64,000 nt of DNA from Curtobacterium sp. MCBA15_009 (lineage in GTDB: Bacteria; Actinomycetota; Actinomycetes; Actinomycetales; Microbacteriaceae). The stretch is taken from assembly GCF_001864895.1 (NCBI RefSeq), contig NZ_MJGO01000037.1, positions 294,759-358,758 of the forward strand, in the 5' to 3' direction. A program made the translations under genes and the position numbers. The notes under the pieces are model-generated. The model was given only the letters and a program-made list of their open reading frames with translations. It had not been told where the DNA came from and did not search any database. This document shows, in pieces, positions 1 through 64,000 of this stretch. Each line of letters starts with the position of its first letter. The first letter of the stretch is position 1.

Positions 1-2326
<2,326 letters not shown>

Positions 2327-2368
2327 CGACCGACGGACCGGAGCGGAGTCCGCCGGCGGGACGCCGGG

Positions 2369-2863
2369 TCAGGTGCCGATCGAGATCCGGAAGACCCGCA
2401 CCCCGGACGCGCGCAGGCCCGCGAGACCGAGCCGCATCCGTAGCCCGCGGAACGGTCGACCGAACCCGGACCACGCCGACGCGACGCCGATCTGGTGCAG
2501 CACCTCGGACGTCAGGGTGCGCTCGAGCTTCGGCGCGAGCCGGGTGAGCCCGGACACCGTCACCACGACGCGCACCGCGCCGGGAGCGAGGAGCGGGTCG
2601 ATCGACTCGGCCGCCGCCTGCGCGCGGTGGAACGCCGGGTCGTCGCCCGGCCGTCGGATGGCGATCACGGCGAGCGTCGCGTCCCAGGTCTCGTCGGGGT
2701 CCGGCGGGTCGTCGACGCCGACCACCCGCATCCGTGCGGCGTCGATGCCCGCGCGCACCGCGGCGGCGCGCAGGACGGGCAGGAGTTCCTGGGTACCGGC
2801 GAGCACGACGTCGGCCGACGCCAGGTCGACCGGTGCGGGCCGCTCGTGCGGCGATCGGGCCAT
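2369..2863 (-). CDS. Conserved hypothetical protein
   Basis: A 164-residue cytoplasmic-looking protein starting MARSPHERPAPVDLASADVV. I do not recognise the family. Visible features are a short alpha/beta-looking N-terminal half (VVLAGTQELLPVLRAAAVRAG, DATLAVIAIR), no signal peptide, no membrane helix, and a basic C-terminus (GRPFRGLRMRLGLAGLRASG). It converges on the antiporter gene (42 bp apart) and is divergent from the M23 peptidase gene. GC-rich third codon positions and a clean ATG support it as a real gene. A longer reverse frame upstream of 2863 overlaps the M23 gene and is not credible. Confidence 0.7.
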   Translation of the reverse strand: MARSPHERPAPVDLASADVVLAGTQELLPVLRAAAVRAGIDAARMRVVGVDDPPDPDETWDATLAVIAIRRPGDDPAFHRAQAAAESIDPLLAPGAVRVVVTVSGLTRLAPKLERTLTSEVLHQIGVASAWSGFGRPFRGLRMRLGLAGLRASGVRVFRISIGT

Positions 2864-2982
2864 GGTGGGGGTCCTTCCGACGCTCCGTCCCGACGCTACC
2901 GATCGTCCCGCGCGAGGGGCCGCCGACCGCCCGACGGCCAGGCCCTTCCCAGGACGGCGGGTCAGCGGTGCGATTCGGTTCG

Positions 2983-2998
2983 GTAACGAGAAGATCAC
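2983..2998 (+). promoter_or_regulatory. Candidate MtrA-type box upstream of the M23 peptidase
   Basis: GTAAC-N6-ATCAC, two pentamers with an 11-bp repeat period, lies about 50 bp before the peptidase start. The response regulator MtrA of actinobacteria binds GTAAC-N6-GTAAC-like direct repeats and controls cell-wall hydrolases. The match and target type agree; binding is inference. Confidence 0.45.
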
Positions 2999-3046
2999 GA
3001 AAGTCTCTGTACAAAGCGACAGAGTCGTGCAGAATGGTGGGCGGCC

Positions 3047-4078
3047 ATGACGACTGCACACGAACCCGACCAGCACCCGGCGACCCCGGTGGTGCACCTG
3101 TCCCGTCGTGCTGCACTCGAGGCGGAGCGCGCCGCGGCGCGGAAGCCCGAGCGTCGAGCAGCCCGCACGCCCCGCCCGGAGAAGCGCTCCGGACAGCGCG
3201 CCACGCAGCCGCCGGTCGCCGCGCCGCAGCCGGTCGCCGCGCAGCCGGCCGCCGTGCCGACCGGGCGTCGTGCGACGACCGCCCGCTCGACGACCGAGCA
3301 CGTTGACCGCCGCATCACGCGCGTCGTCCGCCGTCCCTCCGTCACCGCGCCAGCCCCCGCACCCGCCCCGCGTCGCTCGCGGTCGGGTCGGGCCGGCCGC
3401 ATCACGCTCACGAGCGCCGCCGCGGCCATCGCCCTGTTCGCCGCGTCCGCGATGCCCGCGCACGCCAGCGCCGGCACCTCGATGGCGACCTCGACCATCG
3501 CGCCGATGGTCCGCACGCAGGACTACGCCGTGACGCAGGCCGTCACCGCGTCCGGGTTGTCCCGCGACGGGTTCACCGTCGGCGGCGGCTCGACCCGCAC
3601 GGCGAGCGGCCCGGGCTCGTCCGACGACGCAGTGTCGTACGGCGGCGCCGTCCGGTCGCCGTTCCCCGGTCCGGTGCAGATGAGCTCCGGCTTCGGGTAC
3701 CGCGCGGCCCCGTGCGGCGCGTGCTCGTCGCTGCACCAGGGCCTCGACTTCACGCCGGGCATGGGCACGCCGATCGGCGCGGTCGCCGCCGGCACCGTCC
3801 GGGTCTCGGGCACGTACTTCTCGTACGGCAACGCCGTCGTCATCGACCACGTGATCGACGGCCGCCAGGTCTCGACGCTCTACGGGCACATGATCCCGGG
3901 ATCGTCGCCGCTGCAGGTCGGCGACCAGGTCGAGGCAGGCGAGTTCATCGGGCTGGTCGGCTCGTCCGGCGTCTCGACCGGTGCACACCTGCACCTCGAG
4001 GTCCTCATGGACGGCATCACCCCGATCGACCCCGAAGCGTGGCTCGAGGCCCGCATCGGTCGTTCGCTCACCATCTGA
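3047..4078 (+). CDS. M23 family metallopeptidase (cell-wall endopeptidase), membrane-anchored
   Basis: A 343-residue zinc peptidase of the lysostaphin/LytM fold, expected to cut peptidoglycan cross-links outside the membrane. A 120-residue Ala/Pro/Arg-rich cytoplasmic region is followed by one hydrophobic segment (about residues 120-142, ITLTSAAAAIALFAASAMPA), then a linker, then the M23 domain. The domain starts at FPGPVQMSSGFGYR and has zinc ligands in HQGLDF (about residue 230) and HLHLEV (about 314). The catalytic motif is complete, so it should be active. The long basic N-terminus before the anchor is typical of actinobacterial members. An MtrA-like box precedes it. Confidence 0.93.
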   Translation: MTTAHEPDQHPATPVVHLSRRAALEAERAAARKPERRAARTPRPEKRSGQRATQPPVAAPQPVAAQPAAVPTGRRATTARSTTEHVDRRITRVVRRPSVTAPAPAPAPRRSRSGRAGRITLTSAAAAIALFAASAMPAHASAGTSMATSTIAPMVRTQDYAVTQAVTASGLSRDGFTVGGGSTRTASGPGSSDDAVSYGGAVRSPFPGPVQMSSGFGYRAAPCGACSSLHQGLDFTPGMGTPIGAVAAGTVRVSGTYFSYGNAVVIDHVIDGRQVSTLYGHMIPGSSPLQVGDQVEAGEFIGLVGSSGVSTGAHLHLEVLMDGITPIDPEAWLEARIGRSLTI

Positions 4079-4249
4079 CGCCCTCCCGGAGGCCGCTCGG
4101 CGACACCGGCCCGCAGCACGGCCACACCGGATCCACAGCGTTCGCCGAGCACCGACGCGGTGCCGTCCCAGTCCACCTGTGCAGGATCACAGCATGGACG
4201 ACTGTCACAGACCGCCCGCCCGATCCCGATCCGCCCGGACTGCCCGCTG

Positions 4250-5524
4250 ATGGGCGCCGACACCTGGATCGCCTTCGGGCTCGTCATCCTCTTCGTGCTC
4301 GTCGGCGGGGTCTTCGCCGCGGCCGAGATCGCCCTCGTCTCGCTGCGCGAGTCGCAACTGCAGCAGCTCGAACGCCGGGGGTCCCGCGGCGCCCGGGTCG
4401 CCGCCCTCGGCCGTGACCCGAACCGGTTCCTGTCCGCCGTGCAGATCGGCGTGACGGTGGCCGGGTTCTTCTCCGCCGCCTACGGCGCCTCGTCGATCGC
4501 GCCGGACGTCGCCCCGCTGCTGCTCGGCACCGGACTCGACCGGGGAGCGGCCGAGGCGGTGGCCCTGGTGCTCATGACCCTCGTCATCGCGTACCTGTCG
4601 CTGGTGTTCGGCGAACTCGTGCCGAAGCGCCTCGCCCTGCAGCGCGCCGAGGGCTTCGCGATGGCCGTCGCCCCGACGCTCGAACGCTTCGCTGTGCTCA
4701 TGCGGCCGGTCATCTGGATGCTCTCGACGTCGACCGACGCCGTCGTGCGCCTGCTCGGCGGCGACCCGCACGCCCGCAGCGAGTCGATGAGCACCGAGGA
4801 GCTCCGCGGCCTCGTCGACGACCACGACGCCATCGACGCGCAGGGCCGCCGGATCGCCCGCAGCGCGCTCGACGCCGGCGACCGGATCCTGCGCGAGTCG
4901 ATGCGCCCCTGGTACGACGTGTCGACCATCGACGCGGGGCTGTCCGTCGCCGAGGCCACGGACCGGGCGATCGCGGCGGGGCACACCCGGTACCTCGTGA
5001 CCTCGGGCGGACGCGACGAGGTCGACGGCTTCGTGCACCTCCGCGACCTGCTGCGCCCGGTCGACCCCGACGCCCCGGTGTCGACGCTCGTCCGTCCGGT
5101 GCTCGCCCTGCCCGAGACGAAGTCGCTGTCCGGCGCCATCGCGGACATGCGCACCGACGGGCACCAGATCGCCCTCGTCGTCGACGAGTACGGCGGCAGC
5201 GCCGGCATGGTCACCCTCGAGGCCCTGCTCGAGGACCTCGTCGGCCGCATCCGCGACGAGTGGGACGCCGTCGAGCACGACGGGTCCACCGCCGAGCGCG
5301 ACGGTGTCGACGGTGCGACCGTCCTCGAGGACCTCGCCGCCGACGGCGGCCCGGTGCTGCCGGACGGCGACTACGAGACCGTCGGCGGGCTCGTCCAGGT
5401 GCACCTGGACCGCGTGCCCGCGGTCGGCGACGTCGTCCTCGTGGGTGGCCACCGGCTCGAGGTGACCGCCATGGACGGTCACCGCGTCGCGCGCGTGCGC
5501 ATCGCGGCCGACGTCCCCGCCTGA
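4250..5524 (+). CDS. Hemolysin/CorC family membrane protein (DUF21-CBS-CorC_HlyC)
   Basis: A 424-residue protein of the CNNM/CorC type. The DUF21 transmembrane part covers residues 1 to about 200, starting GADTWIAFGLVILFVLVGGVFAAAE and including FGELVPKRLALQRAE. Two CBS segments follow (MRPWYDVSTIDA..., LPETKSLSGAIADMR). A C-terminal CorC_HlyC domain includes LVVDEYGGSAGMVTLEALLEDLVG. Relatives take part in magnesium or cobalt efflux; haemolysis is a historical name. The start is placed at ATG 4250 because it begins the first helix; an ATG at 4160 would add 30 non-conserved residues. A family A palindrome follows the stop directly. Confidence 0.92.
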   Translation: MGADTWIAFGLVILFVLVGGVFAAAEIALVSLRESQLQQLERRGSRGARVAALGRDPNRFLSAVQIGVTVAGFFSAAYGASSIAPDVAPLLLGTGLDRGAAEAVALVLMTLVIAYLSLVFGELVPKRLALQRAEGFAMAVAPTLERFAVLMRPVIWMLSTSTDAVVRLLGGDPHARSESMSTEELRGLVDDHDAIDAQGRRIARSALDAGDRILRESMRPWYDVSTIDAGLSVAEATDRAIAAGHTRYLVTSGGRDEVDGFVHLRDLLRPVDPDAPVSTLVRPVLALPETKSLSGAIADMRTDGHQIALVVDEYGGSAGMVTLEALLEDLVGRIRDEWDAVEHDGSTAERDGVDGATVLEDLAADGGPVLPDGDYETVGGLVQVHLDRVPAVGDVVLVGGHRLEVTAMDGHRVARVRIAADVPA

Positions 5525-5568
5525 CGGACGGGAGGCCCGTGCCGGCCCCGCCACGGGCCTCCCGTCCG
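5525..5568. terminator. Family A palindrome / terminator
   Basis: Arms of 17 nt (CGGACGGGAGGCCCGTG and its exact complement) around a 10-nt loop begin one base after the CorC-family stop codon. It is a strong rho-independent-type stem without a U tract, and one of at least eight family A copies in the window. Confidence 0.8.
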
Positions 5569-5607
5569 CCGCGCCCGCGGCACCGACGCGACACGTACGC
5601 TCGACGC

Positions 5608-6513
5608 ATGGGTATCGACGTGCGCAACGAGATCCGCGACTTCCTGTCCTCGCGACGGGCCCGGCTCACGCCGGAGCAGGTCGGCATGCCGTCCTTCGGC
5701 GGTGGCGTCCGACGCGTCCCCGGGCTGCGGCGGCACGAGGTCGCGATGCTCGCGGGCGTGAGCGTCGACTACTACACGCGGCTCGAACGGGGCTCGCTGA
5801 AGGGCGTCTCGGAGAGCGTGCTCGAGGGGCTCGCGAGCGCACTGCAGCTCGACGAGGACGAACGGGTGCACCTCTGGGACCTCACCCGCCTGGCGAACGC
5901 TGGCGTGAAGGACATGCACCGCACCGTGCCGACCCGGGTGCGGCCGGGGGTGCAGCGCCTGCTCGACGCGATCACGGGCGCGCCGGCGTGGGTGCGCAAC
6001 GAGCGCGGTGACGTCGTCGCCACGAACGAGCTCGGCCACGCCCTCTACGCGCCGATGTTCGCCGGCCCCGGACGCCCGGTGAACACCGCCCGCTTCACCT
6101 TCCTCGACCCGTCCGCCCGCGAGTTCTTCCCGGACTGGGCGCAGACCGCGCGGGACGCCGTCGCGGTCCTGCGCGCCGCCGCGGTGTCGAACCCCTGCGA
6201 GCCGGGGCTCATCACGCTCGTCGGCGAGCTCTCCACCCGCAGCGACGAGTTCCGCACCTGGTGGGCGGAGCACGACGTGCGGGTGCACCGCGGCGGCGGC
6301 AAGCGCATCGTGCACCCGATCGTCGGCGAGCTCCGTCTGACCTACGAGGCCCTCGACCTCGTCGCCGACCCCGGACTCGTGCTGTTCACGTACTCGGCGG
6401 AGCCGGGCAGCGAGTCCGAGCGCTCGCTGTCGCTCCTCGGCTCGTGGGCGGCGACCGAGCGGGCGGAGCGCTCCGCGGCCCTGCGGGCGTCGGAGACCGA
6501 GTCGGTCGACTGA
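5608..6513 (+). CDS. XRE-family regulator with MmyB-like sensor domain
   Basis: A 301-residue transcription factor. The N-terminal helix-turn-helix spans about residues 1-75 (VPGLRRHEVAMLAGVSVDYYTRLERG). The rest is the MmyB ligand-binding PAS-like domain, with the typical WVRNERGDVVATNELGHALY and the FPDWAQTARDAVAVLRAAA segment. Such proteins sense small ligands, possibly fatty acids, and regulate neighbours. TACGCT lies exactly 6 nt before the ATG, so the transcript is probably leaderless. The methyltransferase-like gene begins 19 bp after its stop and may be co-transcribed. A second, shorter paralogue is at 52229. Confidence 0.9.
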   Translation: MGIDVRNEIRDFLSSRRARLTPEQVGMPSFGGGVRRVPGLRRHEVAMLAGVSVDYYTRLERGSLKGVSESVLEGLASALQLDEDERVHLWDLTRLANAGVKDMHRTVPTRVRPGVQRLLDAITGAPAWVRNERGDVVATNELGHALYAPMFAGPGRPVNTARFTFLDPSAREFFPDWAQTARDAVAVLRAAAVSNPCEPGLITLVGELSTRSDEFRTWWAEHDVRVHRGGGKRIVHPIVGELRLTYEALDLVADPGLVLFTYSAEPGSESERSLSLLGSWAATERAERSAALRASETESVD

Positions 6514-6532
6514 CCCCCACCGCGAGCGCCTC

Positions 6533-7249
6533 GTGACGACCCCACCGGACCGGTCCGCCACCGACGATCGACGCCGGTACCGTCGCACCGAACCGGTGTT
6601 CGCCCGAGCCGTGTCGAAGGCCCTCGGCGACATCGGCTCACTGCTCGAGCTGCGGTGGTCGCAGGGCGACGCTGCGCCCTCGTACGCGCCGACCGACCGT
6701 GGGATCGTCACGGTCGTCGACGCCGCCGCACACCTGCCGTCCGCCGACGGCGCGTTCGACGCCGCGCTCGCCACGGCGCCCCTGCCGGGACCGGTCGACC
6801 CGGGGGCCGTGCTCGCCGAGCTGCGCCGGGTGACCCGCGGGCCGATCGTGCTGTTCTGCGTCGACCGCGAGCGCGCGCAGGAGCACTGGCTCGCGGAGTA
6901 CGCACCCGAGGTCGTCGCGGCCGCGGCCCGGCGCCACCCGACGCCGGCCGAGGTCGGCGATGCGCTCCCGGGCGACACGGTGACGGTCGTGCCGCTGCCG
7001 ATCCCGTTCACGTGCGTCGACGGGTTCGCCGAGGCGTACTCCGCCCGACCCGAGCGGCTGCTCGACGCGGGCGTCCGGCACGCGGACCCGGCGTGGGCGC
7101 AGGTCGACGCGTTCACCGCGCGACGGTCGGTCGCGGCGCTCCGCTCCGCACTGGAGTCCGGTGAGTGGGACCGGCGCCACGGCGCGCTCCGGATCAGCCC
7201 GACGCACCGGGGGTCGCTCCTGCTCGTCACCGCGACCCCGACCGCTTGA
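6533..7249 (+). CDS. SAM-dependent methyltransferase-like protein, divergent
   Basis: A 238-residue protein with a GTG start. The pattern resembles a class I (type 11) methyltransferase: LLELRWSQGD for motif I, ADGAFDAALATAPL for the core, and GAVLAELRRVTRGPIVLFCVDR after it. The glycine-rich SAM loop is degenerate (SLLELRWSQGD lacks GxGxG), so activity is uncertain. The C-terminal half (LPGDTVTVVPLPIPFTCVDGFAEAYSARPERLLD) matches small actinobacterial methyltransferases by general layout. It follows the MmyB-type regulator by 19 bp on the same strand. The substrate is unknown. Confidence 0.7.
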   Translation: MTTPPDRSATDDRRRYRRTEPVFARAVSKALGDIGSLLELRWSQGDAAPSYAPTDRGIVTVVDAAAHLPSADGAFDAALATAPLPGPVDPGAVLAELRRVTRGPIVLFCVDRERAQEHWLAEYAPEVVAAAARRHPTPAEVGDALPGDTVTVVPLPIPFTCVDGFAEAYSARPERLLDAGVRHADPAWAQVDAFTARRSVAALRSALESGEWDRRHGALRISPTHRGSLLLVTATPTA

Positions 7250-7271
7250 CACGTCGTCGTAGGCTGGACGC

Positions 7272-7322
7272 GTGAGCTTCCAGGAGGTGGTCGGCGCCCG
7301 TATCGCCGGCATCAGGGCGTGA
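7272..7322 (+). CDS. Candidate leaderless leader peptide (16 codons) of the FBP gene
   Basis: GTG AGC TTC CAG begins a 16-codon ORF, MSFQEVVGARIAGIRA. TAGGCT lies exactly 6 nt before the GTG, the same leaderless promoter layout used by full genes here. It sits about 110 bp upstream of the FBP gene and is followed at once by strong hairpins. The codons AGGAGGT inside it (7282-7288) are complementary to ACCTCCT at 7369-7375. This suggests a translated leader that senses ribosome stalling. Its function is inference; the promoter, ORF and hairpin layout is visible. Confidence 0.5.
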   Translation: MSFQEVVGARIAGIRA

Positions 7323-7328
7323 GGCCCC

Positions 7329-7401
7329 CGGCCGTGCCCTCGGGCGCGGCCGACCTCGTCGTCCCCTGACCTCCTCCGCCCGGTGCGGTGTGCGTCCGCA
7401 C
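7329..7401 (+). promoter_or_regulatory. Leader hairpins / possible attenuator before the FBP gene
   Basis: CGGCCGTGCCC pairs with GGGCGCGGCCG (7329-7352, one G-U pair, 2-nt loop) right after the leader ORF stop. A second stem GTGCGG/CCGCAC lies at 7383-7401. ACCTCCT (7369-7375) can also pair with AGGAGGT inside the leader ORF, giving mutually exclusive folds. Confidence 0.45.
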
Positions 7402-7429
7402 GCCCCGGGTCCGCACGAAAGCCACGACC

Positions 7430-7912
7430 ATGCTCCCCATCACGGAGAAGACCCTCCGCACGTCCTTCGTCAACGCCTCCCGCAAGGAGACGTCCGACAT
7501 CACGCTGCCCGCCGAGTTCGCGACCACCGACTGGGACGCACTCGACTACCTCGGGTGGCGCGACCCGAAGATCGGACGGCGCGCGTACGCCGTCGTGCCG
7601 ACGCTCGACGGCACGCTCGTCGGCATCCTGTTCCGGCAGGCCGAGGCCTCGTCCCGCGCACGCGCCCAGTGCTCGTGGTGCCAGGACGTGCAGCTGCCGA
7701 ACGACGTCGTGTTCTACAGCGCGAAGCGCTCGGGGCCTGCCGGTCGGAACGGCAACACCGTCGGCACCCTGGTCTGCCAGGACTTCCAGTGCTCGCGCAA
7801 CGTCCGGAAGCTGCCGCCGCCGGCGTACGAGGGCTTCGACGTCGAGGCGGCGCGGCTCCGGCGCATCGAGGACCTGCAGCTGCGCGCCGCGTCCTTCGCC
7901 GCCGAGGTTTGA
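7430..7912 (+). CDS. FBP domain protein, FusB-like elongation factor G-binding family
   Basis: A 160-residue protein. An N-terminal helical part (MLPITEKTLRTSFVNASRKE) is followed by the FBP treble-clef zinc finger with four cysteines: CSWC at about residues 81-84, and later C...C in LVCQDFQCSRNVRKL. FusB-type proteins bind EF-G and free it from the ribosome, giving fusidic acid resistance; actinobacterial relatives share the zinc finger but their role is less clear. ATG 7430 is chosen because conservation begins there; the in-frame 7388 start adds 14 residues from the hairpin region. A leader ORF and hairpins upstream fit ribosome-responsive control. Confidence 0.8.
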   Translation: MLPITEKTLRTSFVNASRKETSDITLPAEFATTDWDALDYLGWRDPKIGRRAYAVVPTLDGTLVGILFRQAEASSRARAQCSWCQDVQLPNDVVFYSAKRSGPAGRNGNTVGTLVCQDFQCSRNVRKLPPPAYEGFDVEAARLRRIEDLQLRAASFAAEV

Positions 7913-7976
7913 CCCGCGCACGGCTCGTTCCTTCACGCGCGATGTTCCGTCCCATCGCGCGTGGGATGGGAAGCGG

Positions 7977-8064
7977 ATCCGCGCGTGGGAGGCCGGAAGA
8001 TCCCGCCTCCCACGCGCGGAAGGCCCTCCGACGCGCGGAACGGCCTCCCACGCGCGGAACTGCA
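7977..8064. repeat. 19-bp tandem repeats with an inverted copy, between convergent genes
   Basis: Three units with a 19-bp pitch (TCCNACGCGCGGAA at 8008, 8027 and 8046) follow an inverted copy at 7978-7994 (TCCGCGCGTGGGAGGCC). The inverted copy pairs perfectly over 17 nt with 8042-8058. It lies between the convergent FBP and aldo/keto reductase genes, so it could act as a two-way terminator. Confidence 0.65.
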
Positions 8065-8074
8065 GCCGCCGGGG

Positions 8075-9061
<987 letters not shown>

Positions 9062-9189
9062 GCTGCAGGTCTACTCCGGGTGCGCCGCTCGGAGGAAGGC
9101 ACTGCCGGTGCCGGTCAGACACGGACACCGTTCGTGTGGATCCTCCAAGGTCCACGCGGGGCAGCGCGGCCTTCTGGTGTGATCGGCGC

Positions 9190-9729
9190 GTGAACCTGTA
9201 CTTCCGGCTGTTCCTGTTGCGCCTGCGTGTCCGGCTCCGCCCGACGACGGATGGGCGGCGGCCGTCGCTCTGGGACGCGGCACGCACACCGTTCCGCGTG
9301 ACCCTGACCGACCTCGACCCGCTGCGGCACGTCAACAACGGGAAGTACCTGTCGATGCTCGACCTCGGGCGGCTCGACCTGATGCTGCGGTCGGGGTTCT
9401 GGAGCGCGATCGCGGAGCGCGCCTGGTACCCGGTCGTCTCGGCGCAGACCATCACGTACAAGCGGTCCCTGACGCTCGGGCAACGGTTCGAGCTCGTGAC
9501 CCGGGTGCTCGGCGTCGACGACCGGGCCGTGTACCTGGAGCAGACGTTCGTCCGTCGCGGAGCCGTCGTCGCCCGTGCCGTCGTGCAGGCGCGGTTCCTG
9601 CGACGCTCCGGCGGGACCGTCCCGATGACGGACCTGCTCGACGCCGTGGGCGGAGCACCAGCTGACCGCGAACTGCCCGAGTGGGTGCACGGGTGGGCGG
9701 GCGCCGTCCGGATCAGCAGCACCGCCTGA
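9190..9729 (+). CDS. Acyl-CoA thioesterase-like protein (hotdog fold)
   Basis: A 179-residue protein of the 4HBT_2/thioesterase-like superfamily. The core reads PFRVTLTDLDPLRHVNNGKYLSMLDLGR, with the family pattern D-x-x-x-H-x-N-N, followed by ITYKRSLTLGQRFELVTRVLG. The GTG start at 9190 is preceded by TGTGAT exactly 6 nt upstream, a weak match to the leaderless promoter layout; an in-frame ATG at 9052 would overlap the divergent reductase gene. Such enzymes hydrolyse acyl-CoA thioesters in the cytoplasm. The acyl chain is unknown. Confidence 0.85.
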   Translation: MNLYFRLFLLRLRVRLRPTTDGRRPSLWDAARTPFRVTLTDLDPLRHVNNGKYLSMLDLGRLDLMLRSGFWSAIAERAWYPVVSAQTITYKRSLTLGQRFELVTRVLGVDDRAVYLEQTFVRRGAVVARAVVQARFLRRSGGTVPMTDLLDAVGGAPADRELPEWVHGWAGAVRISSTA

Positions 9730-9833
9730 CGGTCACGGAACGGCGACAGATCCCGGCTCCGTCGGATGGCGTCGCACCGCCGGCGCTACGCTGCGAACAC
9801 GGGGTGGACGCCCCGGGACGGAAGGGGAACGTC

Positions 9834-10070
9834 ATGGTCGTCGTGTGGATCGTCGTCGGAGTGGTCGTGGCCATCGCCGCGCTGCTCACCGTGCTCGAGG
9901 TGCAGAACCGCCGTCGCGCGAAGCGCCTCGCCCACCTCGAACCCGTCGACCCGACCCTCGGCGCCCGCTCCCTCGCCGACGCCGAGGCAGCGCACTCGAT
10001 GACCGAGGGCCTCGCGAAGTCCGCACACCCCGGCATCAGCGGTGCCAGCGGGGGGCTCGCCGGCTCGTGA
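9834..10070 (+). CDS. Small single-pass membrane protein
   Basis: A 78-residue protein: a strongly hydrophobic start (MVVVWIVVGVVVAIAALLTV, residues 1-20), then a basic stretch QNRRRAKRL that sets the tail inside, then a soluble tail (TEGLAKSAHPGISGASGGLAG). The Shine-Dalgarno-like GAAGGGG precedes the ATG, and a TACGCT -10 lies at about 9787. Its stop overlaps the GTG of the FAD oxidase gene by 3 nt (GTGA), so the two are translationally coupled. No known family is recognised. Confidence 0.75.
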   Translation: MVVVWIVVGVVVAIAALLTVLEVQNRRRAKRLAHLEPVDPTLGARSLADAEAAHSMTEGLAKSAHPGISGASGGLAGS

Positions 10071-11605
10071 GCCGCACGTCGACCCGGCGCGCCCTGCTCG
10101 CCGGGGGCGTCGGACTCGGGCTCGCCGGGGTCCTGGCAGCGTGCACCCGGCCGGGCCCCGCTCCCTCGGGCGCGCCGCACCCGACTGCCAGCGGCTCCGC
10201 CGAGCCGACGAGCACGCCGACGCCGGGCGGCCCCGACTCGTGGGACGCCCTCGCCGCCGCGGTCTCCGGGACGCTGCTCCGGTCCGGGTCGAACGGGTGG
10301 GACGGCGCACGCGTGCTCGAGAACCCGCGCTACGACGACGCCGACCCGCAGGGGATCCTCCGGGTCGCGGGGATCCCAGACGTGCAGGCCGCCCTCGCGT
10401 TCGCGCGCACGACCCACACGCCCGTCGCACTGCGAGCGGGCGGGCACTCGTACACGGGGTGGTCGGCCGGTGGCGCCCCGGGCACCGACGTCCCGCGGTC
10501 GCTCGTGATCAGCACGCAGGACCTCGACGACATCGAACTGCACGACGACGACACCGTCACGATCGGCCCGGGCGCGCAGCTCGGGGACGTCTACGCCGCG
10601 CTCGCGAAGGCCGGTCGGGCCATCGGCGCCGGGTCCTGCCCGACCGTCGGCATCGGCGGGCTCACCCTCGGCGGTGGGGTCGGCGTGCTCGTCCGCTCGT
10701 TCGGACTGACCTGCGACCAGCTCGCCGGCGTGACGCTCGTCACCCCGGACGGCTCCGTGCACGAGGTCTCGACGTCCCGCGAACCCGACCTGTTCTGGGC
10801 CTGCCGCGGTGGGGGCGGTGGAACCGTCGGCGTCGTGACCGCACTGACGTACCGGACGCAGGCCGCGCCTCCCGTCCTGCTCTTCACCATCACGTTCGCG
10901 TGGTCGGCCGCCGCTGCCGTGGTGCGCGCCTGGCAGGACTGGGCGCCCACCGCCGACCCGGAGCTGTGGTCGACGCTCAAGCTGCTCAACGGCAGTCGGC
11001 ACACCGCCCCGACGGTCACCGTGACCGGCGTGTGGACCGGTTCGAAGACCGGCGCCGACACCACCGTCGACGGTTTCATCGCCGCCACGGGTGCGAAGCC
11101 GCTGGCGCACACCGGACAGGAACTGACCTACGGCGCCGCCATGTCCGCGTTGGCGGGGAAGCCCCGACGGGTGTCCGAGGCGGCGACCTCGTCGATCGGA
11201 TCGACGAGGCTCACCGACGCACAGATCGACGTGCTCGTCGCGCAGGCGGCAGCGGCGGGCGACGTCGACGGCAACCTGGAGGGCGGGGTCGCCCTCGACG
11301 CCCTCGGCGGCGTCGTGGCGGACGTCGGTCGGACCGATTCGGCCTTCCCCTGGCGGTCGGCGCTCATGACGGTGCAGTACACCGCGGTGTTCGCGGACGG
11401 CACGGACCCCGCTCCGTTCGACGCCTACGTGCGCGGGTTCCGCCGGGCCATGCGGCCGGCGTGGGGCGACGCCGCCTACGCGAACTACTGCGACGCGGCG
11501 ATCACGGACCCGTCGGCGTACTTCGGCGACAACACCTCGCGGCTGCACCGGATCGCCGAGCAGGCCGACCCCGCCGGCGTGCTGTCGCAGCCGAACTGGG
11601 TCTGA
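10067..11605 (+). CDS. FAD-linked oxidase (BBE family), Tat-exported lipoprotein
   Basis: A 512-residue enzyme. The N-terminus STRRALLAGGVGLGLAGVLAAC combines a twin-arginine signal with a lipobox (VLAAC), so it is probably exported folded with FAD and lipid-anchored outside. The FAD_binding_4 domain follows (RAGGHSYTGWS with the flavin-linking histidine; CPTVGIGGLTLGGGVG). A C-terminal berberine-bridge element ends it (YANYCDAAITDPSAYFGDNTSRLHRIAEQADP). Relatives oxidise sugars, alcohols or alkaloids with oxygen. It is coupled to the small membrane protein upstream. The substrate is unknown. Confidence 0.9.
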   Translation: MSRTSTRRALLAGGVGLGLAGVLAACTRPGPAPSGAPHPTASGSAEPTSTPTPGGPDSWDALAAAVSGTLLRSGSNGWDGARVLENPRYDDADPQGILRVAGIPDVQAALAFARTTHTPVALRAGGHSYTGWSAGGAPGTDVPRSLVISTQDLDDIELHDDDTVTIGPGAQLGDVYAALAKAGRAIGAGSCPTVGIGGLTLGGGVGVLVRSFGLTCDQLAGVTLVTPDGSVHEVSTSREPDLFWACRGGGGGTVGVVTALTYRTQAAPPVLLFTITFAWSAAAAVVRAWQDWAPTADPELWSTLKLLNGSRHTAPTVTVTGVWTGSKTGADTTVDGFIAATGAKPLAHTGQELTYGAAMSALAGKPRRVSEAATSSIGSTRLTDAQIDVLVAQAAAAGDVDGNLEGGVALDALGGVVADVGRTDSAFPWRSALMTVQYTAVFADGTDPAPFDAYVRGFRRAMRPAWGDAAYANYCDAAITDPSAYFGDNTSRLHRIAEQADPAGVLSQPNWV

Positions 11606-11626
11606 GGTCGCCCCTACGATGACCGC

Positions 11627-12268
11627 ATGGACGTCGTCGACCTCGTGCTGCCGGACGCCGCCGCGTGGCGGGCCTGGCTCGACGCCCACGAGGACGACAC
11701 CGACGGCGTGTGGCTCGTCCTGGCGAAGAAGGGCACGACGGAGCCGACGACCCTGACCTACGACCAGGCACTCGACGAGGCGCTGTGCTCGGGCTGGATC
11801 GACGGGCAGAAGCGCGGACGCGACGCCGCCACCTTCCGGCAGCGGTTCACCCCGCGCCGGCGCGCCTCGCTGTGGTCGCAGCGGAACGTCGGGCTCGTCG
11901 CCGCGCTCACCGCCGAGGGCCGGATGCGCGCGCGTGGCCAGGCCGAGGTCGACCGGGCGCAGGGCGACGGCCGGTGGGACCGCGCCTACGCCGGTGCCGC
12001 GAGCGCGACCGTGCCCGAGGACCTGCGGGCGGCACTCGACGCCGCGCCCGCCGCTGCCGCGCTGTTCGCCGGCCTCGACGCGGCGAACCGGTACGCGGTG
12101 CTGCACCGGATCGCGACGGCGCCGAGCGCCGCAGCGCGGACGAACCGGCTGACGAAGCTCGTCGGTGGACTGGAGCGCGGCGAGACACCGTTCCCGCGGT
12201 CAGCGCCGGGGGACACCCGTCCAGGGACCGGCGACGCACCAGGCGTAGACCGGGGACATGACCACTGA
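11627..12268 (+). CDS. YdeI/OmpD-associated family protein
   Basis: A 213-residue protein. The N-terminal domain holds the family pattern [23 protein letters not shown], then [24 protein letters not shown] and [16 protein letters not shown]. The C-terminal part is the helical Omdp segment ([20 protein letters not shown]...[13 protein letters not shown]). The family is linked to bacteriocin or peptide tolerance in some bacteria, but the mechanism is not known. TACGAT is exactly 6 nt before the ATG, indicating a leaderless mRNA. Its end overlaps the next start by 11 bp. Confidence 0.88.
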
Positions 12269-13139
12269 CACCGACACCACGAACCGCCCGGCCGCTGCCT
12301 CCGGCACCTTCCGCATCGGTGGCGACCTCGAGGTCCACCGCCTCGGCTACGGCACCATGCAGCTCACCGGCCCCGGCGTCTGGGGCCCGCCGAAGGACCA
12401 CGACGAGGCCGTCCGCGTGCTCAAGCGCGCCGTCGAGCTCGGCGTCGACTTCTTCGACACCGCCGACAGCTACGGCCCCTACGTCGCCGAGGACCTGCTC
12501 AAGGAGGCCCTGCACCCGTACGGCGACGACGTCGTCATCGCGACCAAGGCCGGTCTGACCCGCACCGGTCCGAACGAGTGGCCGCCGGTCGGCCGCCCGG
12601 AGTACCTGCGGCAGGAGGCCGAGATGAGCCTCCGCCGCCTCGGCCTCGAGCGCATCGACCTGTTCCAGCTGCACCGCATCGACCCGAAGGTCCCGCTCGA
12701 GGACCAGGTCGGCGAACTGAAGAAGCTGCAGGACGAGGGCAAGATCCGCCACATCGGCCTGTCCGAGGTCTCCGTCGACGAGGTGCAGGCCGCGCAGGAG
12801 ATCGCCACGATCGTCTCCGTCCAGAACCTGTACAACCTGCAGAAGCGCGACGCCGAGGAGCTCCTCGACTGGTCGACCGAGCAGGGCATCGCGTTCATCC
12901 CGTGGTTCCCGCTCGCGACCGGTGGCCTGACCGGCGAGGACTCGCCGCTCACCGAGATCGCCGAGCGCAAGGACGCCACGCCGGCGCAGCTCGCGCTCGC
13001 CTGGCTGCTCAAGCGCTCGCCCGTCGTGCTCCCGATCCCGGGCACGTCGAGTGTCGCCCACCTGGAGGACAACCTGCAGGGCGCGACCATCGAGCTCACC
13101 GACGACGAGTTCGAGGAGCTGTCGAAGCTCGGTTCCTGA
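12258..13139 (+). CDS. Aldo/keto reductase, short form
   Basis: A 293-residue oxidoreductase. It has [45 protein letters not shown], a [10 protein letters not shown] segment, and [14 protein letters not shown] for NADPH binding. It is shorter than the reductase at 8075 and shares only moderate similarity, so the two are unlikely to be recent duplicates. TAGACC lies 6 nt before the ATG, so it may have its own leaderless promoter within the end of the YdeI-like gene. A family A palindrome 13 bp after the stop should end transcription. Confidence 0.92.
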
Positions 13140-13152
13140 CGCGACCAGCAAG

Positions 13153-13196
13153 CGGACGGGAGGCGCGGTGCCAGCGGGCACCGCGCCTCCCGTCCG
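13153..13196. terminator. Family A palindrome / terminator
   Basis: Perfect 20-nt arms (CGGACGGGAGGCGCGGTGCC and complement) with a 4-nt loop, AGCG, follow the aldo/keto reductase gene. Confidence 0.82.
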
Positions 13197-13244
13197 TTGT
13201 GTGGGCACGTCGCGAGCTGCGCTTGCGTCGTTCCGCCGGCACCT

Positions 13245-13278
13245 GCATACTCGGTATGGGCATACCGAGTATGCCCAT
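13245..13278. promoter_or_regulatory. Nested palindromic operator of the PadR-ABC operon
   Basis: GCATACTCGGTATG-GG-CATACCGAGTATGC is a perfect 14-nt-arm palindrome (13245-13274). A second one, ATGGGCATAC-CGA-GTATGCCCAT (13256-13278), overlaps it. Both lie 26-60 bp before the PadR start, the usual place for PadR autoregulation. Two overlapping dyads could bind two dimers or offer alternative sites. Confidence 0.8.
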
Positions 13279-13303
13279 TCGCAGAACGGAACGAGGAAGT
13301 GTC

Positions 13304-13885
13304 ATGAGCGTACGGATGGGCGTACTCGCGCTGCTGGTGGGCGGACCCGGGTACGGGTACCAGCTCCGGGGGGAGTTCGAGCACCGCACCGGCGGGAGCT
13401 GGCCGCTGAACATCGGCCAGGTCTACACGACCCTCGACCGGCTCGAGCGCGACGGCCTCGTGGCCCGCGGCGACGCCGACGACGACGGGCACGTCGTCTA
13501 CACGGCGACCCCCGCGGGGCACGAGGAAGTGGCGCGCTGGTTCAGCGAGCCGGTGCCTGCCAAGCGCGGCCGCGACGAGCTGGCGATCAAGTTCGCCCTC
13601 GCGGTGACCGTGCCCGGCGTCGACGTCGCCAAGCTCGTGCAGGTGCAGCGCGGGGCCGCGATCCGCAACCTGCAGGACCTGACGCGGCTCAAGCGCACGG
13701 CCGACCCGGCGACCGACCTGGCGTGGTCGCTCGTGCTCGAGTCGATGGTGTTCCAGGCCGAGGCCGAGGTGCGCTGGCTCGACCACGTCGAGTCGAGCGT
13801 GGCCCGGTACCGACCGGACGACCACCCCGCCGCTCCCGAGTCCGCGACCGCGCCCGCCGCCGACGCCGCCCGGGGTGTCCGGTGA
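13304..13885 (+). CDS. PadR-family transcriptional regulator
   Basis: A 193-residue repressor. The winged helix (residues 1-85) reads MGVLALLVGGPGYGYQLRGEFE, then INIGQVYTTLDRLERDGLV-like text (WPLNIGQVYTTLDRLERDG), the PadR hallmark. The C-terminal helical dimerisation region ends about residue 165, followed by an Ala/Pro tail. It probably represses itself and the ABC transporter genes that follow through the palindromes at 13245-13278. The ABC ATPase gene starts inside its stop codon (GTGA overlap), so the operon is tightly coupled. The inducing ligand may be the transporter substrate, as in multidrug systems. Confidence 0.92.
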   Translation: MSVRMGVLALLVGGPGYGYQLRGEFEHRTGGSWPLNIGQVYTTLDRLERDGLVARGDADDDGHVVYTATPAGHEEVARWFSEPVPAKRGRDELAIKFALAVTVPGVDVAKLVQVQRGAAIRNLQDLTRLKRTADPATDLAWSLVLESMVFQAEAEVRWLDHVESSVARYRPDDHPAAPESATAPAADAARGVR

Positions 13886-14610
13886 GCGCCGCACCGCTGC
13901 TGCGGCTCGACGCCGTCAGCGTGCACTACGGGTCCGGCGCCAAGGCCGTCACCGCCCTCGCCGGGATCGACCTGTCGGTCCAGCGCGGCGAGATGGTCGC
14001 GGTGATGGGCACGTCGGGCTCCGGCAAGTCGACGATGCTGGCGGTCGCCGGCACCCTGCTGCCGCCGACGAGCGGCGAGGTGGTCATCGACGGCGAGTTC
14101 GTGTCCGAGCGCCCGGCGAAGGAGCTCGCGGCGCTGCGCCGTCGGCTGCTCGGCTTCGTCTTCCAGGACTTCAACCTCATCCCCTCGCTGACGGCGGTCG
14201 AGAACGTCGCGCTGCCGCTCGAACTCGACGGGTGGAAGGCCTCGCAGGCCCGCCGCGCCGCCGAGCTCGCCCTCGACAACGTCGAGCTCGGCCACCGGCT
14301 GACCGCCTACCCGGACGACCTGTCCGGCGGCCAGCAGCAGCGCGTCGCCATCGCCCGCGGGGTCGTCGGCGAGCGCCGCCTGGTGCTCGCGGACGAACCG
14401 ACCGGGGCGCTCGACTCGCAGACCGGCGAGGTCGTCCTCCGCATGCTCCGCCGCCACGTCGACGCGGGTGCCGGTGCGCTGCTCGTCACCCACGACGCAC
14501 GGCACGCCGCCTGGGCGGACCGGATCGTGTTCCTGCGCGACGGTCGCGTCGTCGACGAGGCCGTGTACACCGGGGTCGAACAGGCACTCGCCGACCGGGC
14601 CGCGTCGTGA
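13882..14610 (+). CDS. ABC transporter ATP-binding protein (MacB/LolD-like)
   Basis: A 242-residue ATPase with every catalytic motif: Walker A GTSGSGKST (about residues 44-52), Q-loop FVFQDFNLIPSLTAVENVALPL, signature LSGGQQQRVAIARG, Walker B LVLADEPTGALDS, and the H-loop LLVTHDARHA. The sequence ALDSQTGEVVL and the LTAVENV segment place it with FtsX-type exporters. GTG start, overlapping PadR by 4 nt; the permease gene overlaps its stop in the same way. It energises the large permease encoded next. Confidence 0.94.
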   Translation: MSAAPLLRLDAVSVHYGSGAKAVTALAGIDLSVQRGEMVAVMGTSGSGKSTMLAVAGTLLPPTSGEVVIDGEFVSERPAKELAALRRRLLGFVFQDFNLIPSLTAVENVALPLELDGWKASQARRAAELALDNVELGHRLTAYPDDLSGGQQQRVAIARGVVGERRLVLADEPTGALDSQTGEVVLRMLRRHVDAGAGALLVTHDARHAAWADRIVFLRDGRVVDEAVYTGVEQALADRAAS

Positions 14611-17441
14611 GCGGGCGACGGCGCTCCACCGGTACCGCCCAGCGCGTCCGGACGCCCTTCGCGCTCCGTCCCGCGCTCCGACTCGGCCGCCGACTCGCCT
14701 TCGCGAAGGCCGGGCGGGCCGCGCTCATCGTGGCGCTCATCGGGATCCCGACCGCGGGGTTCGCGGCCGTGGCCGTCGTGGTGCAGTCGACCCAGCCGAC
14801 CCAGGCCGAGTCGCTCGCCTACGACCTCGGTGGGGCAGCCGCGCAGATGCGCGTGTCCGGTCCCGACCTGCCCGGCATGCGGCAGGACCCGGTGCAGTGG
14901 CAGTCCACCGAGTCGGCGCGGAACAGCCCGGTGACGAAGGCGGACGGCGACGCCCCCTTCGCGGACCCGCTGTCGTTCGTCCCGGACGGGGCGCTCGCGA
15001 TCCCGGTGGGCAGCGCGCCCGTCGTGCTGCAGGGGCCGAAGGGACCGGTCGGCATCACGGCGGTCGAGGGCAGCACGTGGGACCGCTCGCTCGACGGGCA
15101 CTGGCGGGTGCTCGCCGGCGACCGGCCGACGGCACGCGACGAACTCATGGTGACCCCGGCGACGCTCGACCGCCTCGGGGCGCACGTCGGCGACACCGTC
15201 GACCTGACCGACCCGGTGACGAAGCGCTTCACGATCACGGGCACGATGCGCGACCTCGGGTCGGCGCCCGACACGCAGGGCGTGTTCGTGCCGTGGGGCA
15301 CCACCATGACGGACACCGCGGCGACGACTCCCGGCAGCCCGCCCGACGTCACGGTCTACCTGCCGACGACGGCACCGACCTGGTCGGAGATCCGGCAGCT
15401 CAACGCGCACGGCATCACCGTGCAGTCCCGCCCCGTCGTGCTCGACCCGCCGGACGAGCGCGTCACCGGCGGTTCCTCCGGGTCGAACCTCGGCTGGTAC
15501 CTCGGCGGCCTCGCGCTGCTCGGCGTCTTCGCGATGTTCGAGGTGGCCCTGCTCGCCGGTGCCGCGTTCCTGGTCGGCACCCGGGCGGACACCCGCTCGT
15601 ACGCGATCATCACGAGCGTCGGCGGCGAGAAGCGGTTCGTCCGCACGATCGTCGCCGGGTCCGGGCTGGTGCTCGGGGCGACCGGCGCCGTGCTCGGCGT
15701 GCTGCTCGGCACCGGGATCGGGATGTTCACCTACCGGATCATCGACGACGGCAACGTGCTGTCCTTCCCGGGCCTGCACGTGCCGCTGCCCCTGCTGCTG
15801 ACGATCGGCGGTGCCGGCGTGCTGGCGGGCCTCGTCTCCGCCCTGGTCGCGGCGCGCACGGCGACCCGCATCAACGTGCTCGCCGCCCTGCGCGGTTCGC
15901 TCCGCCCGGTCGCGGTCAGCCGTCCGGCACGGCGCCGACGCCGGATCTGGGGTCCCGCACTCATCGTCGGCGGGGCCGTGATGACGCTGGCCTGCGGCAT
16001 CGGCGTCCTCGTGCTGAACGACCGCGAGGTGCAGGAGGACCACCTGGCGTGGGTCGTCGGTGCCGGGGTCGCGATCGGACCCTGCCTCATGCAGCTCGGT
16101 GTCGCGATCTGCTCCCCGTGGCTGCTCGCCCTGGTGGCGCGGCTGTCGTCGCGTCTCGGACTGGCCGCGCGCATGGCCGCCCGCGACGCCCTGCGGAACC
16201 CGGTGCGCACCGTCCCGGTGCTCGCCAGCGTGATGAGCGTCGTCTTCGTCGCCTCCCTCGTCATCACCTGGAACGCCTCGAGCCAGGCCCGGTACGTCCG
16301 CGGCTACGACTACGCCACCGCCGTCGGGGTCGCCACGACCGAGGTCCAGGTCTCGGACGCCGACGGTGCGTCCTTCGGCGACCACGACGCGGAACTCACC
16401 GCACGGGCCGCGAAGGTCACCGCGGGCGTGCTGCGCCACGACCGGATCCGCGTGCTCGGCGTGGTGAAGGGCGGCACGGGCGAGACGCCGACGACCATGA
16501 CGATCCCACACCGGTGGACGCCGTACGGCTGCACCGTGAACGACACGACCTCGTGCTCGTGGTTCCTCGACACGAGCGCCTCGTCGGACCCGCACATCCT
16601 GACCGGCACCGTCGACGACTACGCCGTGCTCACCGGGCACCGGCCGTCGGCCGCGGTGCGGGACGCCCTGGAGGGCGGCGAGGCGGTGTCGCTCTGGTCC
16701 GAGTACGCCCGCGACGGCGCAGTCCGCATCGACACGTTCCACGACCGCACGTACGAGAGCCCCACGATCACCGAACGCACCCGTCCGGATTCCAGCGTCA
16801 CGATCCCGGCCGTCACCGACGTGCAGTCGCCGCGGATCAAGGTCGCGGTGTTCATGACCCGGGCGACCGCGGAGCGTTACCACGTGCCGGCGGTGGACGG
16901 CCTGCTCGTCACGACACTGCCGGGCGGCCTCACGCCGAAGCAGTACGACGAACTGAGCTCCGCGTGGCAGTCGTACGGCGGGGCCGACCGCGAACGGTGG
17001 TACGGACCGCAGTTCTTCTACGAGACCGGCCCGGTGGACAACGGGGCGCTCATCCGGGCGATCGTGCTCGCGCTGGCTGCCGCCGTCACGATCGGCGCGA
17101 CCGCGGTCGCCCTCGGGTTGGCGCGGTCGGACGGCCGCCGCGACGACGAGGTGCTCGACGCCGTCGGCGCGGCACCCCGTCTGCGCCGGCAGGTGTCGAC
17201 CTGGCAGGCGGCGATCCTCACCACGGTCGGGGCCGTGATCGGGACGCTGCTCGGGCTGCTGCCGATCCGGGCGCTCACGATCCGGTTCGGTGAGCAGGCC
17301 GTCGGCGCGAACCACCTGCCGTTCGTGCCGGACTGGCCGGTGCTCGGGCTGCTGGCGATCGGCCTGCCGCTGGTCGTGTCGGCCGGCGCGTGGCTGACCA
17401 CCCGGAGCCGGCGCCGGGTCGCGGTGCGACGGGCGCACTGA
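14607..17441 (+). CDS. FtsX-like ABC transporter permease
   Basis: A 944-residue permease with GTG start. A first helix (GRAALIVALIGIPTAGFAAVAVVV) leads to a large extracytoplasmic region (about residues 60-290). Three helices form the first FtsX domain (WYLGGLALLGVFAMFEVALLAG, RTIVAGSGLVLGATGAVLG, LLLTIGGAGVLAGLVSALVAAR). Further helices, a second outside region and a final FtsX triplet near the C-terminus follow (LIRAIVLALAAAVTIGATAVALG, WPVLGLLAIGLPLVVSAGAWL). This layout is that of exporters or mechanotransmission pumps for peptides and antibiotics. It pairs with the ATPase at 13882; its stop falls in a 17-bp tandem repeat. Confidence 0.9.
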   Translation: MSGRRRSTGTAQRVRTPFALRPALRLGRRLAFAKAGRAALIVALIGIPTAGFAAVAVVVQSTQPTQAESLAYDLGGAAAQMRVSGPDLPGMRQDPVQWQSTESARNSPVTKADGDAPFADPLSFVPDGALAIPVGSAPVVLQGPKGPVGITAVEGSTWDRSLDGHWRVLAGDRPTARDELMVTPATLDRLGAHVGDTVDLTDPVTKRFTITGTMRDLGSAPDTQGVFVPWGTTMTDTAATTPGSPPDVTVYLPTTAPTWSEIRQLNAHGITVQSRPVVLDPPDERVTGGSSGSNLGWYLGGLALLGVFAMFEVALLAGAAFLVGTRADTRSYAIITSVGGEKRFVRTIVAGSGLVLGATGAVLGVLLGTGIGMFTYRIIDDGNVLSFPGLHVPLPLLLTIGGAGVLAGLVSALVAARTATRINVLAALRGSLRPVAVSRPARRRRRIWGPALIVGGAVMTLACGIGVLVLNDREVQEDHLAWVVGAGVAIGPCLMQLGVAICSPWLLALVARLSSRLGLAARMAARDALRNPVRTVPVLASVMSVVFVASLVITWNASSQARYVRGYDYATAVGVATTEVQVSDADGASFGDHDAELTARAAKVTAGVLRHDRIRVLGVVKGGTGETPTTMTIPHRWTPYGCTVNDTTSCSWFLDTSASSDPHILTGTVDDYAVLTGHRPSAAVRDALEGGEAVSLWSEYARDGAVRIDTFHDRTYESPTITERTRPDSSVTIPAVTDVQSPRIKVAVFMTRATAERYHVPAVDGLLVTTLPGGLTPKQYDELSSAWQSYGGADRERWYGPQFFYETGPVDNGALIRAIVLALAAAVTIGATAVALGLARSDGRRDDEVLDAVGAAPRLRRQVSTWQAAILTTVGAVIGTLLGLLPIRALTIRFGEQAVGANHLPFVPDWPVLGLLAIGLPLVVSAGAWLTTRSRRRVAVRRAH

Positions 17442-17471
17442 ACGGACGGGTGTACTGAACGGACGGGTGTA
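17438..17471 (+). repeat. 17-bp tandem duplication across the ABC permease stop
   Basis: CTGAACGGACGGGTGTA occurs twice back to back (17438-17454, 17455-17471). The first copy contains the TGA stop of the permease gene. A third partial start (CTGACGGACGGG) leads into the family A palindrome, suggesting slippage at the palindrome edge. Confidence 0.75.
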
Positions 17472-17473
17472 CT

Positions 17474-17521
17474 GACGGACGGGAGGCCCGTGGCGTCGCC
17501 GCCACGGGCCTCCCGTCCGTC
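17474..17521. terminator. Family A palindrome / terminator
   Basis: 21-nt perfect arms (GACGGACGGGAGGCCCGTGGC and complement), 6-nt loop, between the convergent permease gene and the membrane protein gene at 17597. Confidence 0.85.
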
Positions 17522-17526
17522 ACATC

Positions 17527-17577
17527 GTGAGCAGGAACGGTCGGGTCGCTGCGGGGGACCCGACCGTTCCTGCTCAC
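17527..17577. terminator. Family B palindrome / terminator
   Basis: 21-nt perfect arms running from GTGAGCAGGAACGGTC to GGGTC, with a 9-nt loop. It lies 5 bp from the family A palindrome, giving two different stems between convergent genes. Confidence 0.8.
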
Positions 17578-17596
17578 GAAGCGGCGAGCGCCGCGC

Positions 17597-18697
17597 TCAG
17601 TCGGGCACGCAGAAGGACTCGACGGTGACGTGCACACCGTCCTGGCCCCCACCGAGGCGCATCCGCTCGACCGCGGCGTCCTGCCGCAGCGGCAGGACGA
17701 GGTCGGTCCCCATCGCCCGGTCGACCGGGGCGTAGCCGGACGCCTTCCACCCCGAGAGCACGCGGGGCGTCAGGTCCTGCGGCCGGACCGAGGGCAGCAC
17801 GAGCGAGCCGGTCCAGCGCCGTCCGCCGTCGTCGCACCGCTCCGGTACGAGCGCGACCGCCGGCGGTTCGGCGGAAGCCGGCGTCAGCGACGACAGGTCG
17901 TCGAGCGGGCCGGCCCAGCGGACCGTGTCCTCGAGCAGGGCACGCGTCCCCGCCTCGACCGCAGCGGGGCCGAGCGACGTCCGGGTCACGGGGGTCGGCC
18001 CCGGCCACTCCGGGTCCGTGGTCGGTGCGGGTCGGTCGGTCGCCACCGCCGGGTCGCGCTCGGACGACGGGTCGGGCAGGCCGCTACCGGAGAACGACGG
18101 CCCGACCGCGAGCACCCCGGCGAGGCCGATCGCGACGACCGCGTCCACCGGCCACACCGTCTCGGGCAGACGCTCGGGGTCGCCCGATGCGCGCTGGCGC
18201 CGCCACCGGAGCAGCACCGCCGCGGCGAGGAACCCGACCCCGGCGAGCACGACCGGCACCTCGACGCCGACCGGCACGATGCCGAGCCCGACGCTCCACC
18301 ACGTCGCCGGTACGGCCGTCGCGAGCGCCGCCGAGCAGTACGCGGCGACGACCAGTCGGTTCTCGCGACGGGGCAACGGCTCCGTGTACGGACGGCGCCC
18401 CGGCGCGATCCACAGCGTCGCGGCGACCGCGTTGACGGCGACGCCGATCCGGCCGAGGCCGAGCGCCGCGAACTGCCCGACGTCCCACGGGAAGTGCCCG
18501 TCGGACGGGCCGTCGTACCGGGTGTGCCCGGCGACGTGCAGCAGCACCAGCGCCCCGACGGTACCGAGCAGGTACAGCGCCCAGGTCCACCGCGGTGCGC
18601 CCGCCCGCCGCAGGGCCGCGGCGACGAACAGCACGGACAGCGGCATGACGAGCAGCAGGGCGATGCCCGCCGCCCCGTCGAAGGCCTCCGGATCCAC
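17597..18697 (-). CDS. Multi-pass membrane protein, unknown function
   Basis: A 366-residue protein with GTG start. About seven hydrophobic segments fill residues 8-230 (GIALLLVMPLSVLFVAAALRR, WALYLLGTVGALVLLHVAG, LVVAAYCSAALATAVPATWW and others). A soluble, probably external, C-terminal domain of about 150 residues follows. It begins with a Pro/Asp/Thr-rich linker (RPAPTTDPEWPGPTP) and ends with two cysteines, in VPERCDDGG and VESFCVPD, that could form a disulphide. No family is recognised. It is flanked by family A and B stems on the 3' side and one family A stem upstream. Confidence 0.75.
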   Translation of the reverse strand: MDPEAFDGAAGIALLLVMPLSVLFVAAALRRAGAPRWTWALYLLGTVGALVLLHVAGHTRYDGPSDGHFPWDVGQFAALGLGRIGVAVNAVAATLWIAPGRRPYTEPLPRRENRLVVAAYCSAALATAVPATWWSVGLGIVPVGVEVPVVLAGVGFLAAAVLLRWRRQRASGDPERLPETVWPVDAVVAIGLAGVLAVGPSFSGSGLPDPSSERDPAVATDRPAPTTDPEWPGPTPVTRTSLGPAAVEAGTRALLEDTVRWAGPLDDLSSLTPASAEPPAVALVPERCDDGGRRWTGSLVLPSVRPQDLTPRVLSGWKASGYAPVDRAMGTDLVLPLRQDAAVERMRLGGGQDGVHVTVESFCVPD

Positions 18698-18788
18698 GCC
18701 TCGACGCTAGGGGCGCGCGGCGGTACGGCCCGCCCTCCGCCGTCGCGACTGTGTCCCCCGGCCCATCGCGGCCCTGGTGGCGACCGGC

Positions 18789-18836
18789 GACGGACGGGAG
18801 GCCCGTGGCGGCGTGGCCACGGGCCTCCCGTCCGTC
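18789..18836. terminator. Family A palindrome / terminator
   Basis: 21-nt perfect arms identical to those at 17474 with a different 6-nt loop. It lies 3' of the SDR gene at 18855 and 5' of the membrane protein gene, both on the minus strand. Confidence 0.85.
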
Positions 18837-18854
18837 ACGTGGTGCGCATCGCGC

Positions 18855-19526
18855 TCAACCGAGCTCGGGCATCGGCTCCGCGTAGGTGCGGAAGTCGCCG
18901 CGCTCGGTGTGGATCGCCCAGAGGCGGTCGGCGATGGACTCGCCGGAGTGCTCGGGCTGCCCGTCGTCGATGCCGAACGGGATGATGAGCTGGCCGACGT
19001 GCACGTCCTCGTCGCGGACGGCGTCGTGGAGCAGCTGGGCGTAGGCGCTCTCGCCGGCGAAGGCGACGGACGTGCCGGTGACGCGGGCACCCGGGCGGAC
19101 CGCGCTGCCGCCGTTGACGAACAGGATCGTGCCGTGGCCGATCGCGCGCATGCCGGGCAGCACCTGGCGGACGGCGTTGACCGAGCCGTAGACCGAGAAC
19201 TCGATCGGACCGACCAGGTCCTCCGCCGTGGTCTCGAGCACGGGGCGCATGTACTCCTTGGCGGGGAGCGGGCTGTACTGCAGCACCTCGATCGGGCCGA
19301 GCTGCTCGGTCGCGCGCTCGAGTGCGGTGCGCAGCGAGTCCCCGTCGCGGACGTTCGCGGCGAACCCGGCGGCGGTGTGGCCGCGCTCGCGCAGTTCCGC
19401 GGCGAGGCCGTCCAGGCGGTCCTGGTTGCGGGAGATCAGGGCGACGGCGAAGCCCTCACGGGCGAAGCGCTCGGCGACGGCGATGCCGAGGCCCTTGCCG
19501 GCGCCGACGATGGCGATGGTGGTCAT
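18855..19526 (-). CDS. Short-chain dehydrogenase/reductase family protein
   Basis: A 223-residue NAD(P)-binding protein. The Rossmann start MTTIAIVGAGKGLGIAVAERF carries the Gly-rich loop (GAGKGLG), and ALISRNQDRLD follows. The catalytic region is unusual: the expected YxxxK after the serine strand is replaced by FAGESAYAQLL with no lysine four residues after the tyrosine, so catalysis is doubtful. The start at ATG 19526 is chosen because it opens the first beta strand; the reverse frame continues upstream without conservation. It is divergent from the sugar dehydrogenase gene. Confidence 0.82.
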   Translation of the reverse strand: MTTIAIVGAGKGLGIAVAERFAREGFAVALISRNQDRLDGLAAELRERGHTAAGFAANVRDGDSLRTALERATEQLGPIEVLQYSPLPAKEYMRPVLETTAEDLVGPIEFSVYGSVNAVRQVLPGMRAIGHGTILFVNGGSAVRPGARVTGTSVAFAGESAYAQLLHDAVRDEDVHVGQLIIPFGIDDGQPEHSGESIADRLWAIHTERGDFRTYAEPMPELG

Positions 19527-19652
19527 GTGCTGGTCCTTCCGGGACGACGTGGTGCCGACCGACACCCACTGAACCAAGCCGGGGACCGTGCTCCCCCAGG
19601 CGTTTCCCGAACACGGCGTGTGGGATCGACGCACGACCCCGGGAGGATCATC

Positions 19653-20810
19653 GTGGACAAACCCGCCGGAACGCCCCGCAGCCGCCGACGCTGGTCGGCG
19701 GCCGGCCTCGCCGCCGCCGCCGCACTGGCCCTCACCGCCTGCACGAGCGGTGGCGGGACCGAGCAGGACGGATCCGACCGGGGTGGTTCACCGTCAGCGC
19801 GCGCGACCGCGCCCGCCGACCTGTCGGCCGGTCAGGTGGCGCTCGACGGTGAGACCACCGACGTGGTCACCGGCCTGGAGGCCCCCTGGTCGGTGGTCCT
19901 GACCGGTGACGACGGCGACGCGCTGGTCAGCGAGCGCGACTCGGCCCGGGTGCTCGAGCTGCGGTCCGACGGCACCACCCGCCAGGTCAGCACCGTCGAC
20001 GGTGTCAGCCACGGCGGCGAGGGCGGACTGCTCGGACTCGCGCTGCACGACGACGACCTGTTCGTCTACTCGACCGCCGACGACGGCAACCGGATCCAGC
20101 GGTACGAGCTGACCGGCAGCGCCGGGTCGTGGGGCCTCGGCGCGGCGACGACGATCATCGACGGTCTGCCGAAGAACACCTTCCACGACGGCGGCCGGAT
20201 CGCGTTCGGCCCGGACGACATGCTCTACGCGAGCGTCGGGGACGCCGGTGCGAGCACGGACGCGCAGGACGAGGACTCGCTCGCGGGCAAGATCCTGCGG
20301 CTCACCCCGGACGGCGACGTCCCCGCCGACAACCCGATCGACGGGTCGCCGGTGTGGAGCCTCGGGCACCGCAACGTGCAGGGCATGGGGTGGTCGTCGG
20401 ACGGCACGATGTTCGCGTCGGAGTTCGGTGAGGACACCCACGACGAGCTCAACGTCATCGAGCCCGGGTCGAACTACGGCTGGCCCGAGGTCGAGGGCAC
20501 CGGCGGCGAGGACCAGGGCTTCGTCGACCCCGTGCAGCAGTGGTCCACCGACGAGGCATCGCCGAGCGGCCTCGCGGTCGTCGACGACACCGTCTTCATC
20601 GCGAACCTGCAGGGCCGTGTCCTCCGCGCTGTCCCCGCCGACGACCCCGGCACCGCGACCGAGTACTTCGCGGGCGACTTCGGCCGCATCCGGACCGTGC
20701 TCGAGGGGCCGTCGGACACGCTCTGGTTCGTGACGAACAACACCGACGGCCGCGGGACCCCGGCGAGCGGGGACGACCGGATCGTCTCCGTCCCGTTCAC
20801 GCGCACGTGA
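19653..20810 (+). CDS. PQQ-dependent sugar dehydrogenase-like lipoprotein (GSDH/Asd family)
   Basis: A 385-residue exported protein. The signal peptide (residues 1-30, RRRWSAAGLAAAAALALTAC) ends in a lipobox, so it is anchored to the outer face of the membrane. A six-bladed beta-propeller follows, with GLEAPWSVVLTGDD, the catalytic-type HGGEGGLLGLALH, GGRIAFGPDDMLYASVGDAG, SLGHRNVQGMGW and NYGWPEVEG. These match glucose/sorbosone dehydrogenases that oxidise aldoses with PQQ. GGGAGGA lies 6 nt before the GTG start. No PQQ synthesis genes are in the window, so the cofactor source is open. Confidence 0.9.
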   Translation: MDKPAGTPRSRRRWSAAGLAAAAALALTACTSGGGTEQDGSDRGGSPSARATAPADLSAGQVALDGETTDVVTGLEAPWSVVLTGDDGDALVSERDSARVLELRSDGTTRQVSTVDGVSHGGEGGLLGLALHDDDLFVYSTADDGNRIQRYELTGSAGSWGLGAATTIIDGLPKNTFHDGGRIAFGPDDMLYASVGDAGASTDAQDEDSLAGKILRLTPDGDVPADNPIDGSPVWSLGHRNVQGMGWSSDGTMFASEFGEDTHDELNVIEPGSNYGWPEVEGTGGEDQGFVDPVQQWSTDEASPSGLAVVDDTVFIANLQGRVLRAVPADDPGTATEYFAGDFGRIRTVLEGPSDTLWFVTNNTDGRGTPASGDDRIVSVPFTRT

Positions 20811-20902
20811 GAGGGGTTCCCGCAGCCCCTCGCTCCCGCCGGACGTCGCGCCGTAACTGACATCAGGTGCGAGGAGTTCGCCACCGGCGTCGGGCGCCGA
20901 GT

Positions 20903-21874
20903 TCAGCCCACCAGGGGGTTCGCGACCTCGAGCCCACCGTGGTCGACGAGCCAGCGCACGGCGTCCAGCACGGTCTCCTCGGCGGTGAACGCCGGTGCGT
21001 AGCCGAGCAGACGAGTCGCCTTCTCGACGCTGAAGACCTGGCTGCGGGACAGGTGCTGCAAGCTCGCGTCGGCGTGCTCGGGAGCCGTGGTCTCGCGGAA
21101 CCGGTCCCACGAGACGGGGTCGAGCCGGGCCTCCTGACCGAACCAGGACGCTGCCAGGTGGGCGTACCCGCGCACGGTGAGCGCCGTCGGGGCGGTGACG
21201 GAGAAGTCCTCGCCCGCCGCCGCGTCGCGGTGCTCGACCGCGAGCTGGAAGGCCTGCGCCACGTCGTCGGCGTGCACGTGGGCCATCGTCTCGGCGCCGA
21301 GACCGGGCACCTCGAGCGGTTCGCCGGCGGACAGCTTCGTGAGCACCGAGGTGTCGAGGTTGCCGAGCGGGCCGATCGGCGTCCAGCCCGGACCGCTGAT
21401 GTGGCCGGGATGGAGCGACGTCGTGACCAGACCCCCTGACGCGGTTTCTTCCTTGAGCATCCGGGCGATGGCGTCCTTCTGGACGCCGTAGTCGCCGAAG
21501 GGCGGGGTCGCGTTCTCCTCGGTGATCGGGAGCACGTGCGAGACGCCGGCACGCCAGATCGAGCCGCAGTGCACCAGGTGCGTGTCGGTGCCGCGCAGGG
21601 CTGCGACGAGCGCGGCGGCGGACGACTCCGTGAAGCAGACCAGGTCGACGACCGCGTCGGCGCCGAGCGCGGCGATCCGGGCGCCGAACGTGCCGTCGCG
21701 GTCCTCCTGCTCGCGGTCGGCCGTGACCCGCTCGACCTGCTGCCACTCCGGGGCGTCGGCGTAGGGGGTGCTCGTGCCGCGACTCACGGCGACGACCCGG
21801 TGGCCGGCGCGGACGAGACGGGGGACGAGGAACGAGCCGATGTGGCCGGTGGCTCCGATGACGACGATGTGCAT
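20903..21874 (-). CDS. NAD-dependent epimerase/dehydratase-like protein (extended SDR)
   Basis: A 323-residue Rossmann protein. It starts MHIVVIGATGHIGSFLVPRLVRAGH with the GxxGxxG loop. DTHLVHCGSIWRAG, FGDYGVQKDAIARMLKEE (YxxxK catalytic pair) and HVHADDVAQAFQLAVEH follow. It could modify a nucleotide sugar or act as a reductase; the substrate is unknown. ATG 21874 is preferred over GTG 21883: on the reverse strand TACGGT lies 7 nt before that ATG. It is codirectional with the SDR gene at 22002, separated by a family B palindrome. Confidence 0.88.
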   Translation of the reverse strand: MHIVVIGATGHIGSFLVPRLVRAGHRVVAVSRGTSTPYADAPEWQQVERVTADREQEDRDGTFGARIAALGADAVVDLVCFTESSAAALVAALRGTDTHLVHCGSIWRAGVSHVLPITEENATPPFGDYGVQKDAIARMLKEETASGGLVTTSLHPGHISGPGWTPIGPLGNLDTSVLTKLSAGEPLEVPGLGAETMAHVHADDVAQAFQLAVEHRDAAAGEDFSVTAPTALTVRGYAHLAASWFGQEARLDPVSWDRFRETTAPEHADASLQHLSRSQVFSVEKATRLLGYAPAFTAEETVLDAVRWLVDHGGLEVANPLVG

Positions 21875-21905
21875 GCGGCCCACCGTAGGCCGAGGCGTGC
21901 GGATC

Positions 21906-21956
21906 GTGAGCAGGAACGGTCGGGTGCGGCGGTGCGACCCGACCGTTCCTGCACAC
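21906..21956. terminator. Family B palindrome / terminator
   Basis: 20-nt arms GTGAGCAGGAACGGTCGGGT and complement with one mismatch (CACAC for CTCAC at the end), 11-nt loop. It ends the SDR gene at 22002 before the epimerase gene. Confidence 0.75.
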
Positions 21957-22001
21957 GAAGCGCGAAGCGCGCGCGACCGGCGAGCGGTCGGACGGGCGAC
22001 C

Positions 22002-22733
22002 TCAGTCGACGACGGCTTCCATCGCGGCCCGGGTCGCTGCGGCGAGGTCCTCGGCGGGAGCGCTGAGCAGGCCCTTCACGAAGCGTGAGTCGTCGTCCGC
22101 GAGCACCTCCCACGCGCCGGCGGCCACGCCGTCGTACGCCTGGGTCACCACGTGCTCCGGGGTCGACTTCGGCACGTCGAACCGAGCGCCCATGGCGGTC
22201 TCGATCATGCCGACGATGAGCCCGGTGACCGCGGTGCCCTGGCCGGCGAGTTCGGTCCGCAGGCCGTTCGTCGCAGCCAGCGCGGCGGCCTTCGATGCCG
22301 CGTAGACCGTGGGCAGCGGGATCCAGGCGGCCAGCGAGAGCACGTTGAGCACGGCACCGCCGCCGTTCGCCGCGAGGACCGGTGCGAACGCCGCCGAGAC
22401 CCGGATGACGCCGAAGGTGTTCGTCGCGAACACGTGCTCGAGCGTGTCGTCGGCGACGGAGACGAGGGAGGCGTCGGCCTCGGGTGCGATGCCGGCGTTG
22501 TTGACGAGCAGGTCGACGTCGGACGCGGTCGCGACGGCCGCGGCGATCGACGACGGGTCGGTCACGTCGAGTGCGATCGGGACGACGCGCTCGTCGTCCC
22601 AGGTGCGCGGCGAGCGGGCGGCGGCGTACACGCGTCGCGCACCGCGCTCGAGGGCCTGGCGGACGAACTCGGTGCCGAGCCCTCCGTTGGCGCCGGTGAC
22701 GAGCACGGTGCGGTCGGTGAACTCTTCGGTCAT
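22002..22733 (-). CDS. Short-chain dehydrogenase/reductase (classical SDR)
   Basis: A 243-residue enzyme. The cofactor loop is VLVTGANGGLGTEFVRQ. LLVNNAGIAPEAD carries NNAG, and the catalytic serine and YxxxK are seen in LSLAAWIPLPTVYAASKAAALAATNG. All motifs are present, so it should be an active NAD(P)-dependent oxidoreductase. It is divergent from a TetR gene with two palindromes in the shared promoter region, so its expression is probably controlled by that repressor. ATG 22733 is chosen because the longer frame would cross both operator sites. Confidence 0.92.
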   Translation of the reverse strand: MTEEFTDRTVLVTGANGGLGTEFVRQALERGARRVYAAARSPRTWDDERVVPIALDVTDPSSIAAAVATASDVDLLVNNAGIAPEADASLVSVADDTLEHVFATNTFGVIRVSAAFAPVLAANGGGAVLNVLSLAAWIPLPTVYAASKAAALAATNGLRTELAGQGTAVTGLIVGMIETAMGARFDVPKSTPEHVVTQAYDGVAAGAWEVLADDDSRFVKGLLSAPAEDLAAATRAAMEAVVD

Positions 22734-22762
22734 GGTGACTCCTGCGGTAGGCTCGATGGAAA

Positions 22763-22804
22763 CGGGGATGCTCCCCGGAACAGTATGTGGGGATACTCCC
22801 CACA
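22763..22804. promoter_or_regulatory. Twin operator of the SDR/TetR divergent pair
   Basis: CGGGGA-TGC-TCCCCG (22763-22777) and TGTGGGGA-TAC-TCCCCACA (22786-22804) share the core GGGGATnCTCCCC, with a 23-24 bp centre-to-centre distance. They sit in the 93-bp gap between the two start codons, fitting repression of both genes. Confidence 0.82.
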
Positions 22805-22826
22805 TCCGTCAAGTCCAGGAGGTCCC

Positions 22827-23378
22827 GTGCGCGCCGACGCCCGCCGCAACCGCGACGCGATCCTCGCCGCGGCGCGCGAGTTGTTCGAGTCCGAGGGCAT
22901 CCTGGCGCCCATCGACGGCATCGCCACCCGGGCCGGGGTCGGCAACGCGACGTTGTACCGGAACTTCCCGACGAGGGACGACCTGCTCGCGGCGGTCATG
23001 ACCGACACCGTGCACCGGGTGATCGACGACTCCGCGGAGCTCGAGGACCGGGAACCGGTACCGGCCCTGCAGGAGTGGATGTTCCGGTTGGCGTGGGGGC
23101 TCCGGGTCTGGCAGGACCTGCCGACCTGCATCGCCGACGCCGTCGACGACGAGGACTCGCCCGTCCGGACGATCTGCTCGCGACTCACGGCCCGGACGGC
23201 GGAGTTCCTCGAGCGGGCGCGCGGAACGGCGAACGGCACCGACGACGAGGTCGACGCCTCGGCCGTGTTCGAGCTCCTGACGGCGGTGTCGTGGGGGCTC
23301 GACCGGTTCGGGGACGACGAGGCGCGTGCGCGGAAGCGGGTCCGGCTCGCGACCGCCGGGGTGGTCGCAGCGGCCTGA
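22827..23378 (+). CDS. TetR/AcrR-family transcriptional regulator
   Basis: A 183-residue repressor. The N-terminal helix-turn-helix reads RRNRDAILAAARELFESEGI, then IDGIATRAGVGNATLYRNFPTRDDLLAAV. The C-terminal ligand domain is helical. The GTG start at 22827 has AGGAGG 5 nt upstream. It very likely controls its own gene and the divergent SDR gene through the GGGGATnCTCCCC sites. A family B palindrome follows about 65 bp after its stop, where it converges with the membrane protein gene at 23523. Confidence 0.92.
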   Translation: MRADARRNRDAILAAARELFESEGILAPIDGIATRAGVGNATLYRNFPTRDDLLAAVMTDTVHRVIDDSAELEDREPVPALQEWMFRLAWGLRVWQDLPTCIADAVDDEDSPVRTICSRLTARTAEFLERARGTANGTDDEVDASAVFELLTAVSWGLDRFGDDEARARKRVRLATAGVVAAA

Positions 23379-23443
23379 CCGGCGTGCGCGGCGCGGGCCG
23401 GGCGCGGCACGGGGCGGGCGCGGGCCGGCGCGGAGGGACGATC

Positions 23444-23494
23444 GTGAGCAGGAACGGTCGAGTGCGCGGGTGCGACCCGACCGTTCCTGCTCAC
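23444..23494. terminator. Family B palindrome / terminator
   Basis: 20-nt arms GTGAGCAGGAACGGTCGAGT versus ACCCGACCGTTCCTGCTCAC, pairing with a single A-C mismatch, 11-nt loop. It lies between two convergent genes. Confidence 0.78.
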
Positions 23495-23522
23495 GGAGCG
23501 CGACGAGCGCGCGCCCCGGGAC

Positions 23523-24011
23523 TCAGGCTGTGGTGATCACCTTCACCGAGCCGGCCACGGTGGCGGCGTCCTCGGCGAGCGCCACGACCGGGTCCGGCAG
23601 ACCGGTGGTGGCGCCGACGGCCTTGCGGAGGCCCCACCCGACGAACGAGCCGACGACGGCACCGATGCCGCCGAGGATCGCGCCCTCGATGCGCAGGTCG
23701 CGCTGACCGGTGGTGCCGAGGGCCGCGCCGACGAGCGCGCCGGAACCGATCCGGCCGACGAGTCCGGCGGGGGAGATGCGGTTCGGGGTCTTCGGCAGCT
23801 TGTCGCCGACGAGCTCGCCCACGGCCGAGGCGACGAGCAGCCCGCGGCCGATCGGCGTGCTGAACACCTTCCAGTCCTGCCACGCCCCCTTCAGCGAGGA
23901 CCGGTCGTGGTTGAGGGCCATCACGGCGAGCGGCGTGGCGCTGCGCCCACCGCTGAGGATGCCGAGGACCAGGGTCCGGACCAGGGTGTGCTGCTCGTGC
24001 TGCTTGCTCAT
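23523..24011 (-). CDS. DUF4126-like small membrane protein
   Basis: A 162-residue protein. The pattern LVLGILSGGRSATPLAVMALNHD at the start, KLPKTPNRISPAGLVGRIGSGALVGAALG in the middle and AILGGIGAVVGSFVGWGLRKAVG near the end resembles the DUF4126 group, whose function is not known. Glycine-rich hydrophobic stretches suggest two to four short membrane segments. ATG at 24011, with AAGGAGA a few bases upstream on the reverse strand. It is divergent from the NAD(P)-binding oxidoreductase gene. Confidence 0.75.
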   Translation of the reverse strand: MSKQHEQHTLVRTLVLGILSGGRSATPLAVMALNHDRSSLKGAWQDWKVFSTPIGRGLLVASAVGELVGDKLPKTPNRISPAGLVGRIGSGALVGAALGTTGQRDLRIEGAILGGIGAVVGSFVGWGLRKAVGATTGLPDPVVALAEDAATVAGSVKVITTA

Positions 24012-24122
24012 CGTGTCTCCTTGACGTGTCGCCGCCGACGCTACCCACCGCGACCGGGTGCGCTCCGAGACTCGTCGACGGCGTCCCCCGGGCGCTGAGC
24101 CGCGGCGAGTACCGTCCGGTCC

Positions 24123-24773
24123 ATGAGCAACGTCATCGTCTTCGGCGGCCACGGCAAGGTCGCACTCCTCGCCACCCGCATCCTGTCCGAGCGCGGCCAC
24201 TCGGTCACCTCCGTCATCCGGAAGGCCGAGCAGTCCGACGAGGTCCGCGCGCACGGCGGCGAGCCCCGCGTCGCCGACGTCCAGCAGCAGTCCCTCACCG
24301 ACTTCGCCGACCTCGTGCGCGGGCACGACGCCGTCGTGTGGTCCGCCGGTGCCGGCGGCGGTTCCGCCGACCGCACGTGGGCGATCGACCGCGACGCGGC
24401 CGTGCTCTCGATGCAGGGCGCCGCGCAGGCCGGTGTCGAGCGGTACGTCATGGTCTCCTGGGCCGGCTCGGTGCTCGACCACGGGGTGCCGCAGGACGAC
24501 GACTTCTTCGCCTACGCCCAGTCCAAGATGGTCGCCGACGCCGTGCTCCGCGACTCGGGGCTGTCCTGGACCGTCGTGGCGCCGAGCACCCTGACCGACG
24601 ACGACGCCACCGGGTCGGTCGACTGGGACGGCTCGTCGTCGCAGGTCGCCCGCGGCGACGTCGCCCACGTGGTCGCCGACGCCGTCGAGCGCCCCGAGGC
24701 CGTCGGTCGCACCTACCGCTTCAACCAGGGCTCGACGCCGATCGCGGACTTCGTGCGCGAGAGCGGCGTCTGA
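24123..24773 (+). CDS. NAD(P)H-binding oxidoreductase (atypical SDR)
   Basis: A 216-residue Rossmann protein that starts MSNVIVFGGHGKVALLATRIL. Motifs are GGHGKVA (nucleotide loop), AVVWSAGAGGG, YVMVSWAG, and YAQSKMVADAVLRDSGLSWTVVAPSTLTDD, matching the SDR_a5/NmrA-like NAD(P)-binding group. The YxxSK stretch resembles a catalytic pair. TACCGT lies 7 nt before the ATG, near the leaderless layout. A stable hairpin 33 bp after the stop closes the unit. The substrate is unknown; relatives act as reductases or redox sensors. Confidence 0.88.
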   Translation: MSNVIVFGGHGKVALLATRILSERGHSVTSVIRKAEQSDEVRAHGGEPRVADVQQQSLTDFADLVRGHDAVVWSAGAGGGSADRTWAIDRDAAVLSMQGAAQAGVERYVMVSWAGSVLDHGVPQDDDFFAYAQSKMVADAVLRDSGLSWTVVAPSTLTDDDATGSVDWDGSSSQVARGDVAHVVADAVERPEAVGRTYRFNQGSTPIADFVRESGV

Positions 24774-24805
24774 CCGACCGCAGCGGCGGCCACCAGCCGC
24801 GCGGC

Positions 24806-24833
24806 GGCCACCACCACCGCAGCGGTGGTGGCC
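24806..24833. terminator. Hairpin terminator
   Basis: GGCCACCACC / GGTGGTGGCC arms with an 8-nt loop between the convergent oxidoreductase gene and the matrixin-like protease gene. It does not belong to palindrome families A or B. Confidence 0.7.
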
Positions 24834-24858
24834 GACTCGGCGAGCACGCTCACCGGGC

Positions 24859-25848
24859 TCAGTAGAGGGCCGCGATGCCCTGCAGGTCGCCGAGGCCGAG
24901 CGTGCGGGCGTCGAGGTCGCAGTACCCACCGGACGGCTGCATGACCTGGCCGGTGCCGGTCTTCACGTGCGCGAGGCCGTAGACGTGCCCCCACTCGTGT
25001 GTCGCGACGGCCTGGGTGTCGAACCGTCCGCCGGCGCACGTCGCGGTCGAGCTCCACTTGTACCCGGTCGCGTACCGCTGGTCGGACTCCTTGGCGACGC
25101 CGTTGCCGTCGTACCAGACGCACGTCACGCCGAGGGTGCCGGCGGGCAGCTTCCCCCAACCCATCACGCTGTACCCGCTGCTCCTGCCGCAACCGCCGCG
25201 GTCGGTCAGGGCAGGCGCCTGGGTGGCCAGGCGGACGTAGGCGTTGCGCGCCGTGGAGGTGGCGGTGGTCCCGCACGCGGTGATCGTGCCGGTCCAGGCG
25301 TTCGCCGCCTTGCGCAGGGCGTCCTTCGCGTAGGTCGACTTCTGCCCGGACTCGTTGTAGTACCACTGCACCGAGCCCGACCACCGGTACCCCGTCGTCG
25401 CGGACGACGTGTTCGTGCACTTCGGGTCGGCGGCGGCCCGGGTCGAGGCGGCGGGGGCCGCGGCGGTCCGTGCCGCGGCGGAGCGGGACGCCGCCGACGC
25501 CGCTGCCGAGGAGCCCTGCCAGACGTCGTCGACCCGCACCGCGACGCCGGACGCCCCGGTGTTCGCGACGACCACCTCGGGCAGCTCGGCCGCGCCGGGG
25601 ACCGAGGAGCTGGTCGCAGCGACGCTCTCGCCGGGAGCCGGCACGGCGAACGTGCGGCCGTCCGGCAGGGTGACCGACCCGGACGTGAGGGTGCAGCCGC
25701 TCTGCAGCGCCCGCAGCGTCAGCGTGCCGCCGGCGCAGTGCTCCGCGGCGGTCGGCGTCGCCGCCTGAGCCGGTGCCGCGCCGATGGTGAGTCCCGCGGC
25801 GAGGGCGATGACCGCCCCCGCGGTGAAGCCGTTCCGGACAGGTCGCAT
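24859..25848 (-). CDS. Secreted matrixin-like zinc metalloprotease
   Basis: A 329-residue secreted protein. The signal peptide (residues 1-29, NGFTAGAVIALAAGLTIGAAPAQAA) is followed by an Ala-rich pro-region. The catalytic domain has HEWGHVYGLAH, the metzincin HExxHxxGxxH pattern (about residue 285), and the Met-turn VMQPSGG close behind. Several cysteines (CTNTSS, ACGTT, GGCGRSS, VTCVWY, ATCAGG, GGYCD) suggest disulphides outside the cell. It is probably activated by loss of the pro-region. It is transcribed convergently with the oxidoreductase gene. The target protein is unknown; a role on plant or soil proteins would be inference. Confidence 0.85.
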   Translation of the reverse strand: MRPVRNGFTAGAVIALAAGLTIGAAPAQAATPTAAEHCAGGTLTLRALQSGCTLTSGSVTLPDGRTFAVPAPGESVAATSSSVPGAAELPEVVVANTGASGVAVRVDDVWQGSSAAASAASRSAAARTAAAPAASTRAAADPKCTNTSSATTGYRWSGSVQWYYNESGQKSTYAKDALRKAANAWTGTITACGTTATSTARNAYVRLATQAPALTDRGGCGRSSGYSVMGWGKLPAGTLGVTCVWYDGNGVAKESDQRYATGYKWSSTATCAGGRFDTQAVATHEWGHVYGLAHVKTGTGQVMQPSGGYCDLDARTLGLGDLQGIAALY

Positions 25849-25999
25849 GGTTGCCTTCCCGCGGCGGACCCCTGTGCCCGCCGTCCCTGGTCGGGTCCAT
25901 GCTCGCGGATGCACCCCGCCCGGGTCCAGCGGTTCGTGGGGACGACGGCCGTCCGATCCGGAAACCGAGAGCGGACGGTCGACTGCGGGCAGCCGGCGG

Positions 26000-27091
26000 C
26001 TACCGCAACCGCTCCGCCATCGGGCAGGCGAAGGGGTCCCGCGCCGCGAGTCCGACCTCGTTGAGGAACCGCACCACGATGACGTACGAGCGCACGAGCG
26101 TCGTCTCGGTGTACGGCACGCCCTGCTCGGCGCAGTACCGCCGGACGATGTCCCGCGCCGCGCGCAGGTTGGGCCGCGCCATGTTCGGGAACAGGTGGTG
26201 CTCGACCTGGTGGTTCAGGCCGCCCATGAAGTACTCCACCCAGGCGCCGCCGCCGATGTCGCGCGAGGTCAGGACCTGCCGCGAGAAGAAGTCCACCCGC
26301 CGGCCGGGCTCGATGACCGGCATCCCCTTGTGGTTCGGCGCGAAGGCGATCCCCATGCAGAAGCCGAAGACGGCGAGCTGCACGCCGAGGAACGCGAAGG
26401 CGATCCCGACCGGCAGGAACCAGAACACCACGCCGAGGTAGAGCACGAACCGTGCGGCGAACACCGAGCCCTCGGCCCAGCGGTGCTTCACGGGCCCGCG
26501 CCGGGTGTACGTGCGGATCGACTGCCAGTGCAGGTTCACCCCCTCGACGAGCAGCATCGGGAAGAAGGCCCACCCCTGCACCCGGACGAGCACGCGCAGG
26601 AACCCGGTGCGACGGGCGGCGTCCTCGGGACGGAACGAGATCGCGTCGAACGAGATGTCGGGGTCCTTGCCGACCGTGTTCGGGTTGGCGTGGTGGCGGG
26701 TGTGCTTGTTCGTCCACCACGCGTAGCTGACGCCGGTCAGGAAGGTGCCGACGTAGCGCGCGGAGCGGTCGTTCCAGTGCTGCGAGGCGAAGACCTGGCG
26801 GTGGGCGGCCTCGTGGGACAGGAAGGCGAACTGCGTGAACAGCACCCCGAGCACCCCGGCGACGAGCAGCTGCCACCAGGAGCCGCCGAGCACCGCGAAC
26901 GCGCCGCCGGTGCCGACGAGCAGCACGGTGAGCACCGCGATCAGTCCCCAGTACCAGCGGGTGCGGCGGCCGAGCAGTCCGGCGGTCCGGACCCGGGCCA
27001 GCAGCGCGGTGTAGCTCGAGGTGGTGTCGGTGCGGTCGGATCGTCGTCCGGTCCGGGTGTACCCGGTCGGGACGGCCTGGTCGTCGCCCAT
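26000..27091 (-). CDS. Membrane fatty acid desaturase
   Basis: A 363-residue di-iron desaturase that introduces a double bond into acyl lipids in the membrane. All three histidine boxes are visible: HEAAH (about residue 93), HTRHH (about 129), and QVEHH (about 298). Four to six hydrophobic helices (WYWGLIAVLTVLLVGTGGAFAVLG, LLVAGVLGVLFTQFAFLS, VFWFLPVGIAFAFLGVQLAVFG) place it in the membrane. The glutamine-started third box QxEHH is typical of front-end or acyl-lipid desaturases. It would adjust membrane fluidity, for example in cold. The electron donor is not encoded nearby. SD GGAGGC lies close before the ATG. Confidence 0.93.
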   Translation of the reverse strand: MGDDQAVPTGYTRTGRRSDRTDTTSSYTALLARVRTAGLLGRRTRWYWGLIAVLTVLLVGTGGAFAVLGGSWWQLLVAGVLGVLFTQFAFLSHEAAHRQVFASQHWNDRSARYVGTFLTGVSYAWWTNKHTRHHANPNTVGKDPDISFDAISFRPEDAARRTGFLRVLVRVQGWAFFPMLLVEGVNLHWQSIRTYTRRGPVKHRWAEGSVFAARFVLYLGVVFWFLPVGIAFAFLGVQLAVFGFCMGIAFAPNHKGMPVIEPGRRVDFFSRQVLTSRDIGGGAWVEYFMGGLNHQVEHHLFPNMARPNLRAARDIVRRYCAEQGVPYTETTLVRSYVIVVRFLNEVGLAARDPFACPMAERLR

Positions 27092-27207
27092 GGTTGCCTC
27101 CTGGCTCCAGCGGTCTGCTGCAACCGGGGTCAGGGGCTACGTGGTGTCCCCGACGATACGCCCGCCGGCCGGTGCGCACACCGGGACCGACGACGAGTGC
27201 GTTGCGC

Positions 27208-27279
27208 GGCGACCACGGCGACCGCGGCGACCGCGGCGACCGCGGCGACGGCAGCGACCACGGCGACCGCGGCGACGCT
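27208..27279. repeat. 9-bp tandem repeat, eight units
   Basis: Eight consecutive units of GGCGACCGC or one-to-two-base variants (GGCGACCAC, GGCGACGGC, AGCGACCAC) fill 72 bp between the GAF-ANTAR stop and the desaturase start region. The whole run could change length by slippage. It lies in the 5' leader of the desaturase gene. Confidence 0.75.
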
Positions 27280-27995
27280 CAGGCCGGGATGACCAGCCGG
27301 CGCTCCACCACGGCCCGTGCCACGTCGGCGAGGCGCTCCTGGTGCGACCGGGCGTACTGCCGGAGCATCCTGAACGCCGTCTCCATGTCGACCTGGTGCG
27401 TGTACGCCACGAACCCCTTCGCCTGCTCGATGACGACCCGGCTGTCGAGCGCGCGCTGCAGCTGGTCCTGCGCGACCTTCGCGTGCTCCACCGTCCGCTG
27501 CTGCAGGATGCTGATCGTCGCGACGTCCGTCAGGGCCTGCGCGGCGAGGGCGTCGTCGGCGTTGAGCCGCCCCTCGGCCTCGCGGAACAGGTTGAGCGAT
27601 CCGAGCGTCGTGTCGCGCAGCCGCATCGGGATCGCGTGGACGGACGCGTACCCGGACTCGGCGGAGGCCGCCGCGAACGTCGGCCACCGGCGGCGCATCT
27701 CGGCCTGGTCCTCGACGGAGACGAGGCGACCGGTCGAGAAGCACTCCACGCAGGGGCCCTCGCCGGAGTCGAGCTGCAGCAGGCCGACGAAGCCCGACCG
27801 CTCGTTGGTCGACGCCAGCACCTCGAGCTCCTGGTGCTGGTTGACGAGCAGGATGCCCGCCGCCGACGCGTCGAACAGGTCCACGACGTTGTCGACCAGG
27901 GTCTGCAGCAGGTCGACGACGTCGTAGTCGTCGACGAGGGTGTCGGTGAGCGCGACGAACGTGTCGACGAGACGGTGCTCGCGGGTCGGTGCCAT
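27279..27995 (-). CDS. GAF-ANTAR domain protein (RNA-binding antiterminator)
   Basis: A 238-residue protein. The GAF sensor spans about residues 15-165 (VVDLFDASAAGILLVNQHQELEVLASTNE, LDSGEGPCVECFSTGRLV, ESGYASVHAIPMRLRDTTLGSLNLF). The C-terminal ANTAR domain is three helices (LQRALDSRVVIEQAKGFVAYTHQVDMETAFRMLRQYAR). ANTAR proteins bind twin hexanucleotide hairpins in mRNA leaders and prevent termination. The conserved cysteine in GEGPCVE may sense redox state or ligands. It follows a second GAF-ANTAR gene 12 bp upstream on the same strand. The RNA targets are unknown. Confidence 0.9.
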   Translation of the reverse strand: MAPTREHRLVDTFVALTDTLVDDYDVVDLLQTLVDNVVDLFDASAAGILLVNQHQELEVLASTNERSGFVGLLQLDSGEGPCVECFSTGRLVSVEDQAEMRRRWPTFAAASAESGYASVHAIPMRLRDTTLGSLNLFREAEGRLNADDALAAQALTDVATISILQQRTVEHAKVAQDQLQRALDSRVVIEQAKGFVAYTHQVDMETAFRMLRQYARSHQERLADVARAVVERRLVIPA

Positions 27996-28007
27996 GGTGC
28001 GTGCTCC

Positions 28008-28706
28008 TCAGTTCTCGGAACCGTACGGCCGGGTGAGGTCGATGCGGCGGGCGATGACGTCGTTCGAGACGTCGCGGACGGTTCGTTCGGTGGCGAAGGC
28101 GTGCGCCTGCAGGACGAGCAGGGCGTCGGAGACGTCCACGCCGAGCTGTGCGGCGACCATGCCGGTGGCCTGGTGCACCTCGCGTCGGGAATACCGGCCG
28201 GTGTGCATGTCGGCGCGTCCGTCGGCCGCGGCGGCGAGCAGGGCCTGGCGGAGCACGCGGCGCGCGGCGACCTCGGTGAGCTGGACCGCGCCGCGGACCT
28301 GGCCGGCGGTGAGCTCCCGACCGTGCTCGACCGACAGGTCGACGGCACCGACGGGGATCGTCCCGACGTGCATCGGGAAGGAGAACACCGCGCCGACGCC
28401 GGCGCGCAGGAGCTCCTCGAGCGCCAGCGGCCAGCCCGCGTTGTCCGAGGCGGCCAGGTCGGGCTCGAGCACCGGGCTGCGACTGACGAGCGCCTGCCAG
28501 CAGGGCCCCTCGCCGAGGTCGAGCTGGATCTCGTCGACGCGCTCGGCGAGGCGGCTGCTCGCGCACACGGTGAGCGAGCCGATCGGGTCGCCGAGCGTGG
28601 AGATCCCGACCGCGCTCACCGGCAACGTCGTCAGGAACGGCGGGCACATGTCGCTGCCGTCCGGCGCGGTCTGCAGCGCGGACGCGGCGATGGTGAAGTC
28701 ACCCAT
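28008..28706 (-). CDS. GAF domain protein with ANTAR-like C-terminus
   Basis: A 232-residue protein, 12 bp before the GAF-ANTAR gene in the same operon. The GAF part reads PVSAVGISTLGDPIGSLTVCASS, LDLGEGPCWQALVSRSPVL, VGAVFSFPMHVGTIPVGAVDL. The C-terminal helices (YSRREVHQATGMVAAQLGVDVSDALLVLQAHAFATERTVRDVSNDVIARRIDL) have the ANTAR pattern. ATG 28706 is taken as the start; an in-frame GTG at 28766 adds 20 unconserved residues. Two paralogous sensors in tandem suggest hetero-oligomers or layered sensing. The conserved GEGPC motif is shared with the downstream protein. Confidence 0.88.
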   Translation of the reverse strand: MGDFTIAASALQTAPDGSDMCPPFLTTLPVSAVGISTLGDPIGSLTVCASSRLAERVDEIQLDLGEGPCWQALVSRSPVLEPDLAASDNAGWPLALEELLRAGVGAVFSFPMHVGTIPVGAVDLSVEHGRELTAGQVRGAVQLTEVAARRVLRQALLAAAADGRADMHTGRYSRREVHQATGMVAAQLGVDVSDALLVLQAHAFATERTVRDVSNDVIARRIDLTRPYGSEN

Positions 28707-28814
28707 CCGACGCCCTCGTTCCTGGTCCACGACCGCTGCACCCTCGGACGGTGACCGATCGTCCACCGCGTGTTGTCACGCTAGCGCAGTCGGCGACCGC
28801 GGCCGCTGCGGTGG

Positions 28815-29273
28815 TCACATCGCACGCGGTCGCGCCGGCTCGGGCACGAAGTGGATCCGCTCGGCCGCGCGCGTGACCTCGCGGGCGCGCGCCGTCCGGT
28901 CGTCGAACGCCAGGCGCGCGGCGTCGCGCACCTCTTCCTGGTCGGCGAGCACCGTCCGGCTCACGGTGTCGACGATGGTCGCCACCACCGTCGCGAGTCC
29001 GCGTTCCAGCTGCCCGAGGCTCGTGTTGCCGATGACGAGTCGACGGTCCTGCACGTCGAGCGTGACCTCCGGGTACCCGGCCGCGACGAGGCGGGCGTGC
29101 CCGAGCTCGCCGCGCAGCGCGGTGGTCTCGGCGGTGTCGGGTCGCCGGTTGAAGACGGCGGGTACGTCGTAGGTGGCCGCCGCCGAGGGCGAGCCGAGTT
29201 CCGTCGGCAGGCCCGAGGCCACGACGCTGGTGAGGGCGAGCGGCGTCGAGGCCGCCTCGGATCGGTTCGTCAT
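28815..29273 (-). CDS. Hypothetical protein upstream of the GAF-ANTAR pair
   Basis: A 152-residue soluble protein that I do not recognise. Visible segments are GELGHARLVAAGYPEVTLDVQDRRLVIGN, a helical LGQLERGLATVVATIVDTVSRTVLADQEEVRDAARLAFDDR and a basic REVTRAAERIHF tail. ATG 29273 is chosen; AAGGGAG precedes it on the reverse strand. It is on the same strand as, and about 108 bp ahead of, the two GAF-ANTAR genes, so it may be part of that unit or have its own control. Confidence 0.7.
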   Translation of the reverse strand: MTNRSEAASTPLALTSVVASGLPTELGSPSAAATYDVPAVFNRRPDTAETTALRGELGHARLVAAGYPEVTLDVQDRRLVIGNTSLGQLERGLATVVATIVDTVSRTVLADQEEVRDAARLAFDDRTARAREVTRAAERIHFVPEPARPRAM

Positions 29274-29402
29274 GATGACTCCCTTGGCGGCTCCGCAGGG
29301 GGACGCCGGGAAGACCCCGGCTCCGTCCTGCTGACACCGTGACGCCAGTGTGGGACCCGACGATGTACGCGCACCCAGCCACGGCCCGTGGGCCGTGTCG
29401 GG

Positions 29403-29527
29403 TCGGACGGGAGGCCCGTGGCGGCCCCGCACCGCGCCTCCCGTCCGACAGCGGGTCGCGTCCACCACCGGACGCAGCCGGAACAGCGATGGTCGGGTGC
29501 GCGAACGCGACCCGACCATCCCTGCTC
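29403..29527. repeat. Degenerate family A palindrome followed by family B remnant
   Basis: TCGGACGGGAGGC / GCCTCCCGTCCGA (29403-29448) is family A with an unpaired middle. ATGGTCGGGT / ACCCGACCAT (29489-29519), with CCTGCTCAC beyond, is family B with its outer arm lost on one side. They lie between the PTS EIIC stop and the hypothetical gene at 28815; I see no gene in this roughly 290-bp gap. Confidence 0.7.
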
Positions 29528-29561
29528 ACGGACCGCGCGGGGCGCGCGTGTCCGCTCGTCT

Positions 29562-30974
29562 TCAGCGCGCCGCTGCGACCTCCTGGTCGCGCTCGGCGGC
29601 CTCGGCCTCGGTCCGGCGCTTCGCCCGGCCGCGCATCACGATCGACGCGCCGTACACCAGCACGATCGCGGCGAGCAGTCCGACGATCACGGCGACCTGT
29701 CCACCCGCACCGGCGAGGTGCCCGAAGACCAGGCCCACGACGCCGAAGTCGGCGTCCGAGAAGGTCGAGTTCGCCAGCCCCACGTCGCCGAGCACCGGCA
29801 GGAGCAGCAGCGGCAGGAACGTGATGGCGAGCCCGTTCGTGAACGCGCCGAGCACCGCGCCGCGTCGACCGCCCGCGCCGTTGCCGATGACACCGGAGGC
29901 CGCGCCGGTCATGAAGTGCGCGACGACGCCCGGGATGATGATCGCCGTGCCGCTCACGGCCATGACCACCATGCCGACGATGCCGCCGGCGAAGCTCGAC
30001 AGGAAGCCGATGAGCACGGCGTTCGGGGCGAACGTGAACACGATCGGCACGTCGAGCGCCGGCTTGGCGTTCTTGACGAGCCGCTCGCTGATGCCCTTGA
30101 AGGCCGGCACGATCTCGGCCAGGACGACGCGGACGCCGGCCAGGATGATGAAGACACCGGCGGAGAACGTGGCGGCCTGCATCACCGCGAAGATGATGAA
30201 GTTCTGGCCGTCGCTCAGCTCGGACTCGATGTACCCGGCACCGGCGAACAGTGCGACGACGACGTAGATGACGCCCATCGACAGCGCCACGATGACGGTG
30301 GTGTCGCGCAGGAAGCCGAGGCCGGACGGGAACGCGATGTCCTCGGTCGACTTCGACGGCTTCTTCTTGCTGCGGGTCAGGGTCGCGACGACACCGCTCA
30401 GGGCGATGCCGGCGCCGCCGGTGTGCCCGAGTGCGACGTCGTCGGTGCCCGTGACCTTGCGCATGAAGGGCTGCACGACGGCGGGGGAGACCGTCATGAC
30501 GATGCCCTGGGCGATCGAGCCCCACAGGATGACCTGCCACGTGCTGAACCCGGCGACGCCGAAGATCACCGCGACCATCGCCGCCATGTAGAAGGCGACG
30601 TGGCCGGACAGGTAGATGTACTTGAACTGCGTCGTCGCGGCGAGCACGACGTTGACGATCATGCCGAAGAAGAAGATGAGCGCGGCGGCGGAGCCGTACT
30701 CGAGCAGCACCTGGCCGACGATCGCCTCGTTGTTCGGCACGACGCCCTGCACGTTGAACGCGTGCTGGAACATGTCGCCGAACGGCGAGAGCGAGGCGCT
30801 GACCACCCCGGCGCCGGCCGCGAGCACGAGGAAGCCGACCAGGGTGCGGACGGTGCCCTTGAAGACGTCGCTGCCGCTCTTCCGCTGGATCGCGAGCCCG
30901 ATCAGCGAGATGAGCGCGACGATGATCGACGGCTGCCGGAAGAGGTCGAGCAGGATCGACACGAACCCGTTCAT
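29562..30974 (-). CDS. ulaA: PTS ascorbate-type transporter subunit EIIC
   Basis: A 470-residue membrane permease of the AG superfamily. About 11 hydrophobic segments run from SIIVALISLIGLAIQRKSG to QVAVIVGLLAAIVLVYGASIVMRG. Family signatures are RTLVGFLVLAAGAG, NNEAIVGQVLLEYGSAAALIFFFG, YLSGHVAFYMAAMVAVIFG and GHTGGAGIALSG. The known member UlaA takes up L-ascorbate and phosphorylates it; other members carry pentitols. It is the last gene of the operon GntR-EIIA-EIIB-EIIC, 2 bp after EIIB. No ascorbate degradation genes (ulaD, E, F, G) are nearby, so the sugar is uncertain. Confidence 0.9.
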   Translation of the reverse strand: MNGFVSILLDLFRQPSIIVALISLIGLAIQRKSGSDVFKGTVRTLVGFLVLAAGAGVVSASLSPFGDMFQHAFNVQGVVPNNEAIVGQVLLEYGSAAALIFFFGMIVNVVLAATTQFKYIYLSGHVAFYMAAMVAVIFGVAGFSTWQVILWGSIAQGIVMTVSPAVVQPFMRKVTGTDDVALGHTGGAGIALSGVVATLTRSKKKPSKSTEDIAFPSGLGFLRDTTVIVALSMGVIYVVVALFAGAGYIESELSDGQNFIIFAVMQAATFSAGVFIILAGVRVVLAEIVPAFKGISERLVKNAKPALDVPIVFTFAPNAVLIGFLSSFAGGIVGMVVMAVSGTAIIIPGVVAHFMTGAASGVIGNGAGGRRGAVLGAFTNGLAITFLPLLLLPVLGDVGLANSTFSDADFGVVGLVFGHLAGAGGQVAVIVGLLAAIVLVYGASIVMRGRAKRRTEAEAAERDQEVAAAR

Positions 30975-30976
30975 CG

Positions 30977-31273
30977 TCAGGCCCCCGCGGGGACGTCGAC
31001 ACCGTGGCGGGTGAGGGCCGCGGCGGTCTTCGTCTTGATCTCGGAGAAGTCGATGAGGCTGTCGAGCACGACCACGTCACCGAGGTCCTGGGCGGCCTCG
31101 GCGATGTCCTTGCCGACGAAGACGACGTCGGCCGAGGTGGACGAGGCCGAACCGAGGTCGGTGTGGTCGACGTCGACCCCGCTGACCCCGAGCTCCTTGA
31201 GCGCCTTGTCGATGTTCATGTGGGTCATGAAGCTGGAGCCGAGGCCGGTGCTGCAGACGGCGAGGATCTTCAT
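30977..31273 (-). CDS. ulaB: PTS EIIB, ascorbate/lactose type
   Basis: A 98-residue cytoplasmic phosphocarrier. The phosphocysteine loop is at the start, MKILAVCSTGLGSSFM, matching the EIIB CxTGLGSS pattern (Cys7). VDHTDLGSASSTSADVVFVGKDIAE follows. It passes phosphate from EIIA to the sugar bound by EIIC. Its ATG overlaps the EIIA stop by 4 nt, so translation is coupled. SD context is weak, consistent with coupling. Full length for the family. Confidence 0.92.
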   Translation of the reverse strand: MKILAVCSTGLGSSFMTHMNIDKALKELGVSGVDVDHTDLGSASSTSADVVFVGKDIAEAAQDLGDVVVLDSLIDFSEIKTKTAAALTRHGVDVPAGA

Positions 31274-31728
31274 GCGTTCTGTCCGATCTGTGAGAGGACC
31301 GACGTGACGTCGGCGGGGGTGGTGGCGTCGAGGAGCCCGGCGCGGGCGTCCTCGTCGGTGAGCAGGACGGCGAGTTCCTGCATCGTCTGGATGTGCTCGC
31401 TCGAGTCGCTCGCGGCGAGGCACAGGAACAGGTCGATCGGGTGCGCCGGGTCGTCGGCGAGCAGCACGGCGGGCCGCACGCGCAGGTAGGACAGCGCCGG
31501 TCGGACCACGCCGGCCTCGGGGCGGGCGTGGGCGAGGGCGACGCCGGACCCGAGGTCGATGTACGTGCCGCCGGGTGCCGCGACCGCGGTCTTCATCGCC
31601 TCGACGTAGTCGGGGGTGATCGACCCGTCGTCGACGAGGGGCGCGGACACGAGGTCGACCGCCTGCTGCCAGGAGTCGACGTCCGCGGCGAAGCGGATCC
31701 GGTCGGGGGTGAGACGTTCTCTGAGCAT
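31270..31728 (-). CDS. ulaC: PTS EIIA, mannitol/fructose (PTS_2) type
   Basis: A 152-residue phosphotransfer protein. The active-site histidine is in GVALAHARPEAGV (about residue 66), matching the EIIA-2 fold. VDLVSAPLVDDGSITPDYVEAMKTA and HPIDLFLCLAASDSSEHIQTM are also typical. It takes phosphate from HPr and gives it to EIIB. It lies 15 bp after the GntR gene and overlaps EIIB by 4 nt. Confidence 0.92.
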   Translation of the reverse strand: MLRERLTPDRIRFAADVDSWQQAVDLVSAPLVDDGSITPDYVEAMKTAVAAPGGTYIDLGSGVALAHARPEAGVVRPALSYLRVRPAVLLADDPAHPIDLFLCLAASDSSEHIQTMQELAVLLTDEDARAGLLDATTPADVTSVLSQIGQNA

Positions 31729-31743
31729 GGTGTTCCTGTTCCG

Positions 31744-32487
31744 TCAGCTGTGCAGTCCGAAGAAGATCTCGGAGTTCTGCGGCGTGAAGTCCGAGACGCC
31801 GTACGCGACGGCCTGGTCGTCCTGGTCGAAGACCGTCGAGGCGACCCGCAGGAGCTTCTCGCCGTGGTCGACCATGAGGGCGTCGGACGTGGGGCCGTCC
31901 GCGGCGCTGACCGAGACGAGCAGGTCGTTCCGGACGAGGGTCACGCCGTAGACCTCGCGCAGGAAGCCGTACAGCGACCCGTCGGTGAAGTCGGTCGTCG
32001 CCGCCAGGGGGAAGCGCTCGACCGGCAGGTAGGTGGTGACCCGGTGGTGCAGGGTGCCGTTGACGAACCGGAGCCGGACGAGCTCGACGACGCGGTCGGC
32101 GGAGGACACGTCGAGGCGCGCGCCGACCGTCTCGCCGGCGACGACGACGTCGTGCCGGAGCACCTGGCTCGAGACGGCGAAGCCCTCTTCCGTCTGCTGC
32201 ACGTAGAAGCCCTTCACCTCGTCGGCGAAGCGCTCCCGGTAGTGGGTGCGGAACTGCGGCTCGGTGACGAAGGTGCCGCGGCCCTGTTCGCGCACGAGGT
32301 GCCCGTCCGCGATGAGCCCGTCGACCGCGTGCCGCAGGGTGATCCGGCTGACGCCGTACTCCTCGCAGAGCACCGGTTCGGGTGCGAGCCGGGTGCCCGG
32401 CGCGAGCTTGACGATGCGCGAGAGCAGGTGCTCGCGGACGGCCACGTACTTGCTCGTCCCGCTGATCGTGCGCACGGATTCCTCCAC
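31744..32487 (-). CDS. GntR-family regulator, HutC/UTRA type
   Basis: A 247-residue transcription factor. The winged helix (residues 10-75) reads SKYVAVREHLLSRIVKLAPGTRLAPEP, then YGVSRITLRHAVDGLIADGHLVREQGRGTFV. The UTRA domain (from about residue 95) binds a small ligand, usually a phosphorylated sugar. GTG start. First gene of the PTS operon and divergent from transketolase. Two ATTCGTCATGACG sites between the two starts are its probable operators. The ligand is likely the PTS product, a sugar or sugar-alcohol phosphate; that is inference. Confidence 0.9.
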   Translation of the reverse strand: MEESVRTISGTSKYVAVREHLLSRIVKLAPGTRLAPEPVLCEEYGVSRITLRHAVDGLIADGHLVREQGRGTFVTEPQFRTHYRERFADEVKGFYVQQTEEGFAVSSQVLRHDVVVAGETVGARLDVSSADRVVELVRLRFVNGTLHHRVTTYLPVERFPLAATTDFTDGSLYGFLREVYGVTLVRNDLLVSVSAADGPTSDALMVDHGEKLLRVASTVFDQDDQAVAYGVSDFTPQNSEIFFGLHS

Positions 32488-32530
32488 GTCGTTGTGTGGC
32501 TCGCAGGGCGGGCCGAGGGCTGGACCGTCA

Positions 32531-32625
32531 ATTCGTCATGACGACTTGACGTCTGAGACGGTACCCCGCTCGGACCGGGATCGCAAAACGACGCCGATTG
32601 GTCTTGATTCGTCATGACGTCATGA
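32531..32625. promoter_or_regulatory. Two GntR-type operator sites between PTS and transketolase operons
   Basis: ATTCGTCATGACG occurs at 32531-32543 and again at 32607-32619, 76 bp apart. The second copy contains TCATGACGTCATGA (32612-32625), a perfect 14-bp palindrome. One site lies close to each divergent gene, fitting joint control or looping. Confidence 0.8.
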
Positions 32626-32677
32626 TCCATGACCTACCGTCGAGAGCGTCCCACCACGCCCCGATGAAGGAGTACGC

Positions 32678-34684
32678 ATGACCACGGACGTCGGCCGGAA
32701 CGCCATCGACACCGCCCGGATGCTCGCGATCGACGCCGTCGAGGCGGCCGGGTCGGGCCACCCCGGCACCGCCGCGGCACTCGCCCCCGTCGCCCACCTG
32801 CTGTTCCAGGAGCACATCCGGCACGACCCCGCGTCGCCGGAGTGGCCGGGGCGCGACCGCTTCGTGCTCTCCTGCGGGCACGCGAGCATCCTGCTCTACA
32901 CGCAGCTGTTCCTGACCGGCTACGGCCTGACCCTCGACGACCTGCGCGCGTTCCGCTCGGCGGGCTCACGGACGCCGGGGCACCCCGAGTTCGGGCACAC
33001 CCCCGGGGTCGAGACCACGACCGGCCCCCTCGGCCAGGGCCTCGCCACCGCGGTCGGCATGGCGATGGCGCTCAAGCGGGACCGGGCACGCCTGGACCCC
33101 GACTCCCCCGCCGGCACGTCGCCCTTCGACCAGCGCGTCTGGGTGCTCGCGTCCGACGGCGACCTGCAGGAGGGCATCTCCTACGAGGCCGGCGCCCTGG
33201 CCGGCCGGCACGGACTCGGCAACCTCACCGTCGTGTACGACGACAACGACATCCAGATCGAGGGCAGCACCACCCTGACCTCGTCCGAGGACACCGGCGC
33301 CCGCTTCGCCGCCCAGGGGTGGCGCGTCGACCACGTCGCCACCACCCCCGACGGCGACGTCGACCTGGCGACCCTGCACCGCGTGCTCTCCGGCGAGCGC
33401 GACGACCGGCCGCACCTCGTCGTGCTCGCCTCGCAGATCGCCTGGCCGGCACCGAACGCCACCGGCTCCGCCGCGTCGCACGGCGCCCCGCTCGGCGCCG
33501 CCGAGACCGCCGCCACCCGCGCGGCGCTCGGCATCGACCGCGAACCGTTCGACGTGCCCGCCGAGGTCCTCGCGCACACCCGCCGCGCGGTCGACCGGGG
33601 CGAATCACTCCGCGCCGCGTGGGACACCGCGTTCGCGGCCTGGACCGACGTGCACCCGCAGGCGGCGTCCGAGCACGCACGTGCCGCACGGGGCGAGCTG
33701 CCCGCCGGACTGACCACGGGCCTCCCGACCTTCGAACCCGGCACGCAGCTGGCGACCCGCGACGCCTCCGGCCGGGTCATCCAGGCGCTCGCCGAGCGGA
33801 TGCCCGAGCTCTGGGGCGGCTCCGCCGACCTCGCCGAGCCGAACCGCACCGCCATCGTCGACGGCGGCTCGTTCCTGCCGTCGTCGCCGACCGGCCGGAA
33901 CGTGCACTGGGGCGTGCGCGAGCACGCCATGGCCGCCGCGATGAACGGCATCACCCTCGCCGGCGGGTCACGCTTCTTCGCCGGCACCTTCCTGGTGTTC
34001 AGCGACTACCAGCGCCCCGCGATCCGCCTCGCCGCCCTCATGCAGCTCCCCGTCACGTACGTGTGGTCGCACGACTCGGTGGCGCTCGGCGCGGACGGTC
34101 CGACGCACCAGCCGATCGAGCACCTGGCGAGCCTCCGTGCGATGCCCGGCTTCGCCGTGGTCCGGCCGGCGGACGGCAACGAGACCGTCGCGGCGTGGGC
34201 GGCGGTCCTCGAACGGCGTGCACCCGCCGGGCTCGTCCTCGCCCGCCAGCCGCTGCCCGTCGCCGACACCCCGGTCGACGCGGTGCGGGAGGGCGTCGCC
34301 CGCGGCGCGTACGTCGTGCGCGACACCGACGGTGCGCCCGACGTCGTCGTGGTGGCGACCGGCAGCGAGGTCGCCCTCGCCCTGCAGGCCGCCGAGCAGG
34401 TGCCGGACCTGGCCGTCCGGGTCGTGTCGATGCCCTGCCGCGAGTGGTTCGAGGCCGGGGACGCCGACCACCGCGAGCGCGTCCTGCCCCGCTCCGTGCG
34501 CGCCCGGGTCGTCGTCGAGGCGGCGTCGCCCTTCGGCTGGGAGGGCATCGCCGGCCCCGACGGCGTCGTGGTCGGCATCGACGAGTTCGGCGTCTCCGCG
34601 CCGGCAGCAGACGCACTCGCGGCACGCGGCATGACCGTGGAGCGCGTCGTCGAGGCGCTCCGCACCGTGGCCGCGCGCGTCTGA
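32678..34684 (+). CDS. tkt: Transketolase
   Basis: A 668-residue thiamine diphosphate enzyme moving two-carbon units between ketose and aldose phosphates. The ThDP motif GDLQEGISYEAGALAGRHGLGNLTVVYDDNDI, the substrate histidine motif GHPGTAAALAPVAHLLF, TGPLGQGLATAVGMAMA, and the pyrimidine-domain segment GVREHAMAAAMNGITLAGG are all present, as is HDSVALGADGPTHQPIEHL. Full length. AAGGAG precedes the ATG by 8 nt. It is divergent from the GntR-PTS operon and shares its operator region, so it is probably a dedicated copy serving the imported sugar rather than the housekeeping enzyme. That implies a product entering the pentose phosphate pathway. Confidence 0.93.
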   Translation: MTTDVGRNAIDTARMLAIDAVEAAGSGHPGTAAALAPVAHLLFQEHIRHDPASPEWPGRDRFVLSCGHASILLYTQLFLTGYGLTLDDLRAFRSAGSRTPGHPEFGHTPGVETTTGPLGQGLATAVGMAMALKRDRARLDPDSPAGTSPFDQRVWVLASDGDLQEGISYEAGALAGRHGLGNLTVVYDDNDIQIEGSTTLTSSEDTGARFAAQGWRVDHVATTPDGDVDLATLHRVLSGERDDRPHLVVLASQIAWPAPNATGSAASHGAPLGAAETAATRAALGIDREPFDVPAEVLAHTRRAVDRGESLRAAWDTAFAAWTDVHPQAASEHARAARGELPAGLTTGLPTFEPGTQLATRDASGRVIQALAERMPELWGGSADLAEPNRTAIVDGGSFLPSSPTGRNVHWGVREHAMAAAMNGITLAGGSRFFAGTFLVFSDYQRPAIRLAALMQLPVTYVWSHDSVALGADGPTHQPIEHLASLRAMPGFAVVRPADGNETVAAWAAVLERRAPAGLVLARQPLPVADTPVDAVREGVARGAYVVRDTDGAPDVVVVATGSEVALALQAAEQVPDLAVRVVSMPCREWFEAGDADHRERVLPRSVRARVVVEAASPFGWEGIAGPDGVVVGIDEFGVSAPAADALAARGMTVERVVEALRTVAARV

Positions 34685-34695
34685 CCCGTCGCCTC

Positions 34696-34799
34696 GAGTC
34701 GTGTCGCCGCTCGAGTCGTGGCGCCTCACGAGTCGTGTCGCCGCTCGAGTGAGCAGAAGACGTCGGGTGCGAGGTCGACACCCGACGTCTTCTGCTCAC
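34696..34799. repeat. 21-bp direct repeat followed by a variant family B palindrome
   Basis: GAGTCGTGTCGCCGCTCGAGT occurs at 34696-34716 and 34730-34750, separated by 13 bp. It is followed by GTGAGCAGAAGACGTCGGGT and its exact complement (34749-34799), with an 11-nt loop. The stem keeps the family B ends but has a different, fully compensated core. It lies 3' of the transketolase gene and could terminate it. Confidence 0.78.
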
Positions 34800-34876
34800 C
34801 GGGTGCTCGTCGCGTCACCCGTTCTCGGGCTGTCAACGGGTCGGCCCCCCGGGCACGATCGATCCGGGAGGCCGCG

Positions 34877-35200
34877 ATGCGCAGCACGACGACGAGGGTG
34901 TCCGCGTGGCACCTGGCGTGGAGCGCGCCGGCGGGACTCGCCGTCGGCGCGGTCGCGTTCGTCACGGCGTTCTTCGCGTGGTGCGGGACCGAGCGGTGCG
35001 CCGCCACGGACCCCGCTCGGTACGCGGTCGAGACGACGGTCGCGTTCGTCGTCACCGGCGTCGGGGCGCTGCTCGGCGGTGTCGTCGTCCGGCTCGCGCC
35101 GTGGACCCGTCAGCGGGGACCGCGAGCCGCGGTGACCGCCGTCGTCGTCGCGCTACCGCTCGTCGCCGCCGTCGCGTACGTCGCCCGGTTCGGCGGTTGA
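34877..35200 (+). CDS. Small three-helix membrane protein
   Basis: A 107-residue protein. Hydrophobic segments are at about 11-33 (AWSAPAGLAVGAVAFVTAFFAW), 49-70 (ETTVAFVVTGVGALLGGVVVRL) and 84-103 (AAVTAVVVALPLVAAVAYVA). CGTERCAA in the first loop could form a disulphide outside the cell. GGGAGG lies 6 nt before the ATG. No family recognised. Its 3' end overlaps the convergent RidA gene by 48 bp, unusual for this window. Confidence 0.72.
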   Translation: MRSTTTRVSAWHLAWSAPAGLAVGAVAFVTAFFAWCGTERCAATDPARYAVETTVAFVVTGVGALLGGVVVRLAPWTRQRGPRAAVTAVVVALPLVAAVAYVARFGG

Positions 35201-35644
35201 CCGGTCGACCGCGCCGGACGGGGGTCCGGGCACCGGCTCGTCGCGCACCGCCGCCACCGCCTCGATCTCGACGAGCTGGTCGTCGTACCCGAGCACGGTG
35301 ACGCCGAACAACGTGCTCGGCACGTCGTGGGCCCCGAACGCGTCACGCACGACCTCCCACGCCGCGACCAGGTCGTCCTGCCGCGACGACGCCACGAGCA
35401 CGCGCGTGCTGACGACGTCCTCGAGCGTCGCCCCCGCGGCGTGCAGCGCCTGGGTCAGCGTCTCGACGCACTTCGCCGCCTGACCGCGGTGGTCGCCGAC
35501 CGCGGCCGTCGTCCCGTCGGGTTCGAGCGGGCACGCCCCGGCGAGGAACACGAAGCGGGCGTCGGCCGGCACGGTCGCGGCGTACGCGTACTCGGCGATG
35601 TCGCTCAGGGTCCCGGAACGGATGAGTCGGACGGCACTGGCCAT
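35153..35644 (-). CDS. RidA/YjgF/YER057c/UK114 family protein
   Basis: A 163-residue protein of the Rid family, most members of which deaminate reactive enamines or imines or act on related compounds. Core motifs are YAYAATVPADARFVFLAGACPLEPDG, DHRGQAAKCVETLTQALHAAGATLEDVVSTRVLV, and STLFGVTVLGYDDQLVEIEAVA. The canonical RidA arginine before ...VEI in an RVEIEAIA-type motif is not seen here (DQLVEIEAVA), so this is probably a Rid subgroup other than RidA. A 30-residue C-terminal extension beyond the fold overlaps the opposite membrane protein gene by 48 bp. Four bp separate it from the NAD(P)-binding gene, so they may form an operon. Confidence 0.88.
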   Translation of the reverse strand: MASAVRLIRSGTLSDIAEYAYAATVPADARFVFLAGACPLEPDGTTAAVGDHRGQAAKCVETLTQALHAAGATLEDVVSTRVLVASSRQDDLVAAWEVVRDAFGAHDVPSTLFGVTVLGYDDQLVEIEAVAAVRDEPVPGPPSGAVDRSTAEPGDVRDGGDER

Positions 35645-35648
35645 GCCG

Positions 35649-36380
35649 TCATCCTGCCAGCAGCCAGTCGTCGAACCGGGGACCGACCACCTCGGTCCCG
35701 GTCGCGGGCAGCAGGGCGCCGTCCCGGAAGGCCCGGCCCGTCCGACCCGGGATCCACAGCGGGACCGGGCGCACCCCCGGGTCGGGCAGGGCGGTCGTCA
35801 TCGACCAGAGCGTCGTCCGCTCCGGGCCGGCCACCTCGACGACCGGTCCGCCGCGGTCGCCGACCACGACGTCCGCGACCACCGCGGCGACGGCGTCGAG
35901 GGCGACCGGCGCGATCGTCATGCCCGGCACCAGCGCGACGGGGCCGACCCGCAGGCGCTCGAGGTTCTGCCGGGCGAACTCGAACCACTGCGTCGACCGC
36001 ACGACGGTCAGCCGCGCGCCCGATGCCCGCGCGGCGGCCTCCTGAGCGGTCTTGCCGGCGAAGTAGCCGTAGCCCTGCACCTCCGGCCGCGTGCAGCCCA
36101 GGATCGAGAGCAGGACGTGCCGGGCGCCGGTCCGGGCCGTGGCGGCGGCGACCGCCCCGGTCGACCCGGTGAAGAACGCCGTGGCCCGTCGGCGACTCGT
36201 CGTGAACCGTCCGGTCGCCTCGACCACCACGTCGGCGTCCGCCAACGCCGCGTTCGCGTCGTCGCGGAGCACGTCGAACCCCGTCGACCGCGACCGCTGC
36301 ACCACGGAGCACCCGCGTTGCCGGACCGCCCGCACGATCGCGTCCCCGGAGATCCCGCCACCCACCACTGCCACCCGCAT
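35649..36380 (-). CDS. NAD(P)H-binding protein (NmrA-like atypical SDR)
   Basis: A 243-residue Rossmann protein starting MRVAVVGGGISGDAIVRAVRQRG. VVVEATGRFTTSRRR, HVLLSILGCTRPEVQGYGYFAGKTAQEAA (YxxxK pattern) and RLTVVRSTQWFEFARQNLE follow, resembling the NmrA-like group. ATG 36380 is preferred to GTG 36389 because the first strand starts there. It is divergent from a TetR gene; the palindrome at 36393-36412 sits in the shared promoter. Its substrate is unknown. RidA follows 4 bp downstream. Confidence 0.88.
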   Translation of the reverse strand: MRVAVVGGGISGDAIVRAVRQRGCSVVQRSRSTGFDVLRDDANAALADADVVVEATGRFTTSRRRATAFFTGSTGAVAAATARTGARHVLLSILGCTRPEVQGYGYFAGKTAQEAAARASGARLTVVRSTQWFEFARQNLERLRVGPVALVPGMTIAPVALDAVAAVVADVVVGDRGGPVVEVAGPERTTLWSMTTALPDPGVRPVPLWIPGRTGRAFRDGALLPATGTEVVGPRFDDWLLAG

Positions 36381-36392
36381 GTCCCCCACCGT

Positions 36393-36412
36393 TCCTCTAC
36401 GTTTGTAGAGGA
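36393..36412. promoter_or_regulatory. TetR operator
   Basis: TCCTCTAC-GTTT-GTAGAGGA, perfect 8-nt arms, 13 bp from one start codon and 30 bp from the TetR gene. It probably represses both. Confidence 0.8.
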
Positions 36413-36442
36413 CACTACGCTGACAGCGGCGGGAAGGCGAGC

Positions 36443-37015
36443 ATGGGACGACGCGAGGACCTGGCGGACGCGGGCGTCCGGCTCACCGCACGGGGCGGTG
36501 CCCGGGCGCTCACCCACCGTGCCGTCGACGCCGAGGCAGGTCTGCCGCCGGGGTCGACCACCTACTACGCGCGGACGCGGCGCGAGCTGACCGCCCTCGT
36601 GGTCGACCGCATCACGGCGCAGCTCGCCGACGACCTGTCGGGGCTCCGGCTGCCCGAACACCTCGACGACGCGGCGGTGGTCGGGGTCGCGATCGGGTTC
36701 CTCGACGGGTTGGCCACGCGTCGGGACGCCCAGGCCGCACGCTTCGCCCTGCTGCTCGAACTCCGCGACGACCCGGACCTGCGCGCACCGCTGACCGGAG
36801 CGGCACCGGTCCGCGTCGGCCTCGTCGACACCGCCCGTGTGCTGCTCGAGGCGGTCGGGGCCGAGGACCCGGAGGGCACGGCCGTCGACCTCGTCGGGGT
36901 CGTCGACGCGCTCCTGCTCTACCGCGTGGCCGAGGCGGGCCCGCTCGACCCGGCGGCCGTGCTGACCGCGTACCTGGCGGGGGTGCCGCGGCGGGTTCCG
37001 CGGTCCACCGAGTGA
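36443..37015 (+). CDS. TetR-family transcriptional regulator
   Basis: A 190-residue repressor. The N-terminal DNA-binding part is REDLADAGVRLTARGGARALTHRAVDAEAGLPPGSTTYYARTRRELTALV, with the typical TTYYxxR turn. The rest is a helical ligand domain. Preceded by GGAAGG and by a TACGCT hexamer about 23 nt before the ATG. It most likely controls the divergent NAD(P)-binding and RidA genes and itself through the palindrome at 36393-36412. It converges with the MOSC gene; the 18-bp gap includes a family-B-like GTGAGCAGG half-site. Confidence 0.9.
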   Translation: MGRREDLADAGVRLTARGGARALTHRAVDAEAGLPPGSTTYYARTRRELTALVVDRITAQLADDLSGLRLPEHLDDAAVVGVAIGFLDGLATRRDAQAARFALLLELRDDPDLRAPLTGAAPVRVGLVDTARVLLEAVGAEDPEGTAVDLVGVVDALLLYRVAEAGPLDPAAVLTAYLAGVPRRVPRSTE

Positions 37016-37033
37016 GCAGGGGACGACGGGTCG

Positions 37034-37582
37034 TCAGACGGGGCTGAGCGGCACGCGCTCCCCGGTCGGCAGCTCGACGCGGACGGTGTCGCCCGCCCGG
37101 ATCGTCCCGCCCGTGACGACGACGGCCATCACACCGCCCTTGCGCTCGACGGTCCCGTCGTCGGCGCGACCGAGGACCGCGCGCAGCAGACCCGGCTCGA
37201 AGCCGTTGATCTGCTGGCAGGGGTTCCGGAGCCCGGTGACGCGGACGCAGGCCTCGTCACCCAGGTGCAGCAGGGTGTCGGTCGGCAGCGCGAGCAGGTC
37301 GACCCCGCGGGTCGTGACGTTCTCGCCCATCTGGCCCGGCGCGACTGCGAACCCGGCGTCGGCGACCTCGTCGAAGAGCTCGGCGTGCAGCAGGTGCACC
37401 TGCCGCAGGTTCGGCTGCGACGGGTCGCGGGCCACACGGGACCGGTGCTGCACCGTCGTGCCGGCGTGGGCGTCACCCTCGACGCCCCACCCCTCGACCA
37501 GGGTGATCGCGTCGACGACGGGCTTGCTGAAGTGGTGGCCGCCGTCGGTGCTGACGGCGACGACGACGGGGTCGGTGCTCAC
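37034..37582 (-). CDS. MOSC domain-containing protein
   Basis: A 182-residue protein. The MOSC pattern is visible: GVEGDAHAGTTVQHRSRVARDPSQPNLRQVHLLHAELFDEV, PGQMGENVTTRGVDLLALPTDTLLHLG, and LRNPCQQINGFEPGLLRAVLG with the conserved cysteine that would bind molybdenum. MOSC proteins carry sulphur or molybdenum cofactor and reduce N-hydroxylated compounds. A GTG start at 37582 is chosen because the fold begins there (STDPVVVAVS); an ATG at 37657 would run into the operator upstream. No molybdenum cofactor genes are in view. Confidence 0.88.
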   Translation of the reverse strand: MSTDPVVVAVSTDGGHHFSKPVVDAITLVEGWGVEGDAHAGTTVQHRSRVARDPSQPNLRQVHLLHAELFDEVADAGFAVAPGQMGENVTTRGVDLLALPTDTLLHLGDEACVRVTGLRNPCQQINGFEPGLLRAVLGRADDGTVERKGGVMAVVVTGGTIRAGDTVRVELPTGERVPLSPV

Positions 37583-37642
37583 GGTTCGAGTCTGGCGCGG
37601 TGTCCGGCTCGGCGCCAGTGGTGGTCGCCGGCTCGGTGTCGT

Positions 37643-37672
37643 AGTGTTTGAGCACACCTGTACTCAAACACT
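37643..37672. promoter_or_regulatory. TetR operator upstream of the 184-residue membrane protein gene
   Basis: AGTGTTTGAG-N10-CTCAAACACT, perfect 10-nt arms, 13 bp before the GTG start. It probably binds the TetR regulator encoded two genes on, at 38244. Confidence 0.8.
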
Positions 37673-37684
37673 CGGGGGGAACCA

Positions 37685-38239
37685 GTGACACTCGTCGCCA
37701 TCATCGTCTGCGAGGTCGCGTTCTGGGTCGCGATCGTCGGGGGTCTCGTCGCGCGCTACCTGCTGCGCCGACCACGCCTCGGTGCCGCCCTGCTCGTCGC
37801 CGCGCCCGCCGTCGACGTCGTCCTGCTCGCCCTGGTCACGCTCGACCTGCTCCGCGGTGCGACGGCGAGCTGGCACCACGGGCTCGCCGCCGTGTACATC
37901 GGGATGTCGGTCGCCTACGGGCACCGGATGATCGCGTGGGCGGACGTCCGCTTCGAGCACCGCTTCGCCGGCGGTCCGGCTCCGCTCCGCCTGTCGGGTC
38001 GGCGGCACACCGCACACTGCTGGGGCGACGTCCTGCGCACCGGCCTCGCCGTCCTCATCGCCGGGGGCATCATCGGCGGACTCGTCGCGGTGGTCGGCGA
38101 CCCGGAGCGCACCGCCGAGTTCCAGGGCACCCTCGGGCTGCTCGCCGTGGTCCTCGGCATCGAGGTCCTCTGGGCGGTCAGCTACACGATTTGGCCGCGC
38201 AAGCCGGCCGCGTCGTCGACCGACCCCGCCGTAGGCTGA
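37685..38239 (+). CDS. Multi-pass membrane protein under TetR control
   Basis: A 184-residue protein with GTG start. Five hydrophobic stretches: TLVAIIVCEVAFWVAIVGGLVARYL, LGAALLVAAPAVDVVLLALVTL, HHGLAAVYIGMSVAYGHRMIAW, VLRTGLAVLIAGGIIGGLVAVVG, and TLGLLAVVLGIEVLWAVSYTIW. Conserved-looking charged loops (WADVRFEHRFAGG) lie between. The function is unknown; the layout resembles small actinobacterial integral proteins of the 2TM/YkoI kind only loosely. It is followed 4 bp later by its probable TetR regulator and preceded by a palindromic operator. Confidence 0.8.
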   Translation: MTLVAIIVCEVAFWVAIVGGLVARYLLRRPRLGAALLVAAPAVDVVLLALVTLDLLRGATASWHHGLAAVYIGMSVAYGHRMIAWADVRFEHRFAGGPAPLRLSGRRHTAHCWGDVLRTGLAVLIAGGIIGGLVAVVGDPERTAEFQGTLGLLAVVLGIEVLWAVSYTIWPRKPAASSTDPAVG

Positions 38240-38243
38240 CCGG

Positions 38244-38837
38244 GTGCCACGCCGTGTCGACCTCGAGGAACGGGGCGCCGTGGTCACCGCGGCCTGTCTC
38301 CGCATCCTCGAGCGCGACGGGTTGGCATCGCTGTCCGTCCGGAACGTCGCCGACGAGGCAGGACTCGCCGCCGCGTCGCTGCGCCGGCTCTTCCCCACCC
38401 AGCACGCACTCCGCGAGCACTGCCTGACGATCATCGAGGCCCGCGTCACCGCGCGGCTCGCGGCGCTGCGGTCGACCGGGCGGGAGCTCGCGGTGGAGAC
38501 GCTCGCCCAGGTCCTGCCGCTCGACGCCGAGCGCACGACCGAGATCCTCGCGCAGGTGCAGCTCGGCGTCCTGTCGCGCACCGACGAGCACCTGGCACGC
38601 AGCGCGCGGCGACTGAACGCCGGGGTCGGCCTGGTCTGCGCACGTGCGCTCGACGCCCTGGCGGAGGCCGGCGCCCTCGACCCCGCACGCGACCGGGCGG
38701 ACGAGACGGACCGGCTGCACGCGGTGGTCGACGGCCTCGCGGTCGAGCACACCTGGGACCCGACGGCGCGGTCGGCCGAGCGCGTCCTGGCGCTGGTCGG
38801 ACTGCACCTCGACGGTCTGCGCGGCCCGCGCGGCTGA
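38244..38837 (+). CDS. TetR-family transcriptional regulator
   Basis: A 197-residue repressor. The DNA-binding part reads ERGAVVTAACLRILERDGLASLSVRNVADEAGLAAASLRRLFPTQHALREHC. TAGGCT lies exactly 6 nt before the GTG, so it can be made from its own leaderless promoter as well as from the upstream operon promoter. It very likely binds the AGTGTTTGAG palindrome at 37643. The ligand domain is generic; the ligand is unknown. Confidence 0.9.
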   Translation: MPRRVDLEERGAVVTAACLRILERDGLASLSVRNVADEAGLAAASLRRLFPTQHALREHCLTIIEARVTARLAALRSTGRELAVETLAQVLPLDAERTTEILAQVQLGVLSRTDEHLARSARRLNAGVGLVCARALDALAEAGALDPARDRADETDRLHAVVDGLAVEHTWDPTARSAERVLALVGLHLDGLRGPRG

Positions 38838-39013
38838 CGGCCCCGGTCGGGCGCGACGCTCGCCGCGCGCGGACCCGCACGCGGCGGACCGCTTGCGTAC
38901 TCCCGCCATTCGACGTCGACGCCCCCGCCATTCGGCGCCGTCCGACCCCGCCGGTCCCGCCCCCGTGGATACGCTCGCGACCGCACCGCTCCCGACCCCA
39001 GGAGGCACTCGTC

Positions 39014-39997
39014 GTGGCACCCATCCGGTTCAGCACCGCTCGCGACGCCGAGGAGTGGGACGCGCTCGTCGCCCTGAGCCCGGGCGCCACCGGTTTCCAC
39101 GACTGGTCCTGGCTGCAGCTGCAGGCCGACGTCTTCGGGTGGCGGTTCGAACCCCTCGTCGTCTCCGACGGGGACGAGCCGGTCGGGGTCTTCCCGGTGC
39201 TCCTGCGGTCCGGGTGGACGCGTCGACCGGCGGAGCCGCCCTTCCCGTTCGTCGGACCGCTCGTGCCCCCCGCGCTCCTGACGAGCACCCTCCGGGCGTT
39301 CCGGCGCTGGCAGGTCGGTCACGCCGTCCCGGTGGCGCGGTTCGACCTCGGGCCGGCGGTCGTCGCGGCCGCGGGCGTCGACCTGGCCCGCGCCGGGGTC
39401 GAGCAGACGGCTGACCGGACGTACGTCGTCGACCTCGTCGGCGCGTCGCCCGAGCAGATCGTCGCCTCGATGAAGAAGGGCGCCCGGTACTCGCTCCGCG
39501 CCGCGGGTCGCAACGCCGTCGAGGTCCGTCCCGCGCTCCCGGGCGAGCTCACCGCGTTGCTGCCGCAGGTCCTTGGCGAGTCGTACCGCAGCCGTGGCGT
39601 GCCCTCGCCCTACCCGGAGGAGATCGGCGCACGGGTCGAACGCTGGGCGGCCGGCCGCGACGACGTCCTCGTCACCACGGCGGTCGTCGCCGGGGAGCCG
39701 GCCGGCGTGATCGTGGCACTGGCGAGCCACCCGGTCGTGACCGGGTGGGCCGGCGGCACCCTCCGTGCACACCGCGCGGCGAACCCGAGCACCGCGCTCT
39801 TCCACGACCTGCTCGTGTGGTCGCTGCGGCGGGGGCACACGGCCGTCGACCTCGTCGGGCACGTCGACGACGGGATCGCCCGGTTCAAGACGTCCCTCGG
39901 CGCGACCGAGCGGCCGTTCGTGAACGTGGTCTCGTCGCCCCTGCCGCGGGTGGTCCGGACCGCGGCGGCGTCGGTGCGCGTGGGCGGCGCCGGGTAG
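39014..39997 (+). CDS. GNAT/FemAB-like acyltransferase
   Basis: A 327-residue protein with two GNAT-like halves, as in the BioF2/FemAB-type acetyltransferase_6 group. Landmarks: WDALVALSPGATGFHDWSWLQLQA, EPVGVFPVLL, YVVDLVGASPEQIVASMKKGARYSLRAAGRN, EPAGVIVALASHPVVTGWAGGTLRAHRAANPSTALFHDLLVWSLRRG and DLVGHVDDGIARFKTSLGA. Such enzymes transfer acyl or aminoacyl groups, often onto peptidoglycan or exopolysaccharide precursors. AGGAGG is 8 nt before the GTG start, and a GATACGCT -10 lies about 40 nt upstream. The substrate is unknown. Confidence 0.82.
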   Translation: MAPIRFSTARDAEEWDALVALSPGATGFHDWSWLQLQADVFGWRFEPLVVSDGDEPVGVFPVLLRSGWTRRPAEPPFPFVGPLVPPALLTSTLRAFRRWQVGHAVPVARFDLGPAVVAAAGVDLARAGVEQTADRTYVVDLVGASPEQIVASMKKGARYSLRAAGRNAVEVRPALPGELTALLPQVLGESYRSRGVPSPYPEEIGARVERWAAGRDDVLVTTAVVAGEPAGVIVALASHPVVTGWAGGTLRAHRAANPSTALFHDLLVWSLRRGHTAVDLVGHVDDGIARFKTSLGATERPFVNVVSSPLPRVVRTAAASVRVGGAG

Positions 39998-40057
39998 CGG
40001 CACGCCGCACCGGATCGGCGACGCCACCCGCACCCGCTCGCGGGCGTGCCCGTCGGC

Positions 40058-41356
40058 TCACCGCCCGCTCGGCGGCGTCGCCCCCGCCGACGGGCCGACC
40101 GCGAGCAGTGCCGGGTCACCGATCCGCCGGAGCGGCGACGCGACGACCCAGACGACCGTCAGGAGCGTGCCGGCGCAGCCGATCGCGATGCCGGTCCGCG
40201 TGCCGAGGGCCTCGCCGACGACGCCGCCGACCGCCGCACCCACCGCGACGACGCCGTACGACAACCAGCGCATCGTCGCGTTGACGCGGCCGAGCAGCTC
40301 GTCCGGTGTGCGGAGCTGCCGCAGGGTCAGGGCGACGACGCTCGACAGCGACGTGCCGGCGCCGTTGACCGCGAACACCGCGACGAGCACCCCGAGGACG
40401 ACCGGTGCCGTCCAGGACACGTCGACGAGTGGCAGGACCGCCAGGGCGAGGCACTCGGCCGCCGCGCAGGCGACCATCACCGGACCGGCCCCGAAGCGGC
40501 GCACGCTCGACGGGGCGGCGGCCGCTCCGAGGACGGCTCCCACCGCGCCGAGTCCCAGGACGATCCCGAGGGTGCCGGCCGTCAGCCCGAGCGTCCGGAC
40601 GGCGTGGACGGTGAAGAGCACCATCACCCACTGCGCGAAGAGGTTGTAGATCCCGGCGAACCCGAGCAGCCCGACCAGGTACGGGTCCCGGCGGACGAAC
40701 AGGAGCCCGTCGCCGAGGTCCCGCAGGGCGCTCCGCCCCGAGCGTTCCGGCCGGCGCTCCGGCGTCGCGATCCCGACGAGCGACACCGCGGACACGACGT
40801 ACGTCACCGCGTGGGCGAGCAGCGCCCAGGGCGCGGACAACACCTGGACGAGGAGACCCGCCAGGCCCGGGCCGCCGACCTCTGCCGCCGAGGCCGTCGC
40901 CTGCAGGCGTCCGTTCGCCCGCTCCAGGTGCGCACGGTGCACGACCGTCGGCAGGAAGGACTGGTAGGCCACCTCGAACGCCACCGTGCCGGCCCCGAGC
41001 AGACCGACCGCGAGGACGAGGGTCGGCAGCGTGAGCCGACCGGAGAACGCGAGGACGACGACCGCGACGGTCAGGACGGCGCGTGCGACGTCGGCGGTGA
41101 CGAGGACCGGCCGCCGTCGGCACCGGTCCACCAGCACGCCGAGCGGCAGCGCGAGCACGAGGAACGGCACCCACCGGGCGGCGCCGAGGAACCCGACCTC
41201 GGCAGCCGACGCGTGCAGCACGATCACCGCCAGCAGCGGTACCGCGAGCTCGCTGACCTGTGCCCCCACCGAGGACGCCCCCTGGGCGACCCAGAAGCGC
41301 GCGAAGTCGGGGCCGAGCCCGGGGCGGCGTGCACTAATGCTCTCGTCGTCGATCAC
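40058..41356 (-). CDS. MFS transporter (drug-efflux type)
   Basis: A 432-residue transporter with GTG start and about 12 hydrophobic helices. The first motif-A region is RWVPFLVLALPLGVLVDRCRRRPVLVTADVARA, typical of the MFS_3 (enterobactin exporter-like) group. The mid-protein loop RPERSGRSALRDLGDGLLFVRRDPYLVGL separates the two halves. It probably exports a drug or siderophore-like compound. It is divergent from a CGNR zinc-finger gene, and repeated GATCRCGCRTTAG sites lie between, so that protein probably controls it. Confidence 0.9.
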   Translation of the reverse strand: MIDDESISARRPGLGPDFARFWVAQGASSVGAQVSELAVPLLAVIVLHASAAEVGFLGAARWVPFLVLALPLGVLVDRCRRRPVLVTADVARAVLTVAVVVLAFSGRLTLPTLVLAVGLLGAGTVAFEVAYQSFLPTVVHRAHLERANGRLQATASAAEVGGPGLAGLLVQVLSAPWALLAHAVTYVVSAVSLVGIATPERRPERSGRSALRDLGDGLLFVRRDPYLVGLLGFAGIYNLFAQWVMVLFTVHAVRTLGLTAGTLGIVLGLGAVGAVLGAAAAPSSVRRFGAGPVMVACAAAECLALAVLPLVDVSWTAPVVLGVLVAVFAVNGAGTSLSSVVALTLRQLRTPDELLGRVNATMRWLSYGVVAVGAAVGGVVGEALGTRTGIAIGCAGTLLTVVWVVASPLRRIGDPALLAVGPSAGATPPSGR

Positions 41357-41411
41357 GCGTTAGACAGTGGCAGGCGGAGGACTAATGGCGCAAGAGCTGA
41401 TCGCGCATTAG
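41351..41411. promoter_or_regulatory. Operator repeats between MFS and CGNR genes
   Basis: GATCACGCGTTAG (41351-41363) and GATCGCGCATTAG (41399-41411) are direct repeats 48 bp apart. The second forms an inverted pair with CTAATGGCGC (41382-41391). A further CTAATGC occurs at 41334. They fill the whole gap between the two divergent genes. Confidence 0.72.
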
Positions 41412-41420
41412 TGTTGGAGG

Positions 41421-42014
41421 ATGGTCACGGCAGACACGGCGGCGCCGTTCCCCCGGGTCGGCGGGCACCCCGCGTTCGACCTCGTCGACACGGTCCACTG
41501 GCGCCTCGACGAGCGGCGTGCCACCGACACGCTGGCGTCGTTCGACGACGTCGTCGCCTGGTGCGCGCAGTTCGGTGTCCTCGCCGACGAGCCGGACGCC
41601 CTGCGGTCGCTGGCCCGACGGGATCCCTCGGGTGCCGCGGAGGAGCACGCCGCCGTCCTCGCCCTCCGCGAGGCGGTCCACGACGCGGTGTTCGCGGCGT
41701 CCCCGTCCGCCGTCGGGCTGATCGCGCGGGAACACGTCGCCGCCCTCGGGCGCGCTTCGCTCGTCCGGGGTCCGGACGAGCGGTCCTGGTCGTGGCGTGT
41801 CCCGACCGACCTGACGGGTCCCCGCGCGGCGGTCGCGATGCTCGCGCAGGACCTGGTGACCTCCGACCTCAGCGCGGCACGGCAGTGCGGCGACGACGCC
41901 TGCGGCTGGGTCTACCTGGACACGTCGCCGCGGCACAACCGCGTCTGGTGCACCGCGGCCGGGTGCGGCAACCGCAACCGGGTGGCGCGGCACCAGGCCC
42001 GGAAGCGGGCCTGA
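41421..42014 (+). CDS. CGNR zinc-finger (ABATE) regulator
   Basis: A 197-residue protein. The ABATE-like N-terminal domain reads HPAFDLVDTVHWRLDERRATDTLASFDDVVAWCAQFG. The C-terminal zinc finger (RQCGDDACGWVYLDTSPRHNRVWC, then AAGCGNRNRVARHQARKR) has the C-C-C-CGNR signature, which is probably a DNA-binding element. These proteins are often stress- or drug-linked regulators. GGAGG directly precedes the ATG. It is divergent from the MFS transporter gene with shared repeat sites. The zinc finger is complete. Confidence 0.88.
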   Translation: MVTADTAAPFPRVGGHPAFDLVDTVHWRLDERRATDTLASFDDVVAWCAQFGVLADEPDALRSLARRDPSGAAEEHAAVLALREAVHDAVFAASPSAVGLIAREHVAALGRASLVRGPDERSWSWRVPTDLTGPRAAVAMLAQDLVTSDLSAARQCGDDACGWVYLDTSPRHNRVWCTAAGCGNRNRVARHQARKRA

Positions 42015-42033
42015 CCGGGCGGGACGCCGCCGA

Positions 42034-42681
42034 CTAGGCGGACAGGAAGCGCAGGACGGCGAGCACCCGTCGGTGGTCGGACGGCGTCGCCTCGAGCCCG
42101 AGCTTCGCGAAGACCGCCGTCACGTGCTTCTCGACGGTGCCACCGGACAGGAAGAGCGCCTCGGCGATCGCCGCGTTCGAGCGCCCCTCCGCCATGAGCC
42201 GCAGGACGTCGGTCTCGCGGGCGGTCAGCTGGTCGAGCCGGTCCCGGAGCGGACGGGGTGCCTGCACGAGCGCGGCCGCCACCTCGGGGTCGAGCACGAC
42301 GTGTCCGGCGGCCACCTGCTGCAGCGAGTCGATGAACGTCGTGACCTCGGCCACCCGGTCCTTGAGCAGGTAGCCCACCCCGACGGTCGCCACGTCGAGC
42401 AGCGCACGCGCCCACCCGACCTCGGCGTACTGCGAGAACAGCAGCACGCCGACCTCCGGGCGGGCGGCCTTCAGCCGGACGGCCGCCCGGACGCCCTCGT
42501 CGGTGTGCGTCGGCGGCATGCGGATGTCCATCACCGCGACGTCGACCTGCTCGGACGCGATCGCGGGCAGCACGGCCTCACCGGTCCCGACGGCGGCGAC
42601 GACGTCGTGGCCCCGGCCCTGCAGCAGCGCCGCCAGGCCCTCGCGGACGATCGTGTTGTCGTCGGCGATGACGATCCTCAC
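42034..42681 (-). CDS. NarL/LuxR-family response regulator
   Basis: A 215-residue regulator. The receiver domain (1-120) has IVIADDNTIVREGLAALL, the phospho-aspartate in VDVAVMDIRMPPTHTDEG (about residue 52) and the lysine of GYLLKDR. The C-terminal LuxR HTH reads LTARETDVLRLMAEGRSNAAIAEALFLSGGTVEKHVTAVFAKLGL. Its GTG start overlaps the kinase stop by 4 nt, so the pair is coupled. Phosphorylated by the adjacent kinase; targets unknown. Confidence 0.93.
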   Translation of the reverse strand: MRIVIADDNTIVREGLAALLQGRGHDVVAAVGTGEAVLPAIASEQVDVAVMDIRMPPTHTDEGVRAAVRLKAARPEVGVLLFSQYAEVGWARALLDVATVGVGYLLKDRVAEVTTFIDSLQQVAAGHVVLDPEVAAALVQAPRPLRDRLDQLTARETDVLRLMAEGRSNAAIAEALFLSGGTVEKHVTAVFAKLGLEATPSDHRRVLAVLRFLSA

Positions 42682-44015
42682 GACGGTCCACCGGACGGCA
42701 TCGTCATGGTCACCGTGGTGGGGCCGCCCGCCGGGCTGTCGAGGACGAGCCCGCCGTCGACGGCACGGAGGCGCTCGAGCAGGCCGCCCAGCCCGGTGCC
42801 GTGGCCGTCCGCACGGGGCATCGAGACGTGCGCCCCGCCGGAGCCGTCGTCGCGGACCGTGACGACGAGGTCCGGCCCGTCCGTCGCGACGTCGACCGAG
42901 GCGCCGGTGGCCTGCGCGTGCTTCGACACGTTCGTCAGGAGTTCCAGGACCCCGAAGTACGCCACCCCCTCGATCACCGGCGCCGGACGGACCGGCAGGT
43001 CGACCCGGAGCGTGACCGGGAACGGCGTGCGCGAGCAGGCGGAGGCGAGCGCCGCCTCCAGGCCCGCGTCGAGGACCGGGGGGTGGATGCCGCGAGCCAG
43101 CGCGCGCAACTCGACCAGTGCCTCCTTCGTCGACGCGTGCGCCTGCGCGACCAGCACGCCGACGTCGTCGCCCGCGCCGCTCTCCAGGCGGTCGCGTGCG
43201 TCGCCGAGGGTCATGGCCAGGCCGACCAGACGCGCCTGCGTGCCGTCGTGCAGCTCGCGCTCGATCCGTCGCAGCGTGGTGTCGGCGTCCACGACGGCGG
43301 CGTCGCGCGACGCCGTGACCTCGGCGAGCCGACGTCGACGCGACCCCGCTCCGAGCATCGACCGGATCACCAGACGCTGCACCGAGCCGAGACCGTGGTT
43401 CACGGCGGGCCAGACCGCGAGGAGCACGACGACACCGAGACCGGCGAAGGCCACCTGCAGCGGGACGGTGTCGACGAAGACGCCGAGGAACTGCGCGCCC
43501 CGGTGCGGACGACCGTCGGCACCGATCTGCTCCGGCAGGAACCCGCCCCAGACGGCGTGGGTGACGGCACCGAGCGCCGTCACGAGCACGGCGACCGACA
43601 CGGCGAAGGTGGTCGTCGTGACGACGAAGCCGACGACCAGGTAGGCGACCGCCCGCCAGGTCGATCCGTCCGTCAGGCGGGTCGTCGCCCAGGCGAGCGG
43701 TCCGCCCCGACGCGGACGCAGCGTGGGCGCGGCGACCCGCTGGCCGAGCAGGGCGGCGGACATCCGCCGGGTGACGGCCGCGAACCAGGCCGAGCCGCCG
43801 ACCAGGAAAGCGGTCACGACGATGCCGACCCAGGTCAGCGCCGACGGCAGCCCCAGACCGACGGTGAGCGCGAACCACACCAGCCCGCCGATCGCGATCG
43901 GCAGGTGGGCCGCGTGGAAGGCGAACTGCCGCCACGTCGCGGCCGCGAAGAACCCGGAGGCGAAGCGGAACCGGGGAGGAGTGGGTGCCGGGTGGGCAAC
44001 GGGCGTGTGGGACAT
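42678..44015 (-). CDS. Sensor histidine kinase (HisKA_3, NarL-type)
   Basis: A 445-residue kinase. Four to six hydrophobic helices in residues 25-200 (LPIAIGGLVWFALTVGLGLPSALTWVGIVVTAFLVGG; WRAVAYLVVGFVVTTTTFAVSVAVLV; LQVAFAGLGVVVLLAVWPAVN) form a putative sensor-like DUF4153/Sensor region. The phosphoacceptor is the histidine in RRIERELHDGTQARLVGLAM. The HATPase end has LLTNVSKHAQATG and DDGSGGAHVSMPRADGHGTGLGGLLERL. It signals to the response regulator at 42034. The signal is unknown; relatives respond to cell-envelope stress. Confidence 0.93.
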   Translation of the reverse strand: MSHTPVAHPAPTPPRFRFASGFFAAATWRQFAFHAAHLPIAIGGLVWFALTVGLGLPSALTWVGIVVTAFLVGGSAWFAAVTRRMSAALLGQRVAAPTLRPRRGGPLAWATTRLTDGSTWRAVAYLVVGFVVTTTTFAVSVAVLVTALGAVTHAVWGGFLPEQIGADGRPHRGAQFLGVFVDTVPLQVAFAGLGVVVLLAVWPAVNHGLGSVQRLVIRSMLGAGSRRRRLAEVTASRDAAVVDADTTLRRIERELHDGTQARLVGLAMTLGDARDRLESGAGDDVGVLVAQAHASTKEALVELRALARGIHPPVLDAGLEAALASACSRTPFPVTLRVDLPVRPAPVIEGVAYFGVLELLTNVSKHAQATGASVDVATDGPDLVVTVRDDGSGGAHVSMPRADGHGTGLGGLLERLRAVDGGLVLDSPAGGPTTVTMTMPSGGPS

Positions 44016-44148
44016 GCGACCTCTTCGTGACGTCCAGGGGCTTGCGGGGCCTGATCAGCTTCGCGACGGCAGCGCACCGGTGACACCCGGCCAGCCCCCG
44101 ACCCGGTACCGGAGAACCCGGGTACCGTCCGCCGCGGTGCGCGGACCG

Positions 44149-44661
44149 TCAGTCGGCGTGGGCCGGTGGCCAGACGACGGAGAAGTACTCGAAGACGATG
44201 TCCTCGTGCTCCGACCACACCGCGCCGCGCGCCCGGCAGGTCCGCTCCCAGTAGCGACGGTGCTCGCGCTGCCAGCTCGGCAGCGACCGGTCGTCCTCGC
44301 CCTCGGCGTGGGCGAAGGCGGCGTCCGCGCTGTCGAACGGTCCGATGCGCAGGGCGGTGCTCCGGATGACGATGCGCGGTGCGCCGGTGCTGTCGCAGGC
44401 GATCCAGTGCGAGCCGATGCGCGGCAGCGGGTCCCCGCGGTGGGCGAACTCGGCGACGAGCTCGGCGGTGGCGCGCTTGCCGCCGTCCAGGACGATCTGC
44501 AGCAGCTCGTCGGCGAGCCGCGCCGTGTCGCCGAAGTGCTCCACCGTGTGCTCGTCGTCCACCTGGCCGAGCGGTCGCGAGCTGACGTACTCCGCCCACA
44601 TCGCCGCCGCCGCGGTCCGGTCGGGGGCCCGCACGGGGGTCACGTCGAGAGCGTCGTCCAC
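44149..44661 (-). CDS. ASCH domain protein (YhfF-like)
   Basis: A 170-residue soluble protein. The ASCH beta-barrel pattern is seen in EHFGDTARLADELLQIVLDGGKRATAELVAEFAHRGDPLPRIGSHWIACDSTGAPRIVIRSTALRIGPFDS, followed by AFAHAEGEDDRSLPSWQREHRRYWER. These domains resemble PUA and are thought to bind RNA or modified nucleosides; some are amidohydrolases of N4-acetylcytidine. Which applies is unknown. It lies downstream of the two-component kinase start with a 130-bp gap and is on the same strand. Confidence 0.88.
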   Translation of the reverse strand: MDDALDVTPVRAPDRTAAAAMWAEYVSSRPLGQVDDEHTVEHFGDTARLADELLQIVLDGGKRATAELVAEFAHRGDPLPRIGSHWIACDSTGAPRIVIRSTALRIGPFDSADAAFAHAEGEDDRSLPSWQREHRRYWERTCRARGAVWSEHEDIVFEYFSVVWPPAHAD

Positions 44662-44763
44662 GGGGCCATGCTGTCAGACCGCGCGCCGGTCCCGCGGCGC
44701 CGGGCGTGCCGGGCCGGCCCCGACGTCACCAGGTCGGGTCGCGTCCGTCGACGCACCGGTCCG

Positions 44764-44809
44764 TCGGACGGGAGGCGCGGTGCGGGTCGGCAGCGCGCCT
44801 GCCGCCCGG
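44764..44809. repeat. Decayed family A palindrome
   Basis: TCGGACGGGAGGCGCG on one side and CGCGCCTGCCGCCCGGC on the other still resemble the family A arms but with several mismatches. It lies 3' of the rhodopsin/Blh-relic unit and upstream of the ASCH gene. Confidence 0.55.
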
Positions 44810-44832
44810 CGGGTGGTGCGGCGGAGACGGCG

Positions 44833-44910
44833 TCAGCGCCGCGTCCGAGCCAGCAACGCGACGGCGACGAGCCCCGCGATGACCGCAGCGATCCAGACCA
44901 TGTCGACCAC
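44833..44910 (-). CDS. Very small single-pass membrane peptide (25 residues)
   Basis: GTG at 44910 opens MVDMVWIAAVIAGLVAVALLARTRR, a single hydrophobic segment with a basic end. GGAGGGG sits 4-6 nt before the GTG on the reverse strand, a strong Shine-Dalgarno. A start at ATG 44901 is also possible, but its spacing is poor. It is on the rhodopsin strand, just beyond the Blh relic. Function unknown; small membrane peptides of this size often modulate transporters. It could also be a chance ORF. Confidence 0.4.
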   Translation of the reverse strand: MVDMVWIAAVIAGLVAVALLARTRR

Positions 44911-44922
44911 CGTTCCCCTCCG

Positions 44923-45234
44923 TGTCGCGCCCAGTCTGCCAGCTGGACCGGCGCGGCGGGCCGGCGTCGCAGGACGCGTCCACGCCACGTGTGCTGCACC
45001 CGGTCCATCCAGGTGACGACGACCGCGTGCGGTGTCCTGAGCGCCGCGATGAGGGCGAGGTACACGCCGAGGTCGGCGCGCCGCAGCACGACCGCGAGCA
45101 CGACGAGCATCGCGACGGCGATCGCGGTGATCGGCCACGCCTGTCGCATGAACCGCAGGAACGGCGCGGCCAGCCGGCCGTGGTGCAGGTCGACCGCCGA
45201 GGGGCGGTCCGTCAGCTCCCTGTCGGTCAGTGGC
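44923..45234 (-). pseudogene. C-terminal relic of a Brp/Blh-type beta-carotene 15,15'-dioxygenase
   Basis: Directly after the rhodopsin stop, the reverse strand reads LTDRELTDRPSAVDL, LRFMRQAWPITAIAVAMLVVLAVVL, and LIAALRTPHAVVVTWMDRVQHTWRG. The last resembles the conserved C-terminal PH-x-x-x-V-x-W-x-D helix of Brp/Blh enzymes, which cleave beta-carotene to retinal. Only about 100 of the usual 300 residues are present. The frame is open and GC-rich upstream of the first ATG (45149) back to a TGA near 45240, with no good start. Gene order rhodopsin-blh is common. A deletion that joined the rhodopsin end to the blh tail is the simplest reading; the family match is from memory of the motif and needs a profile search. 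Confidence 0.45.
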
Positions 45235-46147
45235 GGTGAAGGTGCTCACCGGCAGCGCTGGCGGAGTGCTGCGTGTGGTGGACCGTGGCGGTGTTCGGGA
45301 TGGTGCCGTCCGAGAGCTTCTCGGACGAGATCCAGAGCGCCTCGGGCAGGGTGTCGGCCCCGGCGCGGACGTCCTCGGCGGAGCGGAGCTCGGCGATCTT
45401 GTGGATCATCGAGCCGAAGCCGACCTTCGCGACGATGTCCGCGGCCGACAGGATGACCTGCATCCAGGTGATGACGGCGCCGCCGTGGCCCCAGCCCTGC
45501 AGGCCGAAGACGATCGGGTAGGCCAGCCACGTGACGATGAGCAGGATGCCGGCGTTGCGGAGCGTGGCAGCGGCGGCGGTGCCCTTGAGGTCCCGCCTGC
45601 CCTTGACGACGACGTAGACCACGAGCACGTACAGGACGACCATGAAGATGCCGGAGATGATGCCCCAGAGCCACAGGGCACCGGTGTTCGTGCCCGAGTC
45701 GATGACGACACCGCCGATGAAGCCGGTGCTGATCATCAGGAACGCGGCGGCGATGCCGGCGGCGCGCAGGCGGCGGGCCGCGGCGCCGACGAGGGTCGCG
45801 ACGGCGAGGAGCTCGATGACGAGCAGCGGGACGGTGACGGTCCAGTCGAAGTACCGGGGGGCCCACGACAGGATCGCGTTCGCGTTCGGGACCCACGAGT
45901 CGCCCTTGCGCTCGTAACCGAGTGCGAACTCGACGACCAGCAGCACGTAGGACAGGAAGGCGATGCCGGTGATGCACATGCCGGCGTAGACGCCGGACCG
46001 GAACCGGCCGGTGATCTCGTTCGCCGACACCCACGACTTCACGAAGAACGCGAAGAGGGCGAGGCCGGCGACGGAGAGTGCGTAGACGATGATCGAGTGC
46101 TCGGCGAGCGACAGGGTCGCGTTCCACGGAGCGAGTGCATCGGGCAT
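45227..46147 (-). CDS. Light-driven proton-pump rhodopsin (DTE motif, proteorhodopsin-like)
   Basis: A 306-residue seven-helix retinal protein. Helix C reads PRYFDWTVTVPLLVIEL: Arg98, Asp101 (acceptor), Thr105 and Glu112 (donor), spaced exactly as Arg94/Asp97/Thr101/Glu108 of proteorhodopsin, a proton pump. Leu109 sits at the spectral tuning site (Leu105 in proteorhodopsin), predicting green absorption. Helix F has TWLAYPIVFGL; helix G has SAADIVAKVGFG, with Asp237 and Schiff-base Lys241. The C-terminus is long and His-rich (VHHTQHSASAAGEHLHRH). GAAGGACC precedes the ATG. It is divergent from an orphan LuxR-type regulator. Retinal synthesis is needed, and only a relic blh follows. Confidence 0.94.
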   Translation of the reverse strand: MPDALAPWNATLSLAEHSIIVYALSVAGLALFAFFVKSWVSANEITGRFRSGVYAGMCITGIAFLSYVLLVVEFALGYERKGDSWVPNANAILSWAPRYFDWTVTVPLLVIELLAVATLVGAAARRLRAAGIAAAFLMISTGFIGGVVIDSGTNTGALWLWGIISGIFMVVLYVLVVYVVVKGRRDLKGTAAAATLRNAGILLIVTWLAYPIVFGLQGWGHGGAVITWMQVILSAADIVAKVGFGSMIHKIAELRSAEDVRAGADTLPEALWISSEKLSDGTIPNTATVHHTQHSASAAGEHLHRH

Positions 46148-46342
46148 GTGGGGGTCCTTCGAGGTGTGGGCGGGCGGCGATCGAGCTGTCCGCCGAGGAG
46201 AACGTGCTCCCGCCCGGATCGACCGATCTCCAGGTACGGCTGCGAACGGGGTACGAGCGCGGCCGTAGCCTGACAGCACCGAGCGAACGCCCGCGCTCGA
46301 CGAGTCGTCTCACCCCCAGGGGTGAAACAGGGAGGATCCACC

Positions 46343-46984
46343 GTGCCGGAACGCATCCGCGTCGCGCTCGTCAACGACTACGAGCTCGTCCTCCGCGGTC
46401 TCGCCGACATGCTCGCGCCGTTCTCCGACCGGCTCGAGATCGTGCAGCTCGACGCCCGCGAGCGGGTCTCGGTGGACGTCGGCGTCGCGCTCTACGACAC
46501 GTTCGCGCAGCCGGAGCCGGACGACGAGGACGTGTCCCGACTCGTGGCGAACCCGAGGATCCGCGCGGTCGCCGTGTTCACCTGGAAGATGGACGAATCC
46601 CTGATCAGCGCGGCAACGCGACGCGGGGCGACCGGGTACTTCGCAAAGAGCATCTCGGGCGCGGAGCTCGCCGACGGCCTGCTGCGCGTGGCCGCCGGCG
46701 AGTCGGTGATCGGGTCGCCGAGGCGACGCGTGCCGAGCGGCCCCGGCGTCGACTGGCCCGGTCGGGAGCACGGCATCTCGGACCGGCAGTCCGAGATCCT
46801 CGCCCTCATCACGCAGGGCAAGCGCAACGCCGAGATCGCCGAACTGGTCCACCTCAGCCCGAACACGGTGAAGACCCACATCCGCACGCTCTACAGCAAG
46901 ATCGGCGCCGTGAACCGGGTCGACGCGGTCCTGTGGGGATCCGAACACGGCTTCCGGCCGGACCACCGCAGCATCGACCGCTGA
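46343..46984 (+). CDS. Orphan LuxR-family response regulator divergent from rhodopsin
   Basis: A 213-residue regulator. The N-terminal receiver-like domain starts RIRVALVNDYELVLRGLADMLAPF. The usual acidic pocket is altered (VNDYELV rather than DDH/DDD), but an aspartate follows in VGVALYDTFAQ, so phosphorylation is uncertain. The C-terminal HTH is GISDRQSEILALITQGKRNAEIAELVHLSPNTVKTHIRTLYSKIGAVNR. GTG 46343 with GGAGG 7 nt upstream is preferred to the ATG at 46322. No kinase is adjacent. It probably controls the rhodopsin and itself; light or energy input is speculation. Confidence 0.88.
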   Translation: MPERIRVALVNDYELVLRGLADMLAPFSDRLEIVQLDARERVSVDVGVALYDTFAQPEPDDEDVSRLVANPRIRAVAVFTWKMDESLISAATRRGATGYFAKSISGAELADGLLRVAAGESVIGSPRRRVPSGPGVDWPGREHGISDRQSEILALITQGKRNAEIAELVHLSPNTVKTHIRTLYSKIGAVNRVDAVLWGSEHGFRPDHRSIDR

Positions 46985-47025
46985 GCGGCCGGAAAGCGCG
47001 CAGACCGACCACCGGGCAGCGGACG

Positions 47026-47622
47026 TCAGGTCGGATCGGCACCCAGGGTGAGCGCCCGCTCGAACGCCGCACGCGTGTCGTCCACCAGGCGTTCGGGGCG
47101 GCCCGACGAGGCCCGGGCGGTGGCGGAGCAGGCCAGGGCGATCTGCCCGGCGAAGCGCGCCGTCGGCTCGTCCCAGCCGCCGTCCACCAGGAGGGCGCTC
47201 AACCGCTCGGCGACGAGCTGTGCCTTCGCGGCGCTGCGTCCCCGGAGCTCGGTGCTCGCCGCGACGAGCCGTTCGTGCCGGGCGAAGTCCTCGGGGTCCT
47301 CGGTGACGTGCGCGCAGAGACGCAGCACCAGGGGCTGCAGCGCTGCGACCGCGCTCCGCGCCGACCGGTCACCGGGGTCCACTTCGCCCAGGTGCTCCGC
47401 GGTGAGGGCCTCGAGCAGCGACTGCTCGCGGGCGAACACGACCTCCTGCTTGTCGCCGAAGTGGCGGAAGAACGTGGTCCGCCCGACCTCGGCCCGCTCG
47501 GCGATGTCGGACACCGAGACGTCCGCGAAGCCGCGCTCGGCGAACAGCTCGCCAGCGGCACGCACGATGCGGTCCCGGGCGGCACGCTGCTTGCGCTCGA
47601 TGAGCGGGGGCGTCTGAGGCAC
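47026..47622 (-). CDS. TetR-family transcriptional regulator
   Basis: A 198-residue repressor. The DNA-binding part is RAARDRIVRAAGELFAERGFADVSVSDIAERAEVGRTTFFRHFGDKQEVVFAREQSLLEAL. The second GTG (47622) is taken as start: TACCCT lies exactly 6 nt upstream on the reverse strand, giving a leaderless mRNA; the first GTG (47628) would sit within that spacing. It is divergent from the SnoaL-like gene, with a 15-bp palindrome between. It probably controls that gene and itself. The ligand domain is generic. Confidence 0.9.
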   Translation of the reverse strand: MPQTPPLIERKQRAARDRIVRAAGELFAERGFADVSVSDIAERAEVGRTTFFRHFGDKQEVVFAREQSLLEALTAEHLGEVDPGDRSARSAVAALQPLVLRLCAHVTEDPEDFARHERLVAASTELRGRSAAKAQLVAERLSALLVDGGWDEPTARFAGQIALACSATARASSGRPERLVDDTRAAFERALTLGADPT

Positions 47623-47670
47623 GTGCACAGGGTACCGCCCACACGAAGCGCAAGGGTATTGCGTTCCGTC

Positions 47671-47685
47671 TGGTACTGAGTACCA
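47671..47685. promoter_or_regulatory. TetR operator
   Basis: TGGTACT-G-AGTACCA is a perfect 15-bp palindrome between the divergent TetR and SnoaL-like genes. Confidence 0.78.
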
Positions 47686-47732
47686 TAACCCGTGACGGTC
47701 ACCGGGGCCGTCGGGACGGAAGGACGAACGAC

Positions 47733-48167
47733 ATGGCCGTGCACACGGACGACGACAGGCTCATGGACACCAACGACCACGTGGCGATCGGCGAGGTCCT
47801 GGCCCTGGTGGGCCACGTCTTCGACGACGGCAGGCTCGACGAGATCGGGTCCGTCTTCACCGCGGACGTCGTGTACGACATGAGCGCACTCGGCATGCCC
47901 GTCATCACCGGGATCGACGGCGCGCGGGCCGCGGCCGGGGCGATGGCCGAGCACGGCCCGGTCGCGCACCTCGTCACGAACGTGGTCGTCGCCGGCCGGA
48001 GCGGCGACGAGGCGACCGTCGACTCGAAGGGGCTCATGCTCATGCCCGACGGATCGGTGACCGCCGTCGTGAACCACGACGTCGTGCGCCGCGAGCCCGC
48101 CGGCTGGCGGATCGCCGAGCGGCGGATCGTCCCGGCCCGAGCCGCCCGCGGCGAGGACGCCGCCTGA
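47733..48167 (+). CDS. SnoaL-like (NTF2 fold) protein
   Basis: A 144-residue protein. The SnoaL_4 pattern is seen in HVAIGEVLALVGHVFDDGRLDEIGSVFTADVVYDMSALGMPVITGIDGARAA and NVVVAGRSGDEATVDSKGLMLMPDGSVTAVVNHDVVRREPAGWRIAERRIV. The fold binds small hydrophobic ligands and can act as a cyclase, isomerase or hydrolase. Controlled by the divergent TetR at 47622, so it may detoxify the ligand of that regulator. A second NTF2-like protein is at 59915. The substrate is unknown. Confidence 0.85.
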   Translation: MAVHTDDDRLMDTNDHVAIGEVLALVGHVFDDGRLDEIGSVFTADVVYDMSALGMPVITGIDGARAAAGAMAEHGPVAHLVTNVVVAGRSGDEATVDSKGLMLMPDGSVTAVVNHDVVRREPAGWRIAERRIVPARAARGEDAA

Positions 48168-48226
48168 GCCACGGAGCGGTCGACGGGACCACGGACGGGT
48201 GGTCGCGGTCGCGACCCGGTCGTCGC

Positions 48227-49279
48227 TCAGGGACGGTCGTCCACCGGGGTGACACGCAGGGCGACGGACGCGACCACCGTGCCGGCCGGGATGCTGCCCA
48301 GCCGTTCCGTCTGCAGGCTGCGCTCGCCCAGGTAGGCGCCGCTCGACCGGTCGACGATGATCTCGTCGCGTTCCGCGCCGTTCCGCGACGGCAGCCCGAT
48401 CGCGGTGCCCGTCCGCCCGTCGAGGGACGCCTGCTCCTCGGTGACGACGATGCCCGGCAGCGTCGCGAGCGCCTCGAACATCGTCGCGCGGAGGTCCGCC
48501 GGCACCAACCCGGTGCGCAGGAGCTGCCGGACGGTGTCGAAGACGTGCTCGGCGTCGGTTGTGTCCACCGGGCGAGTCGACGCCTCGATGCGCCGGACGA
48601 GCGCACCCGGGTCGCGGGGCAGGTCCCCGATGTCGGCCGGCGTGATCCAGCCCGGCTGCTCGCCGCCGAGCTCGCCGACCGTGAAGTCGCCGCCCGCGCC
48701 GCGCTCCCACACCGGACCGCTGCTGCCGCCGTCGGCAGCGCGTTCCTGCTCGGCCGCCTCGCGCGCCGACTCGCCGCCGAAGAAGGTCGTCGGCTCCCCC
48801 GTCACGGTCTTCCGCACCCAGGTCCCGGACACGTCCGCCGGCACCCACGTGGTCGTCGTCGTCGGGACGAGGTAGCCCTCGTCGTAGTGCTCACCGTCCG
48901 AGGTGGTGTACGCCATCGCCACCTCCTTCTCGACGACGCGGGTGAACGCGCCGGTCGGGGTCCGGTCGGCGGCCGCGGCCCGGGCGGCCTCGTGCAGGGT
49001 GGCGGCCGCCGCCGGCTCCGGTGCGGACCAGTGGGTCAGGCCGACGCCGGACGCGACCAGTCCGCCGGCCACCACGACCGCGGCACCCGCGAGCAGGACC
49101 GGTCGTCGCAGGAGCGCACGGGGGGTGCGGGGGCGGGTGGCCGCGGCGGGGGCCTCGGTCGCCGTCGCGGCCGCGTCGAACCGCAGGCGTGCCCGCTCGA
49201 GCGACGCGTCGACCACCTCGGGCGGCAGGTCGTGGTCGCGGCGCAGCAGCCGGAGTGCGCTGAGGTCGTCGTCAGACAT
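48227..49279 (-). CDS. Membrane-anchored protein, probable partner of the ECF sigma factor (CU044_5270-like)
   Basis: A 350-residue protein. A cytoplasmic N-terminus of about 60 residues (SDDDLSALRLLRRDHDLPPEVVDASLERARLRF) is followed by one membrane helix (PVLLAGAAVVVAGGLVASGVGLTHW, about 60-83) and a large external domain with SGTWVRKTVTGEP, GIVVTEEQASLDGRTGTAIGLP and IIVDRSSGAYLGERSLQ. The pattern is that of CU044_5270 family proteins found beside ECF sigma factors. It overlaps the sigma gene by 8 bp and probably holds the sigma at the membrane; a zinc-binding anti-sigma motif is absent. The outer domain may sense the signal. Confidence 0.8.
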   Translation of the reverse strand: MSDDDLSALRLLRRDHDLPPEVVDASLERARLRFDAAATATEAPAAATRPRTPRALLRRPVLLAGAAVVVAGGLVASGVGLTHWSAPEPAAAATLHEAARAAAADRTPTGAFTRVVEKEVAMAYTTSDGEHYDEGYLVPTTTTTWVPADVSGTWVRKTVTGEPTTFFGGESAREAAEQERAADGGSSGPVWERGAGGDFTVGELGGEQPGWITPADIGDLPRDPGALVRRIEASTRPVDTTDAEHVFDTVRQLLRTGLVPADLRATMFEALATLPGIVVTEEQASLDGRTGTAIGLPSRNGAERDEIIVDRSSGAYLGERSLQTERLGSIPAGTVVASVALRVTPVDDRP

Positions 49280-49814
49280 GGAGGGGTCCGTTCAGGAAGT
49301 CGGTGGTGCCGGGCACGGCGCGCAGGGCCGTCCGGGCGCGGTTGAGTCGGGAGCGGACCGTGCCGACGGGCACGCCGGTCGCCTCCGCGATCTGGTCGTA
49401 GGTGAGCTCGGCCCAGGCGTGGAGCAGCACGGTCTCCCGCACCGCCGGCCGCATCCGGTCGAGCTCGCGCACGACGGTCTGCACGGCGCGCTGTGCGTCG
49501 AGCAGGTCGCCGGTGGCGTCCTCGAGGCGCTCGGGCACGGCGACCCGGGACATCGCCCGGTCCGCCCGCCGCTGCGAGCGCCAGTGCCGGTGCAGCAGGT
49601 TCGACGCGATGCCGAACAGCCACGGCAGCGGCTCCTGCCGGTCCGGGTCGAACGACCCCCACCGGACGAGCGCCGTCACGAACGTCTCGCCGAGGATGTC
49701 CTCGGCGCTCTGCAGGTCGGTCCGACGCGCGAGGTAGAGCAGGATGCGTCGACCGTGCTCGTCGAACAGTCGACCGAGCTCCGCGGCTCCTGGTGGGGGG
49801 TTCTCGGTGGTCAC
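49272..49814 (-). CDS. ECF RNA polymerase sigma factor
   Basis: A 180-residue sigma-70 factor. Region 2 reads LFDEHGRRILLYLARRTDLQSAEDILGETFVTALVRW and PLPWLFGIASNLLHRHWRSQRRADRAM; region 4 reads MRPAVRETVLLHAWAELTYDQIAEATGVPVGTVRSRLNRARTALR. GTG 49814 (TTENPPPGAAELG) is preferred to ATG 49850, because the 36 bases between have A/T-rich third positions unlike coding sequence here. It overlaps the downstream membrane protein gene by 8 bp. It would redirect transcription in response to an outside signal. Confidence 0.92.
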   Translation of the reverse strand: MTTENPPPGAAELGRLFDEHGRRILLYLARRTDLQSAEDILGETFVTALVRWGSFDPDRQEPLPWLFGIASNLLHRHWRSQRRADRAMSRVAVPERLEDATGDLLDAQRAVQTVVRELDRMRPAVRETVLLHAWAELTYDQIAEATGVPVGTVRSRLNRARTALRAVPGTTDFLNGPLHV

Positions 49815-49872
49815 AGTTGGTGTTGCCCGATCCTGGGGGAAGAGTTCCATCTTCGCCGCAGCCAGCACGGGA

Positions 49873-50110
49873 TCAGGGTCGCCGTCGGCCGCCGGACGGT
49901 GGGTCCGCGTCGTCGGGGCGGCCGCGCCGGACTGCGTCGACGACCGCGGCGGCCCGAGCCCCGACGCAGACACCGAGGGCCGTCGCGCCGGTGGACCCGT
50001 CCTCGTGGTTCGACCAGGGCAGCCGGATCGCGCACTGCACCGCCGGACCGAGGACGAGCAACACGCTGGCTGGGTCGACGACCACGCCCGCCTTCCGCAC
50101 CCCGCCAGGT
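49873..50110 (-). pseudogene. Truncated, decayed duplicate of the membrane protein gene at 50775
   Basis: The reverse strand encodes SVLLVLGPAVQCAIRLPWSNHEDGSTGATALGVC and ends AVRRGRPDDADPPSGGRRRP, aligning with the C-terminal 75 residues of the intact protein (GLLLVLGPAVQWALGLPWSNYEDRSTGAMALG; VRRGRPDDVDAPFGGRRRP). The membrane helix is broken by polar changes and the N-terminal half is absent. A nearby repeat (GCCGGGGACGACGC) occurs beside both copies (50113 and 50733), consistent with an old tandem duplication. Confidence 0.75.
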
Positions 50111-50315
50111 CGGCCGGGGACGACGCAGTTGCTCCTGCACAGCGACGGTTCCGGTTCACGAGTTCCGGGTTCGGCCAACCGCGACCGTCAGCGAGCCGGA
50201 GAAGCCGGTCCCTGCAGTCCGATGCCCACACGGACGACGCTCCTGCCGACCCAGCGCGCACGACCGCTGACGCCGTGCCGGCAGCCCTGGCACACTGCGA
50301 CGTGGAGGTGCGCTG

Positions 50316-50513
50316 ATGGTGACCGAGCACGAGCTCGAACAGATGCGACGCGGCTTCGTCGGTACCGGCGTCGTCCTCGCGCCGCTCGTGGCGCTCGCAG
50401 CGCTGGTCGCCGTGCTCCTGGGCGAGTCGTGGGCGCTGTGGCCGCTCATCGCCGTGCTGATCGCCGAGGCCGCCTTCGTCGTGGTCCTCGTCCGACGCAG
50501 ACGCTCCCGCTGA
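50316..50513 (+). CDS. Small two-helix membrane protein
   Basis: A 65-residue protein: a short polar start (MVTEHELEQMRRGF), two hydrophobic helices (VGTGVVLAPLVALAALVAVLLG and ALWPLIAVLIAEAAFVVVLV), and a basic RRRRSR tail. It has an ATG start; GGAGGTGCG a few bases upstream offers a Shine-Dalgarno. Four bp later a similar small protein gene begins. The pair lies between the intact membrane protein gene and its decayed copy. Function unknown. Confidence 0.6.
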   Translation: MVTEHELEQMRRGFVGTGVVLAPLVALAALVAVLLGESWALWPLIAVLIAEAAFVVVLVRRRRSR

Positions 50514-50517
50514 CCGC

Positions 50518-50727
50518 GTGGACACCGTGAGCGCGAAGGTCCTCGGCACCGGCGCGATCGTCCTCGGCCTCGTGTTCGTCGTGACGTCGGTCGTGCGACT
50601 CTGGCGTCCGGACGTCGACGTGCTCCTCGTCGTGCTCAACGCCGCCCTCGGCGTCCTGTTGCTCGTCGTCGGGGTGCGGCTCTGGCGTCGTGCGCTCCGC
50701 GGCCGGCAGCGGAGGGACGACCGGTAG
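50518..50727 (+). CDS. Small two-helix membrane protein
   Basis: A 69-residue protein with GTG start (an alternative GTG lies at 50527). Two hydrophobic helices (VLGTGAIVLGLVFVVTSVVRLW and VDVLLVVLNAALGVLLLVVGVRLW) are joined by a short loop with Pro-Asp, and a basic tail RRALRGRQRRDDR follows. It starts 4 bp after the previous small gene, so they are probably one unit. Function unknown. Confidence 0.58.
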   Translation: MDTVSAKVLGTGAIVLGLVFVVTSVVRLWRPDVDVLLVVLNAALGVLLLVVGVRLWRRALRGRQRRDDR

Positions 50728-50774
50728 CCCGGCCGGGGACGACGCGGTCGCTCCTGTGCCACGACGGTCCCGCA

Positions 50775-51308
50775 TCAGGGTCGCCGACGGCCGCCGAACG
50801 GTGCGTCCACGTCGTCGGGGCGGCCACGCCGGACCGCAGCAGCGATCACGGCCGCACCCACGCCGACGGTGACCGCGACGAGGATGCCGAGGGCCATCGC
50901 ACCGGTGGATCGGTCCTCGTAGTTCGACCAAGGCAGCCCGAGCGCCCACTGCACCGCCGGGCCGAGGACGAGCAGCAGGCCGGCGGGGACGACGACCACG
51001 ACCGCCTTCCGCACGCCGCTCCAGGCAGGCCGGAGGAGCACGACCGCGCCCGCGAGCGCGGCGACGGCCACAGCCCCGTGGACCCAGGACGTACCGGACA
51101 TCCGCCAGCCGTCGTGCGCGAGCCAGTCCTCGACGGCCCCGACGGTCAGCTCCCACGCGAGCGGGTCCTGGGTGTACCGGCCGGACACGACGGGCAACGG
51201 CCAGCCGATGACGGCGAGGACACCCGCGAGCACGCTCACCACACCGAGCACCACCGCCCACGACCGCGGCCCGACCGCGGGTTCGACGTCGAAGTCCGGG
51301 ATGCCCAC
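50775..51308 (-). CDS. Four-helix membrane protein, intact copy
   Basis: A 177-residue protein. Hydrophobic segments: SWAVVLGVVSVLAGVLAVIGWPLPVV, WVHGAVAVAALAGAVVLLRP, VVVVVPAGLLLVLGPAVQWALG and GALALGILVAVTVGVGAAVIAAAV-type text (MALGILVAVTVGVGAAVIAAAV). A conserved-looking outer loop holds WELTVGAVEDWLAHDGWRMSGTSW. GTG 51308 is chosen: TAGCCT lies 7 nt upstream on the reverse strand. An upstream extension to 51386 lacks the leaderless layout. A decayed partial copy is at 49873. Function unknown. Confidence 0.7.
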   Translation of the reverse strand: MGIPDFDVEPAVGPRSWAVVLGVVSVLAGVLAVIGWPLPVVSGRYTQDPLAWELTVGAVEDWLAHDGWRMSGTSWVHGAVAVAALAGAVVLLRPAWSGVRKAVVVVVPAGLLLVLGPAVQWALGLPWSNYEDRSTGAMALGILVAVTVGVGAAVIAAAVRRGRPDDVDAPFGGRRRP

Positions 51309-51434
51309 GCGCACGAGGCTAATGCCGGCCCGGACGGACCAGCGGCGGATGCCCTCCGCGGGCTGCGACACGGGCGCGTCGTGCACGTCGGACCAGGTCG
51401 CGACCGAGGTACGGCGTCCCGCCGTGCACGCCCG

Positions 51435-52118
51435 TCACCACGGCAGGGTGCCCGACTCGTCGGTGAACGTGCCGGTCGGGCCGTCCGGTCCCGTCGTCGC
51501 GAGCGCCACGACGACGCGGGCGCTCTCCGCGACGGAGCGCCCGATCCCGAACGCCGCCGTCATGTCGGTCGCCGTCGCACCCGGCTCGACGGCGTTGAAG
51601 CGGATGCCGGGGTTCGCCTTCGCGTACTGCACGGTGAGCATCGTGGCGGCCGCCTTCGACGCGGAGTAGAGCGCGACGGGCAGCCCGTGCTCCGGACGCT
51701 CCGGGTTCGTCACGGCCCAGAACGACCCCGCGCTGCTCGACACCGTGACGACGGACGGTGCCGACGACCGACGCAACAGTGGCAGCGCCGCCTCGGTGAC
51801 CCGGACGATGCCGACCGCGTTCGTGTCGAAGGAACGCAGTGCCGCGGGTCCGTCGTGCTCCGTCGTGAGGACGCCGGCGTTGTGCACGAGGACGTCGAGT
51901 CCGGTGCCCGAGGCCTCGACCGTCGCGAGTGCCGCGCGGACCGAGGCGTCGTCGGTGACGTCGAGCTGCACGGCGCGGGCACCGATCGCCGCGGCGGCCG
52001 CGGCGCCGCGGTCGGCGTCGCGTGCGCCGACCCAGACCTCGTGCCCGAGGTCGACGAGCTGGCGTGCGGTCTCGAACCCGATGCCCTTGTTGGCACCGGT
52101 GATGAGCGTGACGGTCAT
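51435..52118 (-). CDS. Short-chain dehydrogenase/reductase
   Basis: A 227-residue classical SDR: TVTLITGANKGIGFETARQLVD (cofactor loop), ARAVQLDVTDDASV, LDVLVHNAGVLTTEHD (NAG), VVTVSSSAGSF and YSASKAAATMLTVQYAK (YxxxK). All catalytic residues are present. It is divergent from the MmyB-type regulator at 52229, with a palindrome in the gap, so it is probably a target of that regulator. SDR/MmyB pairs are common in actinobacteria and often act on small aldehydes or ketones. Confidence 0.93.
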   Translation of the reverse strand: MTVTLITGANKGIGFETARQLVDLGHEVWVGARDADRGAAAAAAIGARAVQLDVTDDASVRAALATVEASGTGLDVLVHNAGVLTTEHDGPAALRSFDTNAVGIVRVTEAALPLLRRSSAPSVVTVSSSAGSFWAVTNPERPEHGLPVALYSASKAAATMLTVQYAKANPGIRFNAVEPGATATDMTAAFGIGRSVAESARVVVALATTGPDGPTGTFTDESGTLPW

Positions 52119-52209
52119 GGGTCCTCCGGACGGGAATCAGACGGGGCGGGCGCCCCGTTCCAGAAGGTATGCAGGATCTCGTCGCCGCCCCAGAGCCCTC
52201 TCGTGACCA

Positions 52210-52224
52210 GGTCCTGACAGGACC
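52210..52224. promoter_or_regulatory. Palindrome next to the MmyB-type regulator start
   Basis: GGTCCT-GAC-AGGACC, perfect 6-nt arms, ends 4 bp before the chosen ATG at 52229. It may be the regulator's operator controlling the divergent SDR. Confidence 0.55.
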
Positions 52225-52228
52225 CCCG

Positions 52229-53074
52229 ATGACGGACGCGAGCCGGGCCTCCGCTCCGGGTCGACGCAACCCGCTCGGGACGTACCTGCGCGCGCGACGG
52301 GCGCAGGTGACGCCGACGCAGGCCGGGCTGGCGGTCCGGGGCCAGCGCCGGGTCGCCGGTCTCCGTCGTGAGGAGGTCGCGATGCTCGCCGGCATCAGCG
52401 CCGACTACTACCTGCGGCTGGAGCGGGGCCGCGACCGGAACCCGTCCACCCAGGTGCTCGAGGCGCTCGGACGGGTGCTGCGACTGGACGACGAGCACCT
52501 GGCGCACATGCACGCGATCGTGGCCGGACCGCTCCGCGCCGACCGTGCGGGGACGTCGACACCCGTCGTGCCCGACGGCGCCCGCCGCCTGCTCGACCAG
52601 CTCGTGCAGCCGGCCGTCATCGAGACCACGGCGTTCGACGTCCTGGCCGCGAACCCCCTCGCGCAGCGGCTCTCACCGCGGCTGACCCCCGGGCGGAACC
52701 AGTTGCGCGACCTGCTCACGGTGCCGGAGGACCGGGCACTGTTCCCCGACCACGACGCCGTGGCGCAGTGCCTGGTCGGGAACCTCCGGCAGACCGCGGG
52801 CGGCGGCGCGGGACGGTCCGCGGACCTCGCCGAGGAGCTCCGCATGGTCAGTGACCGGTTCCGGCAGCTCTGGGACCGGCACGACGTGCAGGGGCAGACC
52901 GGCGGGACCGTCCTGCTGCACCACCCGGAGGTCGGGCCGCTCAGGCTGGAACGCGAACGGCTGGCCGTCGACGGGGCGGCGGACGTGCGACTCGTGGTGT
53001 TCCACGCGGCGCCGGGATCGGACGCGGCGGCGAAGCTCGACCGGCTGCGCGGTGCGGGGTCCCACCGGGTCTGA
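52229..53074 (+). CDS. XRE-family regulator with MmyB-like domain
   Basis: A 281-residue regulator. HTH in LGTYLRARRAQVTPTQAGLAVRGQRRVAGLRREEVAMLAGISADYYLRLERGRDRNPS, with the family hallmark GLRREEVAMLAG. The MmyB sensor domain is more diverged than in the paralogue at 5608: LLDQLVQPAVIETTAFDVLAANPLAQRLSPRL and LRMVSDRFRQLWDRHDVQGQTGG are kept. ATG 52229 is chosen because the palindrome ends just before it; an ATG at 52169 adds 20 residues. It is divergent from the SDR gene that it probably regulates. Confidence 0.9.
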   Translation: MTDASRASAPGRRNPLGTYLRARRAQVTPTQAGLAVRGQRRVAGLRREEVAMLAGISADYYLRLERGRDRNPSTQVLEALGRVLRLDDEHLAHMHAIVAGPLRADRAGTSTPVVPDGARRLLDQLVQPAVIETTAFDVLAANPLAQRLSPRLTPGRNQLRDLLTVPEDRALFPDHDAVAQCLVGNLRQTAGGGAGRSADLAEELRMVSDRFRQLWDRHDVQGQTGGTVLLHHPEVGPLRLERERLAVDGAADVRLVVFHAAPGSDAAAKLDRLRGAGSHRV

Positions 53075-53105
53075 CGGCGACCGCGGCGAGCCCGCCGGAC
53101 CGACG

Positions 53106-53149
53106 ACGACCGCAACCGCGACCGCGACCGCGACCGCGACCCGGCCACG
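53106..53149. repeat. Hexanucleotide repeat CGACCG-type
   Basis: Six to seven imperfect CGACCG/CAACCG/CGACCC units follow the MmyB-type regulator gene. Together with other low-complexity runs (27208, 58068) they mark possible slippage sites; no gene lies in 53075-53305 apart from the promoter region described next. Confidence 0.6.
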
Positions 53150-53213
53150 TCGAGCGCGAGCTGCACGCAGTCCGACGGCGCCCACGCCCGACGTTCAGCA
53201 GCGGGTCCAGACC

Positions 53214-53270
53214 TTGACGTGTGCCGTCGCTGCTGCTTTGCTCTATCAACAGATGCAAGAAAGTTGCATC
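53214..53270 (+). promoter_or_regulatory. Promoter and operator of the TRAP/RraA/IclR operon
   Basis: TTGACG (53214-53219) with a possible -10 TTTGCT at 53237-53242 (17-bp spacer). GATGCAA-GAAAG-TTGCATC (53252-53270) overlaps the likely transcription start, a good place for repression, probably by the IclR regulator at 55643. A 6-codon ORF (ATG at 53278, MTLNGE) precedes the main start. Confidence 0.6.
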
Positions 53271-53305
53271 AGGTGAAATGACCCTCAACGGAGAGTGAGT
53301 CGCAC

Positions 53306-54652
53306 ATGGGGTTGGCCGTCTGGGCGCTGATCGCCTACATCGGCACGATCGTGGTCTGGAGCGTGGCGCTCCGCCGCGGTATCGGCGAGGGGATGGTCGT
53401 CGGGTTCCTCGTCGTCTGCGCGTTCGGCGGCACCCGGTTCCTCGAGCTGCTGGTGTTCGGGTTGCAGGACGCCTTCAACGAGGAGATCGTGTTCGCCGCG
53501 CTCGCCTTCACGTTCGTCGGGTTCCTGTTGGCGTCGACCGGGGTCATCGACCGGCAGGTCGAGATCCTCAACTCGTTGCTCGGCCGGCTGCCCGGCGGGG
53601 CCGGCTACGTCGCGACCGTGGGCTCGGCACTGTTCGGTTCGGTCGCGCACTCCGGGTCCGCGAACGCCGCGACGCTCGGCACCGTCACCATCCCGTGGAT
53701 GAAGCGGTCGCAGTGGCCCGCCCCGGTGGCTGCCACCGTCGTCGCGGGGAACGCCGGCAACGGCACGGTGATCCCGCCCAGCGCCTCGTTCTTCATCCTC
53801 ATCGGCACCGCGACGGTCGCACCGCTCGTCACGATCGGCGAGCTCCTGCCCGCGATGTTCGTCGCCGCCGGGTGGTGCGTGCTGTGGCGCTTGATCGTCA
53901 TCGCCTACTTCGTCCGTCGGCACCGCATCCAGCGCGTCCCGGCAGAGGACATCAGCCCCTTCCGCCAGTCCTTCCGACACGGGTGGACGTCGCTGCTCGT
54001 GTTCCTCGGCATCCTCGTCCCGGTGTTCGTGACGCTCGGCCCGAGTGGTGCGTTCGTCACGGACGCGCTCGGGGAGGACGCGGCCGACACCATCAGCATC
54101 GTCGTCTGGATCCCCGTGCTCCTCGGCCTGCTGGCACTGCTCCTCGGCCGGAAGAAGCTGCCGAAGGGCACCCGAGGGTGGTACGACTTCGTCGCGAAGA
54201 CCGCGCCGCGCTACCGCGACATCGGTGCGACCCTCGTCTTCGCGTTCGCCGGCGGTGCCGTGCTGACCGAGCTCGGGCTCGCCGACCAGCTCGCGGCCGT
54301 GCTCAACGGACTGGACGCCTCCCCCGTCGTGATGAGCGTGATCGTCGCCGTGATGGTCGTGCTGGTCGCCGGCCCGCTCAGCTCCACCGCGACCATCGCC
54401 ACGATCGGCGGCATCGGGTTCAGCGTCCTCGTCGTCGCCGGGGTCGACCCCGTGCTGGCCGCCTGCGTCGTCCTGGTGGCGGCCTCGACCGAGGGAGCCT
54501 CGCCGCCCGGAGCGTCGGCCATCTACATCGCGACCGGGATCGCGGGGGTGAACCCGGTGAAGACGTTCGTCCCGCTCGTGGTCCTGTACGTCGTCCCCAT
54601 CCTGCTCATCGCCGCGCTCATCGGGCCGGGCTGGCTGCCCGTCCCCCACTGA
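53306..54652 (+). CDS. TRAP-type transporter large permease-like protein (DctM family)
   Basis: A 448-residue permease with about 12 hydrophobic segments. The DctM-like cores are GSVAHSGSANAATLGTVTIPWMKRSQWPAPVAATVVAGNAGNGTVIPPSASFFILIG and, near the end, LVLVAASTEGASPPGASAIYIATGIAGVNPVKTFVPLVVLYVVPILLIAALI. These match the TRAP large subunit, which imports organic acids using a sodium gradient. No DctP solute-binding gene is in the operon, unlike normal TRAP systems, so it may work alone or with a distant partner. GGAGAG lies 8 nt before the ATG. First gene of the operon. Confidence 0.8.
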   Translation: MGLAVWALIAYIGTIVVWSVALRRGIGEGMVVGFLVVCAFGGTRFLELLVFGLQDAFNEEIVFAALAFTFVGFLLASTGVIDRQVEILNSLLGRLPGGAGYVATVGSALFGSVAHSGSANAATLGTVTIPWMKRSQWPAPVAATVVAGNAGNGTVIPPSASFFILIGTATVAPLVTIGELLPAMFVAAGWCVLWRLIVIAYFVRRHRIQRVPAEDISPFRQSFRHGWTSLLVFLGILVPVFVTLGPSGAFVTDALGEDAADTISIVVWIPVLLGLLALLLGRKKLPKGTRGWYDFVAKTAPRYRDIGATLVFAFAGGAVLTELGLADQLAAVLNGLDASPVVMSVIVAVMVVLVAGPLSSTATIATIGGIGFSVLVVAGVDPVLAACVVLVAASTEGASPPGASAIYIATGIAGVNPVKTFVPLVVLYVVPILLIAALIGPGWLPVPH

Positions 54653-54683
54653 GCCCGTCCCCACCGATCGGAAGGACTGCACC

Positions 54684-54953
54684 ATGGCAGACCCCACGGG
54701 ACCCACGACGGGTCCGACCCGGAAGCGCATCGCCACCGGCATGACGGCCGTGTTCGTCGTCCTGCTCGTCTCGATGCTCGCGCTCGGCACCGTCATGGTG
54801 CTGCTGCAGCTCGTCGGCGTCCTGGTCCTCGACGCAGCGCTCGTCTCCGCGGCCGCAGCCGCCCTCGCCCCGTGGACGTTCGGGGTCGGCGGCGCCCTCG
54901 GCATCTGGACCCTGCTCCTCGCCTACGCACACGGATGGAAGTCGAACGAATGA
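54684..54953 (+). CDS. Small membrane protein, possible minimal TRAP small subunit
   Basis: An 89-residue protein with two hydrophobic helices (MTAVFVVLLVSMLALGTVMVLLQLVGVLVL and AAALAPWTFGVGGALGIWTLLLAYAHG). A normal DctQ has about 160 residues and four helices, so this would be half-size if related. It sits between the DctM-like permease and the RraA-like gene, with GAAGGAC before the ATG and a 4-nt overlap (ATGA) into the next gene. Its position strongly suggests a transporter partner. No family recognised with certainty. Confidence 0.7.
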   Translation: MADPTGPTTGPTRKRIATGMTAVFVVLLVSMLALGTVMVLLQLVGVLVLDAALVSAAAAALAPWTFGVGGALGIWTLLLAYAHGWKSNE

Positions 54954-55609
54954 CCGAGCACACCCAGCACACCGAGCACACCGAGCACACCCAGCACACC
55001 CAGCACACCGGGCACACCGTCACCCAGGACGTCGTCGACCGGCTCGGCGCCCTGCCGGTCGCGAACATCGGCGACGCCATGCAGCGCCTCGGCGTCGTGG
55101 ACGCGGAGATCGGGCCCGTCTGGCGCGGTGCGCGCACCGCCGGGACCGCGCGCACCGTCGAGGTCGCGGGCGGCGACAACGCCGGCGTCCACGAGGCGCT
55201 CGACACCCTGCGGCCGGGCGACGTCCTCGTCGTGAACGGCCACGCCGTCCGTGACCGCGCCCTGGTCGGCGAGCTCATCGCGGAGCGCCTTCGCGCACGC
55301 GGGTGCGTCGGACTCGTCGTCGACGGCGCCGTCCGCGACGTCGGCGACCTCGAGGAGATCGGCTTCCCGGTGTTCGCCCGCGCCGTCACCCCCGCCGGCC
55401 CCTACCGCAACGGACCCTTCCGCGTCGGACGGCCGGTTGCGATCGGCGGTGTCGTCGTCCACCCCGGCGACGTCGTCGTCGCCGACGGGGACGGCGTCGC
55501 GGTGGTGCCCGCAGCCGAGGCCACCGAGGTGCTCACCCGAGCAGAGGCGAAGCACGCCGACGAGACCCGGATCCGCGACGAGATCGTCGCCGCGTCGAGG
55601 TCCGAGTGA
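54950..55609 (+). CDS. RraA-like protein / oxaloacetate decarboxylase-aldolase family
   Basis: A 219-residue protein. Residues 2-23 are a seven-fold T-[EQG]-H repeat (TEHTQHTEHTEHTQHTQHTGH) coded by a 9-bp tandem repeat at 54953-55015. After it comes the RraA/HMG-aldolase fold: LGALPVANIGDAMQRLGVVDAEIGPVWRGARTAGTARTVEV, GDVLVVNGHAVRDRALVGELIAERLRARGCVGLVVDGAVRDVGDLEEIGFPVFARAVTPAGP. Members include aldolases for 4-hydroxy-4-methyl-2-oxoglutarate and oxaloacetate decarboxylases with a metal at GxxxRD. The operon suggests organic-acid catabolism. The His-rich tail could bind metal; that is inference. Confidence 0.88.
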   Translation: MTEHTQHTEHTEHTQHTQHTGHTVTQDVVDRLGALPVANIGDAMQRLGVVDAEIGPVWRGARTAGTARTVEVAGGDNAGVHEALDTLRPGDVLVVNGHAVRDRALVGELIAERLRARGCVGLVVDGAVRDVGDLEEIGFPVFARAVTPAGPYRNGPFRVGRPVAIGGVVVHPGDVVVADGDGVAVVPAAEATEVLTRAEAKHADETRIRDEIVAASRSE

Positions 55610-55642
55610 CGGTGCGGCGAGGCGGTCCGTCACAATGGCGTC

Positions 55643-56398
55643 ATGGCAACCGACGGGCAGACCTCCCAGCCGACGGTCCGCAGCGTCGAACGTGCGCTCG
55701 ACGTGCTCGAACTCCTCGAGCGGAGTGCCCGCCCGCTGCGGCTGGTCGACCTGAGCCGGGGCACGGGCCTGCACGCCGCCACGGCGCTGCGCATCGTCGG
55801 TGTGCTGCAACGCCGCGGCCTGGTGCAGCACGACGGCGGCGAGTACCGACTGGGAGCGGGAGCGCTCGGTCTGGCGCACGGCTACCTCGTCGGCGACCCG
55901 CTCACGACCCGCGCACGTGGGGTGCTCCAGCAGCTCGCCGACTCGACGCACCTCACGACGTCGCTCTACGTGCGCACCGGCGAGGAGCGCATCCTCACCG
56001 CGCGCGTCGACGGCCGGGACCCCTTGCGCTACCAGTTGCCGGTCGGTCGGCGGCTCCCCCTGGTGGTCGGCGCCGGCAAGACGATCCTCGCCTTCACGAC
56101 GCCGGAGGAACGCGACGACGTCCTCGCGCGCCACGGCGACACGACGGATGCGAGCGGCCGCACGGTACCCCTGGACGAGCTGCGCTCGTCGCTCGACGAG
56201 ATCCACCGGAACGGCTTCCACGTCTCGATCGCCGAGCGTGACGTCGCCGTCGCCGCGGTCAGCGCGCCGGTCTTCGACCAGCGCGGAGCCGTGATCGGGT
56301 CCGTCTCGGCGTCCGGTCCGGCAGAACACAACGACAGAGCGGGACTGGAGGCACTGGTCCCGGAGGTCCGTCGGGCCGCGCAGGCGGTCGGTCGGTAG
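55643..56398 (+). CDS. IclR-family transcriptional regulator
   Basis: A 251-residue regulator. The winged helix reads VRSVERALDVLELLERSARPLRLVDLSRGTGLHAATALRIVGVLQRRGLVQHDG. The C-terminal IclR ligand domain includes LADSTHLTTSLYVRTGEERILTARVDG and GRRLPLVVGAGKTILAF, ending with VAAVSAPVFDQRGAVIGSVSASGPAEH. CACAAT lies exactly 6 nt before the ATG, so it also has a leaderless promoter. It probably represses the operon through GATGCAA-N5-TTGCATC at 53252. The effector is likely the transported organic acid. Confidence 0.92.
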   Translation: MATDGQTSQPTVRSVERALDVLELLERSARPLRLVDLSRGTGLHAATALRIVGVLQRRGLVQHDGGEYRLGAGALGLAHGYLVGDPLTTRARGVLQQLADSTHLTTSLYVRTGEERILTARVDGRDPLRYQLPVGRRLPLVVGAGKTILAFTTPEERDDVLARHGDTTDASGRTVPLDELRSSLDEIHRNGFHVSIAERDVAVAAVSAPVFDQRGAVIGSVSASGPAEHNDRAGLEALVPEVRRAAQAVGR

Positions 56399-56431
56399 GA
56401 AGCGAGCCACGGCTCGCAGGAGAGGAACACC

Positions 56432-57196
56432 ATGCGAGTCGGGTTCATCGGTCTCGGCGAGGCCGGGTCCATCTACGCGGCGGCCGTCGTCGCCGCCGGT
56501 CACGAGGTCCGGGGCTTCGACCCCGCCCCCGCGCCGGCACCGGACGGCGTCGAGCGGCTCGGCTCCGTCGGCGAGGTCGTCGCCGCCAGCGAGCTGACGA
56601 TCGTCCTGACCGGAGCCGCCCTCAGCCGCTCGATCGCGGAGGACGCCGCGCGGGCGATCACCCCCGGCGCGGTCTACGCGGACTTCACGACCGCCTCCCC
56701 CGAGGACATGGTCACCGCGGAGCAGGGCATCGTCGCGGCCGGTGGCCGGTTCGCGGACGTCGCGATCCTCGGGCCGGTGCCGCTCAAGGGCGCCGCGACG
56801 GAGACGATCGTGTCCGGCGGGGCAGCGGACGTCGTCGGGGAGCTGCTCACCTCGCTCGGGTCCGACGTCGAGCACGTCGACGGCCCGGCCGGTACCGCGA
56901 CCTCGCGGAAGCTGCTCCGGAGCGTGCTCATGAAGAGCCTGGCGACCGTCGTCGTCGAGGCACTCGAGGCCGGCCGCGCCGCGGGCTGCGAGGACTGGGT
57001 GCACGCGCAGATCGCGGCACAGCTGTCCGGCGACGCGGACGCGAAGATCGAGCGGTACGAGTCGGGCAGCCGGAAGCACGCCGTGCGACGGGCGCACGAG
57101 ATGCAGTCCGTCTCGGAGTACCTCGAGCGCCTCGGCGTGCGTCCGGAGATGTCGGCCGCGTCGCGCCGGGTGCTCGAGCGGCTCGCCGACGGGTGA
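56432..57196 (+). CDS. Beta-hydroxyacid dehydrogenase-like NAD(P)-binding protein (DUF1932)
   Basis: A 254-residue protein. The Rossmann N-terminus MRVGFIGLGEAGSIYAAAVVAAGHEVRGFDP carries GLGEAG. The typical catalytic strand is replaced by YADFTTASPEDMVTAEQGIVAAGGRFADVAILGPVPLKGAATETIVSGG, and a DUF1932 C-terminal domain includes RKLLRSVLMKSLATVVVEALEAGRAAGCEDWVHAQIA. Resembles 6-phosphogluconate/3-hydroxyisobutyrate dehydrogenases. GCAGGAGAGG lies about 8 nt before the ATG. It is the last gene of the operon and probably oxidises a hydroxyacid made by, or imported for, the RraA-like enzyme. Confidence 0.88.
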   Translation: MRVGFIGLGEAGSIYAAAVVAAGHEVRGFDPAPAPAPDGVERLGSVGEVVAASELTIVLTGAALSRSIAEDAARAITPGAVYADFTTASPEDMVTAEQGIVAAGGRFADVAILGPVPLKGAATETIVSGGAADVVGELLTSLGSDVEHVDGPAGTATSRKLLRSVLMKSLATVVVEALEAGRAAGCEDWVHAQIAAQLSGDADAKIERYESGSRKHAVRRAHEMQSVSEYLERLGVRPEMSAASRRVLERLADG

Positions 57197-57246
57197 CGAG
57201 CGCAGCAGACGCTCGCTCCTGCGTCTCGTCGTGGACGGGACGGATG

Positions 57247-57459
57247 GACGGACAGGAGGCGCGGTGCCAGCTGGCACCGCGCCTCCTGTCCGTCTCGACG
57301 GGGCCGCAGACCTACCCGACCGTCACCAGCTTGGCGTAGGCCGGGAGGGCGTCGCGGCGAGGTTCTGCTCGGCCCACCGCGACCGCTGGTGCGGCCGCCG
57401 TCCGGTACGGCCGTTGCGGACGGGAGGCGCGTGGGGACCCGGCCCCGCGCCTCCCGTCC
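57247..57459. repeat. Two family A palindromes
   Basis: GACGGACAGGAGGCGCGGTGCCAG and its exact complement meet with no loop (57247-57294), a 48-bp perfect palindrome. A second copy with 14-nt arms GGACGGGAGGCGCG (57418-57431, 57446-57459) follows. The first has G-to-A and matching C-to-T changes against the family consensus. The roughly 320-bp gap around them (57197-57519) holds no gene that I can support; other low-quality ORFs there are shadows. Confidence 0.8.
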
Positions 57460-57490
57460 ACCTCGCGCACCGCGCCTTCCGGCGCGGGGC

Positions 57491-57516
57491 GCTCCACCGG
57501 ACCCGAAACCGGTGGA
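57491..57516. terminator. Hairpin terminator of the GAF-protein gene
   Basis: CTCCACCGG / CCGGTGGAG arms with an 8-nt loop, 3 bp beyond the stop codon of the minus-strand GAF gene. Confidence 0.7.
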
Positions 57517-57519
57517 GTC

Positions 57520-58590
57520 TCAACGGCGGTACAGCGTGTCCCTGGCCAGGACGGCGAAGTCGCGCAGGAGGTCGCGCTCCACGGCGTCCTCCCTGCGCGG
57601 CGCAGGATCGAACACGCAGACCGCGCCGACGCGGGTCCCGTCCAGGTCCTCCAATGGGTGCCCCGCGTAGAAGCGGATCCGTCCGCGTCGGGCGACCTGC
57701 GGACGGCTGCTGTCCCACGCGTCCCCGATGACCGTCGGGCCGGAGCCCAGCACGGTCGTGCGGCAGAAGGAGTCCTGCAGTGCTCCCGTCCCACGCGGCA
57801 GCCAGAGACTCGCGGCGGACCACTGCCGTCCCGCCGGCAGGAAGGTGATCGCAGCGCCCCGCGTCCGGAAGAGCTCGGTCATGTGCTGCACCATCCGGTC
57901 CAGGGCGGCGTCGGCCGGAGCGTCGACGACGCCCAGGCGACGGATGGCCTCGTACCGGTGCTCGAACGGTTGCGGCGTCGAGCGGAGCCACTGGGGACTC
58001 CCGGCGCGGGCCCGCTGCTGCTCGAGCAACAGGTGCACGACCTCGAGGAACAGCGGCGGCGTGCACGTGACCGTGTCGGTGTCGGTGTCGGTGTCGAGGC
58101 CCAGCACGACCAGGTCCCGTCGCGCCTGCTGCAGCGCCGTCACGAGCGCGAGCTGGTCCTCCTTGTGCGCAAGCACGAGCACGACCTCCGCGGTCGGCGC
58201 CAGCTGTGGTCGGAGCTGGTCGACCAGCACGAGCGCTTCCTCGGCCGCGGCGGCGACCGCGGTGTTCGTGGTGCGGCTGTGGACGACGCTGCCGGACAGG
58301 CACACCACCACGACGTCGTAGTTGGCGACGTGGGTCCCGCTCCCGGCGGAGACCAACGTCTGGCCGGACCAGCTCGACCACGGCACCGCCGTGACGTCGG
58401 CACCGCGCCCGGACCGCCCGGCCAGCGCCTGGGCCATCGTGCGTGCGGCGCCGTGGAGCGACTCGTCGGGCGTGAGGACCGCGTCACCGAACACCAGGAC
58501 CCGGTCCGGGTCCGGGCCGCTCGCCGACGCCGTCACGACGCGCGGCGGCAGCGAACGGTCGGGCAGTCGTGGGGCTTCCGTCATGGTCAT
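57520..58590 (-). CDS. Two-domain protein: SGNH/flavodoxin-like N-terminus and GAF C-terminus
   Basis: A 356-residue protein. The N-terminal domain (about 20-195) has a nucleotide- or ester-site-like strand RVLVFGDAVLTPDESLHGAARTMAQAL, then NYDVVVVCLSGSVVHSRTTNTAVAAAAEEALVLVDQLRPQ. A run of LDTDTDTDTVTC comes from a 6-bp DNA repeat. The GAF domain (about 225-350) has APADAALDRMVQHMTELFRTRGAAITFLPAGRQWSAASLWLP, FCRTTVLGSGPTVIGDAWDSSRPQVARRG and RFYAGHPLEDLDGTRVGAVCVFD. AGGAGG precedes ATG 58590. Probably a sensor; the output is unknown. Confidence 0.8.
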   Translation of the reverse strand: MTMTEAPRLPDRSLPPRVVTASASGPDPDRVLVFGDAVLTPDESLHGAARTMAQALAGRSGRGADVTAVPWSSWSGQTLVSAGSGTHVANYDVVVVCLSGSVVHSRTTNTAVAAAAEEALVLVDQLRPQLAPTAEVVLVLAHKEDQLALVTALQQARRDLVVLGLDTDTDTDTVTCTPPLFLEVVHLLLEQQRARAGSPQWLRSTPQPFEHRYEAIRRLGVVDAPADAALDRMVQHMTELFRTRGAAITFLPAGRQWSAASLWLPRGTGALQDSFCRTTVLGSGPTVIGDAWDSSRPQVARRGRIRFYAGHPLEDLDGTRVGAVCVFDPAPRREDAVERDLLRDFAVLARDTLYRR

Positions 58591-58769
58591 CGTCGCCTCC
58601 TGGACTTCGCTGGTCCCCGGGAGCAGTCCGGGTGGGTCACCGTCGCGCACCGGTTGGAGACGACCGTAGGCAGGCGCCGGTCCGGGCGCCATCCGCTGCG
58701 CGCGGAGTCACCGTCGCTGCGCGCGGATCCGTGTCCGGCGGGCGTGGGCGTGGCCGGTAGAGTCACGCC

Positions 58770-59762
58770 ATGACCGGGGCCACGACCGAGCTGTTCGGCT
58801 CGCACCGGGTGGCCGCCAGCACGACCGTCGACGAGGCCGCCGCCGTGCTGGGCGAGGTGTTCCTGCCGGTGCAGGTCTCGCCGACCGAGGGCTCGTCGAG
58901 CCTGCGCATGCAACTGAACGCCCTCACGGTCGGTCGGATCACCTTCGGCTGGATGTGCTTCCGCGAGGCCGTCCGGTTGTGCACCGCGGAGCCCGTCAAC
59001 TACCACCTCGACATCCCGGTCCGGTCGCAGTCGACCATGCGGGCCGACCGAGGGACGCGCTTCCGGGGGACCGAGCAGACCGCCGGCGTGTTCATGCCGG
59101 GCCGGTCGGTGGAGCTCGACTGCAGCGACTGGTTCGCCCAGGTCGCCGTCATGATCCCGCACCGCGACCTGCAGACCGAGCTGGAGCTCCTGCTGGACGC
59201 ACCGGCCCCGACACCGCTCGAGTTCGACGCGGAGTTCGACCTCACCACCGGCGGCGGACGGGCCGTGTCACAGGCCGTGCGGCTCGTCGACGAAGGCTCC
59301 CGCGGGACGACGGGCCTCCTCGCACATCCACTCGCGGTGCGCAGCCTCGAGCAGGTGTTCCTGCACAGCCTGCTGCTCGGGCAGCCGCACAACCACTCGG
59401 CGGCACTCGCCGTGCCGAGAGGGGCTGCCGGTGCCCGGTCGGTCGCGCAGGCCGTCGAGCTCCTCCGCCAGGACCCGGCACGACCGTGGACCGTCGGGGA
59501 GCTCGCTGCCGCCGTCTCGACGAGCGTCCGCAGCCTGCAGGAGAGCTTCCGGCGGACCCTCGACACCACGCCCACGGGCTACCTGCGACGACTCCGGTTG
59601 GAACGGGCCCGCGAGGACCTGCTCACCGCGGCCCCGGGCGCCGTCACCGTGTCCGAGGTCGCCGCCCGGTGGGGCTTCCTGCACGTCAGCCGGTTCGCCG
59701 GCGCCTACGCGGAGCGCTTCGGCGAGCTGCCGTCGGCGACGCTGCGGCGTGGGGGGCCGTGA
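58770..59762 (+). CDS. AraC-family transcriptional regulator
   Basis: A 330-residue regulator. The N-terminal cupin-like (AraC_binding_2) domain is seen in LNALTVGRITFGWMCFREAVRLCTAEPVNYHLDIPVRSQ. The C-terminal double HTH starts SVAQAVELLRQDPARPWTVGELAAAVSTSVRSLQESFRRTLDTTPTGYLRRLRLERAREDLL and ends VTVSEVAARWGFLHVSRFAGAYAERFGELPSATLR. TAGAGT lies exactly 6 nt before the ATG, giving a leaderless mRNA. It is divergent from the GAF protein and may regulate it. The inducer is unknown. Confidence 0.92.
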   Translation: MTGATTELFGSHRVAASTTVDEAAAVLGEVFLPVQVSPTEGSSSLRMQLNALTVGRITFGWMCFREAVRLCTAEPVNYHLDIPVRSQSTMRADRGTRFRGTEQTAGVFMPGRSVELDCSDWFAQVAVMIPHRDLQTELELLLDAPAPTPLEFDAEFDLTTGGGRAVSQAVRLVDEGSRGTTGLLAHPLAVRSLEQVFLHSLLLGQPHNHSAALAVPRGAAGARSVAQAVELLRQDPARPWTVGELAAAVSTSVRSLQESFRRTLDTTPTGYLRRLRLERAREDLLTAAPGAVTVSEVAARWGFLHVSRFAGAYAERFGELPSATLRRGGP

Positions 59763-59914
59763 GCTGATCGGGCGCTCGTGCGGGCAGGCTCCGCACTGAC
59801 TGGTCTCCGTGGGGGACGGCAGCGCAGGCGGTCATCGGCAGTGGGTGACCGGTGGACGATGGTCGACTCCAGGACTCCGACCAGCCTCCCGGTCGGGGTC
59901 CCGAGTCTCGTGCG

Positions 59915-60346
59915 CTACATCTCGGCGACCAGGTTCGGTCCGACATTGCGCATGGAGATCATGTGCACGACGCGACGGCTGATCTGGAAGCCGTCACGTG
60001 TCCGAACCAGGGTGTCGTCGTACCAGGCGTTCGCGATCGTTCCGGAGGTGTTGTCTGCCTGCAGCACGACAGCATCCCCGTAGGTACGAGCTTCCAGCTC
60101 GTCCGCGCCCAGTCGGGTGATGGTGGTGTTGCTCATCCGGTGCAGTGTCCGCCCAGCGGGGTCGTGGGCTTCCTGCATGAAGTCGGTGAAGTCGTCGCCG
60201 GTTTCCCGCTGCATGAATCCGAAGTCGACGTGGGCGTCGTCGGTGAACACGGTTCGGAAGCGCTTCCAATCGCGGACGTCGATCCCGGTTGCGTAGCGGT
60301 AGATCGTGTCGAGCACGGCGAAGGTGGGAAAGCGGCGATGGCCCAC
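59915..60346 (-). CDS. SnoaL-like (NTF2 fold) protein
   Basis: A 143-residue protein with GTG start. Core: VLDTIYRYATGIDVRDWKRFRTVFTDDAHVDFGFMQRETGDDFTDFMQEAH and RMSNTTITRLGADELEARTYGDAVVLQ, typical of SnoaL_4. The codon use is less GC-rich than in neighbours (many T and A third bases), and it borders the lower-GC islet, so it may have been acquired with it. The first 10 residues are weakly conserved; a lost 5' end is possible because the frame upstream of 60346 overlaps the islet. It is not near the SnoaL-like gene at 47733. Confidence 0.75.
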   Translation of the reverse strand: MGHRRFPTFAVLDTIYRYATGIDVRDWKRFRTVFTDDAHVDFGFMQRETGDDFTDFMQEAHDPAGRTLHRMSNTTITRLGADELEARTYGDAVVLQADNTSGTIANAWYDDTLVRTRDGFQISRRVVHMISMRNVGPNLVAEM

Positions 60347-61044
60347 CGCCCTTGTCGCTCCGGCCGCCCAAGCTCAACGGCGAGGGCCTTCAGCGAAGCA
60401 GAGGACAACATCCTTCTCGCCAACCTGCACGGCAAGAGGAACGCGGAAGAGATTCTCGTCTCCCAGCTGACCGCGATCCAGCGGGGCGCCATCGGTACGA
60501 TCGTCGGCGCGGAGCACTCCAGCACACCCTCAAGCGCGTTCACCGCCGGGAAGGACTGACGCTTCGTGCGATCTTGGTATCGGATGAGGCCAGAGAGAAC
60601 GGTGGGCACCGGTGGAGCGGATCTGATCCGGGGAAGGTCTGCTTACACGTGGATTGCGTCGATGACATCGACCCAAGTCTTGAGCCGTCAAGCCGAATGA
60701 GCGAGTGCTCCTGAGTCGTCTACTTCCCGGGATCGATCGAGTAGATAACTTGCGACAACGGGGCCCGAAGCGGGCAACGAGCTGATCGCGCGCCGTGCAC
60801 ACCACACCTTGAAATCCGCCCAAGGGTCCGGGGTGCGTCGACGTCGAGGCTCAGGGCCGAGGGCGAAGCTCCTGGGTGCTCCAGTGAACGGCACAGACGC
60901 CGGCGCGGGTAGGTAGGACGGAACCCTCATGATGTCGATCCGATCGTCGCCTCATCGTCCGCCGTGGGGTGGTCTGTCGCGCTGGGCCCGACCATCTCCT
61001 AGGCGGGGAGACCATCTAGTTGGGACACCGACAGCGACAGGCCG
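60347..61044. other. Lower-GC islet between SnoaL-like gene and dnaB
   Basis: About 700 bp with visibly more A/T than the rest, no intact gene that I can support, and a broken integrase. A plus-strand stretch (about 60362-60559, FSEAEDNILLANLHGKRN to SAFTAGKD) has GC-rich third codon positions and may be a residue of some other gene, but I do not recognise it. It is opposite the recombinase relic, so at most one is the true frame. Confidence 0.6.
60547..60930 (-). pseudogene. Broken tyrosine recombinase (integrase), N-terminal core-binding domain
   Basis: One reverse frame reads WADFKVWCARRAISSLPASGPVVASYLLDRSREVDD, then a TGA (60688-60690), then RLKTWVDVIDAIHV, a TAA (60643-60645), then ADLPRIRSAPPVPTVLSGLIRYQDRTKRQ. 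All three parts stay in one frame and match the SAM-like N-terminal domain of phage-type integrases (FxxWCxxxGxxxLPAxxxxVxxYL; TxxxxVxAIxxxH; GLPxPxxxPxVxxxLxGIRR). The catalytic domain is missing. The two stops show decay. It marks a past mobile element. Confidence 0.62.
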
Positions 61045-62412
61045 CTACTGCGGCATGTCCACGAACCGCGAGAACATGCCGTGGAACGCCACCGTGATGG
61101 TGTCCGTCGGCCCGTTGCGGTGCTTGGCGACGATGAGGTCCGCCTCGCCCTGGCGCGGGTTGTCCTTCTCGTACGCCGACTCACGGTGGAGCAGGATGAC
61201 CATGTCGGCGTCCTGCTCGATCGAGCCGGACTCACGCAGGTCGGAGATCTGCGGCTTCTTGTCGGCTCGCTGCTCGGGGCCTCGGTTCAGCTGGGACAGT
61301 GCGACGACGGGGACCTGGAGCTCCTTCGCCATGAGCTTCAGCGCACGCGAGAACTCGGAGACCTCCTGCTGGCGGCTCTCGACCTTCTTGCCCGAGGTCA
61401 TCAGCTGCAGGTAGTCGATGACGACCATGCGCAGGTTGTGCTGCTGCTTGAGGCGGCGGCACTTGGCACGGATCTCGACGAGGGTCATGTTGGGGGAGTC
61501 GTCGATGAAGAACGGGGCGTCGTTGATGCGGCCGCGGGTCTGCGCGATGGTGGTCCAGTCGCGGGAGTCGACGGTGCCCTTGCGCATGTTCTGCAGCGGG
61601 ACGCTCGACTCGGCGGAGAGCAGGCGCATGGCGATCTCGGCGCGCCCCATCTCGAGCGAGAAGAACGCGGCGGTCTCGTTGTGCTTGACGGCGGCCGCGC
61701 GGCAGAGGTCGAGCGCGAGGGTCGACTTCCCGAGGGCGGGGCGCGCGGCGATGATGATGAGCTGGCCGGGGTGGAACCCGTTGGTCAGGCCGTCGAGCTG
61801 CGCGAAGCCGGTGGGCACGCCGGTCATCTGGCCGTCGCGGCCCTTCGCGGCCTCGATCTCGTCGAGGGCGGCGGAGATGGCGTCGGTGAGGGGGACGTAG
61901 TCCTCGGTCTGCACCCCGCCGGCGACGTTGTAGACCTCGGCCTGGGCGCTGTTGACCAGGTCGGTGACCTCGCCCTCGCTGGCGTAGCCCATCTGCACGA
62001 TGCGGGTGCCGGCGTCGACGAGGCGGCGGAGCACGGCCTTCTCGGCGACGATGCCGGCGTAGTAGCCGGCGTTCGCGGCGGTCGGCACCATGCTGGTGAC
62101 GCTGTGCAGGTACTCGGCGCCGCCCGCGCGGGACAGCAGGCCGGTCTTGGTCAGCTCGTCGGTGACGGCGATGACGTCGGTGGGCTCGCCGTGCGAGTAG
62201 AGCGACAGGATCGCGTCGAAGATGACCTCGTGCTTGGGCACGTAGAAGTCGACGCCGCGGGCGGTCTCGATGACGTCGGCGACGGCGTCCTTCGACAGGA
62301 GCATGCCGCCGATGGTCGACTGTTCGGCGAGCAGGTCGTGCGGGGGAGTGCGTTCCATCCCACCGCGCTCGGCGTAGTCCTGCGGCGCCGGGTCCAGATG
62401 CGCGATCGACAC
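61045..62412 (-). CDS. dnaB: Replicative DNA helicase DnaB
   Basis: A 455-residue hexameric helicase that unwinds DNA at the replication fork. The N-terminal DnaB domain is MERTPPHDLLAEQSTIGGMLLSKDAVADVIETARGVDFYVPKHEVIFDAILSLYSHGEPTD. The RecA-like motor has Walker A ARPALGKSTLALDL (about 218), Walker B LRMVVIDYLQLM, and the DnaB-typical SRALKLMAKELQVPVVALSQLNRGPEQRADKKPQISDLRESGSIEQDADMVILLHRE. No intein is present. GTG start (MSIAHLDPAPQD). The long AT-rich upstream region is described separately. Confidence 0.97.
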   Translation of the reverse strand: MSIAHLDPAPQDYAERGGMERTPPHDLLAEQSTIGGMLLSKDAVADVIETARGVDFYVPKHEVIFDAILSLYSHGEPTDVIAVTDELTKTGLLSRAGGAEYLHSVTSMVPTAANAGYYAGIVAEKAVLRRLVDAGTRIVQMGYASEGEVTDLVNSAQAEVYNVAGGVQTEDYVPLTDAISAALDEIEAAKGRDGQMTGVPTGFAQLDGLTNGFHPGQLIIIAARPALGKSTLALDLCRAAAVKHNETAAFFSLEMGRAEIAMRLLSAESSVPLQNMRKGTVDSRDWTTIAQTRGRINDAPFFIDDSPNMTLVEIRAKCRRLKQQHNLRMVVIDYLQLMTSGKKVESRQQEVSEFSRALKLMAKELQVPVVALSQLNRGPEQRADKKPQISDLRESGSIEQDADMVILLHRESAYEKDNPRQGEADLIVAKHRNGPTDTITVAFHGMFSRFVDMPQ

Positions 62413-62938
62413 ACGTTCTCCCTACTGTTCGGTCCACGCCGTCCGGCCCACGACCGTCCAGCTCCACACGACGTTCTACCGCCCACGTCCGACACCACAC
62501 CCCTGGGTCCGGGTCGCTGGGCCAACGTAGGGGGGCAGAGTTATCCCCACAAAACGCCCCTGTGGATAACTCTGTGGAGGACGCGCCGAACACGCCGGGA
62601 CAGTGTGTGCACAACTGTGGAAAGAGGTGTGGAAAGTCGGTCGAGCGAACATACTTTCGACCGGTTGAACTGGGGTTTTCGTTTCCACACTGTGTGTGGA
62701 CAACTGGAGTTCAACGTGCAGTTGAAGGTTTCGATTTGACGTTTCCACTGTGTAAAACGACTTGACAAACCGCTTCGTGGGGAGAACCTTCCCGGCTGGC
62801 TCCCAGGCGAGCGCGTACCCCCGCTGCTCGTAACCGCCCAGCACCGACCTCAGCCCGCGCAGGCATCGGTCGCAGGACCCGCGGTCGAAGCCGCCGCGAC
62901 GCCGACGGCGCGGTGGGAGCCGCCGCCGACGCGGCCGA
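62413..62938. other. Long regulatory gap upstream of dnaB
   Basis: About 525 bp without a credible gene. Its central part (62540-62770) is the most A/T-rich of the window outside the islet. It holds DnaA-box-like sites, several TGTGGAAAG/TTTCCACA motifs (62616, 62628, about 62682), an inverted pair CGGTCGA/TCGACCG (about 62638-62663) and a TTGACA at about 62762. The short reverse ORF 62541-62768 has the wrong codon use. Confidence 0.7.
62538..62572. promoter_or_regulatory. Inverted DnaA-box-like pair upstream of dnaB
   Basis: GAGTTATCC (62538-62546) and GGATAACTC (62564-62572) form a perfect dyad. Inside it TTATCCCCA (one mismatch) and TGTGGATAA (perfect) match the DnaA consensus TTATCCACA. 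It lies about 130 bp before the dnaB start codon. Confidence 0.6.
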
Positions 62939-64000
62939 TCACCCCGCCAGCGACGACGACGCCGTCGACTCCGACCGCGTCACCGCGGCCACCGCAGAGC
63001 CCGCCCGCGTCGTCGCCGACACCATCGGCACCTGCAGCGTCGACGCCAGGCCCGTCCCGAGGTGGACGAGCGCCGAGCCGGGCACGATCCGCGTCGAGAT
63101 CGACGACCGGGCGATCCGCACGCCGATCAGGTCGCCGGCCAGGGTGTCCTGCGGCGAGAGCAGCGCCCCGCGTCGGTTCTTCTTCGCGTCGACCTGCCAC
63201 CCGCCGAAGCCGGCGGCGAGCCCGGTCGTGTTCCCGCCGAGCAGCATGCCCTGCCGGTTGTCGACGGCGGCCCGGCCCCAGTCGCGCAGCCACCGCGCGG
63301 CGGAGCAGTCGATGAGGAGCTCCCCGTCGTCGACGACGAGCACGACGGGCGTGCCGTCCGGCGTCAGCACGGGTTCGAGCTGTTCCTGCGTGACGTCGTC
63401 GCCGGTGAACACCGCGCGGACGCCGGGCAGACCGGCGAGGTCCCGGACCGCTCCCTGTCGCGGGGCGAGCACCACGAGGGTCGTCCCGCCGACGAGCAGC
63501 GAGCGCGCCATCGCGGCGAGCATGGTGGACCGGCCCGACCGCGACGGTCCGGCGACCAGGAAGGTGCCGCCCCCGGTGGACAGGTCGACGGTCTGCAGCT
63601 CCATGTCGTCGCCCCCGATGCCGGTGACGGCGACCATCGGTGCGGGCTCCGGCGCCGACGACAGTTCGAGTGCGCCGTCGAGGTCCAGGTCCTTCGGCAG
63701 GGCGTCCACCCGGAAGGGCCGCGGCGACGGCGGCACGGGTGCGGCCGCGCGCAGCTCGTTCGCCAGGTCCCGCACGGCGGTGGTCTGGCCCTGCCCGGAG
63801 ACGTCGGTGCCGAGGGTGGCGAACTGCACCTCGATCCCGGAGTCGGCGCGGAAGCCGCGTCCGGCCGGGATCGACGCGGGCAGCTTCCGGTGGTTGATCC
63901 CGCCGAGCGAGTAGTCGAGCCGGTCGGTCAGGCGCATCACGATCTTGTCGTCGGTGAGCGTCGACATGCGCGACGACAGCAGCGTCCGGTCGCCGGAGAC
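62939..64000 (-). CDS. FtsK/SpoIIIE (EccC-like) ATPase, C-terminal part
   Basis: The 3' 353 codons of a gene that continues past the right edge of the window. The reverse frame reads RMSTLTDDKIVMRLTDRLDYSLGG, then KLPASIPAGRGF, then a nucleotide-binding domain with a Walker A-like GPSRSGRSTMLAAMARSLLVGG and Walker B-like TPVVLVVDDGELL. This pattern is that of a C-terminal ATPase module of EccC/FtsK proteins of type VII secretion, or of the related actinobacterial FtsK-like proteins. The loop is GPxxSGRST rather than GxxxxGKST, as in degenerate third modules. Partners are outside the window. Confidence 0.82.
   Translation of the reverse strand, partial: VSGDRTLLSSRMSTLTDDKIVMRLTDRLDYSLGGINHRKLPASIPAGRGFRADSGIEVQFATLGTDVSGQGQTTAVRDLANELRAAAPVPPSPRPFRVDALPKDLDLDGALELSSAPEPAPMVAVTGIGGDDMELQTVDLSTGGGTFLVAGPSRSGRSTMLAAMARSLLVGGTTLVVLAPRQGAVRDLAGLPGVRAVFTGDDVTQEQLEPVLTPDGTPVVLVVDDGELLIDCSAARWLRDWGRAAVDNRQGMLLGGNTTGLAAGFGGWQVDAKKNRRGALLSPQDTLAGDLIGVRIARSSISTRIVPGSALVHLGTGLASTLQVPMVSATTRAGSAVAAVTRSESTASSSLAG

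Follow-up and report, generated by a model that had tools for sequence, protein, structure and literature searches.

How does a bacterium that keeps a whole rhodopsin gene obtain its retinal when the genes for making that pigment are broken? The question is raised by a 64,000-nt stretch (hereafter the window) of the genome of Curtobacterium sp. MCBA15_009 (G000). Its rhodopsin gene (45230–46147, reverse strand; 306 codons, stop at 45227–45229) matches Pfam Bac_rhodopsin with an E of 4.2e-28. The reading frame is whole, free of stops and frameshifts, and the six motif residues are unchanged. In the alignment we recognized the retinal lysine K241, the carboxylate counterions D101 and D237, T105, the proton donor E112 and R98 (motif GRDTEDK), in agreement with the DTE-motif rhodopsin that an earlier note had read from the sequence. 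Because of its DTE motif, the protein would be a light-driven outward proton pump.

For the bearer of such a rhodopsin there are three possibilities: the pigment is borrowed, it is made by an unrecognized route, or the protein is being lost. We give roughly a one in two chance to an explanation that combines a broken gene set, a pump, a regulator binding a palindrome and a strain using retinal from elsewhere, the last being its least certain part.

Deletion of crtY and most of blh

In a genome flagged as the same species (G031) and in 13 further genomes of the genus, the gene order is rhodopsin-crtY-blh. Alignment to the G031 stretch (L033) pairs window position 45221 with L033:8177 and 45218 with L033:6067, leaving 2,109 bp missing from the window: crtY save 29 bases, and codons 1–269 of the 348 codons of blh. 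What remains of crtY is a stub (45219–45249, reverse strand) with a GTG start that overlaps the rhodopsin 3' end; 29 of its bases align to G031 crtY and the junction bases are 45219–45220. The blh relic (44982–45218, reverse strand) consists of the last 79 codons and starts after the WHSVRH motif. Relative to the crtY start its frame is shifted by one base, and there is no in-frame crtY-blh fusion. The former blh stop codon (44979–44981, reverse strand), TGA in G031, is now GGA.

A Pfam BCD profile search of the strain's own genome, with a cut-off of 28 bits, retrieved the relic (G000:C37:339761-339955(-), model positions 197–267, E 6.4e-7, 30.3 bits). Within the open reading frame 44640–45149 the score was under the cut-off (19.8 bits, E 0.00065). 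Instead of a full-length Brp/Blh BCD domain with its His motifs, which are needed for function, model positions 197–267 alone remain. Over its 79 residues the tail shares 94% identity with residues 270–348 of the intact G031 Blh. This identity was decisive for the Brp/Blh tail proposed previously on the reverse strand, with an extent narrower than the 44923–45234 first given; together with the profile match, it rules out an unrelated sequence.

It is thus very probable that the rhodopsin-crtY-blh set of Curtobacterium has been broken here, with rhodopsin and a divergent response regulator left whole. A single deletion of about 2.1 kb, taking crtY and three quarters of blh, is the simplest account of the breakage. 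An assembly error, or an event in laboratory culture, might be suspected of a deletion known from one genome. Such an origin is most improbable, as the junction is internal to a contig of 689 kb, its two bases match neither side, no long repeat was seen by eye, and the blh tail carries independent changes such as the lost stop. Inspection by eye of the junction also revealed no direct repeats through which the deletion could have arisen.

The same set is intact elsewhere. Full-length BCD was found in 14 of 66 genomes of the genus, all 14 also with rhodopsin, and a strong lycopene cyclase match (E 5.5e-46 or better) was present in exactly those 14, between rhodopsin and blh. Both crtY and blh are therefore kept in 14 of the 16 genus genomes having rhodopsin. 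Two genomes of other genera, G263 and G161, also carry an intact set. Gene order in all these genomes is as here; in contrast, crtY and most of blh are deleted in the window.

Source of retinal

No second Brp/Blh was found in the genome by profile search: the next BCD match (E 0.17, 12.4 bits) contains a stop and was taken as noise. A CrtY-type lycopene cyclase (PF05834) gave no match at E 0.001, compared with E 9.9e-48 in G031. An RPE65-type dioxygenase gave no match at E 10, and we rejected this route to retinal. Since the deletion took crtY as well as blh, neither of the two steps that lead from lycopene to retinal is left. The loss of retinal synthesis at this locus, as suggested in the earlier note, is thus borne out by the kind of sister-strain comparison which that note proposed, G031 carrying the uninterrupted set. 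A contiguous C50-type carotenoid cluster of crtYe/Yf- and crtEb-like make-up is kept, and the strain's own carotenoid synthesis would be directed to this C50 pathway.

The strain might then be a user of retinal and not a maker, its opsin becoming a pump only once neighbours or surroundings supply the cell with retinal. This reading is favoured by Rhodoluna lacicola, of the same family and without blh, in which pumping required the addition of retinal (Keffer 2015, as described in PMC7734400), and by blh-less Saccharibacteria, for which retinal uptake has been proposed and whose opsins bind retinal when it is supplied (PMC9296517). It is also favoured by the intact motif residues and by the recurrence, in the family, of loss with retention. 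Counted against it is Aurantimicrobium minutum, again of the same family and blh-less, which makes retinal inside the cell. The available text of PMC7734400 poses the retinal source of blh-less rhodopsin bacteria as an open question. Literature searches on Curtobacterium rhodopsin found no paper that also dealt with retinal, and none whose title pointed to this locus.

Within the family Microbacteriaceae, rhodopsin commonly occurs without blh: among 398 sampled genomes, 113 have rhodopsin and 75 of these 113 have no BCD match, with RPE65 in 2 of the 75. In G345, the regulator and rhodopsin are kept, crtY and blh are absent from the 11-kb stretch and the genome has no BCD match, while both genes are present in its sister G263. 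Loss of crtY/blh with retention of rhodopsin is thus recurrent. The dN/dS of 0.09 between the G345 and G263 rhodopsins points to purifying selection, which may be older than the loss in G345.

Alternatively, the strain could make retinal with neither Blh nor CrtY, an unrecognized oxygenase cleaving a cyclic C50 carotenoid being one example; the deleted genes would then be dispensable. A. minutum, with neither blh nor diox1, was shown by HPLC-MS/MS to contain retinal, and its pumping needs no retinal supplement; on the basis of its crtYe/Yf and crtEb genes, the authors propose a route by way of C50 carotenoids (PMC7734400). The contiguous cluster of the same make-up in G000 and the high proportion of family rhodopsin genomes lacking a BCD match are in line with this. 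However, if a second route were enough, one would hardly expect most rhodopsin genomes of the genus to retain crtY and blh, and PMC7734400, in the text available, names no enzyme for it. We consider such a route doubtful, and more doubtful its extension to this strain and many blh-less Microbacteriaceae together, all using a still undiscovered pathway to retinal that probably starts from C50 carotenoids, with crtY/blh dispensable.

Both A. minutum and R. lacicola resemble G000 in having rhodopsin without blh or diox1, together with crtYe/Yf- and crtEb-like genes (PMC7734400), although the A. minutum rhodopsin is xanthorhodopsin-like, unlike that of the window. G000, in addition, has an intact same-species locus for comparison, whereas none is given for these two species in the available text of PMC7734400. 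At the locus, G000 and G031 differ by the two lycopene-to-retinal genes, with rhodopsin and regulator kept. The pair is thus a ready-made comparison, a natural knock-out for the question of retinal without blh. If a hidden route does exist, the pair could reveal the missing enzyme.

Finally, the opsin could be useless without retinal and its gene heading for loss, the deletion being young. Flanks 96.9% and 96.3% identical to those of G031 suggest a young split, and the blh tail is already without its stop. Between the G000 and G031 rhodopsins dN/dS is 0.375, compared with 0.14 to 0.33 in six neighbour genes, as would be expected under relaxed selection. The changes do fall on both branches, however (nonsynonymous and synonymous 8 and 7 for G000, 6 and 4 for G031, three unassigned), and are too few for dN/dS to serve as a test. 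One of them, K253E in the window rhodopsin, alters a lysine kept in G031 and nine other aligned rhodopsins. On the other hand, the gene shows no stop, frameshift or motif change, relaxation is not clearly stronger on its branch than on that of G031, and other members of the family retain rhodopsins without blh. We therefore regard ongoing decay as unlikely, and use of external retinal as the preferred reading.

The divergent regulator and its palindrome

The response regulator divergent from rhodopsin (46343–46984, forward strand) is of NarL/LiaR type, with a receiver and a GerE domain (Pfam GerE, E 4e-16). This agrees with the LuxR-type regulator described earlier, except for its start, which we move from 46322 to 46343 on the basis of an upstream GGAGG and of an ATG at the same place in G031. 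Residues N12, D13, D53, T81 and K103 are invariant in the alignment of all 10 members. The regulator has the NarL-type phospho-acceptor D53, T81 and K103, a predicted receiver fold and the GerE domain; the predicted fold matches LiaR, VraR and NarL. It thus shares domain make-up and fold with NarL, LiaR, VraR and DesR. In contrast to these, it has Asn at the first place of the acidic pocket (Asn-Asp), and Pfam Response_reg is weak in its family (best E 0.063, in 5 of 10 members).

The regulator had also been described as lacking a kinase. A Sensor/HisKA_3 kinase (42681–44015) with its own receiver-GerE regulator does lie nearby (42037–44015), and the pair is found beside rhodopsin in G031 too. 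It was not seen in the 12–14 kb around rhodopsin in 14 other rhodopsin genomes of the genus, except in G049 (L088), where a single 35% kinase match lies roughly 8 kb from rhodopsin. Partnership of this kinase with the divergent regulator is unsupported, since its own regulator adjoins it and the pair is not conserved at other loci. The earlier description therefore needs qualifying for the neighbourhood but stands in that no conserved kinase was seen beside rhodopsin in the genus. Judged by synteny, the regulator thus appears to be an orphan.

A palindrome, TCACCCCCAGGGGTGA (7-2-7; 46310–46325), lies 17 bp before the regulator start codon. It was present at all 17 loci having the regulator beside rhodopsin and in none of 42 other stretches examined. 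Regulator and palindrome accompany an intact set in G161 and in 12 of the 14 Curtobacterium genomes, whereas G002, G042 and G263 have the intact set with neither. Allowing two mismatches, 3 matches occurred in the window for 1.95 expected, giving no copy beyond the one site. The palindrome is likely an operator, as predicted from its position and conservation. The regulator would bind it before its own gene, controlling itself, and would probably control rhodopsin too. Conservation of the palindrome supports an action of the regulator at the rhodopsin locus.

Kinship of the rhodopsin

The nearest solved chains in a sequence search were the cryorhodopsins CryoR2 (E 8.5e-74) and CryoR1 (E 3.8e-73), likewise from Microbacteriaceae (PDB 8r0k, 8r0p; PMC12227055). 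The window rhodopsin carries their conserved C-terminal extension, EDVRAGADTLPEALWISSEKLSDG, aligned with both as EDVRAG...WISSxKxSD. Neither this kinship nor the crtY deletion figured in the earlier note. Cryorhodopsins have as their hallmark an Arg at the position of bacteriorhodopsin T46, an adjacent DUF7882 putative transducer, and a very slow photocycle with a UV-absorbing state (PMC12227055). The window rhodopsin, in contrast, has Gly56 in place of the defining Arg, and no DUF7882 match was found in the 20-kb stretch around it (L034), the single match of the genome being on another contig (C38). DUF7882 was matched at all 24 Arg-bearing rhodopsin loci and at none of 31 others. Gly56 and the absent neighbour rule out a true cryorhodopsin, and the protein would be a relative of cryorhodopsins without their arginine.

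Another residue, Gly162, at the place which we take to be tied to a carotenoid antenna, was of no use as a sign of one, Gly occurring in most alignment rows.

Where cryorhodopsins have DUF7882 as partner, this locus has a response regulator and, in intact relatives, crtY-blh. A sister group of cryorhodopsins with other genetic partners allows a probable pump to be contrasted with a proposed sensor in a testable way. The closest relatives of cryorhodopsins are the DSE rhodopsins (PMC12227055), which like the window rhodopsin have a helix B without Arg and a long C-terminus. The latter is DTE, not DSE, and falls on a separate branch of a tree whose DSE rows were assigned by motif and not by published sequences.

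The rhodopsin gene and the blh relic behind it

The rhodopsin gene is intact (45230-46147, reverse strand; Pfam Bac_rhodopsin, E 4.2e-28), and the residues R98, D101, T105, E112, D237 and K241 listed by the earlier note are all present. The Blh-like tail which that note had seen behind the gene was borne out by a genome search with the Pfam profile BCD for Brp/Blh (model positions 197-267, E 6.4e-7, over the cut-off). Its proposed synteny comparison revealed an intact crtY-blh pair behind rhodopsin in G031, a genome flagged as the same species as that of the window (G000). There, rhodopsin (L033:8186-9103), the lycopene cyclase gene crtY (L033:6874-8205) and blh (L033:5831-6874) have overlapping ends. 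G031 Blh is a Brp/Blh family member by NCBIfam (E 6e-55, above cut-off); CrtY matches PF05834 well above cut-off, and TIGR01790 and TIGR01789 below theirs.

Window and G031 align with 96.9% identity on one flank and 96.3% on the other. At the junction, window position 45218 corresponds to L033:6067 and 45221 to L033:8177, the two bases between matching neither side. The simplest reading of this alignment is that a single deletion took out 2,109 bp relative to the G031 arrangement, comprising all of crtY except its first 29 bases, together with codons 1-269 of the 348 of blh. The remaining blh tail of 79 codons starts after the WHSVRH motif, whose histidines we take to be the iron holders of Blh. 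The frame of the tail is shifted by one base relative to the crtY start, and the blh stop codon TGA is now GGA.

An ASCH-domain protein gene (44149-44661), also kept in G031, lies directly behind the relic on the same strand. In G031 a repeat of about 200 bp (L033:675-871 and L033:5680-5874, 5 kb apart), which takes in the 3′ end of blh and a membrane-peptide frame of 25 codons, bounds a block from the ASCH gene to an MFS gene; the window has a single copy (44831-45025). This block may be an insertion beside blh.

Retinal and carotenoid genes in the genome and its relatives

The genome comprises 3.65 Mb in 41 contigs, the window being C37:294759-358758. The search for a second blh or an RPE65-type dioxygenase, suggested earlier, found none in G000: the next BCD match in the genome-wide profile search (E 0.17) contains an internal stop, and RPE65 gave no match. 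The suggested search for crtI and crtY succeeded for the former alone, with a CrtI-family desaturase on contig C2 and no CrtY-type cyclase match at E 0.001. The desaturase belongs to a contiguous cluster with a polyprenyl synthase, a phytoene synthase, two small lycopene-cyclase-domain proteins and a UbiA prenyltransferase, which we read from order and domains as crtE-B-I-Ye-Yf-Eb (C50) type.

As described in PMC7734400, A. minutum, of the same family, carries crtYe/Yf and crtEb without blh or diox1, and yet retinal is present in it and its proton pumping needs no added retinal; a C50-derived retinal route is proposed there with no enzyme named. The same paper reports pumping by R. lacicola only with added retinal. 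A rhodopsin without blh is an already known kind of situation. Here its cause is visible, apparently one deletion with an intact same-species comparison, and crtY is lost too. The retinal may come from uptake or by a hidden route, or the rhodopsin may be decaying.

Between G000 and G031, dN/dS is 0.375 for rhodopsin, and six neighbouring genes range from 0.14 to 0.33. When eleven relatives are used to polarise the rhodopsin changes, 8 nonsynonymous and 7 synonymous ones fall on the G000 branch and 6 and 4 on the G031 branch, with three unassigned. None alters a motif residue, and the counts favour neither decay nor retention of the window's rhodopsin.

Rhodopsin is present in 16 of 66 genus genomes. 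Full-length BCD occurs in 14 of the 66, G000 having the relic instead. The lycopene cyclase profile PF05834 matches strongly (E at most 5.5e-46) in exactly these 14, through a gene sitting between rhodopsin and blh in every case. Short weak PF05834 matches (E 1e-8 or worse) occur in many other genomes. G024, the last of the 16, has neither the full-length BCD nor the strong cyclase match.

Across the 398 family genomes sampled (350 with completeness of 90% or more and contamination of 5% or less; some incomplete), 113 carry rhodopsin above cut-off, two weaker matches being left out. A BCD match was obtained in 38 of these (37 without counting the relic) and none in 75, two of which (G222, G451) have RPE65. 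In the case closest to the window, G345, regulator and rhodopsin are retained; its 11-kb stretch contains no crtY or blh, and the genome gave no BCD match. The sister genome G263 carries both of these genes but lacks the regulator. Compared with each other, the rhodopsins of G345 and G263 give a dN/dS of 0.09.

Disrupted rhodopsin matches were seen in L137 (G265:C45), at G446:C1:1091034-1091605 and in L132 (G161:C3), with an internal stop, a split into two pieces, or the frame left before the retinal lysine; L132 still carries crtY and blh. Judging from these sequences, some further family rhodopsins may be decaying.

Kinship of the rhodopsin

Curtobacterium accounts for 10 of 13 named relatives of the window rhodopsin. 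Among solved chains, cryorhodopsins match best (E 8.5e-74 and 3.8e-73; next match 8e-22). However, this class is defined in PMC12227055 by an arginine, where the window rhodopsin has Gly. A tree of 57 rows, which by its own warning contains a few long branches, places the window rhodopsin among 18 rows that group together with support (99/99), and every Arg-bearing row with CryoR1 and CryoR2 in a separate group (99/100).

The arginine is present in 24 of 55 rhodopsin loci examined. A DUF7882 match lies in the fetched stretch of all 24 (about 3 kb off in L128, partial in L137) and in none of the stretches of the 31 others, so the sister groups differ in partners. Within the genus, 51 of 66 genomes have DUF7882, but none of the 16 rhodopsin loci does. 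Cryorhodopsins are accompanied by DUF7882, and Curtobacterium-type rhodopsins by crtY-blh and the regulator. Ten of the 18 Arg-bearing genomes in the family sample have no BCD match and nine have neither BCD nor RPE65, which extends the retinal source question to many cryorhodopsin bearers.

The divergent regulator and its candidate operator

Of the 16 rhodopsin genomes in the genus, 13 have an orthologue of the NarL/LiaR-type regulator (at least 82% identity), always adjoining rhodopsin; the 50 other genus genomes have none at E 1e-30. The receiver residues D53, T81 and K103 are kept in 10/10, with Asn-Asp as acidic pocket. LiaR, VraR and NarL match the structure model (10 sequences, mean pLDDT 78.5, pTM 0.64) loosely at full length (TM about 0.46), with domains set differently, whereas DesR receivers match better (TM 0.67 to 0.73 by target length).

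A palindrome, TCACCCCCAGGGGTGA (46310-46325), lies between the divergent rhodopsin and regulator genes as a candidate operator; its 7-2-7 layout fits NarL-type binding. The core CACCCCYRGGGGTG occurs once in the window, versus 0 in 100 shuffles. The 59 stretches examined include 17 in which the regulator adjoins rhodopsin (L155, G161, G345, G383 and 13 from the genus), and every one of these has the palindrome. It is absent from the remaining 42, 41 of which have rhodopsin, and from 13.6 Mb of shuffled sequence. Close relatives lacking the regulator (G002, G042, G024, G263) are all among the 42. The simplest reading is that the regulator would act on its own gene and rhodopsin via this site.

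Unlinked regulator homologues (51-52% identity) occur in five genomes including G024, and three of the five (L074, L076, L078) have the palindrome, its place being compared with ORFs in L076 and L078. In L078 (G012) the homologue's divergent neighbour encodes a Transgly_assoc membrane protein, and two copies (1425-1438 and 1447-1460) lie between the two genes; on this ground, the regulator family may serve membrane stress.

Near the window's rhodopsin, 42037-44015 encodes a Sensor/HisKA_3 kinase and a receiver-GerE regulator. Of the 16 rhodopsin loci fetched from the genus, those of G000 and G031 alone show this pair.
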